Assembly (NCBI GenBank): GCA_021817605.1
Contig: JAKAUN010000013.1
Location: 1 to 64,000 of the forward strand
Source: Thermoplasmata archaeon
Lineage (GTDB): Archaea > Thermoplasmatota > Thermoplasmata > Lutacidiplasmatales > UBA184
Length of the DNA stretch: 64,000 bases
Direction of reading: 5' to 3'
Shown: positions 1 through 64,000 of the stretch, one piece after another
How positions within the stretch are numbered: position 1 is the first letter of the stretch
How the letters are laid out: the number at the start of each line of letters is the position of its first letter
Made by a program: the position numbers and the translations under genes
Notes under the pieces: model-generated
Databases searched by the model: none
The model's input: the letters and a program-made list of their open reading frames with translations, nothing else
What the model was told of the DNA's origin: nothing

Positions 1-192
1 CCCCACCCTCGTTCTGGATCAGATCCTCGCGGACTCGGTGCATGGGAAGGGGGGATGCCCTCCCCCGGGAAAGTACTTGTGTCGGAGGGATTCAGACCCT
101 AGACTCGGTTTCCGGTCGCGGCACTAGGTGCGGACTAGTCTCCGCGGATTCTCGTCAAGAACGGGTTGGTTCCTCTGCGCCGGAAGCCTCTT

Positions 193-1861
193 CTACATGG
201 TCCGTATAGGCGGACCATCTACCGACCATGGCCAAGACCTACGTCGAGGTCCGACGACGGGGAGACCGCTTCTACGCCTACGAGCGCGAGCCGTACTGGG
301 ACTCGAAGCGCAAGCAGGGCCGCAAGCGCACGATCCGTTTCCTCGGTCCGTGCGACCGGTACGGGCGGGTCCTCCGCTCTCCCAAGGTCCATCTCGATGG
401 AGTCTCCTCCTCCGTCCCGGTCGGCCGTCCTCTCGTCTTCCTCGCCGCCGCCGAGAAGCTCCGGGTCCGAGAGCACGCTCGAGCGGTGCTCGGTGTGGAC
501 GACGAGGTGGCGGGGCGCTTCGTCCTCATGGCGGTCAACCAGGCCTCCGACCGCGTCCCCGACGAGCACCTGCCCGCCTGGGCCGAGGCGGGACCGTTCC
601 CCCGCCTCCTCTCCCTCGGACCCAAGCGCCTCACCCCCGAGGACTTCGGGAACGTTCACCGGGCCCTCTGTCATCTGTCCGAGGACACTCACATCCTCGA
701 GGACCGGGGCCTGCTCCTCCAAGAGCGCCTCACGCGGGCGTGGCGCTCGCAGAGTCGGGAGCCTCCCGAGGCCTACTACGACGTGACCAAGCAGGCCTAC
801 TACGGCTGGACCAACCCCTACGCTCAAGTGGGGCACGACAGCAACGGAGGTCTTTCCCCGGTGGTGGGATTCGGGATGGTCGTCTCCGAGGGGCACCACC
901 ATCCGTACCTCTGTCGGGCCCTCCCGGGCGCCCAGAACGATTCGTTGGGCGTCGCGGGCACCATCGAGATGCTCCGGGCCCGGGCCTACGAACGGATCCG
1001 GCTGGTGATGGACCGGGGAATGATCTCGAAGGAGAACGTCGACCTGTCGAGGAGGGAGGGCTACCCCTTGATCGGTCTCGTCAAGGGGTGGGATTCGAAG
1101 ACCGTGGCACTCGCCTCCCTCTTCGACGAGGAGGAGCTGGAGCGGCCCGAATACCTGGCCGTGACCTCTCGGGGTTCGGTCTACGCCCGGGCGCTGACGA
1201 CGACGCTGTTCGGCATCCCCGAGGTTCGGGTGGCGGTCGTGGAGAACCTGAAGCGGAGGGCGTTGGACCGGGAGGGGCGAGACCAGGCCCTTCAGGAACT
1301 GAAGGGTCCCGTGACCACGGTACGACTGGCGGAACTCAAGCGGGAGCTCCGGGTGCAGAACCCGAAGTTGAGAAAGCAGAAGGGGTATGTGCCGGGCCTC
1401 CTGGTGCAGAGTCGGGGCCGTCGAGGGTTCCGGGTGGACCCCCAGGCGGTGGCGCGGGACCGGCCGCTCGATGGGAGGTTCTTGATCTTCAGCACGGACC
1501 TATCGCTGAGCGGTCCGGAGATGTACCGGGCCTACTTCGCAAGGGATGGGATCGAGAAGGTGTTCCGGACCGGGAAGGGAGAGCTCTGCTTGGGTCCGGT
1601 GCGGTATCACAGTCGGGAACGGCTCGATGCGTATGCGACGATCTTCTACACGGCCTCGTTGCTGTGGAGCTGGTCGGAGCAGACCCTGAAACGGAAATAC
1701 CCCGATCGGAGCCTCGCGGAGGCGCTGAGCCACCTCGAGAACGTTGCGTGGGTGAGGTTCGGGACCGGGAAATCGGCTCGGGAGTGGGCGAGCCGACTCA
1801 CGGAGGAGCAGAAGCGGATCCTGTCTGCCCTCGGAGCGGAGCGCTACCTACATAGTCCGTA
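193..1861 (+). mobile_element. IS1634/IS4-like insertion sequence, ends tentative
   Basis: A single DDE transposase gene fills this element. A 14-bp sequence CTACATGGTCCGTA (193-206) recurs with one mismatch as CTACATAGTCCGTA (1848-1861), right at the transposase stop codon, in direct orientation. The left copy is partly palindromic (TGGTCCG/CGGACCA, 198-217), so an inverted pairing with the right end is also possible. A second candidate pair, TGCGGACTA at 129-137 and its inverse at 2008-2016, lies further out. I cannot decide which pair forms the true termini, and no clear target duplication is seen. Confidence 0.5.
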
Positions 1862-1862
1862 A
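228..1862 (+). CDS. IS1634/IS4-type DDE transposase, apparently intact
   Basis: This 544-residue protein is a DDE transposase that would catalyse movement of its own insertion sequence. The RNase H-like catalytic residues are in the expected order and spacing: D185 in YYDVT, D262 in LVMDRG, and E443 in the Y-R-E-K-like stretch RDGIEKVF. The N-terminal 150 residues resemble the DNA-binding part of the family. No stop or frameshift is seen, so the protein may be active. The ATG at 228 is chosen because it lies just inside the repeat at the left end. The stop codon overlaps the right-end repeat, as is common in compact IS elements. Confidence 0.85.
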   Translation: MAKTYVEVRRRGDRFYAYEREPYWDSKRKQGRKRTIRFLGPCDRYGRVLRSPKVHLDGVSSSVPVGRPLVFLAAAEKLRVREHARAVLGVDDEVAGRFVLMAVNQASDRVPDEHLPAWAEAGPFPRLLSLGPKRLTPEDFGNVHRALCHLSEDTHILEDRGLLLQERLTRAWRSQSREPPEAYYDVTKQAYYGWTNPYAQVGHDSNGGLSPVVGFGMVVSEGHHHPYLCRALPGAQNDSLGVAGTIEMLRARAYERIRLVMDRGMISKENVDLSRREGYPLIGLVKGWDSKTVALASLFDEEELERPEYLAVTSRGSVYARALTTTLFGIPEVRVAVVENLKRRALDREGRDQALQELKGPVTTVRLAELKRELRVQNPKLRKQKGYVPGLLVQSRGRRGFRVDPQAVARDRPLDGRFLIFSTDLSLSGPEMYRAYFARDGIEKVFRTGKGELCLGPVRYHSRERLDAYATIFYTASLLWSWSEQTLKRKYPDRSLAEALSHLENVAWVRFGTGKSAREWASRLTEEQKRILSALGAERYLHSP

Positions 1863-2048
1863 GCCGAGCGGAATGCAGGGCTGGGATACCGTCAGGGATT
1901 GGAAAAGGTCGCTCCGAAAGAACGGTCGGCTCCGCCCAGACGCACTCCAACGGTTCAAGGCCGTGCTCCTCGTGGCCCAGAAGGCGTCGGCCGCGTGTGG
2001 CGCGGCATAGTCCGCAGGCACGACGGCGGGTTAATCTCCCAAGACCCA

Positions 2049-2249
2049 ATGCGGCTACCTATGGTCCTTTGGACGTGCGACAAGTGTCGGCGACCCATTG
2101 AACATCACCGAGGCGAGATGACGGTTGTTTCAACTAGCCCGTTCGGAACGCTTCGAATGGCAGCTCGCCAGTATCGCCTCTGCCGTGCGTGCTTCGCCGA
2201 GGTGGAACGGGCGCTTTCGCCATCGGCGGCTCCGCCTCCTCCCCCCTGA
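2049..2249 (+). CDS. small Cys4 (zinc-ribbon-like) protein
   Basis: A 66-residue protein with two CxxC pairs (C10/C13 and C45/C48) spaced like a treble-clef or zinc-ribbon knuckle, followed by a proline-rich tail. The frame stays open upstream to 1899, but the ATG at 2049 gives a compact protein in which the first CxxC begins at residue 10. It lies directly beyond the insertion sequence and before tRNA-Gln. I do not recognise the family; metal binding is inferred only from the cysteine pattern. It may be a relic of sequence interrupted by the IS. Confidence 0.45.
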   Translation: MRLPMVLWTCDKCRRPIEHHRGEMTVVSTSPFGTLRMAARQYRLCRACFAEVERALSPSAAPPPPP

Positions 2250-2475
2250 CGCCCTCGCCCGCCTGACGGCGGCTCTGTTTCGGTAGGCCGAGGGGCGGGC
2301 GGGACCTCCTCTCGGTGACTTGCCTGCTTGCCCTTCGGTGACGGTGCGCTGACCTACCCCGCTCCCGCTGGGGGTCGAAGGGCGATCTTGGCGTGTCGGG
2401 CGGTTGGTGGCTTGGGGGTCTCGGGCGGAGGCTGGTCCCACTTACGAGCCTCCGTAGTATAGCGCTCTGACGTGG

Positions 2476-2548
2476 TAGCCCCGAGCGGATTCGAACCGCT
2501 GTCGCCGGCTCCAAAGGCCAGCATGCTTGGCCACTACACCACGGGGCT
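2476..2548 (-). tRNA. tRNA-Gln (anticodon UUG)
   Basis: Read on the minus strand, a 73-nt cloverleaf starts AGCCCCG at 2548 and ends CGGGGCT plus discriminator A at 2476. The 7-bp acceptor stem is perfectly paired. The anticodon stem CTGGC/GCCGG encloses the loop CTTTGGA, giving anticodon TTG. The T arm carries the GGTTCGAATCC signature. CCA is not encoded and no intron is visible. Confidence 0.95.
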
Positions 2549-2570
2549 GAAGGAGCCACGGGGGACCGGT

Positions 2571-2579
2571 AGAAAACTT
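2571..2579 (-). promoter_or_regulatory. TATA-like element for tRNA-Gln
   Basis: The AT-rich run AGAAAACTT (minus: AAGTTTTCT) is centred 27 bp before the tRNA 5' end, the usual archaeal TATA-box spacing, within very GC-rich DNA. Confidence 0.55.
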
Positions 2580-2656
2580 CGAAGCCTGCGGGCCGCCTCG
2601 CCGGGGTCGGCCCTTCCTTGCCGGTTCCGCTAAGAGGGACAGGTCGCTGGAGGGCC

Positions 2657-4144
2657 GTGCGACGGACCAAGATCCTGGCCACCGTGGGTCCTGCCTCCGA
2701 CTCCCCCGCAATGCTTCGGGCGCTTCTTCGCGCCGGGGTCGATGCTTTTCGCGTCAATCTCGCGCACGGGACGAGCGGAGAGCATCGGCAGGTCGTGCGT
2801 CGCCTGAGGCAGATCGCCGCGCGCTCCTCTCGGGAGATTGCCGTGGTGGCGGACGTTCCCGGCCCGAAGATTCGGCTAGGAGCTCTCGCGAGTCCCCCTC
2901 TCATCCTGCGGACCGGCCAGCGCTGGACCCTCGACCGGGACCCTGGACCGGGGGGTCCCGAGCGGGTCGGTGTCGAGCTCCCCCGGCTCGCCGGGGTGGC
3001 AAGGGTCGGTGACCCCGTCCTCCTCGGAGACGGGAGCGTGGAGCTGAGGGTGCGCAGCGCCGGTCCGCGCGGGATCGAGACGGTCGTGGCCCACGGCGGT
3101 CCCGTGAGCTCCCATGCCGGGCTCTTCCTGCCCCGAGCGCACCTCAGGACCGAGGTCCTCGCCCGCTCCGACCGCGAGCTCGCCTCCGCCGTCCTTGACG
3201 AGGGCGTCGACTTTCTGGCCCTCTCCTTTGTCCGGGACGCCGCGGATGTCCGAAAGGCCCGCGCCTGGGTCGCGCGCCAAGGGGTGGGAGCGGGGCCCGG
3301 CCTCATCGCCAAGATCGAGCGGGCCGAGGCGATGGAGGGCATCGACGCGATCCTGGGTGAATCGGACGGGATCATGGTCGCCCGGGGGGACCTCGGCATC
3401 GAGCTGCCTCTCGAACGTCTCGCCCTCGAGCAGAAGCGCCTGGTGCGGCGCGCGAACCTCGCGGGCAGGTTCGCCATCGTGGCGACCCAGATGCTCCTCA
3501 GCATGGTCTCCTCCCCGCGGCCGAGCCGGGCCGAGGCGACGGACGTCGCGAACGCTGTTCTGGACGGCGCCGATGCCGTGATGCTCAGCGAGGAGAGCGC
3601 GGTCGGCCGCTTTCCGGTAGAAGCGGTCCGATGGCTCGCGCGCATCGCGGAAGCGACCGAGCCGACCTTCGACCCGAGGCCGATGCGGGAGGCACGCCTC
3701 GCCGCAGGACGAGAGGGCCCGGAGCAGTCGGTGGCCGCGGCGGCCGTCCAGCTCGCCGAGGCCGTGGCCGCCCGGGCCGTCGTGACTCCGACGCATTCTG
3801 GTCGGACCGCCCGCCTCGTCTCCGCGTTTCATCCCTCCTGCCCCGTGGTCGCGCTCTCGCGGGACGGGGCCGTCCGCCGCCGCCTTGCGCTCGTCGGCGG
3901 GGTCCTCGCGCACCCCGCACCCCACCGAAGCGATCTTCCCGGTCTCACGCTCGCAGCGAATCGCCTCCTCGGACGTCTCCCCCTTGGCGCGCCCGGCCCG
4001 GCCGTATTGACCGCGGGCTACCCCGTGGAGGGCCGTCCGACGAACCTGCTTACACTCCTCGGCCCGAGCGGTCCGCCGCCCCCGTCCCGGGAGCGGCCGC
4101 GACGGGCCGTCCGGGAAAGACGCGCCCGCGCACCGGTCGCATGA
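2657..4144 (+). CDS. pyk: pyruvate kinase
   Basis: Converts phosphoenolpyruvate and ADP to pyruvate and ATP, the last step of glycolysis, in the cytoplasm. The 495-residue protein begins with the family N-terminus RRTKILATVGP, has the FRVNLAHG substrate region, the active-site block AKIER followed by DGIMVARGDLG, and the MLLSMVSSPRPSRAEATDVANAV region in the TIM barrel, then the C-terminal domain with PTHSGRTA. GTG at 2657 is chosen because it places the conserved N-terminus at residue 2; the frame is open further upstream. Its last 95 bp overlap the convergent MFS gene, so the C-terminal tail is not conserved-looking. Confidence 0.93.
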   Translation: MRRTKILATVGPASDSPAMLRALLRAGVDAFRVNLAHGTSGEHRQVVRRLRQIAARSSREIAVVADVPGPKIRLGALASPPLILRTGQRWTLDRDPGPGGPERVGVELPRLAGVARVGDPVLLGDGSVELRVRSAGPRGIETVVAHGGPVSSHAGLFLPRAHLRTEVLARSDRELASAVLDEGVDFLALSFVRDAADVRKARAWVARQGVGAGPGLIAKIERAEAMEGIDAILGESDGIMVARGDLGIELPLERLALEQKRLVRRANLAGRFAIVATQMLLSMVSSPRPSRAEATDVANAVLDGADAVMLSEESAVGRFPVEAVRWLARIAEATEPTFDPRPMREARLAAGREGPEQSVAAAAVQLAEAVAARAVVTPTHSGRTARLVSAFHPSCPVVALSRDGAVRRRLALVGGVLAHPAPHRSDLPGLTLAANRLLGRLPLGAPGPAVLTAGYPVEGRPTNLLTLLGPSGPPPPSRERPRRAVRERRARAPVA

Positions 4145-5309
4145 GGGCAAGGAACGGAAGGAACCCGACCGTCACCGCCCCCGCGAAGAGCCAGGCCGCC
4201 GGGTAGCCGTGACCTGCCGCGATCACCGCAAATCCGATCGCGAGCGCGCTCCCGAGGAAGATCTGCACCGAGTTGATGAGGGCGACCGCGAGCGCGAACC
4301 CCTCCCCCCCGAGCGTGGGGAGGTAGCTCGGCATGAGGTAGAGGACCGCGAAGGTCACGCCCGCGGAGAACCCGATCGCGACGAACGCCGCCCCGGCGAG
4401 CCAGAAGACGAGGAGCGGCAGCACGGAAAGGAGGGCGCCGGAGACGATCCCGCCGTAGACCAAGAGGCGACGCATGTCCCGAGAGCGCTCGCCGAGCCAG
4501 CCTCCGATGGGTCCGCCGGGGATCTCGGTGACGATCAGCACCGACGGCACCGTCGCCGCCAGCACGAGCGACCAGGCCGGATGGGCGGCGTGGGCGAACC
4601 CGACGAAGTACTGCGCGGCGATGTAGAACCCTCCCCAGAGCCCCGTGCCCCCGAGCGCGATCGCCCAGAGAGCGCGTGAGGTGGCGACCGGCCGCGCCGA
4701 GGCGAGGACCGCTCTCCAGCTCACCGCGGCCGACCGCGCGGGCTCGGCCGGAAGGAGGAGCACCACGATCGGCAGGGTGACGAGCAGGAGCACGCCGCCG
4801 ACCCCGAGGGTCATCGTCCAGCCGTACGGACCGGCGAGGAGAGCCCCGCCGAAGAGCCCCACGGCCGAGCCCAGGCTGAAACCGGCATTGTAGAGGCCGA
4901 TGATCGGTCCGCGGCTGCCGGCCGGAAAGTAGGAGGTCACCAGCCCGAGCGCCGGAGCGAAGAAGAACGCCGCCCCCGCCCCAGCTCCAAAACGCAAGAG
5001 CGCAAGGAGCTCCCACGACGACGCGAAGGCCGAACCCAGACAGAACACTCCCATGATCCCGAGGCCGGCGATCGAGGTCGACCGGTTCCCCCAGCGGAGG
5101 GCGACGACCCCCGCCGGAACCTGGAAAAGTCCTGCTCCGAGCAGGAAGGCGCCGAGCACGATCCCGAACTCGACGGTGCCGATGCCGAACCGGTGTTCGA
5201 TGGGCGTCGGGACGGCCCCGATATTGTACCAGTTGAACGCGTAGACCGTCCGGGCAAGGAGGAGCGCAGCGGCGGCGACCGCCCTCTTGGGCGGCGGGGG
5301 GCCGCTCAC
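4050..5309 (-). CDS. MFS transporter
   Basis: A 419-residue hydrophobic protein with about twelve predicted membrane segments and a glycine-rich major facilitator pattern: an early TVYAFNWYNIG helix, the loop ALRWGNRS after the second helix, and symmetric halves joined by a basic loop (residues 195-210). It would be a secondary transporter in the cytoplasmic membrane. The substrate cannot be read from sequence. GTG at 5309 overlaps the stop of the metallo-hydrolase gene by 4 bp (GTGA), so it is the last gene of a tightly packed operon. Its 3' end overlaps pyruvate kinase by 95 bp on the other strand. Confidence 0.88.
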   Translation of the reverse strand: MSGPPPPKRAVAAAALLLARTVYAFNWYNIGAVPTPIEHRFGIGTVEFGIVLGAFLLGAGLFQVPAGVVALRWGNRSTSIAGLGIMGVFCLGSAFASSWELLALLRFGAGAGAAFFFAPALGLVTSYFPAGSRGPIIGLYNAGFSLGSAVGLFGGALLAGPYGWTMTLGVGGVLLLVTLPIVVLLLPAEPARSAAVSWRAVLASARPVATSRALWAIALGGTGLWGGFYIAAQYFVGFAHAAHPAWSLVLAATVPSVLIVTEIPGGPIGGWLGERSRDMRRLLVYGGIVSGALLSVLPLLVFWLAGAAFVAIGFSAGVTFAVLYLMPSYLPTLGGEGFALAVALINSVQIFLGSALAIGFAVIAAGHGYPAAWLFAGAVTVGFLPFLALMRPVRGRVFPGRPVAAAPGTGAADRSGRGV

Positions 5310-6253
5310 CTGGTCGCCCCGCCCAAAAGACCGCGGGTCTCAAAGTAGCGCAGGAACCCCTGCGCCGCCATCTCGTAGCCCGAGACGAGGCCGGCCCGGT
5401 CGCCTTCGGAGGAGGCTCCCTGGTCGCCCTCCTCCTCGCGGAGCTTCTCGGCGATGTAGCCCACCTCGGGCCTCTCCCGAGCGGCCGCGAGCGCGACGTC
5501 GCGCCAGCGCTCGACCACTTCCCTGTACACGCGCAGGTCCTCCGCCCCGTGGGGACTCGGGCCGAAGTGGCTGTAGACGACCGCGCGGGGGTCGAGACGG
5601 CGCATCGTCTCCAGGCTCGCGAAAAGCTGCTCGAGGTCGAGGTCGGGTGGGGGCACCGCCGGACGCACGCGGTCGGAGCGCTCGAGGCGGACCCCCGCGC
5701 TGTCGCCCGTGAAGATCGCGCCGAGGGCCGTATCGAAGAACGACAGGTGGTGGCGGGCGTGGCCGGGGGTCGCGAGCACCCTCAGCTCGCCGTCCTTGAG
5801 CGGCAGCAGCTCGCCGCCCTTGAGCGCCCGTATCCGGGAGGCCGGCACCGCGGCGATCGTTCCCCAGAGGGGGTCGGAGGCCTCTCCCCAGGCCCGGCGA
5901 GCGCTCGCGATGAGCCGGGTCGGATCGACCAGGTGCGGGACGCCGAGCTCGTGCGCGTAGAAGGTGGCGCGGGGCAGCGCGTCGGCGAGGGCTCCCATCC
6001 CACCGGCGTGGTCGAGATGGATGTGGGTGACGAGGACATGCCGGACCTCTCCGGCCCCGACCCCGGCGAACTCGAGCCCGCGCAGGAGGGCCTCCCGACA
6101 GCTGGTCGGGCCGGTCTCGAGCAGCATCCAGCCGTCCGGCGTGGGGAGCAAGTAGGCCGCCACGAGCCCCTCGGTGTCGCGGAAGTCGAGGTCGAGAAGG
6201 CGGCGCTCCCGGCCGAGGTCGAGGACCCTGGGCGCGAGCGTGATCGGGTTCAT
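5306..6253 (-). CDS. metallo-beta-lactamase fold hydrolase
   Basis: A 315-residue soluble hydrolase. The signature THIHLDHAG (H77, H79, D81, H82) supplies the first metal ligands. Later ligands are in TPGHARHH, FTGDSAG and VYSHFGPSP, so two metal ions could be bound. The C-terminal 80 residues form a helical extension like that of several glyoxalase-II-like archaeal and bacterial proteins. The ATG at 6253 overlaps the protease stop by 4 bp (ATGA) and its own stop overlaps the transporter start. Substrate unknown; a thioester, lactone or phosphodiester is possible. Confidence 0.88.
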   Translation of the reverse strand: MNPITLAPRVLDLGRERRLLDLDFRDTEGLVAAYLLPTPDGWMLLETGPTSCREALLRGLEFAGVGAGEVRHVLVTHIHLDHAGGMGALADALPRATFYAHELGVPHLVDPTRLIASARRAWGEASDPLWGTIAAVPASRIRALKGGELLPLKDGELRVLATPGHARHHLSFFDTALGAIFTGDSAGVRLERSDRVRPAVPPPDLDLEQLFASLETMRRLDPRAVVYSHFGPSPHGAEDLRVYREVVERWRDVALAAARERPEVGYIAEKLREEEGDQGASSEGDRAGLVSGYEMAAQGFLRYFETRGLLGGATR

Positions 6254-6975
6254 CGGACGAAGAGTGGCGTGGAGATCGAATACGCCCAGAGGCCCGCGAC
6301 GGCGAGCGTCCCGCAAACGACGATGGAGCCCACCCACGCCCGCCGGTCCCAGCGGAGCACCTTGCGCCCGTCCAGCGGTCCGAGCGGGATGAGGTTGAAC
6401 GTGCCGAACCAGCCGTTGATGTACGCCAGCAGCAAGAGGGCGCTGAAGAGACCCGAGCCGACGAGATAGAGCCCGATCGCCCCGAGGTAGAAGGCGGTCC
6501 CGAAGGCCACGTTCGCCATCGGCCCCGCGAGGCTCGTCCGGCCCCAGTTGGCGCGGTCGCGCGGGTCCATTCCCGAGACGACCGTGGCGCCGGGGGCGGC
6601 CCACAAGAATCCGACGAGGGCCGTCACGAACGACAGCAACAGGCCCGTCGGGTACATCCGGAACTCCGCCCAGAAGCCGTGGCTCTGCGCTACGAACTTG
6701 TGAGCGAGCTCGTGGGCGATGAACCCCGAGAGAGCGGCCAGAGCCGCGACCGCGACGAAGAGCGGGGTGGTGAGGGCGCCGATCACCGACGGCACGAGGT
6801 TCGCCGAACCCGAGAAGAGGAAGCTCGCCTGGGGAAGGATGATCGCGAGGTCGATCGTCAGTACGACGTAGGCGATCCCGATCTCGAGCAGCTCCCTGCG
6901 CGAGGTGCTGAACCTGCGTCGAGGCGCGGACGGCGTCACGAAGTTGTAGGTGTAGCTCGGGTTCGGGGGGATCAC
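6250..6975 (-). CDS. M50-family site-2-type membrane metalloprotease
   Basis: A 241-residue intramembrane zinc protease. HELAH (H88-H92) is the HExxH zinc motif in a membrane helix, and NLIPLGPLDGRK near residues 194-205 corresponds to the N-P-x-D-G motif whose Asp (D202) is the third ligand. About six hydrophobic segments are present and no PDZ domain, so it belongs to the short archaeal/Rhomboid-neighbour type. GTG at 6975 overlaps the preceding stop by 4 bp. The substrate is unknown; membrane regulators or signal peptides are usual for the family. Confidence 0.88.
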   Translation of the reverse strand: MIPPNPSYTYNFVTPSAPRRRFSTSRRELLEIGIAYVVLTIDLAIILPQASFLFSGSANLVPSVIGALTTPLFVAVAALAALSGFIAHELAHKFVAQSHGFWAEFRMYPTGLLLSFVTALVGFLWAAPGATVVSGMDPRDRANWGRTSLAGPMANVAFGTAFYLGAIGLYLVGSGLFSALLLLAYINGWFGTFNLIPLGPLDGRKVLRWDRRAWVGSIVVCGTLAVAGLWAYSISTPLFVR

Positions 6976-7901
6976 GCGAGCACCTCCGCGAGCACGTCAT
7001 CGAGAGGGAGCGCCGGCATCGGGTACGGGCCAGGAGAACCTTGGAGAAGGTCGCGGAGGAGCTCCACGCCGTGCACGAGGCGAGGCCCCGGGCGGCTGAA
7101 GTAGGCCTCGTCCGCCACCACCGCGGGCGCCCCGTGGAGCGCCTCGCGGATCGTGCGCGCCAGCGAGGGATCGCGACCGAGCTCCTGTCGCGTCCGCTCT
7201 ACCGGGAAGCTGCACGGGGAGAGGAACGTGAGGTCGGGTCGTTGCGCTGCGAGGTCGGCCCAGGTCGTCCGCTCGGCCGCCGCTCCCGGAACGGGGCCGA
7301 TGGGCGTGCCTCCTGCGCGTTGCACGATCTCGGGGGTCCAGAGCCCGGAAAGGATCGGCGGGTCGAGCCACTCGACCACGGCGACCCTCGGGCGGGAGTC
7401 CGCTCGCGCGGGGGCGGATCGCTCCCGAAGCCGACGGGCGAGCGAGCGGGCCTCCGCCTCGTGCGCGATCGCCGTTCCGACGGTCTCGACCGAGCTCCAG
7501 ACCTCGTCGAGGGTGGAAGGGGAGAGCGAAACGACCGCGGGACGGATCCCCACCTGTCCGCAGGCCTCCTCGACCTCGGCCTCGGTCACCGAGCAGACCC
7601 CGCAGAGGTCCTGGGTGAGGAGAACGTCGGGCTTGGCTCGGGCGAGAGCGTCAAGGTCGAGCTCGTAGAGGCTCTCGGAGCGGGCCCGTGCCTCCCGCAC
7701 TCGACGGTCGATCTCCGCGGAGCGGTGGTCCGCGTCGAGGGTTCGGGCGCGCATCAGCACCGGCAGCGTGCGGACCTCCGTGGGATAGTCGCATTCCTCG
7801 CTTCGGCCCACGAGCTCCGTGGCGGCCCCGACGGCCGCAACGATCTCGGTCGCGCTCGGCAGCACCGATGCGATCCGCACGCTTTGGCTCCCGACGCGCA
7901 C
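6972..7901 (-). CDS. BtuF/TroA-like helical-backbone binding protein
   Basis: A 309-residue protein of the cobalamin/siderophore substrate-binding fold: RIASVLPSATEIVAAVG at the start, the CDYP element, then KPDVLLTQDLCGVC at residues ~90-103, which are characteristic of vitamin B12-binding BtuF-like proteins. There is no signal peptide or lipobox with any usable start, so it looks cytoplasmic, unlike a transporter component. No ABC permease or ATPase genes are adjacent. Fourth from last in the operon, it overlaps the M50 gene by 4 bp. It may bind a corrinoid or metal chelate; the actual ligand is unknown. Confidence 0.75.
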   Translation of the reverse strand: MRVGSQSVRIASVLPSATEIVAAVGAATELVGRSEECDYPTEVRTLPVLMRARTLDADHRSAEIDRRVREARARSESLYELDLDALARAKPDVLLTQDLCGVCSVTEAEVEEACGQVGIRPAVVSLSPSTLDEVWSSVETVGTAIAHEAEARSLARRLRERSAPARADSRPRVAVVEWLDPPILSGLWTPEIVQRAGGTPIGPVPGAAAERTTWADLAAQRPDLTFLSPCSFPVERTRQELGRDPSLARTIREALHGAPAVVADEAYFSRPGPRLVHGVELLRDLLQGSPGPYPMPALPLDDVLAEVLA

Positions 7902-7915
7902 GACGCGGACGGGGG

Positions 7916-9067
7916 TTACTTACGTTTGCGGGATTGGCCGCGTCGCTTGGGAGCTGCCCGGCTGCTCCCGGCGCTCGCCTTCGGCCGCGCCGTCGACGGC
8001 CGCCCGGTGCGGGAGGCGCGCGGGGGAGGGGTCGTGGCCGTCGGGGTCGCCACCGCCTCGGCGGGCGGGGCCGTCGCCCGCGTCGCGCGGGGCGCGGGCG
8101 CGGAAGGTGGCGGCGGCTTCGGGATCGGAAGGCCGAGGTGCTGGCAGAGAGCCGACTCCCTCTCGTAGGAGAGTCCGAGGCGCCGTGCCTCCTCCCGCTC
8201 GGAGGAGCCGGCCTGGGTCTGGCCGGTCTGCTCGAGCGCGACCCCGCGCAAGAACCTCAGTTGCGGGTCCTCGGGGGTCGTCGCCAGCATCGCATCGACC
8301 TCGACCCGTGCGCTCGACCAGTCCTTGAGGTCGATGAGCGCCGCGAGGAGATGCGCGCGCACCTCGGTCCGGGCCGCGTCCTCCTCGAGGAGCTGGCGGT
8401 AGAGGGCGACCTCCTCGTGCGGATGCGCCCTCGCTCCGAGGACCGCGGCCTTCCCCAGCCGGGCCTCGAGGTCCTCCGGTCGGGAGGCGAGGACCTCGTC
8501 GAACTGCCGGTCGGCGTCGCCGACCAACCCGAGCCCCAGCAGCGCGCGCCCGATCCCGACGCGGGCCGGCAGGTACTCCGGCTTCATCTCGCTGGCCTGG
8601 CGGAAGAACCGCAGCGCGAGGGCCGGTACCCCCCAATCGAGCCAGGTGCGGGCGCGGTGCATCACGTCATCCAGCTGAAGGGCGCTCGGGAGCAACCTTC
8701 GCTCGGCGCCGGGACGGGCACGCGGCTCCTCTCCGACCAGGCTCTCGAGGCCGAGCTGGCGGGCGAGCTCGGTGAACCTCGTCCCCTCGACGACGGTGCC
8801 CCCGCGTCGAGCGACCTCCTGCGCGAGCAGGAGGGGTAGCCGCCCCGGGGTCAGGACGACCAGCCGGAGGGTCGGGTCGCCGTCCGAATCGGCGAGCCGG
8901 CGGATCCCTTCGAGGGAGACCCGGTTGGGGTCCTCGAGGAACGCGTAGAGGAAGCCGTCGCTCGTCCGGTAGACCAGACCGTCATCGGTGGGACGTGCCG
9001 CGTCCAGCCTCTGGCCCATCGCCTCGACCAGGCCCGAGGCGAGCTGGACGAAGGCGGTGCTCCCCAT
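7916..9067 (-). CDS. TPR-repeat protein with proline/basic tail
   Basis: A 383-residue protein. An N-terminal roughly 130-residue domain (reading like a restriction/recombinase-type alpha-beta fold with RLVVLTPGRL) is followed by about four tetratricopeptide-like repeats between residues 135 and 300, then a low-complexity tail rich in Pro, Ala, Thr and ending in a basic cluster RRGQSRKRK. It probably scaffolds protein partners; no enzyme motif is seen. ATG at 9067 is preferred over one four codons upstream because the TATA element at 9091-9097 then sits 27 bp away. It heads the operon leading to the BtuF-like, protease, hydrolase and transporter genes. Confidence 0.65.
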   Translation of the reverse strand: MGSTAFVQLASGLVEAMGQRLDAARPTDDGLVYRTSDGFLYAFLEDPNRVSLEGIRRLADSDGDPTLRLVVLTPGRLPLLLAQEVARRGGTVVEGTRFTELARQLGLESLVGEEPRARPGAERRLLPSALQLDDVMHRARTWLDWGVPALALRFFRQASEMKPEYLPARVGIGRALLGLGLVGDADRQFDEVLASRPEDLEARLGKAAVLGARAHPHEEVALYRQLLEEDAARTEVRAHLLAALIDLKDWSSARVEVDAMLATTPEDPQLRFLRGVALEQTGQTQAGSSEREEARRLGLSYERESALCQHLGLPIPKPPPPSAPAPRATRATAPPAEAVATPTATTPPPRASRTGRPSTARPKASAGSSRAAPKRRGQSRKRK

Positions 9068-9090
9068 CGACCGCACCAAGCTCGGGTCCG

Positions 9091-9097
9091 TTAAATA
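9091..9097. promoter_or_regulatory. TATA box shared by two divergent genes
   Basis: TTAAATA lies 27 bp from the minus-strand ATG at 9067 and 29 bp from the plus-strand GTG at 9123. The near-palindromic element could position TBP in either direction, and both transcripts would be leaderless. Confidence 0.55.
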
Positions 9098-9122
9098 CAG
9101 TGAGAGTCCAGTCGCACCCGTC

Positions 9123-10184
9123 GTGCAGCTCGCAGATCTCTACGAGTACCTGCCTGAGCTCGAGCGCAGCTTGGCCGAGAGCTACGCACGCGAACGCCGC
9201 TGTGTCCCGCCCCCCGTGAGGTCGTATGCCGAGCTCCTGCGCGGGTTCACGCTCCGCGGAGGCAAGCGCTTTCGCGCCCTCTTGGTCCTCGCCGGCTACC
9301 ACATCGGGACCGGAAGCGACCCCGGGGTCGCGATGCCTGCGGCGGTCGGCCTCGAGCACTTCCAGAGCTGGATGCTCGTCCACGACGACATCATCGACCA
9401 TGCCTCCGAGCGTCGCGGGGGGCCGAGCCTCCACCTCGAGGTCGCCCGCCGCCATCGACGGGAGCGCGCCCGGGGCCCCAGCGAGGAGTACGGCGAGGGG
9501 GTCGCCATCACGTTGGGGGATCTCGAGGAGCCTTTCGCCGTCGACGGGCTGCTCTCCGTCCGGGTCGATGCGGCGCGTCGGCTCTCCGCCCTCGAGGAGT
9601 ACGTGCGCATGACGCGCTTGACCGCCTACGGCCAGCTGCTCGACCTGCGCAACGGCTCGGCCGAGCCCGGCTCGGTCACCGAGGCGGAGGTTCTCACGGT
9701 GCACCGGCTCAAGTCGGCGGTCTACACCGTCGCCTCTCCCTTGGGGATCGGCGCGCGTCTCGCGGGAGCTTCCCCGGCCACCCTCCGCGACCTCGAAGCC
9801 TACGCCGTCGACCTCGGGATTGCCTTCCAGCTGAGAGACGACGTCTTAGGTGCCGGCTTCGGCGGTAAAGAGGTCGGCAAGAGCGCCAACGATCTCGGCG
9901 AGGGGAAGCGGACGCTCCTTATCGTCCGGCTCTGGCGGACCGGCTCGAAGGCCGAGAAGGCGGCGGTCGCCCGGGTCCTCGGGCGCCCCCGGGCCTCGCG
10001 TGCCTCCCTCGAGCTCGCCCGCGAGGCGATCCGCTCGAGCGGTAGCCTCGACTACAGCGAGCGGCGGATCGCCGAGCTCACCTCGCGGGGACTTGGGCGG
10101 ATCGAGCTGAGCCGGGCGATCCGGCCGTCGGCCAAGCCGCTGCTTCGGGAGATCGCTCACCGGCTCACCGACCGGGCGAACTAA
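9123..10184 (+). CDS. isoprenyl (geranylgeranyl-type) diphosphate synthase
   Basis: A trans-prenyltransferase that extends allylic diphosphates with isopentenyl diphosphate, giving the C20 or longer chains needed for archaeal ether lipids. The 353-residue protein has GGKRFR (46-51), the first aspartate-rich motif HDDIID (D88, D89, D92), KS in the middle, and a second motif QLRDDVLG (D239, D240), followed by GKSANDLGEGKRT. Position five of the second motif is Gly rather than Asp, which is common in the family. GTG at 9123 fits the promoter. Chain length cannot be judged here. It is divergent from the TPR gene. Confidence 0.9.
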   Translation: MQLADLYEYLPELERSLAESYARERRCVPPPVRSYAELLRGFTLRGGKRFRALLVLAGYHIGTGSDPGVAMPAAVGLEHFQSWMLVHDDIIDHASERRGGPSLHLEVARRHRRERARGPSEEYGEGVAITLGDLEEPFAVDGLLSVRVDAARRLSALEEYVRMTRLTAYGQLLDLRNGSAEPGSVTEAEVLTVHRLKSAVYTVASPLGIGARLAGASPATLRDLEAYAVDLGIAFQLRDDVLGAGFGGKEVGKSANDLGEGKRTLLIVRLWRTGSKAEKAAVARVLGRPRASRASLELAREAIRSSGSLDYSERRIAELTSRGLGRIELSRAIRPSAKPLLREIAHRLTDRAN

Positions 10185-10201
10185 GGGCCGGGAGAACCGG
10201 C

Positions 10202-10582
10202 CTAGCTTTCCGGACCCTCGGAGGTCTCCGGGGAGATCCCGGCCGCTCGGAGCTGCTGGGTGAGCTCCTGCTGCATGGTCCCGTAGCGCTCCTTGAGGTG
10301 GTTCTCCTGCCGCTCGATCCCCTTCTGGCGGATCTCGAGCGTCTCCTTCTCCTCCCCCAGGAGGTCCTCGACCTCCTTGCGGCTCTTGGCTCGGACGAGG
10401 AGGCCCCCGACCGGCCGGTAGATGACCGACTCGTCGGCCACCGTCTTGAGCTCCTCGAGGGTGTGCGTGATCTCGCGGAGCCTTAGGTCGAGCTGGAGGC
10501 GCTGCTGCTGGATGGCGCCGAGCTCCTGCTGGAGCCGCTGGAACTGCTTGAGGTCGTTCTGGAGCTTCGCCGGGAGCGCCAC
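10202..10582 (-). CDS. pfdB: prefoldin beta subunit
   Basis: The 126-residue small subunit of the hexameric chaperone that captures unfolded proteins and hands them to the thermosome. The sequence starts LPAKLQNDLKQFQRLQQ, forms a first coiled coil, a short beta hairpin (ESVIYRPVGGLLV at about residues 48-60), and a second coiled coil to the end. GTG at 10582 is the only start giving the full first helix. It overlaps the 3' end of pcc1 by 100 bp in another frame and has its own TATA-like site at 10605-10612. Confidence 0.9.
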   Translation of the reverse strand: MALPAKLQNDLKQFQRLQQELGAIQQQRLQLDLRLREITHTLEELKTVADESVIYRPVGGLLVRAKSRKEVEDLLGEEKETLEIRQKGIERQENHLKERYGTMQQELTQQLRAAGISPETSEGPES

Positions 10583-10911
10583 GCAGGCGAGGACGGAGCT
10601 CGAGAGATAAGCGCTTCGGGGGCCGCAGGCGGCGTCGCGGCGGCCGGGGTCGCGGAGGCCGCTCCCAGCGTCGCGAGCGCGAGGTCGATCCAGCCCAAGT
10701 AGGTGTTCAACGCCGCGCGCATCGCCCCGCCGTCCTCGGCGACCACGGAAAGCCGCAGCGTCCCCTCGGCGCCCCGTCGCACGGTCGCCCGAGCTCGGGG
10801 GACCTCCCGCGCCGCCTCCGGTCCGAGGGCGCGGGCGAGCCAGCGGCTCGTCGCGCGACGATCCGCTACGACCTCGACCGCCGCCCTCCAGATCGGGGCG
10901 GGTCGGCTCAT
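10483..10911 (-). CDS. KEOPS complex subunit Pcc1-like protein
   Basis: The first 85 residues match Pcc1, the small dimerising subunit of KEOPS, which makes t6A37 in tRNAs: an IWRAAVEVV strand, a helix with RALGPEA, a VRRGAEGTLRLSVVAED strand pair, and the helix AMRAALNTYLGWIDLA. The ATG at 10911 overlaps the adenylosuccinate lyase stop by 4 bp. Pcc1 next to prefoldin beta is a known archaeal neighbourhood. After residue ~105 the reading frame continues through the prefoldin gene as a Ser-rich tail, which is probably a by-product of overlap. KEOPS partners Kae1 and Bud32 are not in this window. Confidence 0.72.
   Translation of the reverse strand: MSRPAPIWRAAVEVVADRRATSRWLARALGPEAAREVPRARATVRRGAEGTLRLSVVAEDGGAMRAALNTYLGWIDLALATLGAASATPAAATPPAAPEALISRAPSSPAWRSRRSSRTTSSSSSGSSRSSAPSSSSASSST
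10605..10612 (-). promoter_or_regulatory. TATA-like element for prefoldin beta
   Basis: Minus-strand GCTTATCT, centred about 26 bp before the GTG at 10582, would give pfdB a separate leaderless transcript from inside the pcc1 reading frame. Confidence 0.4.
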
Positions 10912-12281
10912 GCTGCGGGCCCGAAGGTCTTCTCGAGGTCCGCCAGGATGCGGTCGGTCTTCGCGGCCGCGGCCCTGACGTAGCTCGCCGGGTCGAGAAG
11001 GCGGTCGACCTCCTCCGCGGAGAGCAGGGCACGGACCGACGGGTCGGACTTCGCCCGCTCGACGAGCGGCGGGCCTGCCTCGGCATCCCGCGTGAGGCGC
11101 CGCAGGAGCTCGTGGGCCTCGGCCCGCGCGAGCCCCTTGGCCGTGAGCCCGAGCAGGAGGTTCTCGGTCATCGCCGCCCCGCCCGAGGCGCGAAGGGCCT
11201 CGGCCATGCGCGCCGGGTCGACCTCGAGCCCGGCGAAGACCTCGAGGAGCTTCCGCAGGATGTCGTCCGAGAGCACGATGGCGTGCGGCAGGACGATACG
11301 CTCGTTGGCGGAGTTGGCGAGGTCGCGCTCGTGCCACTGGACCATGTTCTCGAGCGGCGGGAGGGCGAAGGCACGGACGAGGCGGGCAAGGCTGGTGATG
11401 TTCTCGCTCGTCACCGGGTTGCGCTTCTGCGCCATCGTCGAGCTGCCCACCTGGCGCTCCTCGTCGAACGGCTCGGCGACCTCGGCGATCTCGGTGCGCT
11501 GCAGGTTGCGGACCTCCGTCGCGAGGCGCTCGGCCGTCGCGGCGAGCAGGGCGAGGAAGTTGGTGAACTCCGCGAGCCGGTCCCGCCCGACGATCTGGGT
11601 GGGGGCCTCGTCCGCGGCCAGGCCAAGCGAGCGCATCACCCGCTCCTCGACCGCCTGGGCCCGGTCCCCGAAGCCGGCTCCCGTGCCGACGGCGCCGGCG
11701 ATCTTCCCGACCAAGAGGCGAGGCGCGAGCTCCAATAGACGACGGTGATGCCGGGCGACCTCGGCGGCGGCGACCGCCACCTTGTAGCCGAAGGAGATGG
11801 GGACGCCGTGCTGGCCGTGCGTCCGGCCGACCTGTGCGGTCTGCCGGTGCGTGCGGGCAAGCCCGACCAGCACCCGGCCGAGCTCCTCGAGGTCCTTGGA
11901 AAGGATCTCCACGGACTCCTTGAGCTCGAGTGCCATCGCGGTCTCGGTCACGTCGGCGCTCGTGGCTCCGAAGTGGACCCAACGGCCGGCAGGGCCGGCT
12001 GCCTCGGCGAGGGCCCGCGTGATCGCCATCACGTCGTGACGCGTCGAGCGTTCGATCTCGTCCACCCGCGCGAGGGAGACCCTCTCGAGGGTCGCCGCGT
12101 GGCCGATCGCCTCCGCATCGGCGGCAGGGATCATGCCGAGCTCCGCCTCGGCCGCCGCCAGCGCCGCCTCTACGTGGAGCGCGCGCCGCAGGCGGGCCGC
12201 CCGGGAGAAGACGCTGCGGACCTCCTCGCGGCCGTAGCGGAACTCGATCGGACAGAACAACGAGGAGGTGTCGCTCGTCAC
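10908..12281 (-). CDS. purB: adenylosuccinate lyase
   Basis: Cleaves SAICAR and adenylosuccinate, releasing fumarate, in purine synthesis. The 457-residue protein belongs to the fumarase/aspartase superfamily, with the signature loop GSSTMAQKRNP at about residue 277, the THGQHGVPISFG block carrying a catalytic His at about 158, and STRHDVMAI near residue 82. Length is normal for archaeal PurB. GTG at 12281 is placed about 24 bp downstream of a TATA-like site. The gene leads an operon with pcc1 and pfdB. PurF is also in the window, at 33945-35354. Confidence 0.95.
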   Translation of the reverse strand: MTSDTSSLFCPIEFRYGREEVRSVFSRAARLRRALHVEAALAAAEAELGMIPAADAEAIGHAATLERVSLARVDEIERSTRHDVMAITRALAEAAGPAGRWVHFGATSADVTETAMALELKESVEILSKDLEELGRVLVGLARTHRQTAQVGRTHGQHGVPISFGYKVAVAAAEVARHHRRLLELAPRLLVGKIAGAVGTGAGFGDRAQAVEERVMRSLGLAADEAPTQIVGRDRLAEFTNFLALLAATAERLATEVRNLQRTEIAEVAEPFDEERQVGSSTMAQKRNPVTSENITSLARLVRAFALPPLENMVQWHERDLANSANERIVLPHAIVLSDDILRKLLEVFAGLEVDPARMAEALRASGGAAMTENLLLGLTAKGLARAEAHELLRRLTRDAEAGPPLVERAKSDPSVRALLSAEEVDRLLDPASYVRAAAAKTDRILADLEKTFGPAA

Positions 12282-12301
12282 GCTCGGCGAGCCGACTCCG
12301 G

Positions 12302-12308
12302 ATATTTA
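12302..12308 (-). promoter_or_regulatory. TATA-like element for purB
   Basis: Minus-strand TAAATAT is centred about 24 bp before the purB GTG and is the only AT-rich run in the divergent intergenic space. Confidence 0.5.
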
Positions 12309-12436
12309 GCGGTGCCCCGGACCGCCGGCGCGGACCCTCCGGCGCCTCCTCCCAGGGGCAAAGCGGGGGACGACGGCTCGGGCCCTCTCCACCACCGGGT
12401 TCTTCTGCGCCTGATCCGCTGCCTGCCCGATCGTAG

Positions 12437-13387
12437 ATGGCCGGGACCCTCATCGCCCTCGGCGGCAACGCGCTCCAGCGCGCCGGCGGCAGCGGCTCGT
12501 GGAAGGAGGCGCGGGCGAGCCTGCGCGCGGTCGCCCCTGTCCTCGCCGAGGCAGCCCAAACGAGCGGGACGCTCGTGCTCACCCACGGCAACGGTCCTCA
12601 GGTCGGCGCCCTCCTACGCCAGAACGAGCTCGCCGCCGACGAGCTGCCCGGCCTTCCGCTGGACGTGCTCGGTGCCGAGACCCAGGGGCAGATCGGCTAC
12701 CTCATCCAGAGCGAGCTCACCCCGATGCTCAGGCGGCGCAGGGTGGGTCGCTCGGTCCTCACCGTGATCAGCCGGACCGAGGTTCGGGCGAACGACCCGG
12801 CGTTCCTCCATCCGACCAAGCCGATCGGGCGCTACTACTCGGAAGCCGAGTCGCGGCTGCTGCGCAAGAAGCTCGGATGGTCGATGGTCGACGACCGGGT
12901 CCGGGGGGGCTGGCGTCGCCTGGTCCCCTCACCGAGGCCGGTCCGATGGCTCGAAGGACCCCTCGTCCGCGGGCTCCTCGACACCGGCGCCGGCGGGCGT
13001 TGGATCCCGGTCGTCGCGGGAGGCGGCGGCATCCCCGTCGTGCGTCGGCCCTCCGGGGCCTACGAGGGGGTCGAGGCCGTCGTCGACAAGGATCTCGCAG
13101 CGGCGCTTGTCGCCCGAGAGCTCGGCCTCGAGACGATGGCCATAGTCACCGACGTCCCCGGCGCCGCGCTCTCCTTCGGGCGCTCGGGGGAGCGCTGGCT
13201 CGGCGAGGTCTCGCGTCAGGAGCTCGCGAACTACCGCTCCCGAGGGGAGTTCGCCGAGGGAAGCATGGAGCCGAAGGTCGACGCGGGACTTGCGTTCCTT
13301 TCCGGGGGAGGACGCCACTTCCTCATCTGCGACATCCCTTCCCTGCCGAGGGCGCTTCGGGGCGAGGCCGGCACCCGGGTGGGCTAG
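12437..13387 (+). CDS. arcC: carbamate kinase
   Basis: A 316-residue member of the amino-acid kinase fold that reversibly transfers phosphate between carbamoyl phosphate and ADP. Characteristic blocks are LIALGGNAL at the start, THGNGPQVG (about residues 52-60), DVLGAETQGQIGY, DPAFLHPTKPIG, VVAGGGGIPV, and VDKDLAAAL with the nucleotide-binding EPKVDA near residue 277. The length is the family norm. No arginine deiminase or ornithine carbamoyltransferase genes are nearby, so whether it makes ATP or carbamoyl phosphate is open. The stop overlaps the convergent neighbour by 4 bp. Confidence 0.93.
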   Translation: MAGTLIALGGNALQRAGGSGSWKEARASLRAVAPVLAEAAQTSGTLVLTHGNGPQVGALLRQNELAADELPGLPLDVLGAETQGQIGYLIQSELTPMLRRRRVGRSVLTVISRTEVRANDPAFLHPTKPIGRYYSEAESRLLRKKLGWSMVDDRVRGGWRRLVPSPRPVRWLEGPLVRGLLDTGAGGRWIPVVAGGGGIPVVRRPSGAYEGVEAVVDKDLAAALVARELGLETMAIVTDVPGAALSFGRSGERWLGEVSRQELANYRSRGEFAEGSMEPKVDAGLAFLSGGGRHFLICDIPSLPRALRGEAGTRVG

Positions 13388-14160
13388 CGCGCCGGGGCAC
13401 CGGGCCGCTGCGAGGCAGCCCGCAACCAGCGTGCCACGCCGGTCCCGTACTGGAGAGCCACCTTCGGTCGGTGCGCCACCGCGTCGGGAAGCCCCCTTCG
13501 CGCCGCCCACTGCCGGAAGTAGCGCTTCGACTCCGGGGCCGGGAGACGCTCCCCGATCGGGATCGCGAGGGCGGCCTCTCGGAACGCCGGGGAGAGGTAG
13601 GGAGCGGTCACCTGCCGACCGAGCGCCCGGGCGAGGCGGACCGTGCGCGGCCAGTCCTCCTCGAGAAGGCGGCGAAGGTCCTCCTCGGCACGCGCGGCGG
13701 CCTCCTCGCAACGGAGCCCGCGAAAGTGGGCGTAGCCGAGGAAGAGCTCGTCCGCTCCCTGCCCGAGCAGCACCTCGGTCGTGGTCGAGGCACCGAGGGC
13801 GGCGCCCAGGGCGAGGAAGACCCCACGAAGAGCGGGGGGCGCGGTGTCGAGCTCGTCGGCCAGCCTGCCGTCGAGCCGGGCGAGCTCGTCGTCCGACACG
13901 ACGTGAGCGCTCCATGCAAGGCCAAGCTGCCCGGCCACCCGCTCGGCCGCGGAGAGGTCCCGGGAGCCCGGACGCCCGAGGGTCAGCGCCCGAAAGCCGG
14001 GAGCCGCCCCGAGCTCGAAGGCCAGGAGGCCGGAGTCGACGCCTCCCGAGAAAAGGAGCGTGAACGGTTCGGTGGCCCTCTTCCAGGGGGCCAGGGCCCC
14101 GTCGAGCGCCCGTCCGAGGGCCAGGTCGGGGTCGAGGGTCCGAGACGCTTCCCAAGGCAT
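13384..14160 (-). CDS. stand-alone asparagine synthase-like PP-loop protein
   Basis: A 258-residue protein equivalent to only the C-terminal synthetase domain of AsnB. The PP-loop SGGVDSGLL (about residues 37-45) binds ATP, and GQGADELFLGY near residue 137 is the second family hallmark; the C-terminus KRYFRQWAARRGLP also matches. The N-terminal glutaminase domain with its catalytic Cys is absent, so ammonia or a different nucleophile would be used. It may adenylate a substrate other than aspartate. ATG at 14160 sits 27 bp from the TATA box shared with the divergent phosphatase gene, which favours it over a GTG further upstream. Confidence 0.8.
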   Translation of the reverse strand: MPWEASRTLDPDLALGRALDGALAPWKRATEPFTLLFSGGVDSGLLAFELGAAPGFRALTLGRPGSRDLSAAERVAGQLGLAWSAHVVSDDELARLDGRLADELDTAPPALRGVFLALGAALGASTTTEVLLGQGADELFLGYAHFRGLRCEEAAARAEEDLRRLLEEDWPRTVRLARALGRQVTAPYLSPAFREAALAIPIGERLPAPESKRYFRQWAARRGLPDAVAHRPKVALQYGTGVARWLRAASQRPGAPAR

Positions 14161-14184
14161 CGTGCGCGGAGGACCGACCAATCG

Positions 14185-14190
14185 TTTAAA
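14185..14190. promoter_or_regulatory. palindromic TATA box shared by two divergent genes
   Basis: TTTAAA, a perfect palindrome, is centred 27-28 bp from the minus-strand ATG at 14160 and 25-26 bp from the plus-strand GTG at 14213. It is the only AT-rich hexamer between the genes. Confidence 0.6.
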
Positions 14191-14212
14191 CCGAGGCGCT
14201 CTCCTCGGCGCC

Positions 14213-14800
14213 GTGGCGCCGGTGCAGGAAAGCCTCTACGGCGAGAAGCGGCGGCGAAGGGCGCTCTTCGTCGACCGCGACGGCACGCTCAACCCGGACC
14301 CGGGCTACCTCAAGGACCCGGCGCGGCTCGAGCTCTTCCGCGGGGTCGGGGATGCGCTTCGGCTCGTCCACGATCACGGCGAGCTGGTCGTCTGCGTGAC
14401 CAACCAGTCCGGCGTCGAGCGCGGCTTCTACACGGCCGAGGATGTCGGCCGCATCCACGCGCGGCTCAACGAGCTCTTGGCCCGCGAGAAGACGCGGGTG
14501 GACGCCTTCTACTTCTGCCCGCACCACCCGGACCGCGGGTGCGCCTGCCGTAAGCCGGGCACCCAGCTCTTCGAGCGGGCGCGGGAGGAGCTCGGCCTGG
14601 ACCTCGCCCGCTCGGCGATCGTCGGGGACCGCTGGCTCGACATCGAAGCCGGCCGCCGCCTCGGTCTCCTCACCGCGCTCGTGAAGAACCCCGGCCACGA
14701 GCAGGCCGTCGAGCGCGAGCTGGCCGAGCACGGATGCCAGCCCGACCTCACGGCCCACTCCTTCGCCGGGGCGGTCGCTCGAGTCCTCGCCCGAGGGTAG
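14213..14800 (+). CDS. HAD-family GmhB/HisB-N-type phosphatase
   Basis: A 195-residue phosphatase of the D,D-heptose 1,7-bisphosphate phosphatase group. Motif I is VDRDGTLN with nucleophile and acid Asp, then TNQSGVERG (motif II), RKPG (motif III Lys) and GDRWLDIEAG (motif IV). The zinc loop CPHHPDRGCACRKP is intact. In archaea such enzymes may act on sugar bisphosphates for glycans or on histidinol phosphate; the neighbours do not decide this. GTG at 14213 is supported by the promoter spacing. Confidence 0.88.
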   Translation: MAPVQESLYGEKRRRRALFVDRDGTLNPDPGYLKDPARLELFRGVGDALRLVHDHGELVVCVTNQSGVERGFYTAEDVGRIHARLNELLAREKTRVDAFYFCPHHPDRGCACRKPGTQLFERAREELGLDLARSAIVGDRWLDIEAGRRLGLLTALVKNPGHEQAVERELAEHGCQPDLTAHSFAGAVARVLARG

Positions 14801-14864
14801 CTCGGTCCCTGTCCTCGTTCCAAGCCCTTAAGGGCCGGTCCCCCTCGCACGACGGAGGCCCCTC

Positions 14865-15617
14865 TTGCTCGACCTGCTGCTGGCGGCCGTCGGGTCGGCC
14901 ATCACCGTGCTGCTCGCCGTCGGTGCAGCGGCCGCCCGGGCGCTCACCCCGCTCGCCTCCGCGGTCGCCGGAGCGTTCGGCGTCGCGGTCGTCACGTTCT
15001 CCGGGTTCGGTTTCCTCACCCTGCTCGTGGTCTTCGTCGTCGTGAGCTCGCTCGCGACGCGCTTCCGTTTCGAGGAGAAGCAGCAACGCCACGTCCAGGA
15101 GGGGACGGCCGGCGAGCGAGGCGTCTCGAACGTGATCGCCCACATCGTCCTCCCCACCGGGATCGCGGTCGCCGCGGGCTTCTCCTGGATCTCGCCCACG
15201 ACCTCCGCGGTGCTCTTCGGCTCCGCCCTCTCCTTCGCCCTCGCCGACACCCTGGCGAGCGAGTTCGGCGTCCTCTCCGGAGCGGCCCGCAGCATCCTCT
15301 CGATGAAGGCGGTCGAGCCCGGGACGAACGGCGGGGTTTCCGCGGTCGGCGAGGGGTTCGCCCTCGTAGGGGCGTTCGGCATCGCCCTGGTGGGAGGCGC
15401 GGCGTTCGCCCTCTCGGGTACCGGTTTCGGGGCCCCGGCGATGTTCTTCGGGGTGGTCGGCCTCGCGGGATTCCTCGCCTGCCAGGTCGATTCCGTCCTC
15501 GGCGAGGCGCTCGAGAACCGCGGCCTGCTCACCAAGGGCAGCACCAACTTCCTCGGGATGCTCTCCGCGATAGGGATCGCGGCGGCGTTCCTCTTGCTGC
15601 TGGGCCCGGGCCTGTGA
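14865..15617 (+). CDS. DUF92/VTE6-family membrane protein
   Basis: A 250-residue integral membrane protein with about seven hydrophobic segments. It has the family pattern ATRFRFEEKQ after the second or third helix, ALADTLASEFG, and VEPGTNGGVSAVGEG, which are conserved in DUF92. Plant VTE6, a member, phosphorylates phytyl phosphate, so a polyprenyl-phosphate kinase role in isoprenoid salvage is plausible, but this is transfer from a distant homologue. The start is TTG at 14865, 6 bp after GGAGG (14855-14858 region). It overlaps queC by 4 bp (GTGA), so the two are co-translated. Confidence 0.8.
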   Translation: MLDLLLAAVGSAITVLLAVGAAAARALTPLASAVAGAFGVAVVTFSGFGFLTLLVVFVVVSSLATRFRFEEKQQRHVQEGTAGERGVSNVIAHIVLPTGIAVAAGFSWISPTTSAVLFGSALSFALADTLASEFGVLSGAARSILSMKAVEPGTNGGVSAVGEGFALVGAFGIALVGGAAFALSGTGFGAPAMFFGVVGLAGFLACQVDSVLGEALENRGLLTKGSTNFLGMLSAIGIAAAFLLLLGPGL

Positions 15618-16306
15618 GGCGCACCGGCCGCGGCGGAGGAAGCGTGGTCCTCCTCTCGGGGGGAATGGACTCGGCGACCTGCCTCGCCCTCGCGTCGAAG
15701 GAGGCCCCACCCGTCCACGCCCTCAGCTTCCTCTACGGGCAGCGCCACGCCCGCGAGCTCTCCTCCGCGACGGCGCTCGCCCGGCACTTTCGGGTCGCCG
15801 AGCACCACCTGGTGCGTCTCCCGCTCGCCGGACTGCTGAGCTCCTCGCTCACGAGCGCCGACGCGCGGCTTCCCTCCGGCGGACCCCGGCGCGGGAGGGT
15901 CCCGAGCACCTACGTGCCGGCGCGCAACACGATCCTCCTCTCGATCGCTCTCGGCTACGCGGAGAGCCACCACCTGGGGACGATCTACTTCGGCGCGAAC
16001 GCGATCGACTATTCCGGCTACCCCGACTGCCGCCCGGAGTTCCTTCGGGCGTTCCAGCGTCTCGCGCGGCTGGGGACCCGGGCCGGGAGCGAGAGGCGCT
16101 CCGCTCCCCACGTCCGCGCCCCTCTCCTCACCCTCTCGAAGACCGGGATCGTGCGGCTCGGCGAGAGGCTCCGCGTTCCGTGGGAGCTCTCCTGGAGCTG
16201 CTACGCCGGCGGGCGACGCCCGTGCGGGACGTGCGACTCCTGCCGGCTGCGGGCCCGGGGATTCCGCGCGGCCGGCGTCCCCGATCCCCTGCTCGGACCC
16301 ACCTGA
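15614..16306 (+). CDS. queC: 7-cyano-7-deazaguanine synthase
   Basis: Makes preQ0 from carboxydeazaguanine and ammonia with ATP; in archaea preQ0 is the precursor of archaeosine in tRNA. The 230-residue protein has the PP-loop LLSGGMDSAT at about residues 13-22, YVPARNTILLSIA near 101-113, the FGANAIDYSGYPDCRPE substrate region, and the zinc-binding cluster CYAGGRRPCGTCDSC at the C-terminus. GTG at 15614 overlaps the upstream stop. QueD, QueE and archaeosine transglycosylase genes are not in the window. Confidence 0.95.
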   Translation: MRRTGRGGGSVVLLSGGMDSATCLALASKEAPPVHALSFLYGQRHARELSSATALARHFRVAEHHLVRLPLAGLLSSSLTSADARLPSGGPRRGRVPSTYVPARNTILLSIALGYAESHHLGTIYFGANAIDYSGYPDCRPEFLRAFQRLARLGTRAGSERRSAPHVRAPLLTLSKTGIVRLGERLRVPWELSWSCYAGGRRPCGTCDSCRLRARGFRAAGVPDPLLGPT

Positions 16307-16348
16307 GCGCTGCCCGGCGTCCGCCCTCTCGGACCCCGCGGCAGGGTC

Positions 16349-18145
16349 TCACATCGTCGGCAGAGCGACGATCCCGAGGAGGTCGAGGGAGTTGGCGAGC
16401 GTCTGCCGGACCGCGGCGACCAGCGCGATGCGGCTCTCGCGCGACGGCCCCGAGGTGAGGACCGGGAGCGCGTGGTAGAACCGGTTGAACCTGTCGGCGA
16501 GATCGTGGGCGTAGCCGGCGAGGGTGTGGACGTGGCCGCTCCGGGCCGCGTAGGCGACCGTCCGCGGCCAGCGCGAGAGGAGGCGGACGAGGGCGAGCTC
16601 CTCCGGGTCGGTGAGGAGCTTCGCATCGAAGGGGTAGGGGGGACTGTCGGCCTCGCCCTTGCGCAGCACGCTCGAGGCGCGCGCGTAGGCATACTGGACG
16701 AACGGCCCGCTGCGGCCTTCAAAGGAGAGGGCGTCCTCCCACCGAAAGCGCACCGGCTTGTCCGGCGCCACGCGCACGATGTGGAACCGCACGGCACCCG
16801 AGGCGACGGCCTCGGCGATCCGGTCGACCTCCTCCGCAGACAGGTCGTCGCGCCGCTTGAGGACCTCGGCGCGAGCTCGCGAGAACGCCTCGTCCAGCAG
16901 GTCGTCCAGCCAGACCGCACTGCCTCCGCGGGTCGACATCCGGCCCCCGCCGGGGGCGTGGATGTCCTGGTAGAACACGTAGCTCGGCCGTCGGCCCTCG
17001 CCGATCTCCGCGAGGAGCGCGTCCAGGGTCCGGGCATGGAGCTGGTGGTCCTGGCCGAGGACGTCCACCACGCGGCCGAAGCGGGAGAACTTCAGAAGAT
17101 GGTAGGCGACGTCGCGGGTCACGTAGAGGCTCACCCCGTTGCCCCGCTGGAAGACGACATGGGTCGAGTCCTTCGGAAGCCCGTAGCTCTCCGCATCGAT
17201 CGCCCAGGCGCCGTTCTCCTCCTGGAGGGCGTGCGGGGCGGCCCGCAGCCGCTCGAGCACCTTCTCGACCGAGCCGTCCTTGAGGAGGTCGGACTCCCAG
17301 ACGAACTCGTCAAAGCGTATCCCGAGGCGCGCGAGGGAGGCGAGCATCGCGTCTAGGATCTCCCCGGCGAGAGCGCGATGCGCCGCGGGAGCCGCGCCGC
17401 TCTCGATAAGGCGGACGAACTCGGCGACCGCCTCCGCGGTCTCCCGATGCTCCTTGAGGTAGGCGCTGAGCGCCGGGTACGGCCGGCCGCGGTAGTGGTC
17501 GACCTTCTCGCCGGGCCGCTCCTGGCCCTCGACGCTGGCTCGGACCGGCTCCGGCCAGGCCTCCCTCGGCTGCTGCCAGAGCCAGGTGACCATCGCCGCC
17601 TGGCGGCCCATGTCGTCCACGTAGTACTGCGTCGTCACCCGGCCGCCGGCCGCCCGCGCCGCGCGGGAAAGCGTGTCGCCGACGATCGCGTTGCGGACGC
17701 GTCCGACGTGGAGAGGGCCGGTCGGGTTCGAGCTCGTATGCTCGATGCAGACCGGTTCGCCTGCGGCCTCGGCGCGTCCGTACTCCCCGCCGCGGCCGAG
17801 GACAAGCGAGAGGATCGTCGCGACCAGTTCCCCGGGGTCAAGGGTGACGTTGACGTAGGCTCCCTCGGCACGAGCCTGGAGCACCGGCTCTCCCGGCGGA
17901 AAGGCAGCGGCGAGACGGGCGGCGAGGGCCTCGGGAGGCTCCTTGGCCGCGGCGGCCAGCCGATGGACCGGCAGGGCGAGGTCCGCGCCCTCGGCGCTCG
18001 AGAACTCGAGCTGCTCGGCGGCGGCGGTCTCTCCGAGCGGGACGCCGACCTCGGCCGCCGCCCGGGCGAGGCGGGAGGCGACCTCGCCTATCCACGCTTC
18101 CCAGGGGTCGACGATGGGTGTCGTCCTCGTGCTCGACGTTCCCAC
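16349..18145 (-). CDS. argS: arginyl-tRNA synthetase
   Basis: Charges tRNA-Arg. The 598-residue class I enzyme has an N-terminal tRNA-recognition (Arg-N) domain, the HIGH variant HVGR at residues 146-149 within SSNPTGPLHVGR, YYVDDMGRQ, VDVLGQDHQLHAR, and a DALR-type anticodon-binding domain at the C-terminus (FNRFYHALPV and ...SLDLLGI). The KMSKS equivalent is weak (GGRMSTRGG), as is usual in many ArgRS. GTG at 18145 is the only start that includes the whole N-domain. Confidence 0.95.
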   Translation of the reverse strand: MGTSSTRTTPIVDPWEAWIGEVASRLARAAAEVGVPLGETAAAEQLEFSSAEGADLALPVHRLAAAAKEPPEALAARLAAAFPPGEPVLQARAEGAYVNVTLDPGELVATILSLVLGRGGEYGRAEAAGEPVCIEHTSSNPTGPLHVGRVRNAIVGDTLSRAARAAGGRVTTQYYVDDMGRQAAMVTWLWQQPREAWPEPVRASVEGQERPGEKVDHYRGRPYPALSAYLKEHRETAEAVAEFVRLIESGAAPAAHRALAGEILDAMLASLARLGIRFDEFVWESDLLKDGSVEKVLERLRAAPHALQEENGAWAIDAESYGLPKDSTHVVFQRGNGVSLYVTRDVAYHLLKFSRFGRVVDVLGQDHQLHARTLDALLAEIGEGRRPSYVFYQDIHAPGGGRMSTRGGSAVWLDDLLDEAFSRARAEVLKRRDDLSAEEVDRIAEAVASGAVRFHIVRVAPDKPVRFRWEDALSFEGRSGPFVQYAYARASSVLRKGEADSPPYPFDAKLLTDPEELALVRLLSRWPRTVAYAARSGHVHTLAGYAHDLADRFNRFYHALPVLTSGPSRESRIALVAAVRQTLANSLDLLGIVALPTM

Positions 18146-18166
18146 GGTCGCCCCGCTTCGAAGCGG

Positions 18167-18172
18167 CTTTAC
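18167..18172. promoter_or_regulatory. possible shared TATA-like element
   Basis: CTTTAC lies about 25 bp from the argS GTG (minus) and about 29 bp from the ThiI-like ATG at 18199 (plus), the same geometry as at 9091 and 14185, but the sequence is weaker. Confidence 0.3.
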
Positions 18173-18198
18173 GGGGGCGTCCGATTAAACCCTTCCCG

Positions 18199-19098
18199 AT
18201 GACCGCCCTTTTGCTCGTGCGCTACGGCGAACTCGCGCTCAAGTCGCCGCCGGTGCGCCGGGAGTTCGAGGCGACCCTGCGACGCAACCTCGTCGGCCAG
18301 TTCGTCCACGAGGGGCTTTCGCTAAGGTTGCGCTCGGACCGTGGTCACCTCTACGCGGAAGCGGACGACGCCGACGCCGCAGCGCGGCTCGTGCGTCGCG
18401 TCTTCGGCGTGACCTCGCTGAGCGTGGTGCACGAAGTGCCGACCTCCCGCGAGGGGATCCGCGACCGCCTCCTCGAGCTCTCGGACGGAAAGCTCGTCGC
18501 AGGATCCACCTTCGCGGTGCGGGCGCGGCGGACCGGCCAACACCCGTTCACCAGCCAGGAGCTCGCGCGGGACCTCGGTGCCGATCTCCTCGCGCGGTTC
18601 GGGGACCGGGGGCTTCGGGTCGACCTCACCCAGCCTCAGGTCGAGCTCTTCGTCGAAGTGCGCGGACCGAGGACTTACCTCTACTTTGACCGCCAACGGG
18701 GCCCCGGAGGGATCCCGCTCGGCGTGGCGGGCCGGCTGGTCGCCGTGGTCGACGGCCTCCGCGGGGCCCTCGGCGCCTACCTCATGATGAAGCGCGGATG
18801 CCGCGTGACGTTGGTCACCTTGCCCGGGAGCGAGACGCTCGTTAAGGAGGTGCTGCTGCGGTTCGACCCCGAGGCGAAGGTGGAATCCTCCGAAGCCGGG
18901 ACCGGGGCCGTGGAGGCCCTCCTCCGACGGCTGGTCGAGACGACCCGCGCGGATGGGGTCGTGCTTCCGATAGGCGTCGACGAGTTCCCGGCGGCACGCG
19001 AGCGCTGGGGCTCGGTCCTCGTCTTCTCGCCGACCGTGGGCTTTTCCGACGAGGAGGTGGTCAAGGAATGGCAGAGCGTCGCCGCCCTCGCCTCCTAG
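18199..19098 (+). CDS. ThiI-like THUMP protein with degenerate PP-loop
   Basis: A 299-residue relative of ThiI, the enzyme of 4-thiouridine synthesis in tRNA. The N-terminus LLVRYGELALKS, the THUMP domain (about 60-165) and RGPGGIPLGVAGR match ThiI. However, the ATP pyrophosphatase motif SGGxDS, expected at about residues 183-190, reads VVDGLRGA, while the following AYLMMKRGC helix is intact. It is also 90 or more residues shorter than bacterial ThiI and has no rhodanese domain. It could bind tRNA without adenylating it, or serve as partner of another enzyme. A TATA-like element lies about 29 bp upstream. Confidence 0.75.
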   Translation: MTALLLVRYGELALKSPPVRREFEATLRRNLVGQFVHEGLSLRLRSDRGHLYAEADDADAAARLVRRVFGVTSLSVVHEVPTSREGIRDRLLELSDGKLVAGSTFAVRARRTGQHPFTSQELARDLGADLLARFGDRGLRVDLTQPQVELFVEVRGPRTYLYFDRQRGPGGIPLGVAGRLVAVVDGLRGALGAYLMMKRGCRVTLVTLPGSETLVKEVLLRFDPEAKVESSEAGTGAVEALLRRLVETTRADGVVLPIGVDEFPAARERWGSVLVFSPTVGFSDEEVVKEWQSVAALAS

Positions 19099-19295
19099 CC
19101 TTCGACCGGGACCCAGCTCCCGCCACGACCCCCTCCGACGCCCCGGCGGAGGAGGGGTCCGGGGAGCCTGCCTCGGAGGAGGAGCGCGGGTCGGCCGAGC
19201 GGCTCCGGGAGCGTCAGAAGCGCTGGTTCCGCGAGCTCGCCCGCTACGAGTCGCGGAAAGCCCCCCTTACCGAGGAGCCGCCGCGCCAGCCTTAA
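19068..19295 (+). CDS. small acidic/basic hypothetical protein
   Basis: A 75-residue ORF starting with ATG inside the last 31 bp of the ThiI-like gene. It has a disordered Ser/Glu/Pro-rich first half and a charged helix ERLRERQKRWFRELARYES in the second. No family is recognised. Overlap with the upstream gene suggests translational coupling; it ends just before L18a. Moderate doubt remains that it is translated. Confidence 0.4.
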   Translation: MAERRRPRLLAFDRDPAPATTPSDAPAEEGSGEPASEEERGSAERLRERQKRWFRELARYESRKAPLTEEPPRQP

Positions 19296-19329
19296 GAGGG
19301 CTGCCGGGTCGGGCCGCCGAGGACGATCG

Positions 19330-19518
19330 ATGTCCGTCTTCCGCGTGGAAGGTTCGTTCAACGCCCGCCGCGGCTACTGGCAGCCGTTCACCAAGAGCCA
19401 CGAGGCCGAGTCGCCCGAGCAGGCGCGGGAGTGGGCGCTCTCGGAGATCGGGGGATGCCACGGGGTCAAGCGCCAGCGGATACGGATCACCTCGGTTTCC
19501 GAGGTCCCGGCGGCGTAG
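19330..19518 (+). CDS. rpl18a: ribosomal protein L18a / LX
   Basis: A 62-residue archaeal large-subunit protein. It carries the family pattern: F-x-V-E-G-S-F at the start, QPFTKSHEAES in the middle, and GCHGVKRQRIRITSV at the end. L18a preceding prefoldin alpha and FtsY is a standard archaeal order. A TTAAGAG element around 19291-19297 could serve as promoter, giving a short leader. Confidence 0.9.
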   Translation: MSVFRVEGSFNARRGYWQPFTKSHEAESPEQAREWALSEIGGCHGVKRQRIRITSVSEVPAA

Positions 19519-19718
19519 GCCTTCCGCTCGTCACGGACGGCGGCCGATCTGCGGCCCAAACCGGGTTTCGCCGTGGCGGCTAGCTCTCCTTAGGGCGGGC
19601 GCTCCCGGGCCGCGGGATCGCCGAAACGTCCGCCGGCTGCCGGCGGCGCCGGGGTCCCTGGCGAGGCAGCCCGAGGGGCGGTCGAGGGCCGGGCGACCGG
19701 CCGGGTCGAGGACCAACC

Positions 19719-19726
19719 GTTAAGTC
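19719..19726 (+). promoter_or_regulatory. TATA-like element for pfdA-ftsY operon
   Basis: GTTAAGTC centred 29 bp before the pfdA ATG at 19751. The rest of the 19519-19750 spacer is GC-rich and shows no gene. Confidence 0.45.
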
Positions 19727-19750
19727 GGGACCCTCTCTCGGCGGCCCGTC

Positions 19751-20224
19751 ATGGCCCAGGCATCTCCTCCCGGCGAGGGAGCGACCCCGACGGAAGCCCA
19801 GCTGCAGGAGGATCTCATGCGCCTCGAGGCCTACCGCAGCCAGTTCAACAGCCTCGCCCAGCAGCTCCAGCTGCTCTCGGCATCGCGCCAGGACCACGTC
19901 CGGGCACGCGAGAGCCTCGAGGGCGTCGACCGGGCAGCCCCCGGCACGGAGTTCCTCCTACCGTTGGGCGGGGAGGCGTTCGTCCGCGGGAGCGTCGGAC
20001 ACGAGGAGCCGGTGCTCCTCGGCATAGGCTCGGGAGTGCTGGTCGAGATGGAGCGGCCGAAGGCGTCCGAGATCCTGGCGCAGCGGCTCGACCGGATCGA
20101 CCAGGCCCTACGCGAGCTCGAAGGGAACATGGGGGCCCTCGAGGAGCGGATCCAGCTCATCTCGCGTCGCCTCGACCAGGCGGCGCGCAGGGAAGAGGCG
20201 GGCCCGGATGTGGGCCGGACTTAA
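19751..20224 (+). CDS. pfdA: prefoldin alpha subunit
   Basis: The larger prefoldin subunit, forming the dimeric core of the alpha2-beta4 chaperone. The 157-residue protein has an N-terminal coiled coil (about 15-55), a beta-hairpin region with TEFLLPLGGEAFVRG and GIGSGVLVE (70-105), and a C-terminal coiled coil (110-150). Its 3' end overlaps ftsY by 17 bp. The beta subunit is encoded 9 kb away at 10202-10582. Confidence 0.92.
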   Translation: MAQASPPGEGATPTEAQLQEDLMRLEAYRSQFNSLAQQLQLLSASRQDHVRARESLEGVDRAAPGTEFLLPLGGEAFVRGSVGHEEPVLLGIGSGVLVEMERPKASEILAQRLDRIDQALRELEGNMGALEERIQLISRRLDQAARREEAGPDVGRT

Positions 20225-21269
20225 GGCACGCCTGCGAACTCGCAGGGAGGCCGCCGACGCCGAGCCTGCGGCGGCGGAACCCCCGGTCCCTTCCAAGCCC
20301 ACGGAGGCGGCTCCTTCCGGCCGCCCCCCTGCACCCGCCGCCTCGCCTCCCCATCCCGCGCCGGAGAGACGGGGGCCGGGCAAGGAGGTCTTCGCCGAGG
20401 GATTCTTCGGGCAGCGGGTCAAGGAAGCGACGATCGACGACGTCCTGGACGACCTCGAGATCGCCCTGTTGCAGTCGGACGTGGCGCTGCCCGTCGTCGA
20501 GCGCCTTCGACGCAACCTCCGCAAGGAGTTCGCGGGACGGAAGCTCCGCTACGGGGTCGACGCGGAAGAGGCGATCCGCGCGTCGCTCGAGCGCTCGACC
20601 CGGGAGATCCTCACCTCTCCGCCGTTCGACCTTGCCGGAAAGATCCGCAGCCACACCCCCAAGCCGTTCGTGATCCTCTTCGTAGGAGTCAACGGCACCG
20701 GTAAGACCACCACGGTCGCCAAGCTCGCCGTCTGGCTCCGTGCTCAGGCACTCTCCTGCGTGATCGCCGCGGGCGACACCTACCGAGCCGGCGCGATCGA
20801 GCAGCTGCTCGTCCACGGCGAGAGGCTCGGCGTACGCGTCATCCGCCAGCAGGAGGGGAGCGACCCGGCCGCGGTCGGCTTCGACGCGATCGAGCACGCC
20901 CGAGCGAAGGGGATCGACGTCGTCCTCGTCGACACCGCCGGCCGCCAGCACACCAACGAGAACCTGGTCGAGGAGGCGAAGAAGATCCGCAGGGTCACCC
21001 AGCCGGCCCTCACGTTCTTCGTGGGCGATGCCCTCACCGGCAACGACCTCGTGGAACAGGCGACCCTCTTCGAGAAGGCGATCGGCATCGACGGGCTCGT
21101 GCTCACCAAGCTGGACGCCGACGTGAAGGGCGGAGGAGCCCTCAGCGCGACGTTCGTCACGCACAAGCCCATCGTCTTCGTCGGCGTTGGGCAGGGCTAC
21201 GACGACCTGAGGCCGTTCGAGGCGGAGTGGATGGTCCGCCGCCTCTTCGCAGAGGAGGCCGCCGGGTGA
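20208..21269 (+). CDS. ftsY: signal recognition particle receptor FtsY
   Basis: The SRP receptor GTPase that docks ribosome-nascent chain complexes at the membrane. The 353 residues comprise a disordered Pro/Ala/Glu-rich membrane-proximal leader (1-60), the four-helix N domain (about 65-150), and the G domain with GVNGTGKTT (G1), DTYRAGA, DTAGRQ (G3), and TKLDAD (G4), plus the closing GVGQGYDDLRPF. ATG at 20208 overlaps pfdA; the stop overlaps the methyltransferase start (GTGA). Confidence 0.96.
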   Translation: MWAGLKARLRTRREAADAEPAAAEPPVPSKPTEAAPSGRPPAPAASPPHPAPERRGPGKEVFAEGFFGQRVKEATIDDVLDDLEIALLQSDVALPVVERLRRNLRKEFAGRKLRYGVDAEEAIRASLERSTREILTSPPFDLAGKIRSHTPKPFVILFVGVNGTGKTTTVAKLAVWLRAQALSCVIAAGDTYRAGAIEQLLVHGERLGVRVIRQQEGSDPAAVGFDAIEHARAKGIDVVLVDTAGRQHTNENLVEEAKKIRRVTQPALTFFVGDALTGNDLVEQATLFEKAIGIDGLVLTKLDADVKGGGALSATFVTHKPIVFVGVGQGYDDLRPFEAEWMVRRLFAEEAAG

Positions 21270-22018
21270 CCGGCAGGATCCGGCTCGTCCTCGTCCGGCC
21301 GAAGGAGGACGGCAACGTCGGCGCGGCTGCCCGCGTCGCGCGCAACTTCGGCGCCGCGGAGATCGTCCTGGTCCGTCCCCGGGCACGCCTCGGGGAGGAG
21401 GCACGGCGGCGGGCGATGGGCGGGCTCGCCCTCTTGCGCTCGGCGCGGAAGGAGGGTGACCTCGCCGGCGCCGTGGAGGGCTGCGACCTCGTCGTGGGGA
21501 CGACCGACCTCGCCTTCGGCCGCTCGACCGCCTACCTGCGTCGCACGGTGAGCCCCGAGCGCCTCGGCGAGCTCGTTTGGGCCGCCGAGGGAACGATCGC
21601 CGTGGTCTTCGGCCCCGAGGACAACGGGCTCTCCCGCGAGGAGCTCGCGCGCTGCGATTTGCTCGTCCACGTGCCAGCCCGACGCGAGTTCCCCACCCTC
21701 AACCTCTCCCACGCCGTCGCGGTCGTCCTCTACGCGGTGCACCGGGCTCAGGGTCCGGACAACCCGGAGACGACCCCCGCGCCGGAATCGATCGTGCTCA
21801 ACGGACGGGAGAAGGAGATCCTGCTCGAGCGAATCGGGACCCTGGCGGCCGCGACCGGCTACCCCGCGCACAAACGACGGGGTTTAATCCTCCTGTTCCG
21901 TCGCGTCCTCGGCCGGTCGACGCCCTCCGAGGCGGAGTACCGGATGATGCTCGGGCTCTTCGCCAGCTTCGGGCGCGCTCTTGCAAGAAGGGGGGAACGT
22001 GACGGAAGGAAACGGTGA
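21266..22018 (+). CDS. trmJ: TrmJ-type tRNA 2'-O-methyltransferase (SPOUT)
   Basis: A 250-residue SPOUT methyltransferase, likely methylating the 2'-O of nucleotide 32 of tRNAs. The trefoil-knot motifs are complete: VRPKEDGNVGAAARVARNFG (motif 1 with catalytic Arg), VVFGPEDNGLSREEL (motif 2), and PTLNLSHAVAVVLY (motif 3). The C-terminal helical extension (about 165-250) matches TrmJ. GTG at 21266 overlaps the ftsY stop. The exact target among archaeal SpoU-type enzymes is inferred. Confidence 0.85.
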   Translation: MTGRIRLVLVRPKEDGNVGAAARVARNFGAAEIVLVRPRARLGEEARRRAMGGLALLRSARKEGDLAGAVEGCDLVVGTTDLAFGRSTAYLRRTVSPERLGELVWAAEGTIAVVFGPEDNGLSREELARCDLLVHVPARREFPTLNLSHAVAVVLYAVHRAQGPDNPETTPAPESIVLNGREKEILLERIGTLAAATGYPAHKRRGLILLFRRVLGRSTPSEAEYRMMLGLFASFGRALARRGERDGRKR

Positions 22019-22439
22019 CTGGCTTCGGGTCCGAGGCCTCGGACGCGAGCGGTTTGCGAACTACCTCGCCGACTATCTGGTGACGCTCGGCTTCTCGGTC
22101 GACCGCGAGGGCGCGAGCGTGCCAAACGAGAACCGGGTGGCCGGACGCCTCGAGCGGACCAACCCCGCCGTCCCCTCGGCAGCCCACTCGGTCTCCTTCC
22201 GCCTCTATTCGACCAGCGGCGGCGCCGCCCTCGTCTGGGAGACGCCGACGCAGCTCGAGGGAGCCGAGCGCGCCCGGATGGACCGTTTCGTCCGCGAGAT
22301 CATGAGCCACCTCGAGCGGGCGATCTCCACCGAGAGCCACGCGACCGCGAAGGTCTTCCGCCCGTCGACCTCGCGTCTCCCCTGGGAGAAACCCCTCGCG
22401 GCGGAGGAGCCGGCGGGCGACCCGGTCCCCGGCGGCTAG
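21999..22439 (+). CDS. conserved-looking hypothetical protein
   Basis: A 146-residue protein beginning with GTG inside the 3' end of trmJ. A compact alpha-beta stretch (residues 5-100: DWLRVRGLGRERFANYLADYL, then strands with VSFRLYSTSGG and ALVWETPTQ) resembles a small DNA/RNA- or ligand-binding fold, followed by a helix and a Pro-rich tail. I do not recognise it. Position between trmJ and L15e hints at an informational role, but this is weak. Confidence 0.55.
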   Translation: MTEGNGDWLRVRGLGRERFANYLADYLVTLGFSVDREGASVPNENRVAGRLERTNPAVPSAAHSVSFRLYSTSGGAALVWETPTQLEGAERARMDRFVREIMSHLERAISTESHATAKVFRPSTSRLPWEKPLAAEEPAGDPVPGG

Positions 22440-22462
22440 TCCCCCGGCGCTCCGGCGGCAGG

Positions 22463-22470
22463 CTTATAAT
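22463..22470 (+). promoter_or_regulatory. TATA box of rpl15e
   Basis: CTTATAAT is centred about 32 bp before the L15e ATG, predicting a leader of only a few nucleotides. Confidence 0.6.
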
Positions 22471-22498
22471 CCGACCCCGGGTCCCACGCCCGCTTCCT

Positions 22499-23113
22499 AT
22501 GGCGAGTTCGGCCTACCGCTACATGGCCCGATCGTTCCGGGCGACGCAGGGGGACGAGGGTGCCGGCCTTCGGCACGAGCGTCTCCTCTCCTGGAGGAGG
22601 GACCATAGCGTCACGCGCCTCGAGCACCCGACCCGTCTCGACCGGGCCCGCTCGGTCGGCTTCCGGGCGAAGGGTGGCTACGTGGTCGTACGGGTCCGTG
22701 TCCGTCGCGGCGGCCAGAACAAGCGCGCGATCATCGCGGGACGCCGGCCCAAGCGCAAGGGTATCCTCCGGATGACCCTCGCGAAGAGCCTCCGACGGAT
22801 CGCCGAGGAGCGGGCGCAGAAGCACTACCCGAACCTCGAGGTCCTCAACTCCTACTGGGTGGGAGAGGACGGCAAGCAGAAGTTCTTCGAGGTCATCTTG
22901 GTCGATCCGGTCCATCCGGAGATCCTCGCCGACCCGAAGATCAGCTGGATCGCCGACCCCGTTCACAAGGGGAGGGTCTACCGCGGCCTCACGAGCGCAG
23001 GGAAGGAGGGCCGTGGCCTCCGCTGGAAGGGGAAGGGTGCCGAGCGCTACCGTCCGTCCCGCGCGCGCAACCGCCGGCCCGAGCGACGCACCCAGACCAA
23101 GGTCATCCCGTAG
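22499..23113 (+). CDS. rpl15e: ribosomal protein L15e
   Basis: A 204-residue basic large-subunit protein unique to archaea and eukaryotes. The family blocks are present: SAYRYMARSF at the N-terminus, RLDRARSVGFRAKGGYVVVRVRVRRGG, RPKRKGI, YPNLEVLNSYWVGEDGKQKFFEVILVDP, and a basic C-terminus with GLTSAGKEGRG. Its last 11 bp overlap the convergent TOPRIM gene. Confidence 0.97.
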   Translation: MASSAYRYMARSFRATQGDEGAGLRHERLLSWRRDHSVTRLEHPTRLDRARSVGFRAKGGYVVVRVRVRRGGQNKRAIIAGRRPKRKGILRMTLAKSLRRIAEERAQKHYPNLEVLNSYWVGEDGKQKFFEVILVDPVHPEILADPKISWIADPVHKGRVYRGLTSAGKEGRGLRWKGKGAERYRPSRARNRRPERRTQTKVIP

Positions 23114-23609
23114 CGAGCCGCTCGGGAGAACCCGGGCGTCCGTCCAGCAGCGTGTCGAGCGAGCGTCCCGTCGCTTCGGCGTGCCGTCGGGCCCAGCCGT
23201 AGAGACCCTCGACGTGGACGAGCTCGCCGCGAAGGATGCGGGCGAGCCGCTGGCGGTAGCCGAGGTCGAGCTCGACGCTCTCGGCCTCGAGGAACTCCTT
23301 GAGACGGTGGGCGAGGTGCCCGCCTTCGGTGTCCCAGTCGGTGAGGACGATCGTCTTCCGCCGTCCCCGCGCGAGCTGGTGCGCGGTCCGGGAGAGCGTG
23401 CGGCCGCCGTGCACGGCGACCACCGGGCCGGTCCATCCCAGCCGACGGACGGAGAGACGGTCGCGGTCCCCCTCGACGACCACGACGCAGGCGCCGTCCT
23501 CCTCCTCGTCGAGGAGCTTGAGCCAGACCTCGACGAACCGGTCGAAGGCGGGGTCGGCCGGCAGCGGTAGAGGCATCGCAGCAGGCGGGAAAGGGGCGGG
23601 GCCCGTCAT
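23103..23609 (-). CDS. small TOPRIM-domain protein (UPF0292-like)
   Basis: A 168-residue protein with a single TOPRIM fold: the catalytic-type Glu lies in VVVVEGDRD (about residues 42-50) and the DxD pair in VLTDWDTEGG (about 88-97). This is the arrangement of archaeal UPF0292/DnaG-like small TOPRIM proteins, which may act on RNA or DNA. A C-terminal helical region (GLYGWARRHAEATG) follows. Convergent with L15e. The biochemical role is not known to me. Confidence 0.82.
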   Translation of the reverse strand: MTGPAPFPPAAMPLPLPADPAFDRFVEVWLKLLDEEEDGACVVVVEGDRDRLSVRRLGWTGPVVAVHGGRTLSRTAHQLARGRRKTIVLTDWDTEGGHLAHRLKEFLEAESVELDLGYRQRLARILRGELVHVEGLYGWARRHAEATGRSLDTLLDGRPGSPERLATG

Positions 23610-23727
23610 CTACCTTAGGGGGGCCGGGAACCCTCCTGCTCCCATCGCCCACCCTCCGCCCCCTTCGGTGGCCCGCACGCTTATGGTCGGGGGGCGCTCC
23701 CCTCGGCGCTCCCGAGGGAGGAGGTCG

Positions 23728-24408
23728 GTGCCGGAGGTCTACAGCTTGCTGCTCGAGTGGCGTCGCGCCGAGACGACGGCGCGGACGCTGGCGAAGCTGC
23801 CCCCGGACTACTACGCCACGACGACCCGCTACCTCGACGAGCTCAAGCGCTCCTACGAGTCGGAGCTGCGCGAGAATCCCTCGGCGCGCCGCGGCGAGAT
23901 CGCCCGACAGACCTACCAGAGGGCGAGCCAGGTCGCCCGCGACATTCTCGAGGCGCGCCTGCAGAAGCTCCTCGCTCTCGCCTTCCAGGCGAGCATCGGC
24001 GCCCCTCGTGACCTTCCCAACTCGCTTCCCGAGGAGAAGCTTCTCTTCGACCGCCTCCTCACGACCCTTCTCGAGCACCGACACGGGCTGGCCCCGTACC
24101 TCGAGCCGCAGGCGCCACCGGCGTTGGCGCATGCCTCCCCGGCTCCCGCCGCGTCGGCGGTATCGCCCCCAGCTCCCGCTCCGTCCCGACCCGCTGCCCC
24201 TCAACCCCCGCCGGCCGCGGCCGGTGTCGGGAGCTACGTGCGCATCGTCGGGGAGCCGCGGACGATCGAGGCGGGCTCGGAGACGATCGACCTCGCCAAG
24301 GACGACGTGCTCTCCCTTCCTCCGGACGTCGCCAAGCTGTTGGTCGACGCCCACGTCGCCGAGCCGCTGAGCGTGGCCCCGACGCCGCGTCGCGCCGAGC
24401 CGGCCTAG
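23728..24408 (+). CDS. GINS complex subunit, Gins51 type
   Basis: A 226-residue subunit of GINS, the link between MCM helicase and GAN/RecJ or polymerase in the archaeal replisome. The N-terminal helical A domain starts YSLLLEWRRAET and contains LPPDYYATTTRYLDELKRSYESEL; the C-terminal B domain contains SYVRIVGEPRTIEAG and DDVLSLPPDVAKLLVDAHVAEPL. A Pro/Ala-rich linker of about 45 residues separates them, the A-then-B order of Gins51. GTG at 23728 is preceded by GGGAGGAGG at 4-12 bp, a strong ribosome binding site that decides the start. Confidence 0.88.
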   Translation: MPEVYSLLLEWRRAETTARTLAKLPPDYYATTTRYLDELKRSYESELRENPSARRGEIARQTYQRASQVARDILEARLQKLLALAFQASIGAPRDLPNSLPEEKLLFDRLLTTLLEHRHGLAPYLEPQAPPALAHASPAPAASAVSPPAPAPSRPAAPQPPPAAAGVGSYVRIVGEPRTIEAGSETIDLAKDDVLSLPPDVAKLLVDAHVAEPLSVAPTPRRAEPA

Positions 24409-25523
24409 ACGGCCGGTCCGCCGGCGGCGAGCTCGAGGACCCGGAAGGAGCCGAACCCGAAGAGCAGGCTCTTGGCGGCAAGCCGGAGCCTCACCTCGGC
24501 TTCCCCGCTGCGGAGGGTCGCGAGCTCGGCGGCGAAGAGCTTCTCGAACCCCCAGGCGCCGAGCGCCTCGGCTTGGGAGCTGTAGGCGATCTCCGAAAGA
24601 CCCGCGTCGCGTGCGGCCTGACGGACGCGGGAGAAGTTCACGAAGGCGGAGAGGTCCGTCCCGCCCGGCTCGGCCAGGGGGTCGTCGAGCGCGCGGTGAC
24701 CCCGGACGGCGGCGAGCGTGCCGTGAGGATGGGCGGCGAGGAGCTCGCCCTCCTCCGCGCCGTAATCGATCAGGAGGCAGACTCCCCGGACCAGGTGGTC
24801 GGCGACCTCGCGCACCAGCGCTTCGGCGCCGGGCGAGCACTCCACGATCCGGTCGGCATGCTCGGGGAGGTCCTCGCCGAGCAACGGGGGCGGTTCGCGG
24901 GCGGGACGAAAGGCCTCCGTGGGGCCTCCGGCGCCGAGGAGGACCCCGAGTTCGACCCAGGCGGATGCCTCCCGCCGGAAGCGCCGGACCGGTTGGGCGT
25001 CCAGCACCTCGTTCGCCACCACGATCCCCTCGAAGGGCCCGAGCTCCGCGACCGAGCGTGCGGCCCGGACGCTGACGGCGGTCCCCGCGACAGCTCGGGC
25101 GACGCGCTCGAGCGCGGCCTCCCTGCGACGGGCCGAGCGGTCGACCAGGACGAGCTCGACCTCACCGGGGGCGTGCCCCTCGGCGAGGCATCCCGCGACG
25201 GTCGCGGCGAGGGTCCCGTCGCCCGGCCCGAGCTCCACCCAGCGGAACGGCCGCCCGATCCCGAGCTGCTCGCGGGCGCGCCGGGTCCGCTCGGAAAGGC
25301 ACCGCGCGAAGAGCGGGGAGACGTGCACGGCGGTGTAGAAGTCGCCCGAGGGGCCGAGCGGGCTCCTCGGGCTCTCGTAGTAGCCGACCTCCGGGTCGTA
25401 GAGGACCGTGTCCATGTAGCGGTCGAACGGAACGAAGCCGTCCTTCTCCGCCCTTCGCGCAAGCCGCTCGCGCAACCGAGGCCACGGCCTCGGCGAGGGA
25501 CTCGGTCCACCGGAAGGGCCCAC
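24405..25523 (-). CDS. MidA/NDUFAF7-family SAM-dependent methyltransferase
   Basis: A 372-residue class I methyltransferase. The family hallmarks are FDRYMDTVLYDPEVGYY, GPSGDFYTAVHVSPLFARC, and the SAM-binding ELGPGDGTLAA (about residues 100-110), then VANEVLDAQPVRRF, and LLIDYGAEEG. Eukaryotic NDUFAF7 methylates an arginine of complex I subunit 49K; the target in archaea is not established. It overlaps the Gins51 stop codon by 4 bp tail to tail. Confidence 0.87.
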   Translation of the reverse strand: MGPSGGPSPSPRPWPRLRERLARRAEKDGFVPFDRYMDTVLYDPEVGYYESPRSPLGPSGDFYTAVHVSPLFARCLSERTRRAREQLGIGRPFRWVELGPGDGTLAATVAGCLAEGHAPGEVELVLVDRSARRREAALERVARAVAGTAVSVRAARSVAELGPFEGIVVANEVLDAQPVRRFRREASAWVELGVLLGAGGPTEAFRPAREPPPLLGEDLPEHADRIVECSPGAEALVREVADHLVRGVCLLIDYGAEEGELLAAHPHGTLAAVRGHRALDDPLAEPGGTDLSAFVNFSRVRQAARDAGLSEIAYSSQAEALGAWGFEKLFAAELATLRSGEAEVRLRLAAKSLLFGFGSFRVLELAAGGPAV

Positions 25524-25546
25524 GGTCGTCGCCGACGATCGGCGCC

Positions 25547-26326
25547 TCAGCCGATGTAGCCGAGGTCCTCGCGCGGGGCGGCCGCGCCGGACGTCTCGCT
25601 CGGGCGCTGCTCGGCCTCGTGGATCTTCTGGGCGATGCGGTCGATCTCGCGCGCCTTCGCCTCGAGCGAGGTGAAGTCGAGGGAGAGGAGAAGGACCTGG
25701 GAGAGGACCTTGAGCACCGCCTCGGCGCTGTGCGGGTCGACGAAGTAGCCGCTCGTCTCGCCCATGAGGCAGACCCCCTCCATCCCGAAGAGCCGGCCGA
25801 GGCCGAGGAAGAGGCCGCTCGCGCCGATGAGCCCGCCCCCCGGGTCCGTGCGGGAGAAGACGACGCCGAACTTCTTCATCGTCTCGACACGGGAGAGATG
25901 CGTCGCCGCCCCGAGGACCTTCGGCTCCTCGACCATGCGGCCCTGGGCGAAGCCGGCGAGGGTGAACACCTCGTGCACGCCGAGGCCCGAGCAGTAGTCG
26001 AGCACCCGTTCCGTGATCTCGTACTGCCCTTCGGGACTGATCCCCTGGTAGTCGCCGCCGAGGACCAAAAGGTCGTGCGGCGAGCTCGCCGGGGCCTTCC
26101 AGTAGGAGAGGTCGTTGGAGACCAGGCGGATGACGCCGTTCTCGCCGACGTAGACCTGCGGCGGGAAGAACTTCGAGTAGATGGTCGCGAGCGGCTTGGC
26201 CGGCAGCTGGTCGCGAAGGTAGTCGGCGGCAAGCTTTCCCACGTTGCCGACGCCCGGCAGGCCCTCGATGAGGATCGGGTCGCGGAGCTCGACCTTCTCT
26301 AGCGTACGGATGAGCACGTCCTGCAT
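25547..26326 (-). CDS. PAC2-family proteasome assembly chaperone-like protein
   Basis: A 259-residue PAC2 protein: LIEGLPGVGNVGKLAADYL at the start, a FFPPQVYVGENG turn, LLVLGGDYQGISPEGQYEI, VFTLAGFAQGRM, and GLIGASGLFLGLGRLFGMEGVCLMGETSGYFVDP. These alpha-beta domains pair into chaperones such as PbaA/PbaB that assist proteasome alpha-ring assembly. The C-terminal 60 residues form a charged helix and disordered tail. It is separated from the KaiC-like genes by 65 bp, so it may be co-transcribed with them. Confidence 0.88.
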   Translation of the reverse strand: MQDVLIRTLEKVELRDPILIEGLPGVGNVGKLAADYLRDQLPAKPLATIYSKFFPPQVYVGENGVIRLVSNDLSYWKAPASSPHDLLVLGGDYQGISPEGQYEITERVLDYCSGLGVHEVFTLAGFAQGRMVEEPKVLGAATHLSRVETMKKFGVVFSRTDPGGGLIGASGLFLGLGRLFGMEGVCLMGETSGYFVDPHSAEAVLKVLSQVLLLSLDFTSLEAKAREIDRIAQKIHEAEQRPSETSGAAAPREDLGYIG

Positions 26327-26391
26327 CGGGTTCCCGCCGCCGAACGAGCCGCGGCCGACCGATAAAGGTTCGGTGGCGTCTGGGTAGGGTA

Positions 26392-27156
26392 CTACCGCGA
26401 CTTCCCCGAGGTCGCCTCGACCGTCCAGCCTTCCTCGCCGAGACGCGCGGAGAAGACGCGGGCGAGGTCCGGCCGCCTTCCGGCCTTCTCGAGGTAGAGG
26501 GTGTGGGCGTAGCGGTCGCCCTTCGGCTCGGAGCGGAACTCGAGGACCACGTCGGCGAGATCCTTGAGCTGCTCGGTGACCGGCTGATCGGGCCGCGCCG
26601 CGTGGAGGGCGAGGAGCGCCTGGCCGCCGATCGACTGACAGCGGTAGCGGATCTGGCGCGCGACGCGCATCACGTCGGACGCCTCGAGGACCTCGAAGAA
26701 GAAGTCGACCGAGTCGATCACGAGGCGGAACGGGCTGTCGATCGCTGCGAGGTCGGCGAGGAGCCTGTCGGTCAGTCGGAACGGCGCCAGGGTCCGGTCG
26801 CGGGCGCGGGGGACCTTGAGGTCGGCGACCGAGAGCCCCTTTTCGCGGACGCGGGCGGCCTCGAGGCCCTTGGCCAGCACCCGCTGGTAGTACTCCTCGG
26901 CGAGGTTGACGACCTTGACCTCGGAGGCGTCCCAGCCGAACGCCTCGAACGTCCGCTCGAGGTCCTCGGTCCGCTCGTAGGTCGTGTAGAAGAGCACCGG
27001 CAGGCTTCCCACGCCGGCGTGGGCGAACTGTTTCGCGAGGATCGGGGCGCCGGTCGAGGTGTTCCCCGCGAGCACGCAGAGCCAGCCGGAAGGCAGCGCG
27101 GGAACGATCGGTCGGTCGATCTCGGGGATGTCGACGAACCGGGCGGCGTCGGCCAT
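26392..27156 (-). CDS. KaiC/RecA-like protein with defective P-loop
   Basis: A 254-residue RecA-superfamily protein. The Walker A position reads LAGNTSTGAP (about residues 29-38), lacking the G-K-S/T of a working P-loop, while the Walker B strand FRLVIDSVDFFFEVL is retained. Strands with LFYTTYERTED and LLALHAARPDQ match KaiC-like proteins. It therefore probably keeps the fold without normal ATP hydrolysis. Third gene of the cluster with a 2-bp gap from the previous one. Confidence 0.72.
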   Translation of the reverse strand: MADAARFVDIPEIDRPIVPALPSGWLCVLAGNTSTGAPILAKQFAHAGVGSLPVLFYTTYERTEDLERTFEAFGWDASEVKVVNLAEEYYQRVLAKGLEAARVREKGLSVADLKVPRARDRTLAPFRLTDRLLADLAAIDSPFRLVIDSVDFFFEVLEASDVMRVARQIRYRCQSIGGQALLALHAARPDQPVTEQLKDLADVVLEFRSEPKGDRYAHTLYLEKAGRRPDLARVFSARLGEEGWTVEATSGKSR

Positions 27157-27158
27157 GC

Positions 27159-27743
27159 CTACGTACCCATCCTCGCGACGTCCAGCGTCTCGTCCACGAC
27201 CAGGTTGAGCAGCTGGTCGACGCTCGAGGCCTGCTCGTCCGCCGTCGCGAGCACGAGCGTGAGCGCCTGGCGGCTCTTGAGGGTGTTGAGCAGGATGTGG
27301 AGGAACTCGCTCAGCAGCTCGGGAGGGTTGTGGATGGCGAGCGAGTTCACCGAGTCGATCACGACGATCGACCTCGGGTGGGGGAAGCGGCGGAGAAGGT
27401 ACTCCACCCGAAGCATGATCTCCTCGAGCGCCCGCGGGCTCTCGACATAGGTCGCGTTGGGAAGCGGGTCGGCGAAGTGCATCATGAGGTGGCTGATGGC
27501 GTCGACGAACGAGATCCTCTCGGCCGGGACGTCCAGCGCCTGCGCGACGTTCCAGACGAACGCCGCCGGGCTCGTCACCGCGACATAGATCGTGTGGGTG
27601 TCGGTCTCGCTGCCGAGGTCGCGCAGCGTGGCGTTGAGCACCGCGAAGTAGTGGTCGGCGTACTCGCGCGGGTCCAGCTTGAGGGCGACCGCGCTGCCCG
27701 GAGGCAGGCCGCGGAGCCGCTCGCCGATCTCGACCTCCGCCAC
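27159..27743 (-). CDS. truncated RecA-like protein without P-loop
   Basis: A 194-residue protein resembling the core of KaiC/RecA-type domains. The Walker B-like strand RSIVVIDSVNSLAIHNPP (near residue 125) and the following LLSEFLHILLNTLKSRQALTLVLATA helix-strand are clear, but no Walker A sequence exists; the N-terminus starts with a VALKLDPREYADHYF segment. It resembles P-loop-less archaeal signal-transduction ATPase relatives. Second gene in the triplet, 3 bp after the intact KaiC-like gene, so stoichiometric partners seem likely. Confidence 0.65.
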   Translation of the reverse strand: MAEVEIGERLRGLPPGSAVALKLDPREYADHYFAVLNATLRDLGSETDTHTIYVAVTSPAAFVWNVAQALDVPAERISFVDAISHLMMHFADPLPNATYVESPRALEEIMLRVEYLLRRFPHPRSIVVIDSVNSLAIHNPPELLSEFLHILLNTLKSRQALTLVLATADEQASSVDQLLNLVVDETLDVARMGT

Positions 27744-27746
27744 GGC

Positions 27747-28553
27747 CTACAGCCCCTCGTTCATCCGGCCGCCCTTGAGGTGCGGGGCCATCAGGATCCC
27801 GATCGGCGTGAGCTCGAGGACGTAGAGCGCCCGGGAGTGGGCGGTCCCGCGCATCTTGACGATCTGGAGGACGCGCAGGATGTCGCCCAGCCGGCGGGTG
27901 TTGTAGAGCAGGATGATCCCGTCGACGATCGCCTCCTCGACGCCCCGCGAGGAGTAGCGGTCGGTCTGCGGGGCGATCTCCGAGATGATGAGCGAGGTGC
28001 AGCCGACCTCGCTCAGGTCCTCGCCGAGGCGCAGGAGGAAGTCGCGGATGTGCTCGTCCCGCTGGATGCGGTAGCCGAGCGACGTGAGGCTGTCGATGAC
28101 GAGCCTCTTGATCCCGAGGGTCCGGATCAGGTCGTGGAGCGAGCGCAGGAGGATGTCGAGGTCCTCCGAGGAGAGCTGCTCGCGGTCGAAGCCGAGCTTC
28201 TCGTAGAGCGCCGGGAGGTCGACCAGGACGAGCGAGCCGTCCGCGATGAGCTCCGGCCGGAAGAACTCGAAGGTCGAGAGGTTCTGGACGAGCTTCTCGG
28301 TCGCCTCCGTGACCGACACGAGCATCCCCCGCTCCCCCCGCTCGGCGCCCCGCACCAGGAACTCGAGGCTAAGGGTCGTCTTGCCGGTCCCCACGCTCCC
28401 GGAGACCAGGACCATGTTGCCCCGGGGGACCCCTCCGCCGAGGATGTTGTCGAGGGCCTCGATGCCGGTCGGGCATCGCTCCAGCTTGTTCGGCCCCGCC
28501 GGCTCGACCCTCTCCCGAGCGGCGACCGTGACGTCCGGGCTCGGGGCCTCCAT
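27747..28553 (-). CDS. KaiC-like RecA-superfamily ATPase
   Basis: A 268-residue single-domain KaiC-like ATPase. It has the family start LERCPTGIEALDNILGGGVPRGN, an intact Walker A GSVGTGKTT (52-60), EATEKLVQNL, and Walker B IKRLVIDSLTSL near 150. The glutamate-rich catalytic region SVTEAT follows the usual pattern. Such archaeal proteins are thought to act in signal transduction, often with partner domains. It is the first gene of the triplet and the only one with an intact nucleotide site. Its promoter overlaps the end of the HerA-like gene. Confidence 0.85.
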   Translation of the reverse strand: MEAPSPDVTVAARERVEPAGPNKLERCPTGIEALDNILGGGVPRGNMVLVSGSVGTGKTTLSLEFLVRGAERGERGMLVSVTEATEKLVQNLSTFEFFRPELIADGSLVLVDLPALYEKLGFDREQLSSEDLDILLRSLHDLIRTLGIKRLVIDSLTSLGYRIQRDEHIRDFLLRLGEDLSEVGCTSLIISEIAPQTDRYSSRGVEEAIVDGIILLYNTRRLGDILRVLQIVKMRGTAHSRALYVLELTPIGILMAPHLKGGRMNEGL

Positions 28554-28577
28554 CGGGTCGAACGAGCCGTTCCGAGA

Positions 28578-28592
28578 CTAAGATAGTTATTG
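28578..28592 (-). promoter_or_regulatory. TATA-like element for the KaiC-like operon
   Basis: CTAAGATAGTTATTG (minus CAATAACTATCTTAG) is centred about 30 bp before the ATG at 28553, and includes the stop codon of the HerA-like gene. Confidence 0.5.
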
Positions 28593-31040
28593 TCGTGGCA
28601 CCGAGGAGCCCTCCGCGCCGTCGGGAGGGCTTCGGGCCCCCGGGGGAGGACCTCTGCTCCTCTCTCCGGCCGACTCCGAGGCGCCCCGCCCCGGCGCCTC
28701 CGCGGGGAGGCGTTTGAGATCGATCCACCACCGGGACTCCTCGGGCCCGCGCTCCCTCCGCACGATCGCCCCGGAGCGCCCCAAAAGGCCTCCGAGCTCG
28801 CGGACGGCAGTCAGGTCCCCTGCCGCCGCGTCGGCGAGCTCCCTCAGGGAGACGGCGAGCAGGCGGCCCTCGGGGGCCCCCGCGCCCCTCTCCCTCATCC
28901 AGGAGAGCAGCCCCGAGAGCGGCCGAGGGGCCCGACCGTCGCCCGCGCGAGGCGTCCGCGGCGCCTTCGAGGTCGGTCCCGGCGCGTCGCCGACCCGCGG
29001 CGCCCCCGCGCTCCTGCCTTCGGCCGGCAGGCGAGGTTGCAGCGGGACCTTAGGGCCCGGACCGGGAAGACGGGCGGTGTGCACCCGGTGGACCCTCTCG
29101 CCCTTGCCGAGCAGGACCACCGCGCTTCCCCGCGGAAGGGCCTGGAGCTCCCCTTCCGTTACCCCACCGACCGCTCGGGAGAGCTCGCGGGCGTCCTGAG
29201 GGGAGCCGCGGAAGACGACCCAGTCGGCGACGTTGGTCGCCACCGCCTCGCCCACGTCCTTAGGCAGCGAGGCGAGGCTCTGGCTCGCCAGGACGGCATG
29301 GGCGTTGAGGCGGCGTCCCACGCGGAGCATCTCCGAGAGGCTTTCGTGGGCGAACCACTCGGCCTCGTCCAGCACGACGAACGTCTTGCTCGGCGTCGGG
29401 CGGGCGAGTAGCTCCGACCAGACGACGGCGAGGTAGACGGCGAGCAGGTAGCGTGCCGCCGACTCTCCGACCTCGCCGGCAGAACCGCAGACCAGGACGA
29501 TCCGTCCCGGGCGGACGAGGTCGGAGGCGTGGAGGGAGGGCTCGCGCGACGAGAGCATCGAACGCAGCGTTGGGCTTCGGACGACCTCGTAGAGGAGGCG
29601 ACGTGCCCCCTCGGCGTCGTCCGGTCGGTCCCGGACGCGGAGGAGAAGCTCGTGGACGGCCTCCTCGGCCCCCGAGGGAGCGGCTCGACGCGGGATCGGT
29701 ACCTGGGAGAGGAGGGCATGGGCATCCTCGAGGGTCCCGCCCGGAAGAGCGGCGGCGGCGCGGAGGGCGCGGCCGACCATCTCCTCGATACGCGGACCCC
29801 AGTAAGATTGTTCGGCATACCGACCCGCACGGACCCTGCGCAGCGCATGAAGGAGGTCGTCCCGGCGTCGCTCGGCCCGCAGCCCCTCCGGGCCGTCGAC
29901 AGCGGCGCATCCTTCCAGCGCGTTGAGGGATGCCCCAGGGTTTCCCGGAGCGAGGAACGTCACGCGGTCGCTCTCGGTCTCGAGTTCCGCCCGCAGCGAT
30001 CGCGCGGTCTCGCCGAGAGGATCGAGCAGGATCACCCCTCCGAGACGTGCCGCCCGCCGGGCGAGGGCGACCAGGAGCGAGCTCTTGCCCATCCCGGTCT
30101 CTCCGAGGATCAGGGCGTGACGCCCCTCCTCCGGCGCGACGGGCAGCGCCACGACCGACCCGGAGCGCTCCCTGCCCACGGCCAGCCCGACACAATGAGG
30201 CGCCTCCCGCGAGGAGGCGAGGGCCGCGAGTCCCGGCGTGGGCAGCAACGCGAGGACCGTCGCCTCGTCCAGAAGGACGACCGAGCCTCGGTCGAGGAAG
30301 CCGTGTCGGCGGAAACGGATCGCTTCCCCGCCGCAGGTCCGCCAGACGGCCTCTACGATCTTCGCCTCGGAGGGCGCAGGGCCCGCGGAGCTCGGAAAGA
30401 GCCGAAGGCTCGCCGACCAGGACGGTCCGCTGACGGGCTCGACGACCTCCTCGAGACGAGGGCGCCGGCTCGCGAGCGGCCCCCGCAGCTTCGAAGCGGG
30501 GTAGGAGGGCGACGAGGCAGGGCGGCTAGCAAGCCAGCTCGCGAGCGCTCCCGGTCCCCTCACGGGGCACAGGCCGAGTTCGAGCGTCGTGCCCTGAGGC
30601 AGAGCGAGAAAGCCGGCCACAAGGCCGTGAAGGAGGGTGCCCGGCTCCGGGCGCGTCAGCCCCGGTGTCGAGGCCAGGAGGGAGACGCGGGCGTTCCACG
30701 CCGGTCGGGGCGGGGCTAGGGGAGGCGGGGGCGCCCGCTGCCAGGCGCCGGGGCCGTAGGCGGCGACAAGCGCCCGGGAGAGCCATCGCTCCGCGACGAG
30801 GTCGGAGGGACGCAGCTCGAGCGTAGGGGCCGGACCGCTCGTGAGGACGAAGGAGAGGCGGGCGCCGATCCCGTGCCCCGCGCGGAGGGCCGCCTCGAGG
30901 CGCGAACGCAAGCCGAGCAGCTCCTCGCGGGGCCGTGGACCCTCCCCGACCGGGGCGAACCGCCAGCCTCCTCGGGCGTAGCTTCCGGCCGGTCCTCTGG
31001 CCGCGGCCACAGGGAGGCGGAGCGGTGCGGCCCGGGTCAA
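28587..31040 (-). CDS. HerA/VirB4-like P-loop ATPase, large
   Basis: An approximately 817-residue ATPase of the HerA/FtsK/VirB4 superfamily. Walker A is LGETGMGKSS (about 312-321), Walker B FVVLDEAEW (near 553), followed by a sensor-like AHAVLASQSLASLP and VADWVVFRG. Residues 1-290 form a poorly conserved N-terminal region and the C-terminus (about 700-817) is Pro/Arg-rich with a winged-helix-like segment. It may pump DNA or protein as in conjugative or secretion systems, but no partner genes are seen. The start is uncertain: TTG at 31040 and GTG at 31010 are the usable codons; the frame is open further up, but overlaps the divergent DRG gene. Confidence 0.7.
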   Translation of the reverse strand: MTRAAPLRLPVAAARGPAGSYARGGWRFAPVGEGPRPREELLGLRSRLEAALRAGHGIGARLSFVLTSGPAPTLELRPSDLVAERWLSRALVAAYGPGAWQRAPPPPLAPPRPAWNARVSLLASTPGLTRPEPGTLLHGLVAGFLALPQGTTLELGLCPVRGPGALASWLASRPASSPSYPASKLRGPLASRRPRLEEVVEPVSGPSWSASLRLFPSSAGPAPSEAKIVEAVWRTCGGEAIRFRRHGFLDRGSVVLLDEATVLALLPTPGLAALASSREAPHCVGLAVGRERSGSVVALPVAPEEGRHALILGETGMGKSSLLVALARRAARLGGVILLDPLGETARSLRAELETESDRVTFLAPGNPGASLNALEGCAAVDGPEGLRAERRRDDLLHALRRVRAGRYAEQSYWGPRIEEMVGRALRAAAALPGGTLEDAHALLSQVPIPRRAAPSGAEEAVHELLLRVRDRPDDAEGARRLLYEVVRSPTLRSMLSSREPSLHASDLVRPGRIVLVCGSAGEVGESAARYLLAVYLAVVWSELLARPTPSKTFVVLDEAEWFAHESLSEMLRVGRRLNAHAVLASQSLASLPKDVGEAVATNVADWVVFRGSPQDARELSRAVGGVTEGELQALPRGSAVVLLGKGERVHRVHTARLPGPGPKVPLQPRLPAEGRSAGAPRVGDAPGPTSKAPRTPRAGDGRAPRPLSGLLSWMRERGAGAPEGRLLAVSLRELADAAAGDLTAVRELGGLLGRSGAIVRRERGPEESRWWIDLKRLPAEAPGRGASESAGERSRGPPPGARSPPDGAEGSSVPRQ

Positions 31041-31125
31041 TTCCCCGTCGGGAACGGAAGCTGAACGGTGGAAAGGCGCCGCGCAGTCCTCATTAGGCCG
31101 GGCGGTCCCCAACGTCGTTTGACGG

Positions 31126-32247
31126 ATGTCCTCGCTGGAAGAGAAGCTCACAGAGATCGAGGACGAGATCCGTCGGACCGCGTACAACAAGGCGACCCAG
31201 GGACACATCGGGCGTCTCAAGGCCAAGCTCGCCGTCCTGCGCCTCGAGCGCGAGGCCCGCGCCAAGGGGAAGGGCGGGGGCGTCGGCTACGGGGTCCGTA
31301 AGAGCGGCCACGCTACGGTCGGGCTCGTCGGCTATCCGTCCGTGGGAAAGTCGACCCTCCTCAACCGCCTCACGGCCGCGGAGAGCGCCACGGGAGCCTA
31401 CGACTTCACGACGATCTCGATCATCCCCGGCATGCTCCGCTGGGGAGGCGCCTCCATCCAGATCCTCGACATGCCCGGGCTCGTTCCCGGCGCGGCGAAG
31501 GGCCGCGGCCGCGGACGCGAGGTTCTCAGCGTCGTGCGCTCGGTCGACCTCATCGTCTTCCTGATCGACCCGGAGCACCTCGACCTCGGCGCGCTCGTGC
31601 GCGAGCTCGAGGGGGCCGGCGTGAGGATCAACGACCGTCCCCCGCGCATCGTCCTCCAGCGCGGCGAGCGCGGGGGGCTCACCGTGTCGAGCACCGTCCG
31701 TCTCACCCACCTCGCCGGAGGGCTCGCCCCCTCCATCGCCCGCGAGTTCGGCCTCCACAACGGCTCGATCGTCCTCCGCGAGGACGCGAGCGTCGACCAG
31801 CTCATCGACGTGCTCGCCGGCAACCGCGTCTACGTTTCCGCGATCCTCGCCGTGAACAAGTCCGAGCTGCTCGCCCCGGGGGAGCGTCTCCGTCTCGTCC
31901 GGGAGGTGCAGCCGTTCCGCCCGCTCTTCATCTCGGCGCGGACCGGCGACGGCCTAGACGAGCTCATCGCGGGGATCGGCAACGCGCTGCGGTTCATCCG
32001 CATCTACGTGAAGCCCCCCGGACGGCCCGCCGACCGCGACGAGCCGGTGATCCTCCGCCAAGGGGACACGGTCGGCGAGCTCCTCCGACGGCTCCCGACC
32101 GACCTCCAGCAGGGGTTCCGCGCGGCGCAGGTCTGGGGGAGGAGCGCCCGGTTCCCCGGCCAGACCGTCGGACGGGACCACGCGCTCGCAGACGAGGACG
32201 TGGTCACCGTCGTCGTGGCCCGGGGTTCCACGCGCGCCGTGGCCTGA
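31126..32247 (+). CDS. drg: DRG-family GTPase
   Basis: A 373-residue developmentally-regulated GTP-binding protein, associated with translation in archaea and eukaryotes. An N-terminal helical hairpin (1-40) with TQGHIGRLKAKLAVLR precedes the G domain: GYPSVGKSTL (G1, 69-78), FTTISIIPG (G2), DMPGLVPGA (G3) and NKSE (G4). A C-terminal TGS domain (about 295-370) starts IRIYVKPPGRP. ATG at 31126 is supported by the conserved MSSLEEKLTEIEDEIR start. Its last 44 bp overlap the convergent fibrillarin gene. Confidence 0.95.
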   Translation: MSSLEEKLTEIEDEIRRTAYNKATQGHIGRLKAKLAVLRLEREARAKGKGGGVGYGVRKSGHATVGLVGYPSVGKSTLLNRLTAAESATGAYDFTTISIIPGMLRWGGASIQILDMPGLVPGAAKGRGRGREVLSVVRSVDLIVFLIDPEHLDLGALVRELEGAGVRINDRPPRIVLQRGERGGLTVSSTVRLTHLAGGLAPSIAREFGLHNGSIVLREDASVDQLIDVLAGNRVYVSAILAVNKSELLAPGERLRLVREVQPFRPLFISARTGDGLDELIAGIGNALRFIRIYVKPPGRPADRDEPVILRQGDTVGELLRRLPTDLQQGFRAAQVWGRSARFPGQTVGRDHALADEDVVTVVVARGSTRAVA

Positions 32248-33028
32248 GGCGGGTGCCGGGCCGATCCCGCGCGTCGGTCGTCCGAGAGAGCCGAGACGGC
32301 GGGCCACGGGACGTGGGCCTCCCTGCCCGGGAGGCCGTTGTGCGGGAGCCCCCGAGCAGGTAGTGGCCGCGGTGGAACGGCTCGAGACGCACCGATGCCG
32401 CCAGCGCGAACTCGGCTCCGAGACGGGTCTCGGCGTCGCGAAGATGGACGAGGGGCCCGCGCTCCCTCCCGAGGCTCGGGAGCTTGAGCGCGAGGACGAC
32501 CGAGCCGGACGGCTCGGCCAGGAAGTACTCCGCGTTGCGAAGCACGATGCCGGCCTGGTCGGGCTGCGCTACATCGGCGTAGATCCCGTCGACCGGCGCG
32601 ACGAGGTCGAGGTAGTTCTCCGGCTCGCGGGCGTCGTCCAGGAGAGGAAGAAGGTTCGGCCACCGCTCGGCGACCGCCACTAATCGCGCGAACGGGCGGG
32701 GGCTCTTCTCGACGGCAAAGACGGTCCCCGCGGGTCCGACCAAATCGGCGACGTGCGAGACGGTCGTCCCGCTCGCCGCGCCGAGGTAGAGCCAGCTCTC
32801 TCCCGGCGCCGGGAGCGGTCCGTCCCACCCCCGGGCGAGCCCGGCCGCGAGCTTGGAGCGCGACGGGTCGAAGGAGCGGAACGATCGCTCCCCGAGGCTC
32901 GCCCACCGCTCCCCGTAGACCGCGGGCATCTTCCCGACGGTCTCCGTCCACCACTCGACATGGTCCCCTGCGACCCGTCGCAGGAGGCGCGGAGTGCCGG
33001 CCGCCTCGAACGGGCGGGGGGGCCTCAT
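32204..33028 (-). CDS. flpA: fibrillarin, box C/D RNP 2'-O-methyltransferase
   Basis: The catalytic component of archaeal box C/D RNPs, methylating rRNA and tRNA at guided positions. The 274-residue protein contains YGERWASLGERSFRSFDPSRSKLAAGL, the SAM site YLGAASGTTVSHVAD (about 80-94), VDGIYADVAQPDQAGI, and LALKLPSLGRE. The methyltransferase core ends near residue 225 (RGHYLLGGS); the last 45 residues are a basic Pro/Arg-rich tail overlapping DRG, an unusual addition. ATG at 33028 overlaps nop5 by 4 bp. Confidence 0.93.
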   Translation of the reverse strand: MRPPRPFEAAGTPRLLRRVAGDHVEWWTETVGKMPAVYGERWASLGERSFRSFDPSRSKLAAGLARGWDGPLPAPGESWLYLGAASGTTVSHVADLVGPAGTVFAVEKSPRPFARLVAVAERWPNLLPLLDDAREPENYLDLVAPVDGIYADVAQPDQAGIVLRNAEYFLAEPSGSVVLALKLPSLGRERGPLVHLRDAETRLGAEFALAASVRLEPFHRGHYLLGGSRTTASRAGRPTSRGPPSRLSRTTDARDRPGTRLRPRRAWNPGPRRR

Positions 33029-33942
33029 CGTCGCCCCCGTCGCAGCTCGGCGGCCCGGCGCGCACGTCGGGCGAGCAGCCCCGGCGCGATCGCGGCGTGG
33101 GTCGTCGCGTCGGCGCGCGCCGCGATCACGGCGAGCGACGCGAGGCTCCGCGCGAACGCCGCCCGGCGGTCCGCAGGGACCTCGTCGAGGGAGTCGGCGC
33201 GGTAGAGGAGGCCGTAGCGCGGACCCCTCTCGGGGGACGGGCGCCTTCGGGCGCCGAGGAGCTGGAGGCGCGAGGAGGAGATCCGCGAGAGCGTCCCGAG
33301 CCCCCCGGCGGCAGCGAGAAGGCGGGCGGCGACGCGCGGGCCCACGACCGCCGAGAGATTGGGCAACAGCTCGACCGCCGCGCCCTCGAGGCGGCGGACC
33401 AGCCGACGATGGTGCTCGTGGAGCTGCCCGCGGAGCGTCGACCAGTCGCGTGCGTGGCTCTCGAGGACGGTGGACGGCGGGCTCACGAACGTCTCGGCCG
33501 CGCGCTCTTCGCGCGTGACCGCCCTCTCGAAGCGCTCCTCCTCGCGGGCGAGGCTCACGACGATCTCCTCCGGGGAGCGGAGGACCCGGTCGAGCCGGGC
33601 GCGGGCGAGGGCGAGCAGGTAGCTGCGCCGCTCCTCGGGCGGCCAGCGCGGAAGCTGACAGTAGCCCCGTCGCCAGGCCGCGGGCGACGCGGGCGCGACG
33701 GGCCGTCCCAGCGCTTCGGAAACGGCCTCGCGGAACCGTCGGCCCGGGGCCGAGAGGCCCTCGCTCGAGATCCCCTCCCGGAGCGTCGAAGGGAGGTTTT
33801 CCGGGCGGGGATCGCCTCCGGGGCGTGCGGGCCCGACGCCGGCTCCGGGGACGGTCGGGGCGCGGAGCTCACGGGGAGGCGAACCGTCCGAGGCGAGAAG
33901 GAAGACCGAGGGGCCGCGCGCGACGACGAGCGTCGCGGGCAC
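33025..33942 (-). CDS. nop5: Nop5/Nop56-family box C/D RNP core protein
   Basis: The 305-residue scaffold that binds fibrillarin through its N-domain, dimerises by coiled coil, and contacts L7Ae-bound C/D RNA through the Nop domain. Seen are the central coiled-coil region (about 130-200) with VSLAREEERFERAV and RGQLHEHHRRLVRRLEG, and the Nop domain with LPNLSAVVGPRVAARLLAAAGGLGTLSRISSSRLQLLGA and YGLLYRAD. GTG at 33942 lies 3 bp after the purF stop. Slightly shorter than the usual 330-400 residues because the C-terminal Lys-rich tail is reduced. Confidence 0.92.
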   Translation of the reverse strand: MPATLVVARGPSVFLLASDGSPPRELRAPTVPGAGVGPARPGGDPRPENLPSTLREGISSEGLSAPGRRFREAVSEALGRPVAPASPAAWRRGYCQLPRWPPEERRSYLLALARARLDRVLRSPEEIVVSLAREEERFERAVTREERAAETFVSPPSTVLESHARDWSTLRGQLHEHHRRLVRRLEGAAVELLPNLSAVVGPRVAARLLAAAGGLGTLSRISSSRLQLLGARRRPSPERGPRYGLLYRADSLDEVPADRRAAFARSLASLAVIAARADATTHAAIAPGLLARRARRAAELRRGRR

Positions 33943-33944
33943 CC

Positions 33945-35354
33945 CTAGAACTCCTCGAGGGACTTCTGGAACCGGTGGCGCTCCTCGGGGACCTCGACCG
34001 GGTAGTTGCCGGTGAGGCAGCCGAGGCAGAGCTGCCCGGCGGGGAGCCCGACCGACTCGACCAGGCCGGCCATCGACAGGTAATGGACCGTGTCGGCCCC
34101 GATGACCTGCGCGATCGCCGCTTCGTCCCGGTTGTGGGCCACCAGCTCCTTGCGCTCCTTCATGTCGACGCCGAAGTAGCAGGGGGCCCGGATCGGCGGG
34201 CAGCCGATCCGCACCTCGACGCGGGTCGCGCCGGAGCGACGGACCATCTGGACGATCTCGCGAAGGGTCGTGCCGCGCACGAGCGAGTCGTCCAGGAGGA
34301 CGACGCGCTTTCCCTGCAGGAGCCCCGGTACCGGGTGGAGCTTCACGCGGACCTCCGACTCGCGCTTGCGCTGGTCCGGGAGGATGAACGTCCGCTCCAC
34401 GAACCGGTTCTTGATCAGGGCCTCGGCATAGGGGATGCCCGAGGCGGAGGCGAAACCGAGCGCCTGCGGCCGCGCCGAGTCCGGGACCGGCACGACCAGG
34501 TCCGCTGCGGCGGGGCTCTCTCGGGCGAGGCGTTCGCCGATGCGGTAGCGGACGTCGTAGACCGGGCGGCCCTCGGCGATAGAGTCGGGGCGCGAGAAGT
34601 AGACCCACTCGAACATGCAGTGCGCGCGATCTCCGGCGTTGGCGATGGCGGAGGTGTGAGCGACCTGTCCTCGGTCGAGGAGGACGACCTCGCCGGGGGC
34701 GACGTCGCGCAGGAGCCTGCCGCCCATGAGCTCAAGGGCGACCGACTCGCTCGCCACCGCGACCCCTCCGTCCACCGTGCCGAGGACGAGCGGCCGGATC
34801 CCGAGCGGGTCGCGAAAGGCGTAGACCTTCTGGCCGACCAAAAAGACGATCGCGTAGCCTCCGACCAGCTCGGAGGCCGCGCGCCGGATCGCGGCCTCGA
34901 GCTCGCGCGTGCGGCCGACCTCGAGGGCGATGAGCTGGGCGACGGTCTCGCTGTCGGCGTTGCCGAGCATCTCGACCCCCTGGGCCTGGAGCCGGTGGCG
35001 GATCCTCTCGAAGTTGACGATGTCGCCGTTGTGGGCGATCGCCGCGTCCTGGTCGCGGATCTTGACGACGAGCGGCTGGGCGTTCTCCAGATCGCTCGAC
35101 CCCGTCGTCGAATAGCGCACGTGGCCGATCCCCGCCGTGCCGCGAAGGGTCTCGAGCAGCTCCTGGTTGAAGATGTCGTGGACGAGACCCATCCCCTTGC
35201 GGTGGTAGAGCTTGCCGTGGCTATGGGTCGCGATGCCCGCGGACTCCTGTCCGCGGTGCTGGAGCGCCCTCAGCCCCCGGAAGAGGTAGGGGGCGGCGCC
35301 CCGGCCCTGCAGCGAGACCCCTACCACGCCGCAGAACTCCCGCGCCGGCATCAA
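33945..35354 (-). CDS. purF: amidophosphoribosyltransferase
   Basis: The first committed step of purine synthesis: PRPP plus glutamine to phosphoribosylamine. The 469-residue protein has a 7-residue leader before the N-terminal nucleophile Cys (C8, CGVVGV), GLRALQHRGQES, RYSTTGSS, and AHNGDIVN of the Ntn glutaminase domain; the PRTase motif VVLLDDSLVRGTT follows near residue 335, and four Cys (CPP, CYF, CLGC) sit where Fe-S or metal ligands occur in homologues. It heads the purF-nop5-flpA operon. Confidence 0.96.
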   Translation of the reverse strand: MMPAREFCGVVGVSLQGRGAAPYLFRGLRALQHRGQESAGIATHSHGKLYHRKGMGLVHDIFNQELLETLRGTAGIGHVRYSTTGSSDLENAQPLVVKIRDQDAAIAHNGDIVNFERIRHRLQAQGVEMLGNADSETVAQLIALEVGRTRELEAAIRRAASELVGGYAIVFLVGQKVYAFRDPLGIRPLVLGTVDGGVAVASESVALELMGGRLLRDVAPGEVVLLDRGQVAHTSAIANAGDRAHCMFEWVYFSRPDSIAEGRPVYDVRYRIGERLARESPAAADLVVPVPDSARPQALGFASASGIPYAEALIKNRFVERTFILPDQRKRESEVRVKLHPVPGLLQGKRVVLLDDSLVRGTTLREIVQMVRRSGATRVEVRIGCPPIRAPCYFGVDMKERKELVAHNRDEAAIAQVIGADTVHYLSMAGLVESVGLPAGQLCLGCLTGNYPVEVPEERHRFQKSLEEF

Positions 35355-35440
35355 CTCGGTAGGGCGGCCCCAAGGGAGGCCCGTAGCGAGCTAGCGGGCG
35401 CGGTGTCTTAAGCGGAGCGCCGCGGAAATCGCCCTTCGGC

Positions 35441-35755
35441 CTAGCCGAAGAGCGCCGAGAGGCCCTCGGCCGCCTCCTCTTCGGAGACGCCCTTCTCTTC
35501 CTTCTTCTCCTCGGCCTTCTTCTCCGCCTTCCCCTCGCCCTTCTCGGGCGCGGCGGCAGGGGCCGCCGGGGCGGCGAAGGTCTCGGCCTTGGCGAGGACC
35601 TCGGAAAGGTTCACTCCCTCGAGCGAGGCGAGGAGCGCCTTCACGCGAGTGGCGTCCGGGCTCAGCCCGGCCGCCGTGAGGACCCCCGAGAGGCCCTTCT
35701 CATCGATCGGCTTGTTGGCGGCATTCAGCAGAAGCGCTCCGTAAACGTACTCCAT
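35441..35755 (-). CDS. rpl12: ribosomal protein L12 (P1)
   Basis: The 104-residue stalk protein that recruits translation factors. The dimerisation domain (1-60, [17 protein letters not shown]) is followed by an Ala-rich hinge, a Lys/Glu-rich stretch, and the universal C-terminal GLSALFG, which contacts elongation factors. ATG at 35755 has a strong ribosome binding site (GAGGAGGT on the minus strand, 8-16 bp upstream). Last gene of the L1-L10-L12 operon. Confidence 0.96.
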
Positions 35756-35788
35756 CGTTCTCTACCTCCTCGTGAACCGTGGGAAACC

Positions 35789-36649
35789 CTAGGTGCCAGT
35801 GATGCGACCTACCGCCGCGGCCTCGCGCATCGCCTTGGCGAAGAGCGGCTCGAGCGTCTCCTTGGTAGGATAGCCGGCCGCGATCGCCAGGCCAAGCGCG
35901 CGTCGGTGGGCCCGGGTGAGGATGGGTGCGAGCGTGGAGGGGGTAACGTAGCCGAGCTCGACGGCGAGGCCGAGCCCTTGGCGCGCGGCGCGGGCCAGCT
36001 CGCCGCGGAGGGCATCGAGGTCGACCGCGAGGGACTCGGCCGGGTAGAAGGTCGAACCCTCGACCACGCCCCGCACCGTGAGCCCGACCTCGAGCGGCTT
36101 GATGTCGAGGCGCGTGAGCAGCCCGGCGACCTCGCGGGAGATCGTCTGGCCGGCCCGAACGATGGTCGTGTCCTTCTTGAGAACGACCTTTCCCTTCTCG
36201 ATCGCCGCGGGAAAGCCGGCGTGCTGGAGCTCGCCGACGATCGGACCGGGCTTGAAGCTGGTCGTCCCCGCCGGCACGAAGATGTCGCGGGGGGCGATCT
36301 CCCCGCCGCGGGCGGGGGTCGGGGAGCGGGTCTTGAGGAACTCCTGGTAGAGAGCGAACGGATTGCCCTCGGCGGCGAGGATGGCGATCTGGTCCTCGAC
36401 CTTCTCCAAGAGCGGCGCGAGGGCGGGGCGCTGCTCGCTCGCGGAGCGGAGCGCATGGCGGATCGCGCTGTTGTTCGCGACCACGATCGGGTGGCCGCGC
36501 GAGCGGAGCTCGCGGCGCATCGATTGGAGCGCGGAGGCGGGCACGCCGCGGACGCCGACCAGCGCCATCACGGGCGCGTTGAGGACCGTCTGGGAGAGGG
36601 CACGGACCCGTGCCAGCTTCTCCGGACGCACGTCGCCCCGACCCGGCAT
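35789..36649 (-). CDS. rpl10: ribosomal protein L10 (P0)
   Basis: The base of the ribosomal stalk. The 286-residue protein has the rRNA-binding N-domain with ALVGVRGVPASALQSMRREL and VVANNSAIRHAL, the inserted domain II of archaeal P0 (IFVPAGTTSFKPGPIVGEL), and C-terminal helices that bind L12 dimers (VTPSTLAPILTRAHRRALGLA). It ends after EAAAVGRITGT without the charged hinge and GLGALFG-like tail of most archaeal P0 proteins. The ribosome binding site GGAGGAGG lies just upstream on the minus strand. Confidence 0.94.
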   Translation of the reverse strand: MPGRGDVRPEKLARVRALSQTVLNAPVMALVGVRGVPASALQSMRRELRSRGHPIVVANNSAIRHALRSASEQRPALAPLLEKVEDQIAILAAEGNPFALYQEFLKTRSPTPARGGEIAPRDIFVPAGTTSFKPGPIVGELQHAGFPAAIEKGKVVLKKDTTIVRAGQTISREVAGLLTRLDIKPLEVGLTVRGVVEGSTFYPAESLAVDLDALRGELARAARQGLGLAVELGYVTPSTLAPILTRAHRRALGLAIAAGYPTKETLEPLFAKAMREAAAVGRITGT

Positions 36650-36659
36650 CGTCCTCCTC

Positions 36660-37289
36660 CTACCAGAGCCGGACCGCCGGCCCCATGGTCGTCTTGAGGT
36701 AGACCGACTCGATGTTCGACCGTCCCCGTTCGAGCTTGGAGGTGATCCGCGCGAGGAGCGCGTCGACGTTCTGGGCGATCTGCTCGGGCTTCATCGTGCG
36801 GCTGCCCACGGGGGCGTGGAACGTGCGGTTGCCCTTCGAGCGGATGCGCACCGAGCGCTGGAGGGAGCGGATGAGGTTGCTGGGGTCCGATCCCGGCGGC
36901 ACCGGCCGCGGCATCTTGCCCCGGGGGCCGAGCACCACGCCGAGCCGCTTGCCGATCGTCGGCATGAGGGGCGCCTCGGCGAGGAAGAAATCGATTGTCT
37001 GGACGGACTTCTTCGCCCCCTTGGCGAAGTCGTCGAGCTCGCCCGCCGTGACGACGACGTCCGCGACGGAGCGTACCTTCTCGAGCAGCTCGGGCGAGCC
37101 GAAGACCGCCACGCGGGCGGCGCGCCCCCGACCGTTCGGCAGGGCGACCTCCTCCTCGATGCGGTTCTTCGGAACGGTGAGGTCGAGGTCCTTGAGGTTC
37201 ACCGACATCTCGATCGTCTCCGGGAACTTCCGTTCCGGGGCCTTGCTGAGCGCCTCGGCGACAGCTTCTACGGATGGACGGTCCGGCAT
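36660..37289 (-). CDS. rpl1: ribosomal protein L1
   Basis: The 209-residue L1-stalk protein that steers tRNA exit from the E site and, in many archaea, represses its own mRNA. It has the expected N-terminal MPDRPSVEAVAEALSKAPERKF-type helix followed by the FPETIEMSVNL strand, the DFFLAEAPLMP region, GKRLGVVLGPRGKMPRPVP, and the C-terminal SVYLKTTMGPAVRL. It is preceded by a roughly 24-nt predicted leader (from the TATA element at 37336) and a GAGGAAGGG ribosome binding site. First gene of L1-L10-L12; L11 is not adjacent. Confidence 0.96.
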   Translation of the reverse strand: MPDRPSVEAVAEALSKAPERKFPETIEMSVNLKDLDLTVPKNRIEEEVALPNGRGRAARVAVFGSPELLEKVRSVADVVVTAGELDDFAKGAKKSVQTIDFFLAEAPLMPTIGKRLGVVLGPRGKMPRPVPPGSDPSNLIRSLQRSVRIRSKGNRTFHAPVGSRTMKPEQIAQNVDALLARITSKLERGRSNIESVYLKTTMGPAVRLW

Positions 37290-37335
37290 CGGTTCCCTTC
37301 CTCGTAACGGGAGAGCGGCGCGGCGAGCAGCGTGG

Positions 37336-37343
37336 GTTATTTG
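37336..37343 (-). promoter_or_regulatory. TATA-like element for the L1-L10-L12 operon
   Basis: Minus-strand CAAATAAC is centred about 50 bp before the L1 ATG, so a leader of about 24 nt is predicted; this is long enough for L1 autoregulation, but no structure was verified. Confidence 0.45.
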
Positions 37344-37435
37344 AAGGTTCGCGTCGCCGCCGGGGCCGCGGCGGCTTCGCCGGACCGGGAGCCCGAGGGG
37401 ACGGTTCCGGGAGGGCCGCCCCGCTCCCGAACGGG

Positions 37436-37441
37436 TATATA
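37436..37441 (+). promoter_or_regulatory. TATA box of the L44e operon
   Basis: TATATA is centred 27-28 bp before the L44e ATG at 37466, a textbook leaderless arrangement. Confidence 0.7.
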
Positions 37442-37465
37442 GACCGGTCGTCTCGGCGCCGGCCG

Positions 37466-37750
37466 ATGCACTATCCGAAGGTCGTCTCGACTTACTGTCC
37501 TCGCTGCAAGACCCACACCGAGCACGAGGTCGAGAAGGGCAAGAAGCGGGCCGCCTCCGAGCTCAGATGGGGTCAGCGCCGTTTCCGCCGCGCGACGCGC
37601 GGCTACGGAGGCTTCCCCCGTCCGAAGCCCGAGGGCCGCGCGAAGGCGGTGCGCCGGGTCTACCTCAAGTACCGCTGCAAGAAGTGCAAGTACACCGTCC
37701 AGCCACCTAGCTGGAGGGCCAGCTCGCTCGAGCTGGTCGAGAAGCACTGA
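37466..37750 (+). CDS. rpl44e: ribosomal protein L44e
   Basis: A 94-residue archaeal/eukaryotic large-subunit protein. It starts MHYPKVVSTYCPRCKTHTEHEV, with two CxxC zinc ligands (C11/C14 and C72/C75 region YRCKKCKY) and a basic middle with RWGQRRFRR. The start is fixed by the conserved N-terminus and the TATA spacing. First gene of L44e-S27e-aIF2alpha-Nop10, the conserved archaeal order. Confidence 0.96.
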   Translation: MHYPKVVSTYCPRCKTHTEHEVEKGKKRAASELRWGQRRFRRATRGYGGFPRPKPEGRAKAVRRVYLKYRCKKCKYTVQPPSWRASSLELVEKH

Positions 37751-37760
37751 GGGGGTAAGG

Positions 37761-37937
37761 ATGCGAGGTCCCTCTCCGTTCTGGGTGGTGAAGTGCCCGG
37801 ACTGCTCCACGGAGCAGACGATGTTCAGCCGGCCGGCGACCGCGGTCAACTGCTCGGTCTGCGGCGCGACCCTCGCGACGCCTACGGGCGGCCAGGCCAA
37901 GCTGCGGGGCGAGCTCGTCCGCCCGATCGGGGAGTAA
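37761..37937 (+). CDS. rps27e: ribosomal protein S27e
   Basis: A 58-residue small-subunit protein. It begins with ATG at 37761 after GGGGGTAAGG, and reads FWVVKCPDCSTEQTMFSRPATAVNCSVCGATLATPTGG, with four Cys (C12, C15, C31, C34) of the zinc site and the GGQAKLRGELV ending. It lies between L44e and aIF2-alpha, as in most archaea. Its short length makes it easy to miss. Confidence 0.95.
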   Translation: MRGPSPFWVVKCPDCSTEQTMFSRPATAVNCSVCGATLATPTGGQAKLRGELVRPIGE

Positions 37938-37959
37938 CCCCGAAGGGCCGGTCGTTCGG

Positions 37960-38736
37960 ATGCCCCTGCGCCCAGAGTTCCCCGAGGAAGGAGAACTCGT
38001 CCTCGGCACCGTCACGTCGATCCGCAACTTCGGCGCGTTCGTTACCCTGGACGAGTACGCCAAGCGCGAGGCGTTCATCCATCTCTCCGAGGTCGCCGCC
38101 GGCTGGGTCAAGTACATCCGCGACCACGTGCGCGAAGGTCAGAAGATCGTCGCCCGCGTGCTCCGTGTCGACCCCGTGAAAGGCCAGGTCGATCTCTCGC
38201 TCAAGAGGATCAACGACCACCAGCGCCGCGAGAAGGTCCAGGCGTGGAAGAACGAGCAGCGAGCCCTGCGCCTCGCCGAGCAGGTCGCCCAGGCCCTCTC
38301 GAAGCCGGCCGAGGAGGCGATCGAGACCTTCGGCCCCGCGCTCATCGAGCGCTACGGCTCGCTCTTCGGTGCCTTCGAGGTCGCCTCCGCGGAACCGAAG
38401 CGGTTCCAGAAGGAGAACGAACGATCGGCCTGGGCGGGCGCCTTCCTCAAGGTCGCGCACGAGAACATCGTTCCTCCCCACGTGACGATCCTCGGTACCC
38501 TCGAGCTCACCGACGCCCAGCCCGATGGCGTCGAGCACGTCCGCAAGGCGCTTCTCGCCGCCGAAGAGGTCGACCCGAGCTCCGTGGAGGTCCACTACGT
38601 CGGCGCGCCGCGCTACCGCGTGCGGGTCGAGGCCTCCCAGTACAAGAAGGCCGAGGAGACGCTCAAGAAGGCGACCGAGGCCGCGCTCAGGTCGATCAAG
38701 TCCCAGGGCGGCGAGGGGAGCTTCGTCCGGGCATGA
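37960..38736 (+). CDS. eif2a: translation initiation factor aIF2 alpha subunit
   Basis: The tRNA-binding subunit of the aIF2 heterotrimer. The 258-residue protein has an S1 domain (1-85, GTVTSIRNFGAFVTLDEYA, and RVLRVDPVKGQVDLSLKRI), a helical domain (90-170), and an alpha-beta C-terminal domain (175-258) that contacts the gamma subunit. It follows S27e by 22 bp and overlaps nop10 by 4 bp. Confidence 0.96.
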   Translation: MPLRPEFPEEGELVLGTVTSIRNFGAFVTLDEYAKREAFIHLSEVAAGWVKYIRDHVREGQKIVARVLRVDPVKGQVDLSLKRINDHQRREKVQAWKNEQRALRLAEQVAQALSKPAEEAIETFGPALIERYGSLFGAFEVASAEPKRFQKENERSAWAGAFLKVAHENIVPPHVTILGTLELTDAQPDGVEHVRKALLAAEEVDPSSVEVHYVGAPRYRVRVEASQYKKAEETLKKATEAALRSIKSQGGEGSFVRA

Positions 38737-38921
38737 CCGAGGCGATCCTGCGCGTCTGCCGCCCCTGCGCGCGCTACACCCTGCGCGCTGCCTGTCCGGC
38801 CTGCGGCGCTCCCACCCGCAGCCCTCACCCCGCTCGTTTCGACGCGACCGATCGCTACGGCGTCTACCGCCGACGTCTCGCCGCGGCGCAGAGTGCCGAG
38901 GGCTCTCCGGGAGGAAGCTGA
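38733..38921 (+). CDS. nop10: box H/ACA RNP protein Nop10
   Basis: A 62-residue zinc-binding core protein of H/ACA pseudouridylation RNPs. Cys ligands are in RVCRPCARYTL and AACPACGAPT, followed by SPHPARFDATDRYGVYRRRL, which matches Nop10. ATG at 38733 overlaps the aIF2-alpha stop (ATGA). Tail residues 52-62 are unconserved Ser/Gly. Confidence 0.92.
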   Translation: MTEAILRVCRPCARYTLRAACPACGAPTRSPHPARFDATDRYGVYRRRLAAAQSAEGSPGGS

Positions 38922-39446
38922 ATGGCCGCCCAGATCCACCGCATCAAGGTCGTCAACGACGTGAGCGACCTCGTCCCGATCCTTCGGGCGGTCGGCACCA
39001 CCCTGCGCCTCAAGCTCGTCCGCCGCCTCGGCGAGGAGTGGCTCACGGCGGAGGACATCGAGCACGAGTTCGGCAAGGAGGGTACGAAAGCCCTCGCCTT
39101 CTTCGAGAAGCTGAGGCTCATCGACACGCGCTGGGTCGCGCGGGAGGGCCGCCGCCAGCCCGAGAAGAGCTACCACTTCTACTACTCGACGATCAACGTC
39201 AACACGACCAGCCCCCTCGCCGAGATCAGCGAGGTGCTCGCCATCGCGACGATGAGCCCGAAGGAGTACGAGAAGCTCGAGGCGAAGATCGTCGAGGCCG
39301 TGGGCACCGAGGGCCGCTTCTTCTCCGACGTCGCCGAGGAGCTCAAGATGTCGCCGACCCGGCTCAAGGGGCTCGTGAAGCGCTCGGAGAAGCTGGAGTA
39401 CCGTGGCCACCGCGTCGAGCGGTTCCGCTCGGAAGGCGAAGCGTAG
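38922..39446 (+). CDS. ArsR-like winged-helix transcription regulator
   Basis: A 174-residue protein. Two winged helix-turn-helix-like halves are apparent: residues 18-80 (VPILRAVGTTLRLKLVRRLGEEWLTAEDIEHEFG) and 120-170 (FFSDVAEELKMSPTRLKGLVKRSEKLEYRG). No metal-binding Cys is present. Starting immediately after the Nop10 stop (1-bp spacing), it is probably in the same transcript. Similar regulators occur next to this operon in some archaea; the target is unknown, though the ribosomal operon itself is a candidate. Confidence 0.7.
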   Translation: MAAQIHRIKVVNDVSDLVPILRAVGTTLRLKLVRRLGEEWLTAEDIEHEFGKEGTKALAFFEKLRLIDTRWVAREGRRQPEKSYHFYYSTINVNTTSPLAEISEVLAIATMSPKEYEKLEAKIVEAVGTEGRFFSDVAEELKMSPTRLKGLVKRSEKLEYRGHRVERFRSEGEA

Positions 39447-39981
39447 GGCCGCTCGGCCCCGCGTCTCGGTCCTGAGGATCGGTCACCGGCCCGGGCGCGA
39501 CCCGCGCCTCACCACCCATCTCGCCCTGGCCGCCCGCGCCCTCGGGGCCGAGCGCATGTACCTCCATCCTCCGGACCCTTCGGTGGAGGAGAGCCTCCGA
39601 CGCGTCGCGTCCAAGTGGGGAGGCCGCTTCGAGGTCGTTCCCGCCGCGAACTGGCGCGCGGTCGTGCGCGAGCATGCCGGCGGGGTCGTCCACCTCACGA
39701 TGTACGGGCTCGAGCTCGCCCGGCTCGTTCCGCGGCTCCGACGCGCGAGCTCGCTGCTCTTCGTCGTGGGCGGCGCCAAGGTCCCCTCGGATCTCTACCG
39801 CATCGCGGACTACAACGTGGCCGTGGGCGACCAGCCGCACAGCGAGGTCGCTGCGCTCGCCGTCGCCCTCGAAAGGGTCCGAGGGCTTCCCGTTCGCGGC
39901 GGCCGGGCCGGCGCCCAGCTCCAGATCGTCCCGTCGGCCCGCGGAAAGAAGGTCCGCGTGCGACCGGGGAGCCCCCCGTGA
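39403..39981 (+). CDS. trm56: tRNA (cytidine-56) 2'-O-methyltransferase
   Basis: A 192-residue SPOUT enzyme that methylates C56 in the T loop of archaeal tRNAs. Motif I is VLRIGHRPGRDPRLTTHLALAARALGAE; the SAM knot is formed by LFVVGGAKVPSDLYRIADYNVAVGDQPHSEVAALAVAL. The first 18 residues, Arg/Lys-rich, come from a GTG start at 39403 that lies inside the regulator gene. The stop overlaps the mevalonate kinase start (GTGA). Confidence 0.93.
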   Translation: MATASSGSARKAKRRAARPRVSVLRIGHRPGRDPRLTTHLALAARALGAERMYLHPPDPSVEESLRRVASKWGGRFEVVPAANWRAVVREHAGGVVHLTMYGLELARLVPRLRRASSLLFVVGGAKVPSDLYRIADYNVAVGDQPHSEVAALAVALERVRGLPVRGGRAGAQLQIVPSARGKKVRVRPGSPP

Positions 39982-40949
39982 GCGGCGTGGCGGCCGGCGG
40001 CTCCCGCACGCTCCCCTCCTCGGCACGCGCCCCGGGTAAGTGCATCCTTTTCGGGGAGCACGCGGTCGTTCACGGTGCCCCGGAGCTCCTCTTCGCGGTC
40101 GACCTCCGCACGCAGGTGGTGGTCCGCGCCGCGGCGGAGACCACGCTCAACGCCGACCCACGAGCGTCGGAGAGCAACCCGTACTTCCGTGCCGCTCTCG
40201 AGGCGCTCTGGGCCTCCGGCCCCCCGGTCGAGGTGCGCTCGGTGAGCCGCCTGCCACGTGCGGCCGGGCTCGGTTCCTCGGCGGCGTTCCTGGCCGCCCT
40301 GGCGACCGCGCTCCTCCCGGAGGGAGCCGCAGGGCGTCCGGCCGAGCTCGCGCAGCGGTGCTTTTCCCTCGAGCGCCAGGCCCAGGGCGTGGGGAGCCCC
40401 GGCGACACCTCGGCGAGCGTCGCGGGAGGCTACCTCACGGTGAATTCCCCCCGCGGCGCGGCGCTCTGGACGATCGAGGGGGACTCGCGTCGCTGGGAGG
40501 TCCGTCGTCTCGAGGACCCCGGGTGGGTCTGGATCGTCGCCTACAGCGGCGTGCCGCGCTCGACCGCCGATGCGGTCCGGGCCTTCGCGCGCCGTCTCGA
40601 GAACGCGGACGGCCCGAAGCTCCTCGACCGGTTCGCCTCCGTCGCGCACCGGGGGATCGACGCGCTCGCGCGGGGAGACCGCGAGGGCGTGGCCCGGGAG
40701 ATGGAGGAGAACCAGGCGCTCCTGCGGGAGGTCGGGGTCTCCCACCCGCGTCTCGAGGCGCTCCTCGAGGCGGTCGCCCCGGCGGCCGAGGGAGCCAAGC
40801 TCACCGGCGCCGGCTGCGGCGGGTCGATCGTCGTCCTCCCCCGGTCGGGCCGGGAAACCGAAGCGATGCGCCGTCTCGCCCGTGCCGGCGCGGTCCCGTT
40901 CCCGGTGAGAGCCTCGACGACCGGCGCCGAGGCGGTCGGCCCGGAGTAG
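39978..40949 (+). CDS. mvk: mevalonate kinase
   Basis: A GHMP kinase that phosphorylates mevalonate for isoprenoid synthesis. The 323-residue protein has APGKCILFGEHAVVHG (N-terminal), the phosphate loop RLPRAAGLGSSAAFLA (about 93-108), and the C-terminal KLTGAGCGGSIVVL. Residue E in GEHAV and D in GSPGDTSAS are the usual active-site positions. Start GTG at 39978 overlaps the trm56 stop. It differs from Thermoplasma mevalonate 3-kinase in retaining the classical motifs, so the standard route is more likely. Confidence 0.92.
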   Translation: MSGVAAGGSRTLPSSARAPGKCILFGEHAVVHGAPELLFAVDLRTQVVVRAAAETTLNADPRASESNPYFRAALEALWASGPPVEVRSVSRLPRAAGLGSSAAFLAALATALLPEGAAGRPAELAQRCFSLERQAQGVGSPGDTSASVAGGYLTVNSPRGAALWTIEGDSRRWEVRRLEDPGWVWIVAYSGVPRSTADAVRAFARRLENADGPKLLDRFASVAHRGIDALARGDREGVAREMEENQALLREVGVSHPRLEALLEAVAPAAEGAKLTGAGCGGSIVVLPRSGRETEAMRRLARAGAVPFPVRASTTGAEAVGPE

Positions 40950-40978
40950 CGTTCCGCCGTCGCGGAGCCGCCTCGCGG

Positions 40979-42175
40979 CTACTTCCTCGCCACGATCCGC
41001 AACACGGCCCCGTTGTCGACGGGGTGGTCGGCGGCCAGCGCCCGGTGGGTGCGTCCGTCGATCGCGCGAACGAAGTTCTCCCCGAGGTCGGTGTGGACCC
41101 GGTAGGCCACTGCGCGCGCGGTCGTGCCGGCAGGGACCAGGAAGGCGTCCGGCAGGAGACGGTCGCGACCGTCCGTCCAGCGCGTCTCGTCCTCCACGGG
41201 ATAGACGACGATCCTGCCGAGACGGTCGAAGACCATCGTCTCGAGCGCCTGCTGCACGCCGGTCGACCCCCAGCTCCTGAGGACGGCGCGGATCTCCTCG
41301 AGGGCCCGCTCCTGCGCGGGGGAGAGCTTCGCGCCGGCGGCCAGCCGGAACTCCGCGTCCCCCGGCCGATAGTCGAGGAGACCCGCGCGACTCGCCCGGC
41401 GCAGGGTGAGCTCGGCGTCGGCCGCGGTCGCGGCGAGGGGGATCGGGGCGACCCGCCCCCGCAGCCCCGCGGCGTCGTCGGGCGTCGCCCGGTCGCACTT
41501 GTTCGCCACGACGAGCCTCGGCTTGGCCACACGGAGCAGCTCGCGGGCCATCTCGACGCGCTGGGCCTCCGTCCAGCTCGAGGGGTGGGAACGGTCCACT
41601 CCGCCGGCCCGGAGCACCGCCTGGATCGCGGAGGGGGCCACCGAGAGCCCCGTGAGCCGGGCGGCGAGGAACTCCTCGACCTTGCGGCCCTCGAGCTCGA
41701 CCCCGCGCGCCTCGCGCTCGAACCCTCGGCCGAGGATCTCGGCGACCCAGCTCACCAGCTCTTCCTCGAGCCAGGCGACCTCCGCGGCCGGGTCGTGGCT
41801 CCGCGGAGGGACGAGTCGTCCCTCGGCATCGGTGGCTCCGCTCAGGTCGACGACCTGGAGGAAACCGTCCGACGCGCGGAGGTCGTCCAAGAACTTGTGG
41901 CCGAGGCCCTTGCCGAGATGCGCCCCCGGCACGAGCCCCGGCACGTCGACCAGGGCGACCGGGATCCAGCGCGCCCCGTCCACGCATTTCGCGTTGCCCG
42001 GGGTGCACGGTCGTCCCTTCTCCCGGTGCGGGCAGAGGACCCGGACCGCCGCCACGCCCCGGTTCGGCTCGAGGGTCGTGAACGGGTACGGGGCCATCGG
42101 AACGTCGAGCAGGGTGAGGGCGTTGAAGAAGGTCGACTTGCCGACATTCGGCTTTCCGACCACGCCGATCTCCAT
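40979..42175 (-). CDS. YchF/Ygr210-type Obg-family GTPase
   Basis: A 398-residue P-loop NTPase of the archaeal YchF branch. G1 is GKPNVGKSTFF (7-17), G2 YPFTTLEPN, G3 DVPGLVPGAHLG, and the G4 motif NKCD. A helical insert and a C-terminal TGS domain (about 325-398, AYRVHTDLGENFVRAIDGRTHRA) complete the family architecture. Nucleotide preference can be ATP in related YchF/Ola1; the G4 NKCD here suggests GTP. Probably ribosome-associated. It is followed by the adenosyltransferase at a 21-bp distance. Confidence 0.88.
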   Translation of the reverse strand: MEIGVVGKPNVGKSTFFNALTLLDVPMAPYPFTTLEPNRGVAAVRVLCPHREKGRPCTPGNAKCVDGARWIPVALVDVPGLVPGAHLGKGLGHKFLDDLRASDGFLQVVDLSGATDAEGRLVPPRSHDPAAEVAWLEEELVSWVAEILGRGFEREARGVELEGRKVEEFLAARLTGLSVAPSAIQAVLRAGGVDRSHPSSWTEAQRVEMARELLRVAKPRLVVANKCDRATPDDAAGLRGRVAPIPLAATAADAELTLRRASRAGLLDYRPGDAEFRLAAGAKLSPAQERALEEIRAVLRSWGSTGVQQALETMVFDRLGRIVVYPVEDETRWTDGRDRLLPDAFLVPAGTTARAVAYRVHTDLGENFVRAIDGRTHRALAADHPVDNGAVLRIVARK

Positions 42176-42196
42176 CGTAGCTCCCTCGTGGCGACC

Positions 42197-42751
42197 CTAC
42201 ACGGAATAGTCCGGTGCCACCTCGGCGACGCCGAGAGCGTGGTTGGTGGCGAGGGCGAGGGCGAAGAGGAGATCGCTCAGCCGGTTCGCCCAGGCGAGCA
42301 GCTCCGGCTCCACCGGCTCGGCACGATGGAGGCCCACAAGCTCGCGCTCCGCCCGTCGGGCCACCGTGCGGGCCACGTGGAGGGCCGAGGCGGCGGTCGA
42401 CCCGCCCGGCAGGACGAAGGCGGTGAGGGGCGGATGGCTCGCGTCAAAGCGGTCGATCTCGCGCTCGAGCCGCTCGACCTTGGTGCGATCGATCGTCGCG
42501 GGGAGCCGGGCGGCTGTCGGGCCGCGCGCGAGCTCGGCCTGCGCGACGAAGAGCTCGTGGCCGAGCCGACGCACGACCTCGCGGATCTCCTTGAGGGATT
42601 CCGGCAGGAGCGCGAGCGCGAGTCCGAGCCAGGCGCCGAGCTCGTCGTAGGCGCCGTAGGCGCGCAGGCGCGGGGAATCCTTCTCTACGCGCGCACCGCC
42701 GCTGAGAGAGGACGTTCCGCGGTCGCCCGTCCGAGTGTAGAGCCGCGGGAT
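42197..42751 (-). CDS. PduO-type cob(I)alamin adenosyltransferase, start codon unclear
   Basis: Makes adenosylcobalamin from cob(I)alamin and ATP. The sequence LYTRTGDRGTSSLSGGARVEKDSPRLRAYGAYDELGAWLGLAL is the catalytic N-terminus with the ATP-binding T-R-T-G-D-x-G motif; the rest is the helical bundle RRLGHELFVAQ and PGGSTAASALHVARTVARRAER, ending in LAWANRLSDLLFALAL. About 184 residues, the normal length. However no ATG, GTG or TTG lies in frame between an upstream stop and the motif; only ATC at 42751 and CTG further up exist, and the first normal start (GTG at 42574) removes the ATP site. Non-canonical initiation or a sequence error. Confidence 0.78.
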   Translation of the reverse strand: MPRLYTRTGDRGTSSLSGGARVEKDSPRLRAYGAYDELGAWLGLALALLPESLKEIREVVRRLGHELFVAQAELARGPTAARLPATIDRTKVERLEREIDRFDASHPPLTAFVLPGGSTAASALHVARTVARRAERELVGLHRAEPVEPELLAWANRLSDLLFALALATNHALGVAEVAPDYSV

Positions 42752-42912
42752 ATTCTCGCCTCCGGCCGCCCGGGAAGCTCGTCCAGCGGAGAGCTCAGAC
42801 CGTGGACCGGGCAGAACGAGATGTGCAGCACCTCATTATGCTTGGCGTCCTGACGGCACAGTCGGCAGATGAAACCGCTTCGTTCGCTCCAGGCGATCGA
42901 CATCCCTTCCAT
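42685..42912 (-). CDS. small Cys3His zinc-binding-like protein
   Basis: A 75-residue ORF with a compact finger-like pattern: C16-x2-C19 in FICRLCRQD and C34-x2-H37 in SFCPVH, preceded by ATG codons at 42912 and 42903. The last 30 residues overlap the 5' end of the adenosyltransferase in another frame. Family not recognised. The pattern is that of a single zinc knuckle, and the ORF may be coupled to the adenosyltransferase. Confidence 0.45.
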   Translation of the reverse strand: MEGMSIAWSERSGFICRLCRQDAKHNEVLHISFCPVHGLSSPLDELPGRPEARISRGSTLGRATAERPLSAAVRA

Positions 42913-42939
42913 GGTCCAACCGTTCCCCAAACCCGGGAG

Positions 42940-43338
42940 CTAGCGCCCGAGGAGCCCCCGACCCTCCCGATCCGCCCGCCGACGTCCCTCCCGCTCGGAC
43001 CGGGTCGCGCGCGCGTGGCGTCGCAGCGCGCTGAGACCCTCGGTGTGGGTGCGCACGAGCTCGGCAAGGCCAGCCTCGAGGGCGTGCTCGAGCGCCGCTT
43101 GCAGCGTCGTGAAGTAGCCGTCCTCCACGAGGCTCTCGAGCTCGCTCCTTCGCGTCGCGGGGAGTTCCACGGCTCCCGTCGCGTCCTTAGGGCCTTCCCG
43201 AAGCAATGTGCGCACCGCGTCCGAACGATTCCTGAGCCCGCGCGTGACGCGGAACTCGTCGAGCTTGCGTTCCTCCTCGAGCGTGAGACGAACTCCGAGG
43301 AACCGGCTCGCAGTCGACGTGGTCGGCGGATTCGGCAC
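42940..43338 (-). CDS. ribbon-helix-helix DNA-binding protein
   Basis: A 132-residue protein with an N-terminal RHH (CopG/MetJ) fold: RFLGVRLTLEEERKLDEF (strand and first helix), RNRSDAVRTLLREG (second helix). A second strand-helix unit may follow in residues 60-95, with a basic C-terminal tail. It is probably a transcriptional regulator, likely autoregulated through the repeat at 43343-43360. ATG at 43338 sits 30 bp from a TATA element. Confidence 0.75.
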   Translation of the reverse strand: MPNPPTTSTASRFLGVRLTLEEERKLDEFRVTRGLRNRSDAVRTLLREGPKDATGAVELPATRRSELESLVEDGYFTTLQAALEHALEAGLAELVRTHTEGLSALRRHARATRSEREGRRRADREGRGLLGR

Positions 43339-43342
43339 TGGT

Positions 43343-43360
43343 GTTAAACGACAAGTTAAC
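43343..43360. promoter_or_regulatory. possible RHH operator: paired GTTAA half-sites
   Basis: GTTAAACGACAAGTTAAC contains two GTTAA half-sites 12 bp apart centre to centre, the second forming the palindrome GTTAAC. It lies between the RHH start codon and its TATA element, where a bound repressor would block transcription. Confidence 0.35.
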
Positions 43361-43363
43361 GGC

Positions 43364-43372
43364 TATTTAATT
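43364..43372 (-). promoter_or_regulatory. TATA-like element for RHH gene
   Basis: TATTTAATT in an AT-rich island (43362-43378) is centred 30 bp before the RHH ATG. The island could also serve the plus strand. Confidence 0.5.
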
Positions 43373-43562
43373 ATATCTCGATTTTTGTTCAACGTTCTGT
43401 TCGACGCGGGTCGACGCAAGGGTCCGGCAGGCCGGGCTTAGCTGCGTCTGGATCGAGGGGCGCGACACCCTCATTGCCCCGGAGCTCAGTTTCACCATCC
43501 GTGAGCTCACCTGGCGAAGGGGTGGCCACCAGAGGACGGCAGGGGTTGCGGGCCGAACCCTC

Positions 43563-44315
43563 ATGTTCCATCGACTGGCCCCCTACTACGACGACCTCGT
43601 CGGAGCGAAGGACTACGGTTACGAGTCCCGCGCTCTCGAGTCTCTTGCTCGACAGCACGGGCGCTCCCGAGGGAGGACGTGGCTGGATGTCGGTTGTGGC
43701 ACCGGACGGCATCTGCGCTTCCTGCGCCGTCGCTACGCCGTCACCGGCCTCGACGCGAGTCGCGAAGTGCTCCGCATCGCTCGCCGTCGCCTTCCCGGGG
43801 TCCGTTTGGTTCTCGCGGACATGCGGAATTTCCGCCTCGACGAAACTTTTGACGTGGTCAGCTGCCTTTTCAGTGCGATCGGCCACTTAAGGTCCGAACG
43901 GGACCTCGCGGTGACCTTCGCAAACTTCGCGCGACACTTGACGCCGGGCGGCGTAGCTCTGGTCGAGCCGTGGATCGATCCGGCGGACTTCCGCCCGGGG
44001 TACGTTCACCTTCTGACCCGACAGGGTCCCTCGGTGACGGTAGCGCGTATGGCCTACTCCTCGCGTGAAGGAAAGCGCTCCGCGGTCCACTACCACTATC
44101 TTATCGGGAAAACCGGCCACGGACTAGAGCACTTCGAAGAAGTGGTCACCGGACTCTTGGTATCCCGAGGTCGGCTGCTGGAGCTCATGGAGCGCGCGGG
44201 GCTGACTGCCCGGTTCTTGAAGGAGAGCCTGACCCCCGGCCGGGGACTGCTGGTGGGCGTCAAGGGCACCACCTCCTCTGGCGGGCGAAATGTTCCCGTG
44301 AGCCCCAAGGGCTGA
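43563..44315 (+). CDS. class I SAM-dependent methyltransferase
   Basis: A 250-residue methyltransferase. The N-terminus MFHRLAPYYDDLV and motif I WLDVGCGTGRHLRF (residues 40-53), motif post-I VTGLDASREVL and VLADMRNFRL are clear; YHYLIGKTGHGLEHFEEV in the C-terminal half resembles TylM1/DesVI-like sugar N-methyltransferases. Codon and base use is less GC-biased than in neighbours, which would fit recent acquisition. Target unknown. It opposes the RHH gene; the 224-bp space between them is otherwise empty. Confidence 0.85.
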   Translation: MFHRLAPYYDDLVGAKDYGYESRALESLARQHGRSRGRTWLDVGCGTGRHLRFLRRRYAVTGLDASREVLRIARRRLPGVRLVLADMRNFRLDETFDVVSCLFSAIGHLRSERDLAVTFANFARHLTPGGVALVEPWIDPADFRPGYVHLLTRQGPSVTVARMAYSSREGKRSAVHYHYLIGKTGHGLEHFEEVVTGLLVSRGRLLELMERAGLTARFLKESLTPGRGLLVGVKGTTSSGGRNVPVSPKG

Positions 44316-44441
44316 CCTAGAGCCAGCAGTCAACCTGGGTCCCCCTGTTCCTCGCCGGCCCGCGGACCGGGGGGCCCGTCCTGACCCTTCTCCCCTTCCA
44401 CGGGATGCCGTTGGTCAGGACCCTTCCCCACTACGTCAACA

Positions 44442-45674
44442 ATGGGATGGAAAGACATGCCGAGCACGCCCGGGGGAGCACGGGGTCCAGCCCCTTGCCG
44501 GCGCTCGGGGGCTTCGACAGACGGAAGTACGGCGCTCGAACTGCCCGCAGAGGTGAACGCGACCCCCTCGACCCTCGAGCGCGCGGCCGCCCGAAACCTG
44601 GTCAAGAGCTACCTCCAGGTCCAACCCGACGAGAACGTCGTGGTCGAAGCCTGGACCCACACGCTTTCGATGTCGTCGGCGATGGTGGACGAGGTACGAC
44701 GGGCGGGCGGGAATGCGTTCCTGGCGTACGAGGACGACGACGCGTGGTGGCGCGCGGTAGAACGTCACCAGACCAAAGCCCTCGGCCGTCTGTCCGAGCC
44801 CGAGTGGGCCGCGATCGCGGCGGCGGACGTCTACGTACAGTTCTGGGGCCCGGCGGACTCGGCCCGATTGGAGAAGCTGGGAGAGAAGGGCCTGGACGAA
44901 TGGGGCGAGGGCTGGTTCGACCGGTGGTACAAGCTGGCGCGGCGGACCGGGTTGCGAGGGGGGCGGATGGCGACGGGTTGGGTAACGGACTCTCGGGTCC
45001 GCGCGTGGGGGGTCAACAAGCAGCGGTGGAAGACGGCCCTCCTTGAGGCCTGCCTCGCCCGGCCGACGGAGATCGTCCGAAATGGCGCGCGACTCGCCCG
45101 TGCCCTCACCGGCACGAAGAAGGTCCGAATCACCCATGCCAACGGCACGGACCTCGAGGTCGCCCTGGCGGGGGTCCCTGCGAGGGTGTACGAAGGCTAC
45201 CCCCACCCCAGGGACAGGGCCTACAGCGAGTACGACCTGATGGCCCACCTCCCCGAAGGGAGGCTCCGGATCGCCTTGGACGCGAAGACCGCCGAGGGGC
45301 GGATCGTTTCGAACCGTCGGAGCTACGACGAGATCTGGTTCCCCTGGGCGACGTACTCGGGCGAATTCGAGTTCTCCGGCGGGAAGCTCACCTCGTTCTC
45401 GTTCGAGGAAGGAGAGGCTAGGTTCGCGGAGAACTACGCCAGGGGAACACCGGGAAAGGACCGGACGGGTTCGCTGGTCATCGGGCTGAACCCCCACCTT
45501 CCGAACGTGCCGTTCATGGAGGACAAGGAGCGCGGCAGCGTCCGGTTGAGCGTGGGCCGCAACACCTACGCGGGGGGCCACAACCCCTCGGACTTCCTCG
45601 GATGCCTCTGCGTCGCAGGCTCCGAGGTCAGCGTCGACGGGACGCCGGTCGTCCGCGCGGGAAAGATCCTCTAG
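44442..45674 (+). CDS. M29-family aminopeptidase-like protein
   Basis: A 410-residue protein resembling aminopeptidase T/PepS. It has the family pattern ARNLVKSYLQVQPDENVVVEAW, TDSRVRAWGVNK, SNRRSYDEIWFPW, VIGLNPHLPNVPFMEDKERGSV, and NTYAGGHNPSDF. In M29 enzymes, metal ligands include Glu, His and Asp from E(D), H-x-A-L-G-x-N and H-x-D; here VRLSVGRN and HNPSDFLGCL replace two of these, so metal binding is uncertain. The start is uncertain; ATG 44442 or a downstream GTG (VNATPSTLE). In this weakly conserved neighbourhood it stands alone. Confidence 0.7.
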   Translation: MGWKDMPSTPGGARGPAPCRRSGASTDGSTALELPAEVNATPSTLERAAARNLVKSYLQVQPDENVVVEAWTHTLSMSSAMVDEVRRAGGNAFLAYEDDDAWWRAVERHQTKALGRLSEPEWAAIAAADVYVQFWGPADSARLEKLGEKGLDEWGEGWFDRWYKLARRTGLRGGRMATGWVTDSRVRAWGVNKQRWKTALLEACLARPTEIVRNGARLARALTGTKKVRITHANGTDLEVALAGVPARVYEGYPHPRDRAYSEYDLMAHLPEGRLRIALDAKTAEGRIVSNRRSYDEIWFPWATYSGEFEFSGGKLTSFSFEEGEARFAENYARGTPGKDRTGSLVIGLNPHLPNVPFMEDKERGSVRLSVGRNTYAGGHNPSDFLGCLCVAGSEVSVDGTPVVRAGKIL

Positions 45675-46138
45675 ACACCGCGAGTCGCAGCGCGCGTCGG
45701 CCCCTCCCGCACGGAGAAGGTCGGAGGAACGGAGGACCGCGACACGATCCGGCCGCTCGTGCGAGAAGGGCTCCCCTGCCGTCCCACGGTGGGTCACCGG
45801 AATCGGTGCGTCGAGCGCGGGTCAGCCGGGTCGATCTCAGGTTTCGGGCGGTCGGGACGCCCCTCGACCCCGGTCGTCCGCCGAGGTCAGGGCGCGAGAG
45901 CAGGACGGCTCCTCCCGCGTGCCCTCGCTGGTGGGGAGGCGGATGCATCTCTCGAGAGGCTCGCGGGCCAGATCGCTTGGCACCACTTCCCGCGGACCGG
46001 CAGGCCCCTGGCCGCGACCGCCCGCTGGAAGCGGCCGGGGCCTCGTCAGGGGGCGGGGTACAAGGTCGGAGGGATAGTCAGGAGGACGGTCCAGGACCGG
46101 GGCGGGGAGGCCTCCTCCCCTCTCGCAAGCAGTGGGCT
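45675..46138. other. 464-bp region without recognisable gene
   Basis: Between the aminopeptidase and the helical protein. Open frames exist on both strands but lack recognisable motifs or biased composition. No tRNA, terminator or repeat was recognised. Confidence 0.5.
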
Positions 46139-46855
46139 CTACGTCGCCATCGGAAGCGGGGACGCTTGCGCGTGGAGATGGGGAAGGAGCGGTTCCTCAA
46201 CGTACCGCTCGACGTCCCGTTGCAGCCCCGCTCGCGCGGACGTGACAAGGGCGATCGCGACCCGGACCTGCCGGTCGAGCGCAGGGGTGAGGTCGGCTAC
46301 GAGTGCGTGCAGCGCGTACTCGCGTTCGGTGCGCGCCCAGACCCGATCGGCCACGAGATAGCCTTTCAGAACGGAGGCGAGCCGCTCGCGCGCGCCCCAT
46401 CCTCCCGAGTTGTAGGCATCGGCGAAGGTCTGGAGGGCGGAGACCCTGCTCTCGGACGCGCGCTCTCCCTCAACGATCCGGTCGTACTCCTCCGAGAGTG
46501 CCTCGGAGGGAGCGGCAAGGTACGTGGCCTTCCTGCGGAACAGGTGTAGCCGCCCCTCCCTGGCGGACGGAACGGAGCTCGGAGGCGGGACCTTCGGAAG
46601 AAGGGCAAGCAGGCGCCGTACGCGGATCGCGTGGATCTCCCGGTCGTAACGATCCAGGAGCTCCAGGCCCCGCGAGAGGTCTAGAGGGGCCACATCCTCC
46701 CCGCGGTCCAGCGCCTCGGCGATCCTTCTGAGCCGATCGGTGAGGGGCGTGAGTATCCTCTCGTCCTCGAGCGCAAGCTCGTTCTCGAGGAGCTCGCGGA
46801 CCGTCGCGGGTACCGGGGCAGGGAGGGGAACGGCAGCCGGGTGCGCCAGCGCCAT
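46139..46855 (-). CDS. helical hypothetical protein
   Basis: A 238-residue, mostly alpha-helical protein. Residues 15-80 (LLENELALEDERILTPL, then LLDRYDREIHAIRVRRLLALLP) form an amphipathic helix pair; the rest has more long helices such as LSEEYDRIVEGERASESRVSALQ. No Cys/His metal pattern; the helical bundle superficially resembles hemerythrin but lacks its ligands. ATG at 46855 has an SD-like GGAGGAAGGGGG upstream and a TATA element about 27 bp away. Function unknown. Confidence 0.6.
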   Translation of the reverse strand: MALAHPAAVPLPAPVPATVRELLENELALEDERILTPLTDRLRRIAEALDRGEDVAPLDLSRGLELLDRYDREIHAIRVRRLLALLPKVPPPSSVPSAREGRLHLFRRKATYLAAPSEALSEEYDRIVEGERASESRVSALQTFADAYNSGGWGARERLASVLKGYLVADRVWARTEREYALHALVADLTPALDRQVRVAIALVTSARAGLQRDVERYVEEPLLPHLHAQASPLPMAT

Positions 46856-46877
46856 GATCCCCCTTCCTCCTCGGGAC

Positions 46878-46886
46878 CGATAATCC
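46878..46886 (-). promoter_or_regulatory. TATA-like element for the helical protein gene
   Basis: Minus-strand GGATTATCG centred 27 bp before the ATG at 46855. Next to it, GGTCA...TGACC (46891-46908 region) forms a loose inverted repeat of unknown use. Confidence 0.4.
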
Positions 46887-47166
46887 AAAGGTCAGCGGGA
46901 GTTGACCGCTCCGCGAGGCCCGAGCCTCCCCTACGTGGCGCGGCCCGCCCGCTTCCCCGTTTGTCCGCCGACCACCCCGGTCCACGAGTTCGCGGACGGG
47001 CCGGGGCTTGGGCGTGGAGAGCCCGGCGAGGGCGCCCACGAGGCGCACGGGTTTCGCTTCCCAGCGCTCCTAGGGCGGAACCTCCGGCCCCCCTGTCGAG
47101 AGGGGTCGCCCCGCGGCCACCGACCATCGGTAGCTATTTCCGCACGCGCAGGTGCCTGCGCCGCCC

Positions 47167-50100
47167 ATGAAGTCGGCCGTGTGGACCTCGCTGGTTGTCG
47201 CCCTGACCGTACCGCTGCTGCTCTCCTCTCTCTCCGTCCTCGTCCCCGAGAGGAGCGATTCCGCCTCCCTCTCCGCAGCCCCACTCCCACTTTCTGCGTC
47301 GTCGAGCCCCGCCGCTTCCGCTCCTCCCTCCAAGGGGAGTGCGGCCGCTGGGGCGCCCTCAGCTGGCTCGGCCAACAGCCTCTTCGACCAGCGGGTCCAG
47401 CGTACCGCTGCGGCCCTCACCGCTGCGGGGATACCCCGCCAAGAGATCCGTCTACCCTACGTGGGCACGCCGGCTCGCGTGGTGAACGGTGCGGTCGTCC
47501 CGGGCTATGCGTTGGGCCAGGGCTCCGCCCCCGCCGCGGGGGAGGGGGCGCCGGCGCCCGTCGGAATCGCCTACTACGGGGAGAACAACACCACGGGGAC
47601 CGTTCAGACGACGACGGTCTCCTCCTCGAGCATCGCCGGCACGCTCACGGTCAACCAGTTCAACGCGCTCTACGCCAGTGCCGACACGCCGGACATGTGG
47701 GGGATCCAGCTCAACGCTCTCCTCAACGACGTGACGATCGGGGGCGTCGGGGGCAACCAGTTCTGGGTGCAGAACGCGGTGGATGTCTTCCAGTCGAACG
47801 ACACCCTCCAGCTGGGCGAGGACACCTGGAACTTCACCACCGCGAGCTCCTCCATCCCCACCGGCACCACGACGATCCTGAGCCACGATTCGACCGGCTC
47901 GGTGGTCGGGGGAGTCTACGTCGGGGAGGGCCCCTGGATCCACACCCCGCTCCCGTTCACGCTCACCCTCTACCTCAACTCCTCCCTGACCCCGGCCGGT
48001 GACCAGGAGCTCTGGTACAACTACACCGTCGTCGCGAGCGGGGCCCTCCCCCGCTCCGGCAATTACGACTGGGTGGTCTTCAATTCCGGTGGCGCGGCGA
48101 ATCTCCCCGTCGCGCCGTTCGTCGCGAGCGGGGGCCAGACCAACGCCATCGGAATGCCCTACGATTATGAGCTCGACTTCGGGATAGGTGCCTACAACGG
48201 CGAGACGATGGACGTGCTCTCGGCGAACCTCTCCGCTCGCCTCGACTACTGCCCGATCACGATCGCCCGTTGCACCGCCTCCGAGTTCAGGACCGTGCCG
48301 GCCGCGACGAACTTTGGGAGCCAGACCGGCGAGACCTCCTCAGGACTCTACGTCTCCTACCAGGGGACGACCGCCGCGGCCGCGGCCGGCCCGTTCGTCC
48401 TGCGCGGCCTCTGGGGCTACCAAGGCGCCGCCGGCTCCACCGTCGGGACCACCGCGGTCTACAACAGGATCGCCGTTTCGGGCTCCCCGGACCCGGGAGC
48501 GACGGCTCCGTATGTGTTCGTCTTCCTCTCGACCGCGAGCAGCTTCGACACGAGCTTCCAATGGGCGCCGGACGTGCCGGTCTGGCACCTGGCAGCGGGA
48601 GTCTACCACTACGAACTCATGCTCTCGGACTACGCCGAGCAGGTAGGCAATCTCACGGTCGGGAGCTCTCCGGTGAACCTGACGGCGACCCTCCCCTATC
48701 ACCCCGCAAGCGGGGTCTACACGCCCCTCTGGGCCCTCTCGAACACCGAGCTCCCGGGGATCTCGAGCGCCGGCAACGGCAGCCTCTCACGGCAGTACGT
48801 CCTGTTCAACAACCCGACCTCCTCCTGCAGCGCGTGCGGTGGGGCCGCGACCAACAACGTCTCCCCGGTCTTCTCCTCGTGGAACGACTACCTCTACCCC
48901 GTGTTCCCCGGCATCCTCCTCGACACCACGACCTCCTACGTCACCGTCGCCTCTCCGGTGAGCTTCTGTTCCTACTGGTTCCAGTACGGTCCGCTGGCGG
49001 GGGCAAGCTCCCCGACCTCGGTGTGCTTCTATCTCCAGATCGAGTTCGTCTCGACCGAGCACGTGACCCTCTCCCACGACGCGCACGTCGGCGGCTGGCC
49101 GGCGATGTTCGAGACGCTCACCCTCGCGGGCTTGGTCGACGCCTCGCAGAACGTCTTCCCGACGGCCAGCGTCGTCCTGTGGAACTCCACCCACGACCTC
49201 GTCATGGCGAACGACTTTGTCGGCACGCCGTCGGTCCCCTCGTATTACCAGTCGGTGCCGGGAGTGGCGCCGGCGGTGCGGTGCTTCCTGTGCGCCCCCC
49301 TCGACACGCTCCTGCTCTTCGGAGGCACCAGCAACACCGTCTGGGGCAACACCTTCCGCGACCCGGCCGAGGTCTCCGGGGGAGGCGCCCTCCCGCAGTT
49401 CGCCGGCCTCGCCGAGGCGGAGAGCGGGGACCTCCTCTACAACAACAACTTCTCGATCGACAACCCGACCGTCTACCTTCCTTTCGACATCTACACGGAT
49501 GCCTGCCCGATGGGCTACGCCGGCGACTGCGGGCCCCTGGTGCCCCCGAACTACCAGGACCAATGGAACGTCTCCCCGCAGTCGGCGGGCAGGACCGCCA
49601 CCGTGGCGAACGGTTTCCCCCTCGTCGGCAGCATCCTGGGCACGAGCTGCTCCGAGCAGGGAGGCAACTACTGGAACGATTACGGCAACGGCCTCAACCC
49701 TACCTCCACCCTGCCGTTCACCAACGTCTACAACTACTCCGAGATCACCGCGCTCCTCCCGCCCGCAAGCAGTCCGGACCAGAGCTCGATCCGCGTCGGG
49801 GGCGACTTTGCGCCCCTCACGCGCGCCGGCTGCGGCCCGGGGACCACGATCCGCTTCCACGAGGTAGGTCTTCCGACGGGGGCGTCCTGGTCGGTCGACC
49901 TCTCCGCAAGCGTGCTGCCGGCGACGACGGGGCGGTGGATCAACGGCACGGCGTACGTCGGCGAGGTCGCCTTCTCCGTCCTCGGACCCCAAGGCTTCGG
50001 CGTCGCCCGGGTCACCGGACTCGCCCGTCCGTCGTTCGATTCGGTCAACGTCTCCGGGACGACGACGCTCACCGTGCACTTCGGCGCGCTCGAGACCGTG

Positions 50101-50697
50101 AGCTTCGACGAATACGTCCACGGCGCCTGGAGCGGGCTCCCGACCGGAAGCCGCTGGGCGGTGACCCTCACTCCCGTGGGAGCGGGCTCGAATCCCTTGG
50201 TCCTCTCGAACGGGACGAGCGGGAGCCTCGTGAAGTTCAGCCTGCCCCACGGAGCGCACTACAGGTTCCTCGTGAGCCGCCCGTCCGACTACAAGGCCGC
50301 GCCGGCCAAGGGCCACCTCGGGGTGCCGGACGGGACGCTGACCAAGAAGGTCAAGTTCCGCCCGATCACCGAGGCGGTGAAGTTCCGCGAGACGACGCTC
50401 CCGACGGGCACGCTCTGGTACGTCAACCTCACCGGGCCGATGAGCGTGGACCTCTCCGGCACGACGGCGGCGCTCAAGGCGAGACTGGTGAACGGGACCT
50501 ACACCTACGTCGCCCAGGCCAAGGGCGGTCCCAAGGTGAGCGGCACGTTCACCGTCGTCGCGCCGGGCCCGGTCCAGGTCCTGAGCCCCCCCGTGGCGAA
50601 GGCGGTCCCCCTCGTCCCGTCCTCGGCCTCCGTGTCGACGATCTCGTTCTCTTGGGGGAGCTTCCTCCTCGTCCCGCTCGTCCGTCTTTTGGGCTAG
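47167..50697 (+). CDS. large secreted thermopsin-type peptidase with beta-helix and repeats
   Basis: A 1,176-residue secreted protein. A signal peptide (residues 1-30, WTSLVVALTVPLLLSSLSVL) is followed by a Ser/Ala/Pro-rich segment and the peptidase A5 (thermopsin) region: IAYYGENNTTGTVQTTTVS, MWGIQLNALLNDVTIGG, and NQFWVQNAVDVFQSNDT with the typical Asn-rich pattern (about 120-480). Residues ~600-800 look like a right-handed beta-helix (STEHVTLSHDAHVGG, VWGNTF, LLYNNNFSIDN). Three repeats then follow (about 890-1130). Many N-x-S/T sequons and a short hydrophobic C-terminus are seen. Acid-active extracellular proteolysis is inferred from the family. Confidence 0.85.
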   Translation: MKSAVWTSLVVALTVPLLLSSLSVLVPERSDSASLSAAPLPLSASSSPAASAPPSKGSAAAGAPSAGSANSLFDQRVQRTAAALTAAGIPRQEIRLPYVGTPARVVNGAVVPGYALGQGSAPAAGEGAPAPVGIAYYGENNTTGTVQTTTVSSSSIAGTLTVNQFNALYASADTPDMWGIQLNALLNDVTIGGVGGNQFWVQNAVDVFQSNDTLQLGEDTWNFTTASSSIPTGTTTILSHDSTGSVVGGVYVGEGPWIHTPLPFTLTLYLNSSLTPAGDQELWYNYTVVASGALPRSGNYDWVVFNSGGAANLPVAPFVASGGQTNAIGMPYDYELDFGIGAYNGETMDVLSANLSARLDYCPITIARCTASEFRTVPAATNFGSQTGETSSGLYVSYQGTTAAAAAGPFVLRGLWGYQGAAGSTVGTTAVYNRIAVSGSPDPGATAPYVFVFLSTASSFDTSFQWAPDVPVWHLAAGVYHYELMLSDYAEQVGNLTVGSSPVNLTATLPYHPASGVYTPLWALSNTELPGISSAGNGSLSRQYVLFNNPTSSCSACGGAATNNVSPVFSSWNDYLYPVFPGILLDTTTSYVTVASPVSFCSYWFQYGPLAGASSPTSVCFYLQIEFVSTEHVTLSHDAHVGGWPAMFETLTLAGLVDASQNVFPTASVVLWNSTHDLVMANDFVGTPSVPSYYQSVPGVAPAVRCFLCAPLDTLLLFGGTSNTVWGNTFRDPAEVSGGGALPQFAGLAEAESGDLLYNNNFSIDNPTVYLPFDIYTDACPMGYAGDCGPLVPPNYQDQWNVSPQSAGRTATVANGFPLVGSILGTSCSEQGGNYWNDYGNGLNPTSTLPFTNVYNYSEITALLPPASSPDQSSIRVGGDFAPLTRAGCGPGTTIRFHEVGLPTGASWSVDLSASVLPATTGRWINGTAYVGEVAFSVLGPQGFGVARVTGLARPSFDSVNVSGTTTLTVHFGALETVSFDEYVHGAWSGLPTGSRWAVTLTPVGAGSNPLVLSNGTSGSLVKFSLPHGAHYRFLVSRPSDYKAAPAKGHLGVPDGTLTKKVKFRPITEAVKFRETTLPTGTLWYVNLTGPMSVDLSGTTAALKARLVNGTYTYVAQAKGGPKVSGTFTVVAPGPVQVLSPPVAKAVPLVPSSASVSTISFSWGSFLLVPLVRLLG
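49843..50570 (+). repeat. three tandem beta-sandwich-like repeats in the thermopsin C-terminus
   Basis: Three segments begin with the same pattern: FHEVGLPTGASWSVDL (from about 49850), FDEYVHGAWSGLPTGSRWAV (about 50100), FRETTLPTGTLWYVNL (about 50380). Each spans 250-280 bp. The shared core is F-x-E-x(n)-LPTG-x-x-W-x-V. These look like surface-protein modules. Confidence 0.7.
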
Positions 50698-51031
50698 AGG
50701 GGAGCACGGCGAGCCGGTCTCCCGCCACAGTCGGCTCCTCGCGGGACGGCCGAGATCCCGCACGGGGGCCGCGCACCGCCCGCGAGGCCGCGGGGGGCCC
50801 CCCGGGCGTCGGCTCGGGTCTCGGGGCCGGGTCCCGGGAGGAGCCCTCGGGCCGTGGCCGACCCCGGCGGGGCGGGCCGGCCGCCCGGATGCGAAAATCC
50901 TTAATCGGGTCCCGGGGCTCTCTCGGGGCGTTGAAGCGACCCGCTCGAGGCGCCCCGGCCCCGGACTCCCGGGTCGCGGGCCCCTCGGCGCCCGAGGTCC
51001 GGGTTCCCCCGGCGGCTCAGGGGGCAGTTCC
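50698..51031. other. 334-bp spacer with one TATA-like site
   Basis: Extremely GC-rich, apart from AAATCCTTAATC at 50895-50906, a plausible promoter for the MTHFR-like gene or for a non-coding leader. No start codon for the downstream frame occurs in it and no other gene is recognised. Confidence 0.45.
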
Positions 51032-51952
51032 CTGACGCGCCGCTCGCTCGCCCAGGCGCTCAGGGAAAGGCCCCTCCTGTTCGAGCCGGTGCCTCCCTCG
51101 GCGCGGACGCCGACCGAGAAGGTCGCCTCCTACGTCCAGCGCGTCGCCGGCCTCCTCGACTCCCACCCGCGCGTCGACGCCTTCGTCGTCCCCGAGCTCG
51201 TCAGCGAGAACCACAACGGCGAGCCGCACTACCGCTCGGGGGACCTCAGGAAGTTCGCCTCGGAGGTGACCCGCACCTCGGGCTGCGAGGCGATCCTCAA
51301 CAAGGTCGTCGCGCACCTTCGCTCGATCGGCGAGCTCGAGGGCTGGTGCCGCTCGGTCCTCGCCGAGGGGATCCACAACGTGATGTTCATCGGCGGGACG
51401 AGCCGCTACATCCCCTACCCCGGACCGTCGGTCGCCACGGCGAACGCCGCGGTCCTCGATTTCTTCCGCGGACACGCGGGGTCGATCGGCAACGTGGTGA
51501 TCCCGCACCGCGAGCACGAGGGCTACCGCATGCTCACCAAGACCCGCTCGGGGGCCTCGTTCTTCACGACACAGATCCTCTTCGAGCCGCAGCAGATCGC
51601 CGAGCTGCTCCGCGAGTACGGCCGGCTCTGCTGGGCCTACGAGGTCGAGCCGGCGAGCGTGCTGCTCTCGGTCGCTCCGGTCGCCGACGAGGACGATCTC
51701 GACTTCGTCCGGTGGCTCGGAGCGGAGATCCCCGAGAGGATCGAGCGCAGCCTCGTCTCGGAGGACGGCTCCGCCTCGATCGAGTCGGCCGTCGCGACCT
51801 GGAGGGCGGTCGTGCGCTCGGTACAGGCGCGGGACGTCCACGTTCCCCTCGGCGTCAATGTCGAGGTCGTCTCCCCCCGCCACTTCTCCGTCGCCGTGAA
51901 CCTTCTGTCGACCATGGAGCAGGAGCTCGACGCCGGCGTGGAGGCCCGATGA
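51032..51952 (+). CDS. methylene-tetrahydrofolate reductase-like protein, start unclear
   Basis: A MetF-like TIM-barrel protein of about 306 residues. The N-terminus RPLLFEPVPPSARTPTEKV corresponds to the F-E-x-x-P-P region, whose Glu is catalytic in MetF; KTRSGASFFTTQILFE matches the barrel strand with the TQ pair. Such archaeal relatives act on C1-carrying pterins and neighbour MetE genes. The only in-frame ordinary start is GTG at 51089, which would cut off the conserved Glu; a CTG at 51032 is used here as working start. ATG of the next gene overlaps the stop by 4 bp. Confidence 0.72.
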   Translation: MTRRSLAQALRERPLLFEPVPPSARTPTEKVASYVQRVAGLLDSHPRVDAFVVPELVSENHNGEPHYRSGDLRKFASEVTRTSGCEAILNKVVAHLRSIGELEGWCRSVLAEGIHNVMFIGGTSRYIPYPGPSVATANAAVLDFFRGHAGSIGNVVIPHREHEGYRMLTKTRSGASFFTTQILFEPQQIAELLREYGRLCWAYEVEPASVLLSVAPVADEDDLDFVRWLGAEIPERIERSLVSEDGSASIESAVATWRAVVRSVQARDVHVPLGVNVEVVSPRHFSVAVNLLSTMEQELDAGVEAR

Positions 51953-52896
51953 CGCTCGCGCATCGAACGACGCTCACCGGCCCGTTCCCGCGGCCCGAGG
52001 CGCTGGTCAAGGCGACGCGCGACCTGGACCGAGGGCGCATCGACGCGGCCGCGGCCGAGAAGGCGTTCGCCGAGGCCGAGCACGAGGTCGCCGCCGTCGA
52101 GGCGCGTCTCGGTCTTGACTGCCGGACGGGCGGCTACCTTCGCTGGGCGGACCTCTTTAGACCGTTCTCCACCGGCTGGTCCGGGGTGAGCCCCGGCCCG
52201 CTCACCCGGTTCTTCGAGACGAACACGTTCTATCGCCAGCCGCTCTTTGAGGCGGCGCCGCAGCCCCGCGTCGGCCTCCTCTCCTCCTGGCTGCCCCGGG
52301 GGCCTTCCTCGCGGGCGATCCTCCCGGGACCGTACACCTTTGCCGGGCTCTCGGACCTCCGCTATGCCGACGGCGAGCGGACGCGCGCCGCGCTCGACAT
52401 CGCGCGCGCCCTCGCTTCCGAGCTCCGTGCCCTGGGCGATGCCCGCCCGCCGTTCGTCCAGTTCCAGGAGCCGTTGCTCGGCTACGCCCCGTTCGACGGC
52501 GAGCTGTCGTCGCTGGTCGAGGCCTACCGGGTCCTCGCCGAAGCTTGCCAGGGGGCGACGACGGCGGTCTGGACGTTCTTCGGCGACGCGGCGCCGTCCC
52601 TGGAGGCGCTGGTCGCCCTTCCCGTCGACGTGATCGGCTTCGACCTCTTCGAGCTCGAGCTTCGCCGGCCGCTACCGCTCCGCGGCAAGGGGCTCGGACT
52701 CGGCGTGGTCGAGTCGAGGACGACGCTTCCTGAGGATGCCAAGGAGATCTCGCGCCTCGTGAGGTCGGTCGAGGAGGCGCTCTCCCCGAGCTCGGTCTGG
52801 CTGGGCCCGAGTCCCCCGCTCGACCTCCTGCCCTTCGACGCCGCGAGCTCGAAGCTCGAGCTCCTCCCCAAGCTCAAGGAGGCGCTCTCCCGGTGA
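51949..52896 (+). CDS. MetE N-terminal-like methionine synthase half
   Basis: A 315-residue TIM-barrel protein of the cobalamin-independent methionine synthase group. It has TGPFPRPEALVKATRDLDRG at the start, ILPGPYTFAGLSD, FVQFQEPLLGY, and DVIGFDLFELE. The zinc-binding H-x-C pair found in the catalytic half is absent (TAVWTFFGDA at that position), so it looks like the non-catalytic half, or a separate methyl-carrier-binding partner. It overlaps both neighbours by 4 bp. Confidence 0.8.
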   Translation: MTLAHRTTLTGPFPRPEALVKATRDLDRGRIDAAAAEKAFAEAEHEVAAVEARLGLDCRTGGYLRWADLFRPFSTGWSGVSPGPLTRFFETNTFYRQPLFEAAPQPRVGLLSSWLPRGPSSRAILPGPYTFAGLSDLRYADGERTRAALDIARALASELRALGDARPPFVQFQEPLLGYAPFDGELSSLVEAYRVLAEACQGATTAVWTFFGDAAPSLEALVALPVDVIGFDLFELELRRPLPLRGKGLGLGVVESRTTLPEDAKEISRLVRSVEEALSPSSVWLGPSPPLDLLPFDAASSKLELLPKLKEALSR

Positions 52897-53933
52897 AGCT
52901 CTTCGCGACGCAGGAGATCGGCAGCCTGCCGAAGGCGACCCCCGAGACCATGGACCGCTGGGCGAGCGGGCTCGGCGCTGCCGCTCCCGAGGAGAGCCTC
53001 GCCGAGCGCCGCTCGAGGTTCAACCTCGCCTTCCTTCGCCGGGCCGGGCTCGACATCGTCTACGACGGAGAGGCGCATCGGATCGAGATGTCCGAGCACG
53101 CGTACCGCTCGATCCGTGGAGCCGAGTTCGTCGGCCACGTTCGTTCCTTCGACAACAAGTACTTCCGCAAGGCGGCGATCCGCGACCGCCCGAGCCTCCT
53201 CGGTCCGTACCACCACGACGAGTTCGCCTTCGTCCGGAGGACGGCGGGGCTCCCGACCGAGGCGCTCAAGGTGCCGGTCACCGGTCCCTATACTCTCGCG
53301 GAGTGGGCCTACAACGACTACTACCTCGCCCGCGAGCCGGGCCGCTACCGCCGCGTCGGCCGCGAGAGCGCCCAGCGCGAGCTCGTGCTAGCGCTCGCCC
53401 GCGAGGTGCTGCGGCCCACGCTCGCCGACCTCGTGGGCCAGGGAGCGCGCCTGATCCAGATTGACGAGCCGGCGCTGGGGACGCATCCGGAGGAGACCGC
53501 TCTCGCCGTCGAGGGGTTCGAGGAGTCGGTCCGCGGACTAGACGCCGAGTTCTCCATCCACATCTGCTACTCCGATTACGAAAAGATGATCCCGGCGATC
53601 TTCGAGGCCCGCTCCTGCCGCGAGTGGGCGTGGGAGTTCGCCAACCGCGAGGCGCCCGGCCACGATCCGTACCGTCTGCTCGAGCTCTTCCGCGAGCACG
53701 GCGACACCCGTCGCATCGGCCTCGGGGTGCTGGACGTGCACCGTGACGAGGTCGAGAGCGTCGCGACCGTCGCCGACCGCATCGCGCGGGCCTCTCGCTA
53801 CCTGGGCGATCCCTCGCGCATCCGGGTGAACCCGGACTGCGGGCTTCGGACCCGGAGCTGGGAGGTCATCTGGGGAAAGCTCACGCACATGGTCGAGGGC
53901 GCGGAGCTCGCGCGACGAGCGCAGGTCGGCTAG
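52893..53933 (+). CDS. metE: MetE catalytic-domain methionine synthase
   Basis: A 346-residue catalytic barrel: QEIGSLPK at the N-terminus, PVTGPYTLAEWAYNDYY, QIDEPALGTHPEE (homocysteine-binding Asp/Glu), HICYSDY (zinc ligands His and Cys), and NPDCGLRTRSWE (third Cys). Transfers a methyl group to homocysteine to give methionine. Together with the MTHFR-like gene and the MetE N-like gene it forms a three-gene operon. The methyl donor in this lineage could be methyltetrahydrofolate-like or a corrinoid protein. Confidence 0.88.
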   Translation: MKLFATQEIGSLPKATPETMDRWASGLGAAAPEESLAERRSRFNLAFLRRAGLDIVYDGEAHRIEMSEHAYRSIRGAEFVGHVRSFDNKYFRKAAIRDRPSLLGPYHHDEFAFVRRTAGLPTEALKVPVTGPYTLAEWAYNDYYLAREPGRYRRVGRESAQRELVLALAREVLRPTLADLVGQGARLIQIDEPALGTHPEETALAVEGFEESVRGLDAEFSIHICYSDYEKMIPAIFEARSCREWAWEFANREAPGHDPYRLLELFREHGDTRRIGLGVLDVHRDEVESVATVADRIARASRYLGDPSRIRVNPDCGLRTRSWEVIWGKLTHMVEGAELARRAQVG

Positions 53934-54645
53934 CGCCACGGCGGCCGCTGCGCACGGGCTCCCCCGCGCGGTACCGTCTCTTCGGGAGCTACCTCGCAGT
54001 CGCCGGGATGTGAGCGAGGCACCTTGGTCCCCCTTCCACGCGAGCTTCGCCGCGGTCCCCGTGCCAAGACGCGGCTCCGTCAGCAAACCTCTACGCGCCC
54101 TGCAGGCCAGCAGGCGTGACGGGCGTCGCGCCCCTCCTCGGGGAAGCCCGGCCAGCTCCGTCCTCCCCCTGACCCTTGCCCGGCCCCTTGTCTCGAGGTG
54201 CATCGACCGTCTGAGCCCCTCGAGCGCCGCCGCTGCGGCCTCGGCGGAGCAGCCGTACGCCGAGGGCCCAGCGCCCGCCGGGATCGAGGCGACCGCCGCC
54301 AGCGGGGCGGCGAGGAGGACCGAGAGCTTGTCCCCCTGGATGGCGGCGCCGCCCGATACCGGGTCTAAGGCGATCGCCACCGGGTCCGGGCCGACACTCA
54401 AGGAGCTCGGGACGCGGCGCGGCGGCGGAACACGCGGAGCGGGAGGACGCGGCGAAGGCCGCGAGGAGGCGCACGGCGAGGATTCCCAGCGAACCCCCGA
54501 TAGCCGAAGCGTTGGGATTCGAGCGAGGGGGGAGAAGGCCTCGTCCGGTAAGCGCGGGGTTCTTCGACCTAGACCTTCGCCGAAAGGTGGGGCTTTGGTT
54601 CGAGGGCGCGGGAGACCTCGACGGTCCCAGAGCCGCCGGAACCGG
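53934..54645. other. 712-bp region: possible decayed minus-strand gene
   Basis: The minus frame from TTG 54401 to about 54200 has roughly 90% G/C at third positions over about 60 codons and reads VGPDPVAIALDPVSGG and ALEGL, like real protein. It continues into an arginine-rich, low-quality stretch, while the minus frame from 54474 gives an Ala-rich start VRLLAAFAASSR and a disordered end. This resembles a gene broken by frameshift. No family is recognised. The rest (53934-54160, 54475-54645) is empty. Confidence 0.3.
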
Positions 54646-55416
54646 CTACGCTGCTGTCGGGCCAGCGGTCGCGGAGCGGAGGAAACCTTCCACGGTCCGC
54701 TCGATCAGGAACGGGTTCGGTATACCGATCCACCACTCGACGCCGGAGTCCTGCTCCACGGCGATCTTCGGGAGCTCCTCTCCGCTCGGGCCGGCCCGTC
54801 GGGCCTGCTCGCGTCGGCCCATCGGCTCGTCCGGCCGCAGCGGGTCGAACCAGAAGGTCCCGCGAGGGTCGAAGTGGTCCTCGGCCCAGGCCGCCATCGC
54901 GCGCGCCCGCTGCTGGTCCGCCTCGAGCAGGGTCTTGAACTGGAGGTTGCCGTAGCGCAGCAGCCGCCCGATCAGCGTCTTCTGATAGACGATCACGTCC
55001 CGGATCTGCCGCATGGGGATCTCCTGGATGGTGTGGCGCACGATCCCGATCTGCTCGATGAGGCGGCTGTCGGTGACGACGTAGGTCTGGTTGATCCACC
55101 GCACGAACTCGATCGCGGCCCAAAGGCCGACCACGACGAACAGCGCGACCACCACGCCGTTGACGCTCGCCGTCGCCGACGGCATTCCCGCCGGGTAGGG
55201 GATCTTCCCGAGAAGGGCAAGGAGGCTCCGCACGGAGGGGCTGCTGCGATAGGCCCGGGTCTGCAGGACGGCTTCGACGACGACCAGGACCAGCGCGGCG
55301 ACCGCGGGCCAAAAGAAGTACCACCACTTGGAAGGATGCATCTCGAGCAACACCCGCTCGTCGGGAGCCAGGACGTGACGTCGCAGAAGTCGCGAGCGCC
55401 CGGGAGGGAGAGGCAT
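54646..55416 (-). CDS. membrane protein with bacterial-type PH (DUF304) domain
   Basis: A 256-residue protein. Two hydrophobic helices (WYFFWPAVAALVLVVVEAVL at about 30-50 and VVVALFVVVGLWAAIEF at about 88-105) bracket a short loop, followed by the bPH2 fold: YVVTDSRLIEQIGIVRHTIQEIPMRQIRDVIVYQKTLIGRLLRYGNLQFKTL. The C-terminal 100 residues include DPRGTFWFDPL and a charged tail. Such membrane-anchored PH proteins are of unknown function. ATG at 55416 is about 36 bp from the TATA-like GCTATAATTG (55448-55457). Confidence 0.85.
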   Translation of the reverse strand: MPLPPGRSRLLRRHVLAPDERVLLEMHPSKWWYFFWPAVAALVLVVVEAVLQTRAYRSSPSVRSLLALLGKIPYPAGMPSATASVNGVVVALFVVVGLWAAIEFVRWINQTYVVTDSRLIEQIGIVRHTIQEIPMRQIRDVIVYQKTLIGRLLRYGNLQFKTLLEADQQRARAMAAWAEDHFDPRGTFWFDPLRPDEPMGRREQARRAGPSGEELPKIAVEQDSGVEWWIGIPNPFLIERTVEGFLRSATAGPTAA

Positions 55417-55447
55417 GGATCGCCTCGGGCGGCAGTTGGCTCCCGTG

Positions 55448-55457
55448 CTATAATTGT
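55448..55457 (-). promoter_or_regulatory. TATA-like element for the PH-domain gene
   Basis: Minus-strand CAATTATAGC, 36 bp before the ATG, giving a leader of about 10 nt. Confidence 0.45.
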
Positions 55458-55532
55458 TTGTGAAACGCCCCCGACCCACCGAGGCGGGCGGGCTCCTTGG
55501 GGGCTTTTCGTACCTCGGCTAGCCGCCCCGGC

Positions 55533-56831
55533 CTAGGTCTCGGCGGGAAAGGTCCCCTCGTGGGCCGCGAGGCGGGGGAGCAGTCGGGCGGACGCTTGAA
55601 TGAACGGGCCTACCCGGCCTTTTCCGTCGGTCGATACTCGGCCGCGGGCTGCGCCGGTCCTCCGTCGTCCTCCTCCGGGGCCTCCGCGCGGGGCGGCCGG
55701 AGGGTCGGGAACCGTCTGCCGAAGAACAGGACGAGGCGGGCCCACGCGAGGCCGCGGCGCGTGCGCCCGGAAGAGCGTGCGCGCGTCCCCGGCGAGCTCT
55801 AGGAGGTTGCCGAGGCGGAACTCGTAAGCGTAAGAGTAGCCCCGCACGCAGGTCCGCACGCAGCGGTTGCACCCTTCCGCCTCGACCACGTGCTGCTTCC
55901 ACGTCGGGCTCGTAAAGTAGCCCTCGAAGGAGCCGGTCCTGAGGTCGTAGCCGTAGCGGTAGTCGCAGCTGTAGGTCTTCTTGTCCGGCGAGACGTAGAC
56001 GAACATCTTCGGGAACTCGCATTTCCACGGGCGCCCTTCCACGAAGTCGCGGAGCACCGTCTCGGTCTCGAGCAGAGGATAGCCGTCCCGCTTGAGACCA
56101 AGCAGCGTCTCGTAGAAGCCTTGGAGCTGCTTCTCGGAGAGCCCGAGCCGGAGGTTGGGGGAGGCGCTGCTCTCGGTGAGGCCGAAGTCGAGGGTCGGCT
56201 CGACCGAGTTGTAGGAGATCGTCACCCCGAGCCGCTCCGCGAGCCGGGCCATCGGCTCCATCGCCCCGAGGTTGAGCGTGCTGATCGTGGTGACGAGCGT
56301 CACCTTGGTCCCGGCGAGGGCACGAAGCCGCTCGACGCCGCGCACGACCTCGTCGTACGACCCCGGGCGGCCGCGGATGATGTCGTGGTAACGGTCGAAG
56401 TAGTCGAGCGAGACGAAGGCGAAGTCGAGGCCGGTGAGCTGGGGAGCCTTGGCGGCGAGGAGCGAACCGTTGGTGTTCCTCGTCGTGACGAACCCGATTT
56501 CCCGCGCCCGGTCGACCAGCGCTCCGACGCCCTTGCGGACGAGCGGCTCCCCGCCGAAGAGGTAGTAGCCGCGCATTCCCGCCTCCCAGGCCTCCTGGAG
56601 GAGGTCGAAGACCTCCCCCGTCGAGAGGTCCTCCTTCATCCGGGGGGTGAGCTTCCGGTACGAGCAGGTCGGGCACTTCGAGTTGCAGCCGAAGGTGGCG
56701 GCATGGGCGAGGAAGAACGGCCGCCTCGTCCTCCAGCGTGACCTTGCCATCGCCCCAAGGCCCCGCGCGTAGCGCCGGGCCTTCCGCCAGCGCGACTCCG
56801 CCTCCGCGCGAAAGGCCTCGGGAGGCCTCAC
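55533..56831 (-). CDS. radical SAM protein with SPASM-like C-terminus
   Basis: A 432-residue radical SAM enzyme. The cluster motif GCNSKCPTC (C-x3-C-x2-C, about residues 49-56) is followed by LFGGEPLVRKG (SAM-binding GGE), and VSLDYFDRYHD. After the barrel, Cys residues in WKCEFPK, SCDYRYG, CNRCVRTCVRG suggest one or two auxiliary iron-sulfur clusters in a SPASM/twitch region. The last 70 residues are Pro/Arg-rich and disordered. Product unknown; it may modify a lipid, cofactor or peptide. A 16-bp palindrome lies 37-52 bp upstream of the start. Confidence 0.85.
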   Translation of the reverse strand: MRPPEAFRAEAESRWRKARRYARGLGAMARSRWRTRRPFFLAHAATFGCNSKCPTCSYRKLTPRMKEDLSTGEVFDLLQEAWEAGMRGYYLFGGEPLVRKGVGALVDRAREIGFVTTRNTNGSLLAAKAPQLTGLDFAFVSLDYFDRYHDIIRGRPGSYDEVVRGVERLRALAGTKVTLVTTISTLNLGAMEPMARLAERLGVTISYNSVEPTLDFGLTESSASPNLRLGLSEKQLQGFYETLLGLKRDGYPLLETETVLRDFVEGRPWKCEFPKMFVYVSPDKKTYSCDYRYGYDLRTGSFEGYFTSPTWKQHVVEAEGCNRCVRTCVRGYSYAYEFRLGNLLELAGDARTLFRAHAPRPRVGPPRPVLRQTVPDPPAAPRGGPGGGRRRTGAARGRVSTDGKGRVGPFIQASARLLPRLAAHEGTFPAET

Positions 56832-56867
56832 GCGCCCTCGGACGGGAGGCCGACAGAAAGTCGGTCC

Positions 56868-56883
56868 GTCAACGGCCGTTGAC
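56868..56883. promoter_or_regulatory. 16-bp perfect palindrome upstream of radical SAM gene
   Basis: GTCAACGGCCGTTGAC is its own reverse complement over all 16 bp. Its position before the minus-strand gene is typical of a dimeric repressor site. Confidence 0.45.
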
Positions 56884-56985
56884 TGCTCGGCGAGACCTCC
56901 GGTCCGTGTCGGCGACCCGGCAGCAACTACCGGTCGCTCGAGTTCCCTTCGGGTGGGTGTTCTAGCGTTTTCCGGGGTTTTCCCC

Positions 56986-57001
56986 GAGGTCCCGGGACCT
57001 C
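56986..57001. promoter_or_regulatory. 16-bp perfect palindrome in the divergent spacer
   Basis: GAGGTCCCGGGACCTC is fully self-complementary. It could be an operator, or a terminator stem; no T-run follows on either strand. Confidence 0.35.
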
Positions 57002-57211
57002 ATTCACCTACGCCGCCGGAGCAGGTGGGTCGCCGCCCTGTCTGAGTAGCTGACGGTCTGCAGAGCCTCGTCCCTGCGCAGGACGCCCGAACGGTTCCCG
57101 ACGCCACTCGCTCGGGCCCTCGCCGTCTCGGCCGGGCCGCCCCCCGTGGGCCGGCGGGGCGGCCGCAGCACTCCTCGAGGGGCGACCTCGTCGCGAACGG
57201 CGGCGCATCCG

Positions 57212-57218
57212 CTTATCG
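57212..57218 (+). promoter_or_regulatory. TATA-like element for IS630-type gene
   Basis: CTTATCG is centred 26 bp before GTG 57241, the spacing seen for leaderless genes here. Confidence 0.45.
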
Positions 57219-57240
57219 TTGCGGAGAGATTCGCCCGACG

Positions 57241-58272
57241 GTGCGGCACGCTCCTGTCGTCCGGCTTCAGCGCGGGGAGCGCGAGAGGCTGGTGGGCCTC
57301 GCCCGCTCCCCGGCGTCCTCTGCGCGGATCGTCCGACGCGCGCGGACGATCCTCTTGGCGTCCGAGGGGAGCTCGGATCGCGACATCGCCCGAGAGCTCG
57401 CCACGGATCCGGGGACCGTCGCCCTGTGGCGCCGACGCTTCCTCCTCCAACGCGTCCCCGGGCTGGTCCGGGAGGCCCCGCGCGCCGGCCGACCTCCCAC
57501 GACGCCGCCGGCACGCATCCGCGAGATCGTTCGCATGACGCTCGGCCGTCATCCCCCCGGTGGGGGCCCCTGGTCGGCCCGCAGCCTCTCCCGGGCAGCC
57601 GGGGTGAGCAAATCGACCGTCCAGCGGATCTGGAAGGCCCACCAGATCGAGCCGCGTCGGGCCGCCGAGACGCTCCGGCGCAACCCAGGGGCGAAGTTCG
57701 TCGACAAGGTGACGGACCTCGTGGGCCTCTACTTCGACCCTCCGGATCGTGCGATGGCCTTCTCCGTGGACGAGAAGGGCCGCGGGTCGACCCTTTTGCC
57801 CCTCGAACGACGTGCCGTGGAGCGGTTCGCCGAGCACCGGCGGGCCCTCGAGTTCCGTGCCTTCCTCCAGGCGATCGACCGGGAGACGCCGGCGGACCTG
57901 GACGTCCACTTGCTGCTGGAAGGGCGCCTCGCTCCGGCGAGCGCCGAGGTCGAACGGTGGCTCGCCCGCCACCCGCGCTTCTTCCTCCACTTCCTGCCGG
58001 TCGAGCGGGGAGGGCCGAACGTCCTCGACCGCTGGTGGGCCGGCTTCGCGCGTACCCGGCTCCGCGCAGACCAACCGGCCGGGGTCCTGCGTCTCAAGCG
58101 CGCCTTCCGCGATCACTTCGGGAGCCCGGGCTCCGGCGGCCGCCCGTTCGTCTGGACCGCCACCTCCGAGGAGATCCGCGGAGGGCCGGCTCGGGCAGGG
58201 GAGCGACGCACGGACGTCTCCGCCCCGCGAGCTTTTCGGCGTCCCCGGAACGGAGCGTCGTCGACGCCGTAG
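57241..58272 (+). pseudogene. IS630-type transposase relative with lost catalytic residues
   Basis: A 343-residue protein aligned with IS630/ISXO-type transposases: N-terminal helix-turn-helix (SSDRDIARELATDPGTVALWRRRF), a second HTH (WSARSLSRAAGVSKSTVQRIWK), VGLYFDPPDRAMAFSVDEKG with the first acidic residue, ARHPRFFLHF, and PFVWTA near the C-terminus. The segment between LPLER and EFRAFLQ is shorter by about 45 residues than in the family. The second catalytic Asp of LDNYxTH is LLLEGRLAP, and the Glu of NxVExFF is NVLDRWW. The frame is intact, so either decay or domestication to DNA binding is possible. No inverted repeats are evident. Confidence 0.7.
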
Positions 58273-58299
58273 GCCCGAAGGGCGAGAGAGCCCCGGGGT

Positions 58300-61200
58300 T
58301 TACGCAGAACCGCCGCTCTCGGCCCGCGCCGCCCGGGGGGCCGCGTCGGTCTCGAGGGGGCCTTCGAGCCCGCGCAGGAGGCGCTCGCGCTCGGTAGGCG
58401 TCAGGAGGTGGGGGTCGATATGCACCCAGAGCCTGGTCTCCGAGGCCCTAGCCGCCCGGTCGATCTCTCGCAGGAACTCGGCGACCGCAGGGACGCCGTG
58501 GATCTGCGCGAGGTACTCGATCCCCTCCAGGAAGACGGCGCTGACCTGCTCGTCGCGGATCGCCGCGAGGACCCGATGGGTCACGGCGGACAGGTCGCTC
58601 GGGTGGACCGAGAGCTCGCGCCGAAGGTTGGTCAGCCACAGGACGGTCACCGGCCTCGGACCGACGTGGGCTCGCACCCGCTCGGGAGCCTCGCGGACGA
58701 CCGCGAGCCCCCGGTGGCCCGCCGCGGTGGCGTCCAGGAACGGTCCTAGGGCCTCGAGCAGCGAGCTCGACGTGTCAAGCTCCATGCTACGGTGGCTTGG
58801 CGTAAGGGACCGTTTCGGAGGATGTAGCCCGTCGGTCCCGTCTGTCGCGACGGCTTCCCCTTCCGGGGAGCCGGCCGGCGTCGCGGGCTCCCGCGCGAGC
58901 GGTTCGCGCGGAACGGCGGGTCCTGGCCTGGCGAGGCTTGCCGACGGACCGGGGCTGCTACCGTAGAGTGGCCCGGGCGCCACGGCGTCGCGAGCCGGCG
59001 CGACCCCTTCGGGAGGTTCCCGGGGGACTCTGTGGGCATCGGGCCGTGGCACGGCCCTTCCGGCCCTGCGGAAGATCTCCGCGGCGACGGGGCGGCCGAA
59101 CCCGGGCAGCCCCGCGAGGCGCTCGAACTCGGCTGTTTCCACCTGGTCGACCGAGCGGAGGCCCGCCTCCCAGGCGTTCGCGACCTTGCTCGGACCGAGC
59201 ACCGGCCGCTCGAGGCGCTGCGTGAGCCTCTCGGCGAGCGAGCGGATCTCGTCCTCTCGGGCGATGACGGCCTCGTCGGTGAAGTCGATCTCCTCCGGGC
59301 CCGACAGCAACGGCAGAGGGGGAGGCGGGACGCGGGGCGCGCGTCCGCCGCGGCGACGTGCCTTTTCCGCGCGGGAGTGGACCGGGGTCTCGGGAAGGTC
59401 GACGGACCATCGCGCGCCGGTTCGGGTCCGGCCGACGACGCGGTTGGGCACGCGCTCGGGCGGCTCGCCGGTCGCGACCGAAAGCTCGCGCAGTCCGAGG
59501 AGGGCGACGATCTCGTCGCTGCGGGCGTGGAGCTCCGTGGCGAGCGGCTCGGGAGCGTGTACCGCGGCGACCGGACCGTCGGAGGCCGGGGGCTCCCGCG
59601 AGGAGTCATCACGCAGGCGACGGGCGACCCGCCGGACGAGCCAGCGGGCGTCGGTCGAGAGACCGGCTCCCGGCACGGACCGGTGGGGCCCATCCCCCGG
59701 CAGCTCGACGAAGAGCTCACCGAGCGAGCACGGCGTGCGGACCACCCCGACCGGCAGCTCCTCGGCCAGCCGGAGCATCGAGGAGGGTACCGTGTGGGTG
59801 AGCCCCCCGACGACCACCGAGATCCCGCGCAACGGGTCTCCGTCCTCCGGCCCGCGCACAGGCAGCTGCTTGAGGAGGTGCAGCACCTGCGGCGCGATCG
59901 TCGGATAGGCCTTCGTGATCTCGGCCTCGTCCGGGACGACGCGTCGGCGTCGCCCCGGCCAGGGTGCCCTGGGGCTAGCGACCTCGAGACGCCGGAGCCG
60001 GGCGAGGCGCTCGAGGAGGAGGTGGTCGGCACGCAGCCTCTCGCCGACCCCCTCGTCCTCGACGACGACCGCGGCAAAGGGGATCTCGGCCTCGGCGGGA
60101 AGCTGGAGGTCGCGACGGAGGCGCGCGGTCGCCCGAAGGAGCGCCTCCCACTCTTCCCAGCGGAGGACCAGCTCCTCGTCGACCGCGGGCCCTTCCGGGG
60201 AAAGCGGCTCTTCTTCGAAGATGGTCGACGCCTCGGGGCGGAAGATGCGGTAGAGCGCCTCGGCCGTGAACGGTGCCACGGGGGCGAGAAGGGGGCTCAC
60301 GGAGAGCAGGAGCTCGCCCAGGGTCGCTAGGACCGCCCTACGGCCCGGCGCGCCGAGAGGCCCGGCCCGGCGCTCCCGGACGAGCGCCCGGTAGCTTTCG
60401 AGATCCTGGTCGAGGAAGCGCGTCACGGCACGGTAGGCCTCCCCGGGCCGGTACCCCTCGTAGAGCGCGATCGCGTCCCGCGCGGCGCGCGCCCAGCGCG
60501 CGAGGACGGCGCGGTCCTCGATCTCGGGACGGGCTCCGAGGTCGGCGACCCGTTCCGCCACCGCACGGCGCAGCGCCTCGTCGGACTCGGCCGCGACCTC
60601 CCGCCCCAGCGCCACGAGCCGCGCGAGACGTCGCTGCTCCTGGCGCGCGCGCTCCTCGAGGGCCGGGCCGGACGGCTCGCGCGGCCCGCTCCCGACGATC
60701 GCGGCGCGGAGCGCATCGGCCCCCCGCTCGCGCACGAGCTCGGCGAGGTCGACCGGCCCGACCGTCGGCACGACCGTGAGGCCGACCTCGCCGACGGTCT
60801 CCCCGAGCGCGGCCATCGCGACCAGGTGATGCACGAGCGACGGACTCCGCCGCCGGTCGCCGAGGTAGAGACGCACGAGCGCCTCGGGATGGTCCGGGTC
60901 CCGGCCCGCCCAGGCCGCGAGGGCCCCCTCGAACGACGGAAGAAGCCGGCGTCGCACCGGGACGCGGAGCCCGCCGCAGCGGCAGGTCTCGCCTGCGCCC
61001 GGGACGTCCAGCCGGTCGCATCGCCCGCACTCGAGCAGGACGAAGCTTCCCTCGCCGGAGGCGCTCACCGTCTCGCTCACCGGCCACGGCGTGACCTCGA
61101 GCTGGGCGAGGGGCGGCTCGCCGGGAAGGAGACGCGCGTAGCGGTCGGTGAGCTCGGTCGGGAGGCGGGCGAGATCGATCCGCCAGGCCTGGCCGGGAAC

Positions 61201-62319
61201 CCAGACGAGGGTCCGGCCGCAGACCCCGCAGTGCGGCACCCCCCGCAGCACCCGAAGGCGCGCGAGCACGCTCCCTCCCTCGGTGAGGTCGCGGGCGACG
61301 AACTCGTTGGCCGTGGCGAGGTCGAGGCCAGCGTACTTGTGCTGGAGGGCGAGCTCGAAGCCTCCGTGAGGGTTGAGGAGCGGCCAGCCGGCGATCCCGA
61401 GCCGCTCGGCGATCTGGCTGTCGGGGCCGCCGTGCCCGGGCACGAGCGGGATGATCCCGGTGCCGATGTCGCCGACGTCCCGCACCGCCTGGACCGTGCC
61501 GGCGGGCGGCTCGAGCGTCGCGCCCTCGGGGAACTCGTGCCGCAGAGGGTAGAGATAGCGACGGCCGACGAGCTCCCGTCCGCGCAGCTCGCGGACGATC
61601 GAGAACTCAGCGCCCGCGAGCCAAGTGGAGAGGCGGTCGACCGACGAGCGGGAGAGCAGGAGCCGCGCCTTCGACCCGTCCCTGCGATAGTCGGCGACGA
61701 CGTAGCCGAGCTCGGGGTTCACCAGGAGGGCGCTCGTCGCCAGAAGGCGCCAGGGAGCGTCCACCCACGCGACCGCGTCCACGGCCCCGTCGGCACCCGG
61801 TAGCGGGAACCGGACGAGGTAGGTGTCTCCGACCTCCTCCTGGTAGATCGTCCGCTCCGGGCTGCGGGGCGAGGCGCACCCCGGGCAGAGCCGGACCGGC
61901 CCGTCCCGCAGCACCACCACGCCCCGGCGGGCGAGGCGCTCGAGGAGCGCCTGGACCCCGGTAGAGCGGTCGGCGGCGTCCCAGGGGTGGCCCTGGGCTC
62001 CTCCGGTCCAGACCCCGAGCGCAGCGAGGAGATCCGCGAACCCCGGGGCGATGGCGGCGGGGTCGCCTATCGGGCGGAGGGAGCCGACAACGCGTCGCCC
62101 GCGCAGGAGGAGATACCGTGCCTCGACATCGGCCCGGATCGACCGCAGGGCGACCTGCAGGGCAGGGTCGCCGGGGGCGAAGCCCCCGAGCAGCTGGCGG
62201 ACGAGCGGTCCGTCCGGAGGGCCAAGGACGCCGGAGGGCGGCGGCAGGGACCGCTCGGCCCATCTCCGCCGCCCCTCGGCCTCGGCCTCCGAGGTCTCCC
62301 GAGGTGGAAGGGGGCTCAT
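58300..62319 (-). CDS. isoleucyl-tRNA synthetase-like protein lacking HIGH/KMSKS, fused to HhH and DUF835
   Basis: A 1,339-residue protein following class Ia IleRS. Residues 33-170 correspond to the catalytic core (LGPPDGPLV, RRGVVVLRDGPVRLCPGCASP, EVGDTYLVRFPL); 175-400 to the CP1 editing domain (ELVGRRYLYPLRHEFPE, DIGTGIIPLVPGHGGPD, ATANEFVARDL); 500-545 the region that should hold KMSKS; about 600-960 the anticodon-binding and C-terminal parts. No HIGH or KMSKS sequence exists. Cys pairs are at 145/148, 364/367, 431/434, 446/448. Residues 1040-1092 look like helix-hairpin-helix, and 1180-1320 match DUF835 (VLWLTNL, VFLEGIEYLAQIHG, LWVHIDPHLL). It is presumably not a tRNA ligase; a tRNA-binding, editing or signalling role is inferred. 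ATG at 62319 is preceded by a TATA-like GGCTATTCTC about 31 bp away. Confidence 0.8.
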   Translation of the reverse strand: MSPLPPRETSEAEAEGRRRWAERSLPPPSGVLGPPDGPLVRQLLGGFAPGDPALQVALRSIRADVEARYLLLRGRRVVGSLRPIGDPAAIAPGFADLLAALGVWTGGAQGHPWDAADRSTGVQALLERLARRGVVVLRDGPVRLCPGCASPRSPERTIYQEEVGDTYLVRFPLPGADGAVDAVAWVDAPWRLLATSALLVNPELGYVVADYRRDGSKARLLLSRSSVDRLSTWLAGAEFSIVRELRGRELVGRRYLYPLRHEFPEGATLEPPAGTVQAVRDVGDIGTGIIPLVPGHGGPDSQIAERLGIAGWPLLNPHGGFELALQHKYAGLDLATANEFVARDLTEGGSVLARLRVLRGVPHCGVCGRTLVWVPGQAWRIDLARLPTELTDRYARLLPGEPPLAQLEVTPWPVSETVSASGEGSFVLLECGRCDRLDVPGAGETCRCGGLRVPVRRRLLPSFEGALAAWAGRDPDHPEALVRLYLGDRRRSPSLVHHLVAMAALGETVGEVGLTVVPTVGPVDLAELVRERGADALRAAIVGSGPREPSGPALEERARQEQRRLARLVALGREVAAESDEALRRAVAERVADLGARPEIEDRAVLARWARAARDAIALYEGYRPGEAYRAVTRFLDQDLESYRALVRERRAGPLGAPGRRAVLATLGELLLSVSPLLAPVAPFTAEALYRIFRPEASTIFEEEPLSPEGPAVDEELVLRWEEWEALLRATARLRRDLQLPAEAEIPFAAVVVEDEGVGERLRADHLLLERLARLRRLEVASPRAPWPGRRRRVVPDEAEITKAYPTIAPQVLHLLKQLPVRGPEDGDPLRGISVVVGGLTHTVPSSMLRLAEELPVGVVRTPCSLGELFVELPGDGPHRSVPGAGLSTDARWLVRRVARRLRDDSSREPPASDGPVAAVHAPEPLATELHARSDEIVALLGLRELSVATGEPPERVPNRVVGRTRTGARWSVDLPETPVHSRAEKARRRGGRAPRVPPPPLPLLSGPEEIDFTDEAVIAREDEIRSLAERLTQRLERPVLGPSKVANAWEAGLRSVDQVETAEFERLAGLPGFGRPVAAEIFRRAGRAVPRPDAHRVPREPPEGVAPARDAVAPGPLYGSSPGPSASLARPGPAVPREPLAREPATPAGSPEGEAVATDGTDGLHPPKRSLTPSHRSMELDTSSSLLEALGPFLDATAAGHRGLAVVREAPERVRAHVGPRPVTVLWLTNLRRELSVHPSDLSAVTHRVLAAIRDEQVSAVFLEGIEYLAQIHGVPAVAEFLREIDRAARASETRLWVHIDPHLLTPTERERLLRGLEGPLETDAAPRAARAESGGSA

Positions 62320-62573
62320 CCGGAGTTCGACCCACCCCTTGGCCCGAGAATAGCCTCGGGCCCATGAATAAACCCTCCTTGGGCCGGGAACCTCCCCCGG
62401 CCATCTCCCGGCAGACCGAGTGCGCGAGCTTCCCCCGGTCCCCCTCGCTCCGGTGAAGGGCAGGGGCAGATCCTCTCCGAGTTCAGGAGCGACGGATCGT
62501 TGGGCTCCCGATCGAGCGCTTCGAGGCAGCAACGTTTATGCGACCGAGTCCGTCCCGCCGGCGAGGGCGCACG

Positions 62574-62960
62574 ATGGCCTGGACGCAGCAGGAGGTCCGC
62601 GAGCTCAAGGAGGGCCGCTACATGCTCATCGACGAGGAGCCGTGCCGGATCCTCAGCATCCAGACCTCCAAACCGGGGAAACACGGCGAAGCGAAGGCGA
62701 GGATCGACGCGGTGGGCCTCTTCGACGGCTCGAAGCGGAGCGTTGTGTTCCCGGTGAAGCACAAGGTGCAGGTCCCCATCATCGGCAAGCGCCAGGCACA
62801 GATCCTCTCCCTCGGCGCCGCCGAGGTCCAGCTCATGGACCTCGAGAGCTACGAGACGTTCACCCTGCCGGTCGACGCCGAGACGAAGGAGACGCTCACC
62901 CCGGGCGGCGAGGTCCAGTACCTCGACGCGATGGGCAAGCGGCGGATCACCCGCAGCTGA
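62574..62960 (+). CDS. eif5a: translation initiation factor aIF5A
   Basis: The hypusine-containing factor that helps ribosomes through difficult peptide bonds. The 128-residue protein has the N-terminal SH3-like domain with the hypusination loop [12 protein letters not shown], in which Lys of P-G-K-H-G is modified, and a C-terminal OB fold ([21 protein letters not shown]). ATG at 62574 follows TATA-like CGTTTATG at 62533-62540 by about 37 bp, and the in-frame ATG at 62538 is inside that element, so the shorter start is preferred. Confidence 0.96.
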
Positions 62961-63013
62961 GCGCGGGGGCTCCGTTCGGGGGCATGGCTCCTACCTCGTC
63001 GCGCCGCGACTCA

Positions 63014-63023
63014 TTATTAATAA
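63014..63023. promoter_or_regulatory. AT-rich 10-bp palindrome, possible promoter
   Basis: TTATTAATAA is perfectly palindromic and the most AT-rich site in the last 20 kb. A plus-strand start about 27 bp on would leave a leader of 60-85 nt before the coiled-coil gene. Confidence 0.45.
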
Positions 63024-63129
63024 AGGGGCCGACGCATCGAATCCGTACCCGCTCCTCCCGTGGGCCGCCCTCGGGCACGCGGGCCTAGGTGGGATCGAGA
63101 TCGTGTCGGGTCCGGGAGGCGCGGGGGCC

Positions 63130-64000
63130 ATGCCCTCGTCACGGCTCGGTCGCATCCTCCAGGAGAAGGCCGAGGCCCTGCGCAAGCGCCGCGGAGGCGC
63201 CGAGGCCGCTCTCAAGGAGGTCGAGTCCCGTGCCGCCATGCTCGCCACTCTCGGCGTCGCCCCGCCGGAGCTCACCGAGGGGCTCGCCCAACTGCGCGAG
63301 CTCGCGCATCGCTCGGACTGGGAGCAGCTCGAGACCCACGCCCGCTCGGTGCTCGTCTCGCTCGCCTCGACCGTCCCGACAGCGATCGAGAGCCGGCGCC
63401 AGCGCACCGAGGAGGAGGCCGCGCGCCTCCGCAGCGCCGGCATCCCGGTCCCGCCGACGCTCTTCGAGCAGCTCCGCGAGCTCTCCGGGCCGGTGAGCGA
63501 GGCGTCCTGGACAGAGACGGTCGGCCGTCTCGCCCGCGTCGAGGAGGAGCTTCGCGCGACCCCGTCCACCTATCTCACGGCCTTCCGTGCCAAGGCCCTC
63601 GAGCTCGCGGGCTGGGCCGGCCTTACCGGCGCTCGCCTCGCGGAGTTCGAGAAAGGGCTTCCCAAGGTGCCGGCGGTCCTCGAGAACGCCCGCGTCGCCG
63701 AGGCGCTCGGGCAGATCCGCCGCCAGGTCGAGGAAGGGCTTCCCGAGGCGTCCCGGCGGCGCCAGGCTGCGCGCGAGGTCGCGGAGGCCGCGCGTGCGAC
63801 CGCCCTGGAGCTCTCGCTCCCGACGGCAGACCTGGACGCCGCCTTGGCCGAGGACGGCCAGGCTCCCTTCGAGAGCTGGCCGACGAGCGTCGCGCGCGTC
63901 GAGGAGACGTCGCAGGCGCTCGGCGAGCAGCTGCGCGCGCGCGCGACCCAGGCGATCGCCAGCCTCCAGGGGGCCCTCCAAGGGCTCGGAGAGTTCGGGG
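63130..64000 (+). CDS. coiled-coil protein, 3' end cut by window
   Basis: The plus frame is open from ATG 63130 to the end of the window (290 codons, no stop). The start RLGRILQEKAEALRKRRGG and long Glu/Arg/Leu heptads such as ESRRQRTEEEAARLR and VEEGLPEASRRRQAAREVAEAARA indicate an extended helical protein; there are no catalytic motifs. An earlier GTG at 63103 is in frame. Third-position G/C is high throughout, supporting coding. Family not recognised; it might be a structural or partitioning-type protein. Confidence 0.6.
   Translation, partial: MPSSRLGRILQEKAEALRKRRGGAEAALKEVESRAAMLATLGVAPPELTEGLAQLRELAHRSDWEQLETHARSVLVSLASTVPTAIESRRQRTEEEAARLRSAGIPVPPTLFEQLRELSGPVSEASWTETVGRLARVEEELRATPSTYLTAFRAKALELAGWAGLTGARLAEFEKGLPKVPAVLENARVAEALGQIRRQVEEGLPEASRRRQAAREVAEAARATALELSLPTADLDAALAEDGQAPFESWPTSVARVEETSQALGEQLRARATQAIASLQGALQGLGEFG

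Follow-up and report, generated by a model that had tools for sequence, protein, structure and literature searches.

The gene at positions 18,199 to 19,098 of the window (the whole 64,000-nucleotide stretch of Thermoplasmata archaeon DNA that was analyzed) very probably supplies the tRNA-binding part of a U8-tRNA sulfurase (TtuI, formerly ThiI) made of two subunits, whichever way these dock; the docking mode itself is proposed with less confidence. The product joins an N-terminal ferredoxin-like domain (NFLD) and a THUMP domain to a PP-loop domain that has lost its signature motif, and the likely partner is a stand-alone PP-loop protein encoded elsewhere in the same genome. The features of the gene are as follows.

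18,199–19,098, plus strand: whole gene, THUMP subunit with a dead ThiI PP-loop domain (299 amino acids plus stop).
18,211–18,423, plus strand: NFLD (PF22025, ThiI_fer), residues 5–75 (Pfam, 48.1 bits, E 1.6e-12).
18,472–18,690, plus strand: THUMP domain (PF02926), residues 92–164 (Pfam, 47.5 bits, E 2.5e-12).
18,700–18,723, plus strand: linker GPGGIPLG, residues 168–175 (conservation of Gly171 and its alignment to Thermotoga maritima Gly168).
18,724–19,095, plus strand: dead, shortened PP-loop domain, residues 176–299 (homology to residues 1–162 of the stand-alone catalytic protein, hhalign E 3.4e-17; AlphaFold2).
18,751–18,765, plus strand: PP-loop remnant DGLRG, residues 185–189, replacing SGGIDS and shorter by one residue (alignment).

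The reading frame begins with ATG and runs for 299 amino acids. Position 18,199 is its likely start, rather than a GTG at 18,118, because most orthologues in the genus are open for only a few codons upstream of the matching start. The original prediction, made from the DNA letters, described a ThiI-like protein with a THUMP domain and VDGLRG at the position of SGGxDS, and the open reading frame, the Pfam matches to the NFLD and THUMP domains and an alignment with T. maritima ThiI bear this out: the SGGIDS positions of the latter correspond to Asp185, a one-residue gap, Gly186, Leu187, Arg188 and Gly189. KRGC, which belongs to the stretch described as following the PP-loop, is retained. Set against the features of a canonical one-chain ThiI/TtuI, the window protein thus has the NFLD and THUMP domains and lacks SGGxDS in the same chain. 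The loss was taken to be selective for that motif, which proved too narrow, since the domain has also lost the first Cys of the CxxC loop, some of the active-site DI-loop and its C-terminal portion, which carries the third Cys; what is left of the DI-loop in the dead domain is not conserved. The Pfam model of the ThiI PP-loop domain (PF02568) is matched over only positions 1–36 of 197 (19.1 bits, below the cut-off of 20.5), and the NCBIfam ThiI model TIGR00342 gives 125 bits over residues 5–213, short of its cut-off of 264.5 bits. A 75-amino-acid open reading frame at 19,068–19,295 (plus strand) overlaps the 3′ end of the THUMP gene in another frame; no similar sequence occurs in 47 long loci, and it is probably no gene.

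A decaying pseudogene or an assembly error could account for a missing motif, and residues 210–299 do evolve faster than the NFLD and THUMP domains (46% vs. 68% mean identity), but the reading frame is open, the loss is common to the phylum sample described below, and such an origin is scarcely credible. A gene like the window THUMP gene was matched in 36 of 41 genomes (the genome itself and 40 relatives), and matches in the genus that cover most of the protein are 56–69% identical to it. An intact motif in sister genomes would have meant a local error; the genus orthologues instead read VDGxRG or a close variant. SGGxDS was found in none of the 111 fetched loci with a gene of this type, a set in which some loci are cut by contig ends, some genomes occur twice under two ids, and one locus (L042, from genome G039) is a fused ThiI that reads SSGIDS and so is no case of motif loss. 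Selection was gauged from dN/dS in 30 pairs, with some genomes, including the one under study, occurring twice under two ids. The five closest pairs (identity over 0.75, dS of 0.64 or less) gave 0.06–0.25 for residues 1–168 and 0.14–0.30 for residues 179–299, the dead domain; the other 25 gave 0.16–0.78 and 0.21–0.86, never 1, and dS seems compressed in this GC-rich DNA. The values of 0.14–0.30 in the close pairs show the dead domain to be under purifying selection, somewhat weaker than that on the RNA-binding part. Across 60 rows with identity of 45% or more to the window protein, mean identity is 75% for residues 180–209 (the former PP-loop), 68% for the NFLD, 68% for the THUMP domain and 46% for residues 210–299.

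The AlphaFold2 model of the window protein, built from 53 sequences, is confident (mean pLDDT 94.3 over the whole model, pTM 0.89), and residues 1–296 of the model match the folds of Pyrococcus horikoshii PH1313 (PDB 1VBK; Z 27.4) and of T. maritima ThiI with ATP (Z 25.0). The closest of the top 80 among 556 named relatives are Thermoplasmata archaeon records, and Candidatus Lutacidiplasma silvani matches at 59%, which places the window in this part of Thermoplasmata. The genus orthologues, the 111 loci, the 51 split proteins of the phylum sample and the dN/dS values together rule out sequencing error or decay for practical purposes. The earlier interpretation is partly supported: the suggestion of tRNA binding without adenylation is backed by the conserved NFLD and THUMP domains, the predicted fold of the dead domain and the purifying selection, as is the argument against simple decay.

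As to another ThiI in the genome, a point raised by the original prediction, the single match to PF02568 lies on another contig (contig 12: 33,382–34,008) and is a 208-amino-acid PP-loop domain on its own. This protein reads SGGIDS at position 9, CVLC at 86, a whole DI-loop (GEALGQVASQT) at 112 and CC at 168, and scores 177.9 bits against PF02568 (residues 3–193), 184.6 bits against PRK08349 and 175.2 bits against TIGR00342 (cut-off 264.5); it also matches the PP-loop domains of two solved ThiI proteins. The genome was found to hold no second ThiI PP-loop domain beside it and no second gene like the window THUMP gene. When a profile of 52 dead domains (those of the 51 split proteins and PH1313) was compared by hhalign with a profile of 46 stand-alone catalytic proteins, the two aligned end to end over catalytic residues 1–162 of 209 (probability 99, E 3.4e-17). 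The alignment is gapped at the first Cys of CxxC and in some of the DI-loop, and it stops short of the third Cys. The dead domain is a genuine, shortened PP-loop domain homologous to the catalytic partner. Since both proteins carry the start of a PP-loop domain, the pair does not represent a single divided gene, and the arrangement points to duplication and complementary loss.

The CxxC and third Cys retained by the partner are the ligand set of a [3Fe-4S] cluster in Methanococcus maripaludis ThiI according to PMC5372739, and of a [4Fe-4S] cluster in later work (He et al., 2022, as cited in PMC9957541); the partner would probably hold an Fe-S cluster on the same residues. Twelve of the 46 stand-alone catalytic proteins are without CxxC (G048, G050, G058, G063, G076, G084, G085, G088, G091, G094, G106, and G118). 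In the tree of catalytic domains these form one group (100/100) nested inside the CxxC-bearing proteins, consistent with a single change away from Fe-S cysteines during which the kind of dead THUMP subunit remained unchanged.

The original prediction offered, as a second reading, a functional swap in which a different sulfur enzyme, for example of the NcsA/TtuA type, replaces the dead PP-loop domain. Other kinds of weak PP-loop match do occur in these genomes, and they are the only ones in three relatives that carry the THUMP protein (G026, G028, and G031). The presence in the same genome of a ThiI-family catalytic domain, with the scores given above, and the joint presence and absence of the two genes speak against a swap, which we regard as highly improbable.

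The distribution of the two genes was surveyed in 81 Thermoplasmatota genomes that are at least 90% complete, the genome under study included, from 23 families. Strong matches to the THUMP profile occur in 65 of them; 69 pass an E value of 0.001, and the remaining four (G047, G082, G100, and G112), whose weak matches are confined to the THUMP part, were excluded as other THUMP proteins. With fused ThiI defined by a THUMP match overlapping a PF02568 match in one frame, 14 of the 65 are fused and the remaining 51 are split, the split form occurring in 19 of the 23 families. SxGxDS is found in none of the 51 split THUMP proteins, in all 14 fused ThiI (in G086 as SPGIDS) and in all 46 complete stand-alone proteins, that of G085 included. 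After removal of the 14 fused cases, 46 genomes have both genes (among them G054, counted as such although its stand-alone match is cut by a contig end and its motif is unread), five have the THUMP gene only, one has the catalytic gene only and 15 have neither (Fisher P 6.5e-10). Universal pairing is contradicted by the five of 51 THUMP genomes that have no strong catalytic match (G057, G075, G090, G093, and G117); the catalytic gene alone is found in G085. Counted by strong PF02568 matches only, the 41 genomes comprising the one under study and its 40 relatives include 32 with both (G039 as a fused protein), four with THUMP only (G017, G026, G028, and G031), four with the catalytic gene only (G009, G020, G024, and G034) and one with neither (G021); a single one of the eight unpaired genomes, G026 (93%), is at least 90% complete.

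Family f20 (G042, G055, G059, G064, G072, G075, and G099) holds both architectures, with five fused ThiI and two split THUMP proteins, one of which (G075) lacks a strong catalytic match. G072 carries a second, partial PF02568 match beside its fused ThiI (contig 72: 11,536–11,943, a 156-amino-acid frame), possibly through contamination. The THUMP-only matches of G100 and G112 (family f21) lie in frames of about 150 amino acids in genomes without ThiI genes and are perhaps another THUMP partner protein.

The association was also examined in family f28, where, among 85 genomes at least 80% complete, 28 have both genes, one has THUMP only (G121), one has the catalytic gene only (G085) and 55 have neither (P 3.6e-20). 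Within its genus g36 there are 14 genomes with both, 11 with neither and none with one (P 2.2e-7), and the association holds when stratified over the three f28 genera that vary (P 5e-8). All these P values are based on genomes, not on independent losses, and genomes within a genus share ancestry; part of the f28 association is explained in this way, because whole genera lack both genes. Two controls were run in the same 85 genomes. The presence of QueC was unrelated to that of the THUMP gene (P 0.74), and a THUMP methyltransferase-like family, with no match above its curated cut-off, was weakly associated with it (P 0.025), so genome quality contributes a little. Both genes are missing from 55 of the 85 f28 genomes and from six of the seven f31 genomes of the phylum sample, and U8 thiolation may have been lost frequently in these two families.

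The joint occurrence bears on the possibility that the THUMP protein binds tRNA alone, as a chaperone or competitor, with no tie to thiolation. The few genomes that have it without a strong catalytic match are what such a role would lead one to expect, but it fits poorly with near-perfect joint presence and absence in 85 genomes, including within genera, and with a dead domain homologous to that very catalytic protein; we consider it improbable.

The two genes are not neighbors. Where they share a contig, at least 94 kb separates them (the nearest pair being in G001), and otherwise they are on different contigs; the one-contig genome G050, 2.06 Mb long, has them near 0.78 and 1.90 Mb. An operon of both halves was sought among 141 fetched loci and not found, the only locus containing both being the fused ThiI of L042. 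In the window's relatives the THUMP gene is surrounded by translation genes, and nothing in its neighborhood indicates the partner. A convergent gene for ribosomal protein eL15 adjoins it in 20 of 47 long loci (L105, L112, L118, L122, L131, and others), with gene centers under 1 kb apart in the five named; the eL15 gene of the window is at 22,499–23,113. A tRNA scan of the window yielded one tRNA-Gln, which is uninformative.

How two such proteins could form one enzyme is suggested by the structure of T. maritima ThiI. As described in PMC4041423, this protein dimerizes mainly through its PP-loop domains, and one chain uses its NFLD and THUMP domains to hold the acceptor stem and CCA end of the tRNA and to deliver U8 to the PP-loop domain of its partner. 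Since the dimer serves across chains, each tRNA needs the THUMP domain of one chain and the active site of the other, and the split pair retains just these two parts. We propose that duplication of an ancestral ThiI, one-chain and homodimeric, was followed by complementary degeneration of the copies, the THUMP copy retaining the NFLD and THUMP domains and losing its active site, the 208-amino-acid copy retaining the active PP-loop domain alone. The NFLD and THUMP domains would grip the acceptor stem and CCA end, while the linker and dead PP-loop domain would dock on the catalytic subunit in roughly the way that one PP-loop domain contacts the other in the ThiI homodimer, letting U8 reach the partner's active site. 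There, ATP would activate U8 and sulfur would be transferred to give s4U8, probably with the help of the Fe-S cluster on CxxC plus Cys.

By analogy with the homodimer, the complex would be a heteromer with the dead domain in place of the second PP-loop domain, either 1:1 or 2:2 around a catalytic homodimer. In T. maritima, the linker residue Gly168 of one chain forms a bond with Asp319 of its partner (PMC4041423). The equivalent Gly171 is Gly in all 51 split proteins, all 14 fused proteins and PH1313; the Asp319 position is Asp in only eight of the 51 dead domains, and the partner reads LDK. In T. maritima ThiI the DI-loop is located at the interface of the homodimer and contacts ATP (PMC4041423); because the dead domain has only a partial, non-conserved DI-loop, the contact in a heteromer must differ in some way from that in the homodimer. 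The T. maritima RNA contacts Lys104, Tyr119, and Arg141 are not conserved in the split proteins and are mostly missing in their fused relatives too. Part of the probability given to a two-subunit function belongs to a looser arrangement, in which both proteins act on the same tRNA without a stable complex, the catalytic protein being a homodimer to which the THUMP subunit merely presents tRNA. The catalytic subunit does keep the DI-loop, GEALGQVASQT, that is located at the homodimer interface in T. maritima. A linker glycine without exception in 51 split proteins, and dead-domain residues 180–209 that are better conserved than the NFLD or THUMP domains (75% against 68% each, 60 rows), are less easily reconciled with it, and we regard it as a possible but distinctly less favored arrangement than docking.

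The origin of the split was approached through trees of the THUMP and catalytic parts. In the THUMP tree, the 51 split proteins form one group at 92/78, under the support threshold (95 and 80). The rhodanese-length fused ThiI of family f17 is sister to them (98/96 for the two together), and PH1313 lies somewhere outside this branch (98/96). If the tree is right, either PH1313 acquired its dead domain independently or a fused gene was regained in f17. The PP-loop itself tells a different story: a one-residue deletion is present in 47 of the 51 split proteins and in PH1313, and is absent from all 14 fused proteins and T. maritima, the other four split proteins (G046, G053, G057, and G062) having insertions at the same site. 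The common deletion favors common descent of PH1313 and the split proteins, whereas the well-supported branches force two changes of state, and the dead domain may have arisen twice. In the catalytic tree, a long branch carrying the fused proteins of G039 and G086 is nested within the stand-alone group.

More broadly, the pair can be read as a homodimeric tRNA enzyme that became an obligate, asymmetric two-gene enzyme by complementary degeneration, with a pseudo-enzyme for tRNA binding and docking beside a bare catalytic domain. Such an enzyme would be spread over 19 of 23 sampled families, perhaps with a parallel or common origin in Thermococcales, and would have outlived the later loss of CxxC in one catalytic clade. 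We see about equal grounds for accepting and for doubting this wider account. The two-subunit reading would illustrate a route from a homodimeric tRNA enzyme to a heteromer with a dead half, and it gives a testable joint role to PH1313, whose structure has been available since 2005 and whose activity is unconfirmed, as well as to archaeal “ThiI-like” and “hypothetical PP-loop” proteins of its kind. It also carries a warning that s4U synthesis called from a THUMP or PP-loop gene alone can mislead in Thermoplasmatota.

Among known proteins, the closest is PH1313, so that the kind of protein is already known. It shares the NFLD, the THUMP domain, a shortened PP-loop domain without SGGxDS, the same fold and the identical one-residue PP-loop deletion, and is the best solved match of the window protein, with a profile match over residues 3–298 of 307 (E 3.4e-54). 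It differs in being only 25–27% identical and in its position outside the branch of split and f17 proteins. A 2023 review describes PH1313 as ThiI-like and of unconfirmed activity, with several conserved ThiI residues missing and a PP-loop domain of reduced size, and mentions that Pyrococcus has several ThiI homologues (PMC9957541). A description of the two-subunit pairing was not found in the literature searched, which consisted of open-licence papers. With canonical ThiI/TtuI (T. maritima, 4KR6/4KR7, and the fused Thermoplasmatota proteins), the window protein shares the NFLD–THUMP–linker order and fold. Unlike them, the split enzyme would be made from two genes rather than one, and its THUMP chain lacks the PP-loop, the first CxxC cysteine, some of the DI-loop and the C-terminal portion. 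The likely partner resembles PRK08349 (NCBIfam NF006222, “hypothetical protein,” a stand-alone ThiI PP-loop family with no function assigned in the library), although its 184.6 bits fall below the 251-bit cut-off.

Two further systems offer partial parallels. In the Ncs6/Ncs2 (Ctu1/Ctu2) complex for U34 thiolation, Ncs2 is the degenerate member, and neither protein is known to have a THUMP domain; Tan1 is not known to carry a dead copy of the enzyme domain. As in the pair proposed here, Ncs6 and Ncs2 are two homologous PP-loop proteins that cooperate in one tRNA thiolation (PMC10067955), but their site is U34 and their setting the eukaryotic cytosol. In Tan1/THUMPD1 with Kre33/NAT10, as in the proposed sulfurase, a THUMP protein serves a separately encoded catalytic subunit (PMC9957541), although the reaction there is acetylation and the catalytic subunit is unrelated.

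Follow-up and report, generated by a model that had tools for sequence, protein, structure and literature searches.

Dead synthetase paralogues have so far been known singly, and mainly from eukaryotes. In eukaryotic GCN2, a HisRS-like domain senses uncharged tRNA, and we know of no general regulator established for the sensing of tRNA charging in archaea. In Sulfolobaceae, LeuRS-I cannot charge tRNA but makes leucyl-adenylate and binds tRNA-Leu, as Weitzel et al. 2020 is cited in PMC9437257. SbzA is an IleRS paralogue that works outside translation (PMC9437257), and IleRS2/ileS2 bacteria carry two coexisting IleRS types, both of them active (PMC4861432, PMC10485003). DUF835 (inactive KaiC, iKaiC) is found in archaeal two-component systems together with REC and PAS domains (PMC5847659).

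The gene described here lies in a 64,000-nucleotide stretch of DNA from a soil archaeon (this whole stretch is the window). Its product, pseudo-IleRS, shares with archaeal-type IleRS (TIGR00392) the overall fold, CP1, the zinc Cys pairs, and the anticodon-binding and C-terminal domains, but lacks HIGH, KMSKS, HGLP, and the editing His (Table 1). Like LeuRS-I as presented in the citing article, pseudo-IleRS is a second copy of an archaeal class I synthetase that is under selection and is predicted not to charge tRNA; relative to LeuRS-I so described, however, its entire active site is lost, and helix-hairpin-helix (HHH) and DUF835 domains are attached. It resembles the GCN2 domain in joining a dead synthetase module to a signalling domain, although the GCN2 module is class II with a kinase output, and any sensing by pseudo-IleRS is hypothetical. 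SbzA is an enzyme, whereas pseudo-IleRS has no catalytic motif. As in the IleRS2/ileS2 case, two types can share a genome, and one of them (type B, below) bears the HYPFE mark of IleRS2, but in Thermoplasmata one copy becomes a pseudoenzyme. The iKaiC proteins have the same DUF835, with a KaiC-like fold and no P-loop, but pseudo-IleRS joins it to a tRNA synthetase. A search of the open-access literature found neither a synthetase-DUF835 fusion nor a dead archaeal IleRS.

Table 1. Features of the pseudo-IleRS locus (window positions; aa, residues of the protein)
Feature	Position	Strand	Basis or remark
Pseudo-IleRS gene	58300..62319	-	ATG to stop, 1,339 aa
Catalytic fold (Rossmann-like), N-terminal half, aa 1-144, signature motifs gone	61888..62319	-	alignment, model
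HIGH site, ALQV, aa 53-56	62152..62163	-	alignment
CP1 (editing) domain, aa 145-389, holds two Cys pairs	61153..61887	-	identity comparison
Thr-rich editing motif, WTTTPW replaced by WVDAPW	61750..61767	-	alignment
Editing loop, GTGIVHxAPGHGPxD replaced by GTGIIPLVPGHGGPD; His gone, Asp300 retained	61420..61464	-	alignment
Catalytic fold, C-terminal half, aa 390-564, Cys pairs 431/434 and 446/448	60628..61152	-	
KMSKS site, TVVPT, aa 515-519	60763..60777	-	alignment
Anticodon_1 (PF08264), aa 602-746	60082..60516	-	46.4 bits, cut-off 25.1
IleRS C-terminal domain, DUF5915 type, aa 769-973	59401..60015	-	126 bits, family profile
Helix-hairpin-helix region, aa 1029-1087	59059..59235	-	profile
Pro-rich linker	58783..59058	-	evolves fastest; orthologue lengths differ strongly
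DUF835 (PF05763), P-loop-less KaiC/FlaH-like fold	58372..58725	-	profile and model
aIF5A, divergent neighbour, conserved	62538..62960	+	
1,498-aa mostly helical protein, start; downstream of aIF5A	63103..64000	+	runs on to G000:C3:67596

The likeness to IleRS from catalytic core to anticodon-binding domain, which a sequence-only reading had claimed, was borne out by profiles, by PDB sequence matches, and by an AlphaFold model. The NCBIfam ileS profile (TIGR00392) gave 104.6 bits (E value, 4e-30), below its cut-off of 621.4, and the top PDB sequence match was Thermus thermophilus IleRS (E value, 1.8e-20). The model (pLDDT, 86.7) had IleRS as its top PDB structure matches, with E values down to 8e-44; the closest structures were a type 2 IleRS with its tRNA-binding C terminus resolved and yeast IleRS with bound tRNA-Ile. 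The IleRS fold, including CP1 and the anticodon-binding domain, is thus present, as judged by the Anticodon_1 score and the model matches.

In this fold, no H.G[HTNS]-, KMSKS-, G[WYF]D.HG-, WTTT-, or ISR-like string occurs across the full protein. HIGH aligns with A53-L-Q-V56 (within GDPALQV) and KMSKS with T515-V-V-P-T519; the loss of both motifs had been read correctly from the sequence, but the stretch first quoted for HIGH was wrong, the true site lying about 15 residues further downstream. In the alignment, the HGLP segment is deleted outright. The editing His is replaced by P291, the substitution originally proposed, and the Thr-rich TTT by V-D-A, while D300, the equivalent of Escherichia coli D342, is retained. 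Hence, of the signatures of EC 6.1.1.5, HIGH, KMSKS, and the editing Thr triad and His are missing, and Asp300 alone of the editing set is kept. The four Cys pairs said to persist were all found (145/148, 364/367, 431/434, and 446/448) and are conserved across the family. A canonical ileS (778 bits, with HLGH and KMSKS) was located on a separate contig (G000:C13:30976-33429). This excludes the earlier alternative that pseudo-IleRS is the only IleRS of the genome, and it follows that pseudo-IleRS is not the housekeeping enzyme. The proposal of a catalytically dead paralogue is therefore supported by the loss of the class I signatures and HGLP and by the canonical ileS elsewhere.

The Thermoplasmata have two kinds of IleRS: an archaeal type A, mostly fused to HHH and DUF835, and a eukaryote-like type B (HYPFE, IleRS2). 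Type A is intact wherever it is the sole IleRS, and an intact fused IleRS alone serves other Thermoplasmata, including one with a single-contig genome (G156), which places the HHH-DUF835 fusion before the loss of catalysis. The comparisons show that the window gene encodes a predicted pseudoenzyme, descended from an archaeal-type IleRS with HHH and DUF835 already attached. Of 19 genomes with two copies, 18 retain both signatures in a single copy only. The decaying copy is mostly type A (nine GTDB families), and in family f5 it is instead an unfused type B, so decay is independent of DUF835. The copies form a series from intact fused IleRS, through loss of KMSKS only, to proteins with no active site or the C-terminal half alone, and in nearly all genomes that hold a decayed copy the other type of IleRS is intact. 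The idea that genus g28 lacks IleRS was rejected; three of its four genomes have a full type B, which only G165 lacks. Type B is also absent from G093 (genus g1; 94% complete, 90 contigs), where the dead copy is present, and both absences are probably assembly gaps.

The fusion itself, as originally claimed, is real, being found within the family and, in copies with an intact catalytic site, in other Thermoplasmata families. The HHH match in the window copy (PF14520; 18.7 bits) falls short of the Pfam cut-off of 27, but relatives clear this cut-off, and a family profile gave 67 bits. The DUF835 match (66.4 bits) lies above its cut-off of 33.1, and the modeled domain (pLDDT, 93.9) matched FlaH (E value, 9e-5) and KaiC (E value, about 1e-3) with a probability of 1.00. 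DUF835 was not detected in the decayed copies of families f6 and f25, indicating that it is not always needed.

The frame runs from ATG to stop without interruption, orthologue starts fall at a similar position, and about 44 of the 71 genomes of the family (Ca. Lutacidiplasmatales) keep the gene open with the same architecture, in agreement with the single fused frame claimed at the outset. Given an identical open fused frame in tens of assemblies, a frameshift or assembly artifact was rejected. Estimates of dN/dS were about 0.11 and 0.26, from two close pairs only and with synonymous sites partly saturated. In alignments that leave out nine loci whose longest-frame pick lay on the wrong strand, mean identity within the family was 50% for CP1 versus 31 to 38% for the other IleRS-like domains (housekeeping copy, 60%). 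The group with the lowest dN includes CP1 and DUF835, and the highest dN is that of the linker. Within the IleRS-like portion, conservation is thus highest in CP1, and the constraint on DUF835 is comparable. Asp300, the Cys pairs, and Trp190 are invariant or nearly so, and Asp187, a new residue in the Thr-rich motif, is conserved. Furthermore, aIF5A adjoins the gene, in divergent orientation, in nearly every flank-bearing locus of all three genera; this adjacency was not seen around the fused genes of other families. Pseudo-IleRS is not a broken gene, as its retention, low dN/dS, and position beside aIF5A attest.

Collectively, these findings suggest that in this soil archaeon an essential translation enzyme has been turned into a tRNA-binding regulator. 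We tentatively favor, at a little under even confidence, a noncatalytic tRNA-binding adaptor or sensor that retains the additional function of an IleRS that formerly had two roles. As trees and distribution would have it, the lineage also had the eukaryote-like type B, which may have freed the native copy from tRNA charging; the freed copy would then have lost its active site and been kept for the noncatalytic job of the fused enzyme. CP1, the zinc clusters, and the anticodon-binding and C-terminal domains would continue to bind a tRNA (tRNA-Ile being the likeliest), and ester hydrolysis is presumably gone from the CP1 pocket. The inactive-KaiC-like DUF835 may receive the binding signal by way of HHH and a flexible linker rich in Pro, and would in turn recruit a partner protein. 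Such an adaptor or sensor would act in translation control, which fits its fixed position beside aIF5A. Points against it are the decayed f6 and f25 copies in which DUF835 was not detected, the decay of the unfused type B in f5, the failure to find aIF5A next to fused genes in other families, and a dN/dS drawn from two pairs. A broader version, possible but rather doubtful, is that the Thermoplasmata fusion of IleRS and inactive KaiC is bifunctional and that, in genomes with a further IleRS, one of the copies becomes a dedicated regulator that senses tRNA and would be the class I equivalent, in archaea, of the HisRS-like domain of GCN2.

Other roles have to be weighed against this adaptor or sensor. 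The dead copy might form a hetero-oligomer with type B IleRS and tune its activity, stability, or localization, a dead paralogue that activates the live one having a precedent in trypanosomatid deoxyhypusine synthase (PMC3663545). Although decayed copies almost always coexist with an intact counterpart of the opposite type, a genome needs a working IleRS in any case, the enzyme being essential. The known functional form of IleRS is, moreover, the monomer, and G093 has the dead copy without type B, probably through an assembly gap, so we consider a partner subunit unlikely. CP1 could instead have acquired a new specificity and clear wrong amino acids from tRNA in trans via Asp300 and Asp187. 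The top conservation of CP1, the invariant Asp300, and the new, conserved Asp187 would suit such a factor, as would the acidic Thr-motif residues in decayed copies of families f3, f6, f9, and f18; however, all f1 members lack the editing His and have an altered Thr triad, and trans-editing appears improbable.

Pseudo-IleRS might also have been freed from tRNA altogether and bind DNA or mRNA through HHH, the zinc clusters, and OB-like parts. Some relatives carry HHH in duplicate or triplicate, and DUF835 occurs elsewhere in archaeal signalling proteins (PMC5847659), but selection persists on the anticodon-binding and CP1 domains, and these would be superfluous in a protein that merely bound DNA, leaving this role only a small chance. 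A functionless decaying gene or assembly artifact would account for the losses in some lineages and for evolution faster than that of type B (32 to 45% versus 57 to 68% identity in the same genome pairs). It is nevertheless highly improbable in view of the full-length open frame in tens of independent assemblies, the purifying selection, the invariant Cys pairs, and the fixed synteny.

On the adaptor or sensor reading, the locus would offer a handle on how archaea sense tRNA charging. A single archaeal class displays the full decay series, nearly always with an intact copy alongside, which makes the route from enzyme to noncatalytic protein readable and testable. Automatic annotation will label many such proteins isoleucine--tRNA ligase. 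The helical protein beyond aIF5A is weakly linked to pseudo-IleRS, since its joint absences trace to only one or two losses in the tree and other genera have it alone; in genus g1, both genes are present in 32 genomes, neither in 12, and the pair is discordant in 3.

The pseudo-IleRS gene proved to be one uninterrupted frame in which an IleRS-like portion makes up the N-terminal two thirds of the protein, followed by a helix-hairpin-helix (HHH) region and a C-terminal DUF835 domain. The NCBIfam ileS profile gave 104.6 bits, below its cut-off of 621.4, and Anticodon_1 passed its own cut-off; a PDB sequence search matched an IleRS at E 1.8e-20. When residues 2-1093 were modelled with AlphaFold (pLDDT 86.7), the nearest structural neighbours were IleRS structures, with E down to 8e-44. 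DUF835 scored over its Pfam cut-off, and its model (pLDDT 93.9) was closest to FlaH and KaiC; the P-loop motif was absent from its sequence. These results confirmed the single-frame fusion and the IleRS similarity proposed in the sequence-only reading.

Coordinates of the genes discussed
Feature	Location	Strand	Details
Pseudo-IleRS	58300-62319	minus	open from ATG, no internal stop, 1,339 aa
Helical protein	G000:C3:63103-67596 (window part 63103-64000)	plus	1,498 aa, apparently mostly helical
HTH protein	57241-58272	plus	transposase-like by HTH matches
Canonical IleRS	C13:30976-33429		same genome as window; 778 bits, HLGH and KMSKS
Decayed, unfused eukaryote-like IleRS of family f5	L141, L142, L143 (G041, G066, G096)		KMSKS position: KISRASEN, KMRNVHKN, AGANGAG
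Large DUF5915-ending proteins	L162:6426-12374; L182:1-5550; L183:1-3216; L184; L185

Pseudo-IleRS does not serve as the housekeeping enzyme. A search for a second, canonical ileS in the 1.75-Mb genome that carries the window (16 contigs, 100% complete) found one on contig C13, which rules out pseudo-IleRS as the only IleRS; a ValRS is also present, on C16. In the alignment, ALQV stands at the HIGH position and TVVPT at the KMSKS position, the HGLP segment is deleted, and WISRQRYWG and DQTRGWF are not recognisable; no variant of these motifs occurs anywhere in the protein. The reported loss of HIGH and KMSKS therefore held, with the HIGH segment originally quoted lying ~15 residues upstream of the true position. 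Because HIGH, KMSKS, HGLP and other catalytic motifs are lost, aminoacylation is very unlikely. In CP1, the editing domain, the editing His is Pro, as had been claimed, and the Thr triad has become V-D-A, while Asp300 is the retained equivalent of E. coli D342.

A broken gene was ruled out by presence in 44 of the 71 family genomes (three of seven genera; profile of genus orthologues) and by dN/dS of ~0.11 and ~0.26 in two close pairs with partly saturated synonymous sites. Loci in named collections come from Thermoplasmata soil MAGs, including Ca. Lutacidiplasma, and the family is therefore placed in Ca. Lutacidiplasmatales (PMC9287336). In the same genomes, identity is 32-45% for pseudo-IleRS but 57-68% for the housekeeping IleRS, so pseudo-IleRS evolves faster. 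Per-domain dN was low in CP1 and DUF835 and highest in the Pro-rich linker. Mean identity within the family was 50% for CP1 versus 31-38% for the other IleRS-like domains, and 60% for CP1 of the housekeeping copy.

Both IleRS copies were then read across the class Thermoplasmata. Type A has a DMHGLP context and is usually fused to HHH, often to a zinc ribbon, and to DUF835. Type B has WDCHGLP, no fusion and, almost always, HYPFE; since HYPFE marks eukaryotic and eukaryote-like IleRS2 (PMC4861432), type B is probably IleRS2. The A/B split is a fully supported branch, and the decayed copies of the window's family (f1) form a single group on the A side. Because this tree lacks a root, was built under a simple model and has the decayed copies on long branches, it does not settle the order of those copies or the number of independent decays.

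Type A was the sole IleRS in 14 searched genomes, with intact motifs in all 14; one, G156, is a single contig (99% completeness) with an intact IleRS fused to DUF835. Both types were read in 19 genomes. Type A is decayed and type B intact in nine families, f1 (five genomes), f2, f3, f6, f9, f13 (three genomes), f18, f15 and f25; KMSKS is lost, often with all else, and in f15 and f25 type A is recognisable over roughly the C-terminal half only. Family f5 is reversed: the fused A copy is intact, and B has lost KMSKS and some editing residues. Only G065 (f20) has recognisable signatures in both copies, a fused IleRS with LSKS and an unfused one (L151, contig C27) with GVHH at the HIGH position, a change that in bacterial IleRS2 gives mupirocin hyper-resistance with nearly intact activity (PMC10485003). 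Two exceptions come from fragmented assemblies: G093 had a dead copy with no type B found, and G165 had no IleRS at all. Several decayed type A copies have acquired an acidic residue, possibly by convergence, within their Thr-rich editing motif (TTE, FSE, LKE/LSD and TAE in the f3, f6, f9 and f18 set; VDA or TDx in f1).

The best-kept parts under selection are CP1 and the KaiC-like tail, with a loose linker between. In live IleRS, CP1 receives the tRNA 3' end. The simplest reading of these sequence features is that pseudo-IleRS is a tRNA-binding adaptor, whose predicted tRNA binding would have its output in a protein contact through DUF835; this role would be a remnant of an earlier, bifunctional state of the fused IleRS. 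The protein may sense uncharged tRNA, edit in trans, partner the type B enzyme or bind another nucleic acid. DUF835 has been described in signalling proteins (PMC5847659), and second or non-catalytic synthetase copies are already known (PMC9437257); in the open-access literature we found no mention of DUF835 together with a tRNA synthetase. What is new is the class-wide IleRS-DUF835 fusion and the near one-live-one-dead pattern.

Nearly all f1 loci with sufficient flanking sequence have aIF5A as the divergent neighbour of pseudo-IleRS, with a mostly helical protein of ~1,500 aa downstream of aIF5A; neither neighbour was seen next to fused genes of other families. The helical protein of the window has no clear Pfam family. 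It is absent from most genus members without pseudo-IleRS, the two being both present or both absent in 44 of 47 genomes of genus g1. Because these absences represent one or two losses on the tree, the link is suggestive only. The HTH protein gene is convergent with pseudo-IleRS, and homologues lie downstream of two orthologues (L059, L060). Elsewhere, two IleRS-derived proteins (L181 in G051, L180 in G119) are cut down to the anticodon domain, DUF5915, and HHH or zinc ribbon, and the catalytic half can no longer be recognised over most of its length; L181 also keeps DUF835. Several large proteins also end in a domain resembling the IleRS C-terminus (DUF5915); those scanned by Pfam carry CARDB domains, and in G052 and G065 the gene for such a protein is the immediate upstream neighbour of the fused IleRS gene.
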